A stretch of 8,583 nt of DNA, from contig JAJRTK010000097.1 in NCBI GenBank assembly GCA_024278345.1, forward strand, positions 1 through 8,583, given 5' to 3'. The position numbers were made by a program, and so were the translations under genes. Below are positions 1-8,583 of the stretch, in pieces (position 1 is the first letter of the stretch; every line of letters begins with the position of its first letter). The DNA comes from a bacterium (GTDB taxonomy: Bacteria; CSSED10-310; JAJRTK01). Below the pieces are notes generated by a model, which did not search any database, was not told the origin of the DNA, and worked only from the letters and a program-made list of their open reading frames with translations.

Positions 1-252
1 CGATACGAGAGCCAGCTCCAGGCCGTGCGCTTGACCGTGGAAGACTGGGGGACAGGAATTCCCGCCGAAATGCGGGAGAAGCTCTTCATGCCTTATTTTT
101 CAACCAAGCGCCACGGAACGGGTCTTGGACTCGCCATCGTCCAGCAGATTGTAAGCGATCACCACGGATATGTCAGGGTCCAGGAGGGGGCCGAAGGTGG
201 CACGAGATTCGTCCTCGATCTTCCGGCCCCTCTCCCTTCCTTTTGCCCTTGA
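1..252 (+). CDS. Sensor histidine kinase, C-terminal ATPase end (5' partial)
   Basis: The reading frame is open from base 1 and ends at TGA 250-252, so only about the last 83 residues are present. It shows the ATP-binding landmarks of a histidine kinase in order: a G1 box (DWGTGIP), an F box (LFMPYFSTK) and a G2 box (GTGLGLAIV), then the usual final strands (VRVQEGAEGGTRFVLDLP). The H box, N box and any sensor domain lie upstream of the window. The F-to-G2 stretch, with a very short lid (STKRHGTGLGLAIVQQIVSDH), resembles the NtrY/NtrB group that partners NtrC-type regulators; this is family resemblance, not proof. The protein would use ATP to phosphorylate a conserved histidine on its missing part. 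The gene that follows on this strand is more than 1 kb away, behind repeats, so it is probably the end of its own operon. The kinase-end assignment is very sure; the subgroup is not. Confidence 0.9.
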   Translation, partial: RYESQLQAVRLTVEDWGTGIPAEMREKLFMPYFSTKRHGTGLGLAIVQQIVSDHHGYVRVQEGAEGGTRFVLDLPAPLPSFCP

Positions 253-268
253 CGCCGGAACGACGACT

Positions 269-616
269 AGGAGCCTGTTGCACATTGCTCACTTCCCGGA
301 ATCCTAGGCCCACATCCAGTGTCGGGCGCCATCTGCTCACTTCCCGGAATCCTGGTCGTGCTCTTCTTTTAGGGCGGAGTTGTCGGCAAACCCTTTGTTT
401 TCCTCGTGTTGCGTTCCGCTCACATCGGCGGCAGTCCGTCCGCCGCTGTTCGCCATCATCGCCGCTCTCACTCTCCACTGCCCGAAGGCCGAAGCACCAC
501 CGGAATCCTAAGGCCCACATCCAGTGTCGGGCGCAATCCGTAGCACCCTGTGCAGAGTCATGCACTGAAAAAAATGCTGATTTTTGGGTTCGGAAGCCTA
601 TCCGCAACAGGATCCT
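269..616 (+). repeat. R1 repeat, expanded copy with terminal inverted repeats
   Basis: This 348-bp unit is bounded by AGGAGCCTGTTGC (269-281) and its inverse GCAACAGGATCCT (604-616), 12 of 13 bases complementary. Its two ends match, in reverse orientation, the 143-bp copy at 4766-4908: shared stretches include the TTGCTCACTTCC region, GGCCCACATC, AATCCGTAGCACCCTGTGCA and GCCTATCCGCAACAGG. It is about 205 bp longer than that copy because of an internal expansion: TGCTCACTTCCCGGAATCCT occurs at 286-305 and again at 334-353, and the segment at 297-329 recurs at 500-534. The extra material (about 354-499) is itself related to sequence just outside the other copy. No transposase is encoded, so it looks like a non-autonomous, MITE-like or REP-like element. 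No clear target duplication is visible. It starts 17 bases after the stop codon of the kinase fragment. Confidence 0.75.
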
Positions 617-944
617 GGCCTCCACGGAATCTCCCCGTTAGCAGTGGACAAATCTAGAACTACTTGCTTCTTTGGTGGGTAAGATATCCGGGAGATTTCA
701 TCACGGATCGACCGCCGCGCCTTCACCATCATCTCCACCAGCGTTTTCGTCGGGCGGATTCCCCGACGGTTTGCATGACTACGTCTCTGATATCCCTTCC
801 CCTTCTTGGTGGAAACGTGTCCCGCTGCTTGGCGCCGGTTCGTGGTGAGGAGGTCCGGACTCCATGAAACGGCATGAAGAAACGAATGTTCCAGCGGGTA
901 TCTACGCAAGGCGGGGCAAGGTGTCGCCGGGGAAAAACTTGATC
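617..944. other. Gene-poor stretch, nothing recognised
   Basis: I see no gene I can support here. The minus strand stays open for about 100 codons across 598-909 with a basic reading (including TKTLVEMMVKARRSIRDEIS), but the frame runs into the R1 repeat at its end, matches no family I recognise and has no convincing ribosome binding site. The plus-strand frames are short. It may be a decayed gene or mobile-element remnant. Confidence 0.4.
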
Positions 945-1262
945 TCGGACAACGCTGCGCTCCGCTCGGCGGGTCACGTTTGCGTGACTCGAAGGGTCAC
1001 GCATCGCGTTACCCGGCGGTCGTCCGAAAATTGTAGCATGCGGGCCTCCCGGCCCGCATGCATAGGGCTTTGCCCTGCACCCACCAGGGAACTCGCAAGG
1101 ACCCGTTGCAATGAAAGGCAACGGGAGGGACGGAGAAGAGGAAGCCTCCAGTGGACGGTTCCGCCGTTCTCCACCCACGTTTACCGTGAAATTACAGGCA
1201 AAGCAGACATCTGTCTTGCCGTGAAAGTACACGCCAGCATGGAGGGCGGAAGGCCTCCATGC
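945..1262. repeat. H-family repeat copy A: run of consecutive hairpins (decayed)
   Basis: At least six stem-loops follow one another: GTCACG/CGTGAC (973-988), GGGTCACGC/GCGTTACCC with one mismatch (994-1014), GCATGCGGGCC/GGCCCGCATGC (1036-1061, perfect 11 bp, loop TCCC), AGGGC/GCCCT (1064-1076), CCCGTTGC/GCAACGGG (1102-1125) and GCATGGAGG/CCTCCATGC (1237-1262). An imperfect one lies at 1198-1221. Parts match the reverse complement of the insertion at 7309-7522: CACGCATCGC, CGGTCGTCCG, AGGGCTTTGCCCTGCACCC then ACCAGGGA, CCCACGTTTA, and the 16-mer TGAAAGTACACGCCAG (1222-1237). The order is rearranged and the GC hairpin modules differ, so this is a decayed or recombined relative. It lies directly upstream of the heme-kinase gene and could hold its promoter or affect its transcript, but I see no clear -35/-10 pair. 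Confidence 0.7.
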
Positions 1263-1381
1263 GAAAAGATTGGGGGGCTAAAACATCGGGGGCCGCGGCG
1301 TCCAGCCTTTCATGCTTCTGGGGTGTTGGCCAAAGCTTCCATGAGCGTTACGTGGATACCGGTTTCAGCCAGAGGTGCGCA
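1263..1381 (+). other. Remnant of H-element right end, possibly with a sliver of an Rpn gene
   Basis: Positions 1308-1329 (TTTCATGCTTCTGGGGTG...) resemble the right end of the H insertion at 7309-7522 read on the minus strand (TTTCATACTTCCGGGGTG...). Both continue to a CTCCATGA or TTCCATGA end followed by GTTA. The plus-strand frame through 1340-1380 reads FHERYVDTGFSQRC, faintly like the LHEGYPDRNFLLRW read across the right junction of the later insertion. This suggests that an element-plus-Rpn-gene fragment was left here. The frame is open into the kinase gene, so a computed ORF starts at 1259, but that ATG sits inside a hairpin and I do not take it as the start. Confidence 0.4.
1371..1376 (+). 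promoter_or_regulatory. Ribosome binding site deciding a GTG start
   Basis: AGAGGT lies five bases before the GTG at 1382 and is the best Shine-Dalgarno match ahead of the heme kinase. The upstream ATG (1259) lies in a repeat hairpin. The downstream ATG (1421) has AAGG directly against it, too close to work well. Confidence 0.6.
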
Positions 1382-3349
1382 GTGACAAAATCGCCTGAAA
1401 TCTCCGTTGAGACGGCAAGGATGGAGCGAGCGGCCGACGCCGGACTCCGACGTTTCGTCTGGCTTCTTTCCATTGGCTGGACGGTTGTCGCCCTGGCCTC
1501 CTCGGGCTGGGGTTGGCGGGATGCCAGGCAAGATGCCGTGAAGATGGGGCTGGTGAGGGCTCACAGCCAGTTCCAGAAGGAGGCCGTGGCCCATTCCTAT
1601 TTGGCGGAACGTCCTCGCGCACCTTCCCTTGGTGGCGTTCGCCAACCGGGTGGCGATCTGGAAGAGGAGGGAAGATCCACGGAAACAATGAGCCAGGGTG
1701 CTAAGGCGTCGCCCAAGGCGGCAAAGCCTCAGATAGCCGCTGCCGCGCCTGCCTATATGGATGATCTTCTGAGGAACTTGCTGGCCGATTCCTATGGGCT
1801 TTCAAGCCATCTGACAAGTCTCAAGCCCCTGGATCTGAGGAACGACCCCGACCCCTGGGACAGAGAGGCCCTGAAGCTTCTGGAAACGGGCCTAGCCGAA
1901 GTCAAGGAGGTGATTCGAATCGATGGAGCCCCCTATTTGAAAGTCATGCGGCCTTTGTATGTCAAGAAGGCATGCCTTACCTGCCACGGTTCCCAAGGCT
2001 ATTCAGTGGGCGATGTTCGTGGCGGGATCGTCGTCACGTTTCCCATGGCCTCTGCCTGGGAGCAAGTCTGGCCGGAGCTCAGGGCGACTCTCATCGGACA
2101 TCTGGTTCTCTGGATCGTGGGGCTTGTGGCCATTGGTTGGGGCGGTCGCCGTTTTGCCCGCGGGGCCCGTGAGTATCGCCGTGCGCAAGAGGAGCTCCAC
2201 CGGAGTGAACATCGGTTCGCCTCTTTGTTCCAGAACATGTTCAACGCCATTGTTTACCAGCGGGTGGTTTACGATGATTCCGGTCGCCCGTGTGACGCGG
2301 TTGTCCTGGCTGTCAACGAGGCTTTCGAGCGGGATACTGGCATCTCTAGATCCGAGATTGTAGGTCGGCCCATCAGCAAGATCATGGAGAAGCTCGTTTT
2401 TCCAGACACCGATTGGCGCCCCGGCTTTCGGCGGTGCGTCGATGGCGGAGAGATCCTTCGTTTCGAGCACTGGATCGAACCCCTTGGCCGGTGTTTTGCC
2501 CTTTCAGTTTTTACTCCGGCAGAGGGCTATCTGGCCGTTCTTGGCGAAGATGTTACGGAGCTTCGGCGGAGCCAAGAAGAACGGCTCCGCCTCCAGGAGC
2601 AGCTCAGAAAATCTCAGAAGCTCGAGGCTCTGGGGAAGCTGGCCGGCGGCATTGCCCACGATTTCAACAACCTCTTGACCGTTCTGTTTGGCATGACCAC
2701 TCTCATCCGGTCCCGGCTAAAAAGACCGGAGATCCCCGTTGCCGATATCGAAGAGAAACTCGACGATATCGAGGAAGCCAGTGCTCACGCAGCCGCCTTG
2801 ACCCGCCAGCTCCTGACTTTCAGCCGCCGTGGCCAAGTGAACCTCGAACTCTTCGAACCCAATCCCATCGTCCGAGGCCTGCGAAAGCTCGTCGCCAGGA
2901 TGGTGGGAGACAAAATCGATCTTGCCATATCTCTGGGCAAGGACGTTGGGAAGATCCGCGCCGATGTGGGGCAGCTCGAGCAAGTTGTGCTGAACCTCGC
3001 CATCAATGCCCGGGACGCCATGCCTGGCGGTGGAAAACTGGAGATTTCCACCGAATCCGTGGCCATTTCCTCTCAGACCGCATTACTTTGGCAGGTGAAG
3101 CCGGGGCGATTCATGCAATTGACCGTGACCGACACGGGAACCGGCATGAGTCCGGAGATTCTGGAACGGATTTACGAGCCCTTCTTCACCACGAAGAAAA
3201 ACGGCCAGGGAACGGGCCTGGGCCTTGCCACTGTATATGGTATCGTTCGGGGCGCTAGCGGCCATATTGAGGTGGAAAGCCAGCCCGGGGTCGGCACAAC
3301 TTTCAGAGTTTGTTTTCCGGAGGTCTCGCCTTCCGCCGACGAGGCCTAG
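1382..3349 (+). CDS. Membrane sensor histidine kinase with c-type heme DUF3365 (Tll0287-like) domain and PAS
   Basis: Counting from GTG 1382 the protein has 655 residues. A first membrane segment spans about 25-43 (FVWLLSIGWTVVALASSGW). It is followed by a periplasmic region ending near 235, then a second membrane segment at about 236-255 (TLIGHLVLWIVGLVAIGWGG). The periplasmic part carries DUF3365/Tll0287 hallmarks: HLTSLKPLDLRNDPDPWDREAL, then YLKVMRPLYVKKACLTCHG with a heme-c attachment motif C198-x-x-C201-H202 (DNA 1973-1987), then GDVRGGIVVTFPM. A PAS domain follows (about 275-394), then HisKA with the phosphoacceptor H426 in GGIAHDFNNLL. The ATPase has an N box (VVLNLAINARDAM, N542), G1 DTGTG (584-588), F box EPFFTTK and G2 GTGLGLA (610-616). 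All catalytic motifs are intact. Domains of this type are thought to sense redox state or small ligands through heme; the ligand here is unknown. The regulator gene starts 65 bases downstream on the same strand, so the two are probably co-transcribed. The stretch at about 75-120 is Ala/Lys/Gly-rich and looks unlike the usual family sequence. Confidence 0.9.
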   Translation: MTKSPEISVETARMERAADAGLRRFVWLLSIGWTVVALASSGWGWRDARQDAVKMGLVRAHSQFQKEAVAHSYLAERPRAPSLGGVRQPGGDLEEEGRSTETMSQGAKASPKAAKPQIAAAAPAYMDDLLRNLLADSYGLSSHLTSLKPLDLRNDPDPWDREALKLLETGLAEVKEVIRIDGAPYLKVMRPLYVKKACLTCHGSQGYSVGDVRGGIVVTFPMASAWEQVWPELRATLIGHLVLWIVGLVAIGWGGRRFARGAREYRRAQEELHRSEHRFASLFQNMFNAIVYQRVVYDDSGRPCDAVVLAVNEAFERDTGISRSEIVGRPISKIMEKLVFPDTDWRPGFRRCVDGGEILRFEHWIEPLGRCFALSVFTPAEGYLAVLGEDVTELRRSQEERLRLQEQLRKSQKLEALGKLAGGIAHDFNNLLTVLFGMTTLIRSRLKRPEIPVADIEEKLDDIEEASAHAAALTRQLLTFSRRGQVNLELFEPNPIVRGLRKLVARMVGDKIDLAISLGKDVGKIRADVGQLEQVVLNLAINARDAMPGGGKLEISTESVAISSQTALLWQVKPGRFMQLTVTDTGTGMSPEILERIYEPFFTTKKNGQGTGLGLATVYGIVRGASGHIEVESQPGVGTTFRVCFPEVSPSADEA

Positions 3350-3365
3350 CTCGAAGAACAGAAAA

Positions 3366-3396
3366 CCGGCCAACAGGCGCTGCCGGCCTCTTTTTT
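3366..3396 (+). terminator. Possible weak terminator or attenuator between kinase and regulator
   Basis: CCGGC (3366-3370) can pair with GCCGG (3382-3386) across an 11-base loop, and the run CCTCTTTTTT (3387-3396) follows. The stem is only 5 bp, so if it acts at all it would reduce read-through into the regulator rather than end transcription. Confidence 0.3.
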
Positions 3397-3414
3397 CCAT
3401 GGAAACCCCTTTTG

Positions 3415-4767
3415 ATGCCGGAAAAGGCCAAAATATTGGTAGCCGTCGAGGAAACTCGGCTGGGTGAGCGGCTCCGCCATCTATTGAATCAGCTCGGCCA
3501 CCGGGTGACGCTCCTTAAAACCAGTGATCTCGCACTCCGCTATCTGGAGCGGGAGCCGTTCGATGCGTTGATCATGAGTCTCTCGCTGCCCCAGCATGGC
3601 GGATTCCGAGTGCTTGAAGTCTGTCGCGAAAGGCACCGGAGGATGGGCGTCATCATAATCGGGCAGCGCGGGGAGGCCGAAAAAACGGTCAGGGCCCTGG
3701 AAGCCGGCGCGTACGACTCTCTTGCCCGTCCATTGAGCCTGGAGCGGATTCGGGTGGTCCTCCAGCGCCTCATGGATCGGCAACGCCTGGAGAGAGAAAA
3801 CCGAGAGCTCCACCGAGAGCTCCACGACCGGTGGGGGATCCACAACCTCATTGGAATCTCGCCGGCCATGAGACGTATTTACGATCAGATCGTGCAGGTG
3901 GCGCCTTCCAAGGCGAGTCTTCTGATTTGTGGGGAGAGCGGCACTGGTAAAGAGCTGGTTGCCCGGGCGGTCCACGACATCTCCAAGCGTTCCGGCGGTC
4001 CCTTCGTTGCGGTGAACTGCGGCGCTTTTTCCGAAAACCTGATTTCGGACGAGCTTTTCGGCCATGTCAGGGGCGCTTTTACCGATGCGGCCAGCGATAA
4101 GCCTGGCGTTTTCGAACAGGCCGATGGCGGGACTCTCTTCCTGGACGAGGTCGCCGAGCTGGCCCTTCCCGTGCAAGCAAGATTGCTCCGCGTTCTTCAG
4201 GATCACAGGGTACAAAAGCTTGGATCAACAAAAACAACCGCCGTCGATCTCCGTGTCATTGCCGCCACTCACCGGGATCTGGAGAAACTCGTGGGCCAGG
4301 GCTCCTTCCGGGAGGACCTCCTCTACCGGCTGAGGGTTGTTCTCGTCACCTTGCCGCCTCTGCGGGAAAGACTGGAGGACATTCCCCTCCTGGTTGACCA
4401 CTTCGTCCGCCGATACGCGGCGGAGAACCAGCGCCCCGTCCGAGGCGTTACACGAAGCCTCATGGATGCGCTTCTTAGCTATTCCTGGCCGGGAAACATT
4501 CGGGAGCTCGAAAATGCCGTCCAGGGGATGGTCGTCCTTTGTACCGGTGATCGCTTAACAGAAGAGGATCTGCCTCGACACATCAAGAGCAGCTTTTCCT
4601 CGCCAAGCCTCGATCTCCACGTGGGGATGACCTTGGCACGGATTGAGCGGGAAGCGATCTTGAAAACCCTGGCTTTCACCGGCGGCCACAAAAGGAAGAC
4701 CGCCAAGATCCTGGGGATCGGTCTCCGAACCCTCTTTCGAAGGCTCAAAGAATATACTGGGGACTAG
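3415..4767 (+). CDS. NtrC-family sigma-54 activator with degenerate receiver domain
   Basis: From ATG 3415 the protein has 450 residues. The frame is open further upstream to 3310, but that would overlap the kinase gene, and the KILV strand typical of a receiver start begins at residue 6. Receiver about 5-118: the acidic pair expected near 11-12 reads V-E, the phosphoacceptor aspartate is Ser55 (DALIMSLSLP), the conserved Thr/Ser is Gly83 (VIIIGQRG), and the conserved Lys is Arg105 (AYDSLARPL). A helical linker follows (119-140). The AAA+ domain (about 143-375) is intact: Walker A GESGTGKE (173-180), GAFTDA loop (220-225, usually GAFTGA), Walker B GGTLFLDEV (238-246), sensor I ATHRDL, arginine-finger region FREDLLYRL and sensor II SWPGNIRELENAV. 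The Fis-type helix-turn-helix is at the end (AILKTLAFTGGHKRKTAKILGIGLRTLFRRLKEY). It should bind upstream DNA and use ATP to open sigma-54 promoters. Classical phosphorylation by the neighbouring kinase looks impossible. The ribosome binding site is weak (GGAAA at 3401-3405). The TAG stop overlaps the edge of an R1 repeat. Confidence 0.92.
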   Translation: MPEKAKILVAVEETRLGERLRHLLNQLGHRVTLLKTSDLALRYLEREPFDALIMSLSLPQHGGFRVLEVCRERHRRMGVIIIGQRGEAEKTVRALEAGAYDSLARPLSLERIRVVLQRLMDRQRLERENRELHRELHDRWGIHNLIGISPAMRRIYDQIVQVAPSKASLLICGESGTGKELVARAVHDISKRSGGPFVAVNCGAFSENLISDELFGHVRGAFTDAASDKPGVFEQADGGTLFLDEVAELALPVQARLLRVLQDHRVQKLGSTKTTAVDLRVIAATHRDLEKLVGQGSFREDLLYRLRVVLVTLPPLRERLEDIPLLVDHFVRRYAAENQRPVRGVTRSLMDALLSYSWPGNIRELENAVQGMVVLCTGDRLTEEDLPRHIKSSFSSPSLDLHVGMTLARIEREAILKTLAFTGGHKRKTAKILGIGLRTLFRRLKEYTGD

Positions 4768-4908
4768 GAGCCTGTTGCGGATAGGCTCCCGGAGACGAAA
4801 ATCAGCGTTTTTTGCCAGCGCATGACTCTGCACAGGGTGCTACGGATTGCGCCCACAGTCGATGTGGGCCTCGCCTTCCGGGAAGTGAGCAATGTGGAAC
4901 AGGCTCCT
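4766..4908 (-). repeat. R1 repeat, short complete copy
   Basis: A 143-bp unit with ends AGGAGCCTGTTGC (4766-4778) and GGAACAGGCTCCT (4896-4908), complementary at 12 of 13 bases. Read on the minus strand it matches the two ends of the R1 copy at 269-616, including GGCCCACATC, CGCAATCCGTAGCACCCTG, TGCAGAGTCATGC and GGGAGCCTATCCGCAACAGG. Its first two bases are the last two of the regulator's TAG stop. GGAGCCT (4767-4773) can also pair with AGGCTCC (4783-4789) as a 7-bp hairpin directly after the gene, so the element may act as the 3' end structure of the operon. No protein is encoded. The R1-related sequence continues beyond it: 4917-4986 resembles the interior of the other copy (GATGCTTCGG, GGCGGACGGATTGCCG). 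Confidence 0.75.
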
Positions 4909-4924
4909 GGGCACGAATGATGCT
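4909..4924 (+). promoter_or_regulatory. Candidate sigma-54 (-24/-12) promoter for the hydrolase gene
   Basis: GGGCACGAATGATGCT matches the consensus TGGCACG-N4-TTGCW at 10 of 12 defined positions, with the invariant GG (4910-4911) and GC (4922-4923) correctly spaced. Transcription would start near 4935, leaving a leader of about 170 bases before ATG 5104. It lies between a sigma-54 activator gene and the hydrolase, which fits, but one such match in 8.6 kb can arise by chance, and the -12 half is shared with repeat-related sequence. Confidence 0.35.
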
Positions 4925-5103
4925 TCGGGCCTCATGGAAAGGCGAGTGGCGGCGGACGGATTGCCGTCGCCGCGAGCGGACTCAACCCCCATCGTTGCCA
5001 TCGGTCGTGAGAGTTTCGGGTTGTAGCCGGGTGGTTTTCACGGTAAGCTCCCCTGGCGTTCGCGGGAAGTTGCCATGGACAAAAATGGAATGGATGGAAC
5101 GAC

Positions 5104-5853
5104 ATGACCGGGCTGCTCGTGGTGCCACTGGGGGTTGGAGATGCCTTTTCGGCGTTTCGTTATTCGTCTTGCTTGGCCCTGGAGTCGGCGGGGAAATGGT
5201 TACTGATCGACTGTCCGCACCCCATCCGGAAAGTCTTGTGGGAAGCCTCCCAGACAGCAAACATCGAGCTTGACATCGACTCGTTTCAGGCCGTGGTTTT
5301 GACGCACCTCCATGCCGACCACTGTTCAGGGCTGGAGGGGTTTGCCTATTTCTGCAAGTTTGCGCTGGGACGGAGAGCCCGGTTGCTTCTGCACCCTGCC
5401 GTAAAAGAGCGTCTCTGGGAAGGCTGCCTCGCGGCTGGGATGGAGCGTCTCCTGGTGGCCGATGGAACAGGCTCGGAACCCAAAGGGTTGGACGATTACT
5501 TTGAGATCGACTCCCTGTCGGAGAAGCTCGCGGCAAAGGTCGGTCCCTTCACCATTGAATGCCAGAGGACGATCCACCACGTTCCTACGACGGCGCTCAA
5601 GATCCATGCGGGTGGTCGTTGCCTTGGCTACAGCTCCGACACATCTTTCGACCCTTCGCTCTTGGAATGGCTCGCCGGCGCCGATTTCATCATCCATGAA
5701 ACGAACTACGGGGTCCACACGCCCTACGAGAAGCTCGCCCAGCTTCCCCAAGAGTTGCGCCAGAAAATGCGCCTCATTCACTATCCCGATGATTTCGATC
5801 TCGATGCCAGTATCATCGAGCCTCTGCGGGAAGGTTGTTGTTACGAGGTATAA
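5104..5853 (+). CDS. Metallo-beta-lactamase-fold hydrolase
   Basis: The protein has 249 residues and no signal peptide, so it is probably cytoplasmic. It carries a full set of metal ligands of the metallo-beta-lactamase fold: T67-H-L-H-A-D-H73 (HxHxDH, which normally binds two zinc ions), a histidine at 158/159 (TIHHVPTTALKI), D179 (LGYSSDT), H198 (IIHETN) and H226 (RLIHYPDD). The spacing and the YSSDT and HETN motifs recall the RNase Z/PhnP-like branch (phosphodiesterases) more than true beta-lactamases, but the flexible-arm sequence of RNase Z is not visible, so the substrate is unknown. The ATG has only a weak GGA five bases upstream, and no in-frame start lies close above it. About 195 bases separate it from the R1 repeat, and a candidate sigma-54 promoter lies at 4909-4924. 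Its last 41 bases overlap the convergent DUF1330-like gene. Confidence 0.88.
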   Translation: MTGLLVVPLGVGDAFSAFRYSSCLALESAGKWLLIDCPHPIRKVLWEASQTANIELDIDSFQAVVLTHLHADHCSGLEGFAYFCKFALGRRARLLLHPAVKERLWEGCLAAGMERLLVADGTGSEPKGLDDYFEIDSLSEKLAAKVGPFTIECQRTIHHVPTTALKIHAGGRCLGYSSDTSFDPSLLEWLAGADFIIHETNYGVHTPYEKLAQLPQELRQKMRLIHYPDDFDLDASIIEPLREGCCYEV

Positions 5854-6280
5854 CCTCTTCCACAAGGGGCAGGAGCCGCGAATCCTCAACAGCCGCCGTC
5901 CGGTGCCCAAGCCCGGCTAGATAGGCTTTGTTGGATGCAAAGGCGAGAAACGCCTCGGGGCTTTGTTGACGCACCAGCAAAACCCTATCCCAGCGTTCGT
6001 CCGAAGGGCCGATAAGAAAGTCGCCACCGCGGCCACTGAAAACCAGTTCTCCGTCCGACTCTTCAAGAAATGGCACCGTGTGCTCCATGTAGAGCCGGTA
6101 AGCGGCCTCCCCAGTGATGGGAGTTGAGGGTGCAAGCTCTGGTGTCGCCGAGTAATCCGCGGTTTTGCGGAACCTCAAGAGGTTTAACATGACGACGCTG
6201 CCCTTGATTTGCCGCAACATAAACGCCCGGCCTGCCGCCTGAGTAGGTTCAAGATATCGGGTTTCTTCCGACTTTGTCAT
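5813..6280 (-). CDS. DUF1330-like small protein
   Basis: The protein has 155 residues. The start is chosen at the ATG on 6278-6280 because a strong ribosome binding site (AAAGGAG) sits seven bases upstream; the frame is open 11 codons further, but without such a site. The sequence follows the ferredoxin-like pattern of DUF1330 and related dimeric alpha-beta-barrel proteins: a first strand VVMLNLLRFR (about 29-38), a helix around GEAAYRLYMEHTVPFLEESDGELVFSG, a strand with RWDRVLLVRQQSPEAFLAFASNKAYLAG, and an Arg/Leu-rich end. Proteins of this group have no settled biochemical role. No membrane segment or signal peptide is seen. It reads toward the hydrolase, and the last 41 bases overlap that gene on the opposite strand. 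The family is fairly clear, the function unknown. Confidence 0.8.
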   Translation of the reverse strand: MTKSEETRYLEPTQAAGRAFMLRQIKGSVVMLNLLRFRKTADYSATPELAPSTPITGEAAYRLYMEHTVPFLEESDGELVFSGRGGDFLIGPSDERWDRVLLVRQQSPEAFLAFASNKAYLAGLGHRTAAVEDSRLLPLVEEVIPRNNNLPAEAR

Positions 6281-6283
6281 TCT

Positions 6284-6290
6284 TGGACTC
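6284..6290 (-). promoter_or_regulatory. Strong ribosome binding site of the DUF1330-like gene
   Basis: On the minus strand AAAGGAG precedes ATG 6280 by about seven bases (AAAGGAGTCCAAGAATG). It decides the start against an upstream in-frame ATG at 6313. Confidence 0.7.
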
Positions 6291-6392
6291 CTTTGATCCG
6301 GATCTCTCATCAAATCCCGTCGCGAGGCGGCGCGGGCGCGCAGCCGGCGAGTCCGACGACAGGCTGGCGGTGAAGCCCCCTCCCGCGCCGTG

Positions 6393-6418
6393 GCATGCGG
6401 GCCACCCGGCCCGCATGC
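6393..6418. repeat. Perfect 11-bp hairpin shared with the kinase upstream region
   Basis: GCATGCGGGCC (6393-6403), loop ACCC, GGCCCGCATGC (6408-6418). The same hairpin with loop TCCC occurs at 1036-1061. It lies between the DUF1330-like gene and the broken nuclease gene, in non-coding DNA. Confidence 0.8.
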
Positions 6419-6429
6419 GCCATCCCGCT

Positions 6430-6465
6430 AAAAAAACAATCCCGCGGCTTTTTCCACGCCCACGG
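6430..6465 (-). terminator. Possible terminator downstream of the Rpn-type pseudogene
   Basis: Read on the minus strand, CCGTGG and CCGCGG form a 6-bp stem (one G-T pair) with a 12-base loop. A run of seven T (plus-strand A run at 6430-6436) follows five bases later. It is well placed to end a minus-strand transcript from the nuclease gene, but the gap before the T run weakens it. Confidence 0.4.
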
Positions 6466-6567
6466 CAGCGCGTGCGGGCCGGGAGACCCGCCCGCCACGG
6501 TCCCTCTCCCCAATCTTCTTCACGCCCCAAGCAGCGCGTGCGGGCCGGGAGACCCGCCCGACACGGT
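6454..6567. repeat. Two direct copies of a 66-bp-spaced GC-rich unit
   Basis: A 30-base stretch starting GCAGCGCGTGCGGGCC and ending GACCCGCCCG is identical at 6465-6494 and 6531-6560. Both are preceded by CACGCCC-like sequence and followed by CACGGT-type ends (6501, 6567). The inner GCGGGCC-GGGAGACCC part is related to the GCATGCGGGCC hairpins nearby. The region does not look coding on either strand. Confidence 0.75.
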
Positions 6568-6605
6568 ATTTTTCCGCCCTCCCCCTCCCGCCCGCGCCGC
6601 GCCGG

Positions 6606-7716
6606 TCAAGAGTCCAGAATACGCCTGGAGACTTCCTCCATGGAGCCGGCTTCCAGGACGATGTCCAGCGCACGTTCCAGCTTGTCGAGTTCCTGTCTTT
6701 CCGCCCAGCTTTCCAAGGTGATGGAGGGCTCGCCGAAGCGCCGCCGGATGGCCCGAAGCAACAGCCGCCGCGCCTCCGTGGCGAGCCCCTCCTCGCGCCC
6801 CTTTTCCAGCCCTTCCTCGCGTCCTTTCTCGATGCCACGTTCCAGGAGCATCTGCCCCAAAGGCGTGTCTTCCATCTTCTTGCCTCCCAGCAAATGTTCC
6901 ATTGGGTCACGGCGGGCAGCCGGTGGCTGATGAATGCCCCCAAAAGCCCCGCCAGGTTCTCCCGGAGGTTGGTTGCCAAGCCGGCCGCCGAAAGCGCTCC
7001 CGCCCAGTTGGAAGCTTCCTGGAGGATCCTGGAAGCCGGGACTCCCGTCAGCGGTAAGAGGGGGGTCGCGGCGGGTCCCCCCAGTTCCAGGAGTTCTTCC
7101 GGCGAAAGGGAGTCCAGGACCACGGCCTCGGGCCGGAAGTAGAGCCCCCGGTCTTCGGCCCAGCGGAGGTCCAGTTCTTCCTCCACGCGGTTCCCGGCGG
7201 TGACGTACACGACGAGAACGCGGACGGACCTCTCCCAGTTCTCCTGGGACAGGTAGGTGGAGATGGCCTGAAGCCAGCGAAGGAGGAAGTTCCGATCCGG
7301 ATAACCCTCATGGAGCCCAATCGAACCACCCCGGAAGTATGAAAGAAACGACGCGGCGCGTCGTACATAAACGTGGGTCCAGGGAGCAATCGCTCCCTGG
7401 TGGGTGCAGGGCAAAGCCCTGCCAGGGGACCGGGGACGGAGTCCCCGGACGACCGCTGAGCGGAGCGATGCGTGCCCCGTAATCTAAGAAGACAATGAGC
7501 CGCCTGGCGTGTACTTTCATGGTAACCCTGGAACTCTGCAAAGAGGAGAGGAAGCTCGTCGGTGTGGGGGACCAGGACGCCGTCGAAGCGCCGCTCCAGC
7601 TCCTTGACAACCGGGCTGGTCCAGCGGTAGGCCCCCGGCGCCTCGATTCCCGCCAGCCGCACGATGAGATCCGGGACCAGCCGCCCAAGCTCGTAAAATG
7701 CCTTGTCGGTTGCCAT
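6606..7716 (-). pseudogene. Rpn/DUF2887-type PD-(D/E)XK nuclease gene, interrupted and frameshifted
   Basis: Starting at ATG 7716 (minus), MATDKAFYELGRLVPDLIVR and RRFDGVLVPHTDELPLLFAEFQGY give the N-terminal nuclease core of the Rpn (recombination-promoting nuclease, putative transposase) family, with the expected catalytic-type D45 and E61-x-Q63. After Y65 a 221-bp hairpin element breaks the frame. The continuation is in another frame from 7300 down: PDRNFLLRWLQAISTYLSQE, VRVLVVYVTAGNR, then LLGAFISHRLPAVTQ. A second shift of one base at about 6900-6906 leads into MEHLLGGKKMEDTPLGQMLL and a charged repeat GREEGLEKGREEG, ending SRRILDS at TCA 6606-6608. Put back together the product would have about 297 residues, normal for the group. 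As it stands no full product can be made; short pieces, such as one from ATG 6902, could be. Such genes are typical of accessory, mobile-element-rich regions. Confidence 0.8.
7302..7529 (+). mobile_element. H-family copy B: 221-bp insertion with 7-bp target duplication
   Basis: TAACCCT occurs at 7302-7308 and again at 7523-7529. Removing one copy and the 214 bases between restores the nuclease reading frame exactly (FAEFQGY joined to PDRNFLL), which is direct evidence of insertion. The element codes for nothing. It is a string of perfect stems: CGACGC/GCGTCG (7349-7363), CCAGGGAGC/GCTCCCTGG (7379-7400), GCAGGGC/GCCCTGC (7406-7422), CCGGGGAC/GTCCCCGG (7430-7448) and CCGCT/AGCGG (7453-7463). 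The ends are CATGGAGCCC and, inverted, CCATGAAAGTACACG, so terminal inverted repeats are weak at best. It must have been moved by an enzyme encoded elsewhere. Related copies lie at 945-1350 and 8480-8583. Confidence 0.85.
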
Positions 7717-8137
7717 ACTATGAGCGTCCCGGATTGGAGTGAAAAAGTCAAGATAGAGCGGGCGTCGGGCCTCGGTAGCCGACTCTGGCGACCAGCGATC
7801 ACCAGTGTCGATGGAATGCGTGTCGAGCGCTGGAGGCGCGGGTCGGTGCCGACAGGTGCGGTCGGCAACGATATGGCATCGCTCCGTCCCGCGGTGGCGC
7901 CTGTCCCAATCCATTTCCGTTGGCCATGCAAGTGAGTTCCACCGAAGTTTCGCGCCCGCGGCCTACCGCCATGGAACCTTCCCGCCTCGGGGCGGAAACT
8001 GATTCTCTACCGATGCAGCAACACCAAGCTAGATGGCTACCACCCAATTGGCTTCTGTTTGGGACCTATCAGATCGGGTTTACAACTTCACGTTTGGGCG
8101 GGCCTCCTCTCTGATTTTGCGAAGCCCGGCAGGCGCT

Positions 8138-8158
8138 GCACAGGCAAGATGCCTGTGC
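8138..8158. repeat. Perfect 9-bp hairpin GCACAGGCA-AGA-TGCCTGTGC
   Basis: GCACAGGCA (8138-8146) pairs perfectly with TGCCTGTGC (8150-8158) over a three-base loop. Short dispersed palindromes of this wording are, from memory, frequent between genes in some Verrucomicrobia and Planctomycetes genomes. No T run follows, so it is not a standard terminator. Confidence 0.7.
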
Positions 8159-8246
8159 CACGGCTTTCCCAACCACCGATGACCGGTGCCCATGCAGGCC
8201 ATGTTCTGTGTGCATGTGCCATAGATCCGGGATGATGGCGCGGCGG

Positions 8247-8285
8247 CGGCGGTAGCTGCTATCGGTGCAGCGACAGCTTCCGCCG
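8247..8285. repeat. 12-bp inverted repeat with one mismatch
   Basis: CGGCGGTAGCTG (8247-8258) and CAGCTTCCGCCG (8274-8285) pair at 11 of 12 bases across a 15-base loop in otherwise featureless DNA. It could be a protein-binding palindrome or a remnant of a repeat. Confidence 0.5.
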
Positions 8286-8479
8286 GCCATGGGCTCGAAG
8301 GCTGCGTTCCCAAAGCCACGGCCCTGTTTACCGAGCGTCAGGTTCCGCTTCCATCGACCGGCCTTTCGGCTGCAGCGAGTTTCCCGAGGTCGCCCGCCGC
8401 TCACATTTCCTTGTTCTCGCCATCACCTCGGCGCCCCAAGGGGGGGATCCACCTAAGCCGGGACACGCAACCAAACCAA

Positions 8480-8583
8480 AAAAAGACGCGGAGCGTACAA
8501 AAACGCGGGTCCAGGGAGGTAACTCCCTGGTGGGTGCAGGGCGAAGCCCTGCCAGGGGACGGGGGACAGCGTCCCCGGACGAC
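8480..8583 (+). repeat. H-family copy C, cut by the window edge
   Basis: It has the same order of hairpins as the insertion at 7302-7529 and the same strand: GACGCGGAGCGT, then CCAGGGAG/CTCCCTGG (8511-8530), GCAGGGC/GCCCTGC (8536-8552) and GGGGAC/GTCCCC (8562-8576), ending CCCCGGACGAC at the last base. Loop and some stem bases differ from copy B while pairing is kept. The rest of the element lies beyond the window. Confidence 0.8.

Follow-up and report, generated by a model that had tools for sequence, protein, structure and literature searches.

A sigma-54 activator with a pseudo-receiver domain encoded beside a heme-Cache sensor kinase

The kinase and activator locus

The window, meaning the whole stretch of DNA that was analysed, is a complete contig of 8583 bp from a draft genome of 6.06 Mb (87.9% complete). 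Two adjacent genes on its forward strand encode a sensor kinase and an NtrC-family sigma-54 activator, and their features are given below with the evidence used to assign them. The contig is short, and distant partners of either protein would lie outside its view.

1421-3349, forward: sensor kinase with c-heme Cache (Tll0287/DUF3365), PAS-like, HisKA and HATPase domains (open reading frame, Pfam, motifs)
1973-1987, forward: CLTCH covalent heme motif (sequence motif)
2651-2671, forward: IAHDFNN phosphoacceptor histidine box, hybrid-kinase class (motif)
3350-3414, forward: 65-bp gap between kinase and activator (sequence)
3415-4767, forward: NtrC-family sigma-54 activator with pseudo-receiver, AAA+ and Fis-type helix-turn-helix, 450 amino acids plus stop (open reading frame, Pfam)
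3415-3768, forward: pseudo-receiver domain, with V11, E12, S55, G83, S102 and R105 at the DD/D/T/Y/K positions (alignments, model)
3739-3849, forward: predicted linker helix, an extension of helix 5, residues 109-145 (model)
3847-4344, forward: AAA+ sigma-54 interaction domain, full motif set (Pfam, motifs)
4072-4089, forward: GAFTDA, a variant of the sigma-54-contacting GAFTGA loop (alignment, motifs)
4630-4755, forward: Fis-type helix-turn-helix (HTH_8), 45 bits (Pfam)

The activator frame opens with ATG at 3415 and runs uninterrupted for 450 amino acids to a stop codon ending at 4767. The kinase lies within a 696-amino-acid frame opening at 1259, in which M55 (position 1421) is the probable start. 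A forward terminator-like site was looked for in the 65-bp gap and none was found, so that co-transcription of the two genes is plausible. A scan of the window for sigma-54 promoters gave four matches against 3.7 expected, which is no enrichment. Inverted copies of an intergenic repeat flank the gene pair (269-624 and 4758-4980); the genome contains some 40 matches to this family, at 79-99% identity and with a core of about 150 bp, and an Rfam search that included these repeats returned zero matches. Also in the window are the C-terminal end of a second histidine kinase, truncated by the contig edge (1-249, forward), a metallo-beta-lactamase-fold protein matching the Anti-Pycsar Apyc1 family with 67 bits against a cut-off of 50 (5104-5850, forward), and a DUF2887-type gene that is split across two frames and probably broken (6428-7914, reverse).

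The original prediction, made from the sequence, described AAA+ and DNA-binding domains that were complete beside an altered receiver, and the corresponding motifs and Pfam matches were all present. Besides HTH_8, the activator matched Sigma54_activat (224 bits) and AAA_lid_14, and the Walker A, Walker B, arginine-finger and sensor motifs of a bEBP were found (GESGTGK at residue 173, GAFTDA at 220, TLFLDE at 240, AATH at 283, FREDLLYRL at 298 and WPGNIRE at 358). The host genome encodes rpoN. The exact loop sequence GAFTDA occurred in one of 93 aligned sequences, and GSFTDA in two more (L013 and L094), both with intact receivers. NorR with the same Gly-to-Asp change, G266D, carries an identical residue in this loop and is fully constitutive, its need for a signal having been removed; G266D is a laboratory variant, and NorR differs in sensing nitric oxide through a GAF domain in the same protein (PMC2941729). 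As a sign of signal-independent activity, GAFTDA is suggestive only, since the related GSFTDA is found in two activators whose receivers are intact.

The receiver domain of the activator

The N-terminal domain of the activator matched Response_reg with 53 bits (cut-off 30.2) and aligned end to end with NtrC-type receivers. In an alignment with 76 receivers from the same genome and with Escherichia coli CheY, the CheY columns D12, D13, D57, T87, Y106 and K109 held V, E, S, G, S and R, respectively. Other sigma-54 activators served for a second alignment, which placed the active-site columns at residues 11, 12, 55, 83, 102 and 105, in agreement with the positions originally read (V11-E12, Ser55, Gly83 and Arg105); S102 occupies the Tyr/Phe switch position. 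In the acidic pocket V11 is a drastic replacement and E12 a conservative one that leaves a single acidic residue. The DD, D, T and K of a phosphorylatable response regulator are here V, E, S, G and R, and the domain is a recognised receiver of the PF00072 type that lacks the key catalytic residues, as in a pseudo-receiver. Sixteen other sigma-54 activators with a receiver were found in the genome, and all of them have an intact active site; a few further degenerate receivers are encoded there, none of them in a sigma-54 activator of this kind.

Alignment with NtrC-type and activator receivers, proposed at the outset as a check, placed no aspartate at the end of strand 3: in the segment DALIMSLSLP none was in register by either alignment or in a structural model, and a shifted alignment restoring the phosphosite aspartate was ruled out for this reason. 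The model, built on a 14-sequence alignment, has five strands and five helices (pLDDT 87.7, pTM 0.81), with strand 51-55 ending at S55. The fold-shaping proline at D+4 (P59) and glycine at D+8 (G63) are kept, and the closest solved folds are the receivers of NtrC1 and NtrX. The prediction that the receiver retains its fold pattern was thus borne out by a model with a normal receiver fold followed by a long linker helix (residues 109-145), which is probably a dimer coiled coil. As every required position is changed, no alternative aspartate is in register and the predicted fold is kept, the alignments and model support the conclusion that this receiver cannot act as an aspartate-phosphorylated switch.

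Continued phosphorylation by the adjacent kinase, whether at S55 or through some weak residual chemistry, appears extremely improbable. Ser/Thr phosphorylation is known for the pseudo-receiver regulator GlnR (PMC12632262), but histidine kinases transfer to aspartate, and V11 in the metal site together with the T-to-G and K-to-R changes would abolish the catalytic pocket. The K+2 position is Leu, as it is in 12 of 82 intact activators, a residue of the class listed as biasing CheY toward active states (PMC12632262).

Mean identity of the receiver to the 82 intact activators was 26.6%, about 11 points under the value predicted from the AAA+ domain, which places the divergence mainly in the receiver; in the same test the lowest intact protein fell at -6.4 (sd 1.9). 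The earlier suggestion that the changes reflect long-term relaxation or repurposing and not a single mutation fits this large, receiver-specific divergence, which may stem from either relaxation or selection. A pseudogene was ruled out, as no stop or frameshift was present and the receiver has a coding-type composition (GC of 70/41/71 by codon position). These same features count against decay of the receiver, in which loss of the cognate input would have been followed by neutral drift, with the activator constitutive or being lost. The divergence, far beyond that of intact proteins, and searches of about 840 genomes in which orthologues showing conservation were not found are consistent with such decay, but rapid decay would be expected to reach the fold, and the landmarks Pro59 and Gly63 are kept in a confident model. 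We consider this explanation unlikely.

The sensor kinase and the control of the activator

The kinase matched Tll0287-like, HisKA and HATPase_c in Pfam, with a PAS match under its cut-off. Its sensor domain has a PF11845 match of 59 bits, with the CxxCH motif of a c-heme Cache domain between two membrane helices that were read by eye; a sequence check of this domain found no cysteine besides those of CLTCH. The kinase had been described as having every catalytic motif, and the set was indeed complete (CLTCH at residue 239, IAHDFNN at 465, NLAINARDAM at 579, DTGTGM at 625, EPFFTTK at 640 and GTGLGLA at 651). It is the sole PF11845 protein found in the host genome. According to a 2026 preprint, the PF11845/DUF3365 family consists of Cache domains that carry heme covalently, members fused to signalling modules have nitric-oxide sensor properties, and the signalling type has no axial cysteine (PMC12889525), like the sensor in the window. 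By analogy, the kinase is probably a nitric-oxide or redox sensor.

The kinase core is closest to those of hybrid kinases, of the HDFNN class. The closest homologues examined within the phylum, 11 in number (L070-L080), all have a receiver directly after the HATPase domain in the same protein, and 10 of them have an AHD(F/Y)NN box. The window kinase terminates after HATPase, with no C-terminal receiver. This missing receiver, overlooked in the first reading, is in our judgement the most informative new fact about the locus: with the kinase's own receiver absent and that of its neighbour non-working, both possible receivers are missing, and on the sequence evidence the two proteins together have no usable phosphoacceptor. 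Wherever the pattern matched, kinases adjoining intact activators, in the host genome and at L238-L240, L245 and L257, have HE(I/V/L)xNPL boxes. The present genes do not form a classical NtrB/NtrC pair, having an HDFNN and not an HExxNPL kinase beside a dead receiver, and a hybrid-class core without its own receiver speaks against the kinase ever having been an NtrB-type partner for the activator. The possibility that the activator's receiver is the one lost from the kinase was ruled out, its median score being 43 bits against activator receivers and 10 bits against hybrid receivers.

On the most likely reading, the activator does not need phosphorylation, and the kinase has its effect elsewhere or through contact. 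We estimate a probability of roughly one half for the specific reading of a phosphorylation-independent activator with a kinase that acts on another receiver. The activator would assemble and act unphosphorylated, with the pseudo-receiver retained for dimerisation or contact; its output would depend on how much of it is synthesised or on a partner that binds it. The neighbouring heme-Cache kinase would not be its phosphodonor; being of hybrid-class origin with its own receiver lost, it would most likely phosphorylate a receiver encoded elsewhere. Pointing to this reading are the wholly changed active site in a predicted intact fold, the AAA+ motifs and rpoN, the HDFNN core without a receiver, and the HE(I/V/L)xNPL boxes beside intact activators. 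The equivalence of GAFTDA to NorR G266D, the K+2 Leu and the nitric-oxide sensor properties of heme Cache domains fused to signalling modules (PMC12889525) may add to it by analogy. Two observations count against it: the activator follows the kinase in tandem on the same strand after 65 bp, which suggests a functional link, and a loop of the GAFTDA type (GSFTDA) occurs in the intact-receiver activators L013 and L094. The original proposal, that control has moved from phosphorylation to another input or that the kinase serves a different regulator, is supported, and its second half is strengthened by the HDFNN class and the absent C-terminal receiver.

Control of the activator by contact with the kinase is a more tentative possibility. 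The pseudo-receiver would dock on the HisKA helices without phosphoryl transfer, and heme occupancy or kinase conformation would free or hold it. The genes are adjacent, the receiver retains its predicted fold and surface, in ShkA and CikA the pseudo-receiver binds the HisKA domain of the same protein (PMC12632262), and unphosphorylated DctD is reported to be activatable by a bound protein (PMC11077940). Against this, the receiver is of the NtrC type, unlike those of the kinase's hybrid relatives, and is not the kinase's former receiver. It is quite unlikely that the locus is a two-gene system in which a receiverless heme kinase of hybrid ancestry controls the activator via a dead receiver by protein contact only, with no phosphoryl transfer.

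Relatives and known systems

Genome searches spanned about 840 genomes, and relatives were sampled by similarity and do not give a frequency estimate; the host phylum is sampled by eight genomes, with none besides the host from its family. No orthologue of the activator was found, the phylum, relatives and two other phyla giving nothing above about 44%; a plasmid search found no closer relative, and a contig search with receiver patterns, which detect close relatives only, returned ordinary receivers only. As orthologues were not found, the substitutions cannot be called conserved. The best full-length matches (42-44%) were L002, L172 and L173 (genomes G031, G178 and G316), from three genera of one family in another phylum. 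Their receivers are degenerate, with DSE or DAE at DD/D and with Thr and Lys kept. Together with L205 (genome G283; DQE), they resemble the window receiver in the loss of a pocket aspartate and of the phosphosite aspartate, which is a Glu in these four; they differ in keeping Thr and Lys, in the phosphomimetic-like character of that Glu and in having no adjacent kinase. Further activators with degenerate receivers are L208/L209 (DSA) and L218 (EPA). No kinase gene was found beside any degenerate-receiver activator where the context was readable, and pseudo-receiver activators, as assigned from these sequences, are present in several phyla as orphans. A first tree joined the window protein to the pseudo-receiver group of other phyla (86 SH-aLRT), but two denser trees did not place it firmly, on a long branch, and descent from that group is not claimed.

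Pairs of a DUF3365 kinase and a sigma-54 activator were found in other phyla (L240, L245, L246 and L257). As in the window, a heme-Cache kinase is followed directly by an NtrC-type activator, but the receivers are intact, the kinases have HE(I/L)xNPL boxes, and the activators' AAA+ domains are 40-46% identical to that of the window, the pairs not being orthologous. The heme-Cache kinase/activator pairing is thus known already, and the dead receiver predicted inside it is new.

The closest solved sequence is NtrC1 of Aquifex aeolicus (4l4u, 1zy2, 1ny5), which has the same domain order and the closest receiver fold (TM 0.80, 1.5 A) but a phosphorylatable receiver of its own. The window protein is a pseudo-receiver activator, a kind already known from FleQ of Pseudomonas aeruginosa, which shares the NtrC-type architecture, AAA+ sequence similarity (PDB 8pb9, 8p53) and an atypical receiver with no phospho-switch use (PMC12632262). 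FleQ is an orphan whose AAA+ ring is the site of regulation by c-di-GMP and FleN, whereas the present activator has a kinase neighbour, and it is this adjoining kinase that is unusual. CmrRST of Clostridioides difficile likewise has an atypical regulator and a kinase in one operon (PMC12632262), but an intact regulator, CmrR, is also encoded there. Pseudo-receivers make up about 6% of bacterial receivers, their switching was called a mystery in a 2025 review, and among 20 atypical regulators that have been characterised, CmrT and FrzS alone are non-orphans (PMC12632262). Nearly all pseudo-receivers studied so far are orphans. With a pseudo-receiver activator beside a complete heme-sensor kinase, both input and output are defined, so that contact, expression level and true uncoupling would be directly distinguishable; if the contact model were true, a kinase would govern transcription without passing phosphate to its regulator.

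Two of the activators had further peculiarities. In L215, which has Glu at the phosphosite, the GAFTGA loop reads GELAGS and the N-terminal frame is apparently disturbed in the translated sequence. The pseudo-receiver activator L218 (EPATFK) has no kinase beside it but adjoins a protein that contains an MCP signalling domain (L234, 6594-8147 and 8110-9366, reverse strand), and this neighbour is possibly a different input.
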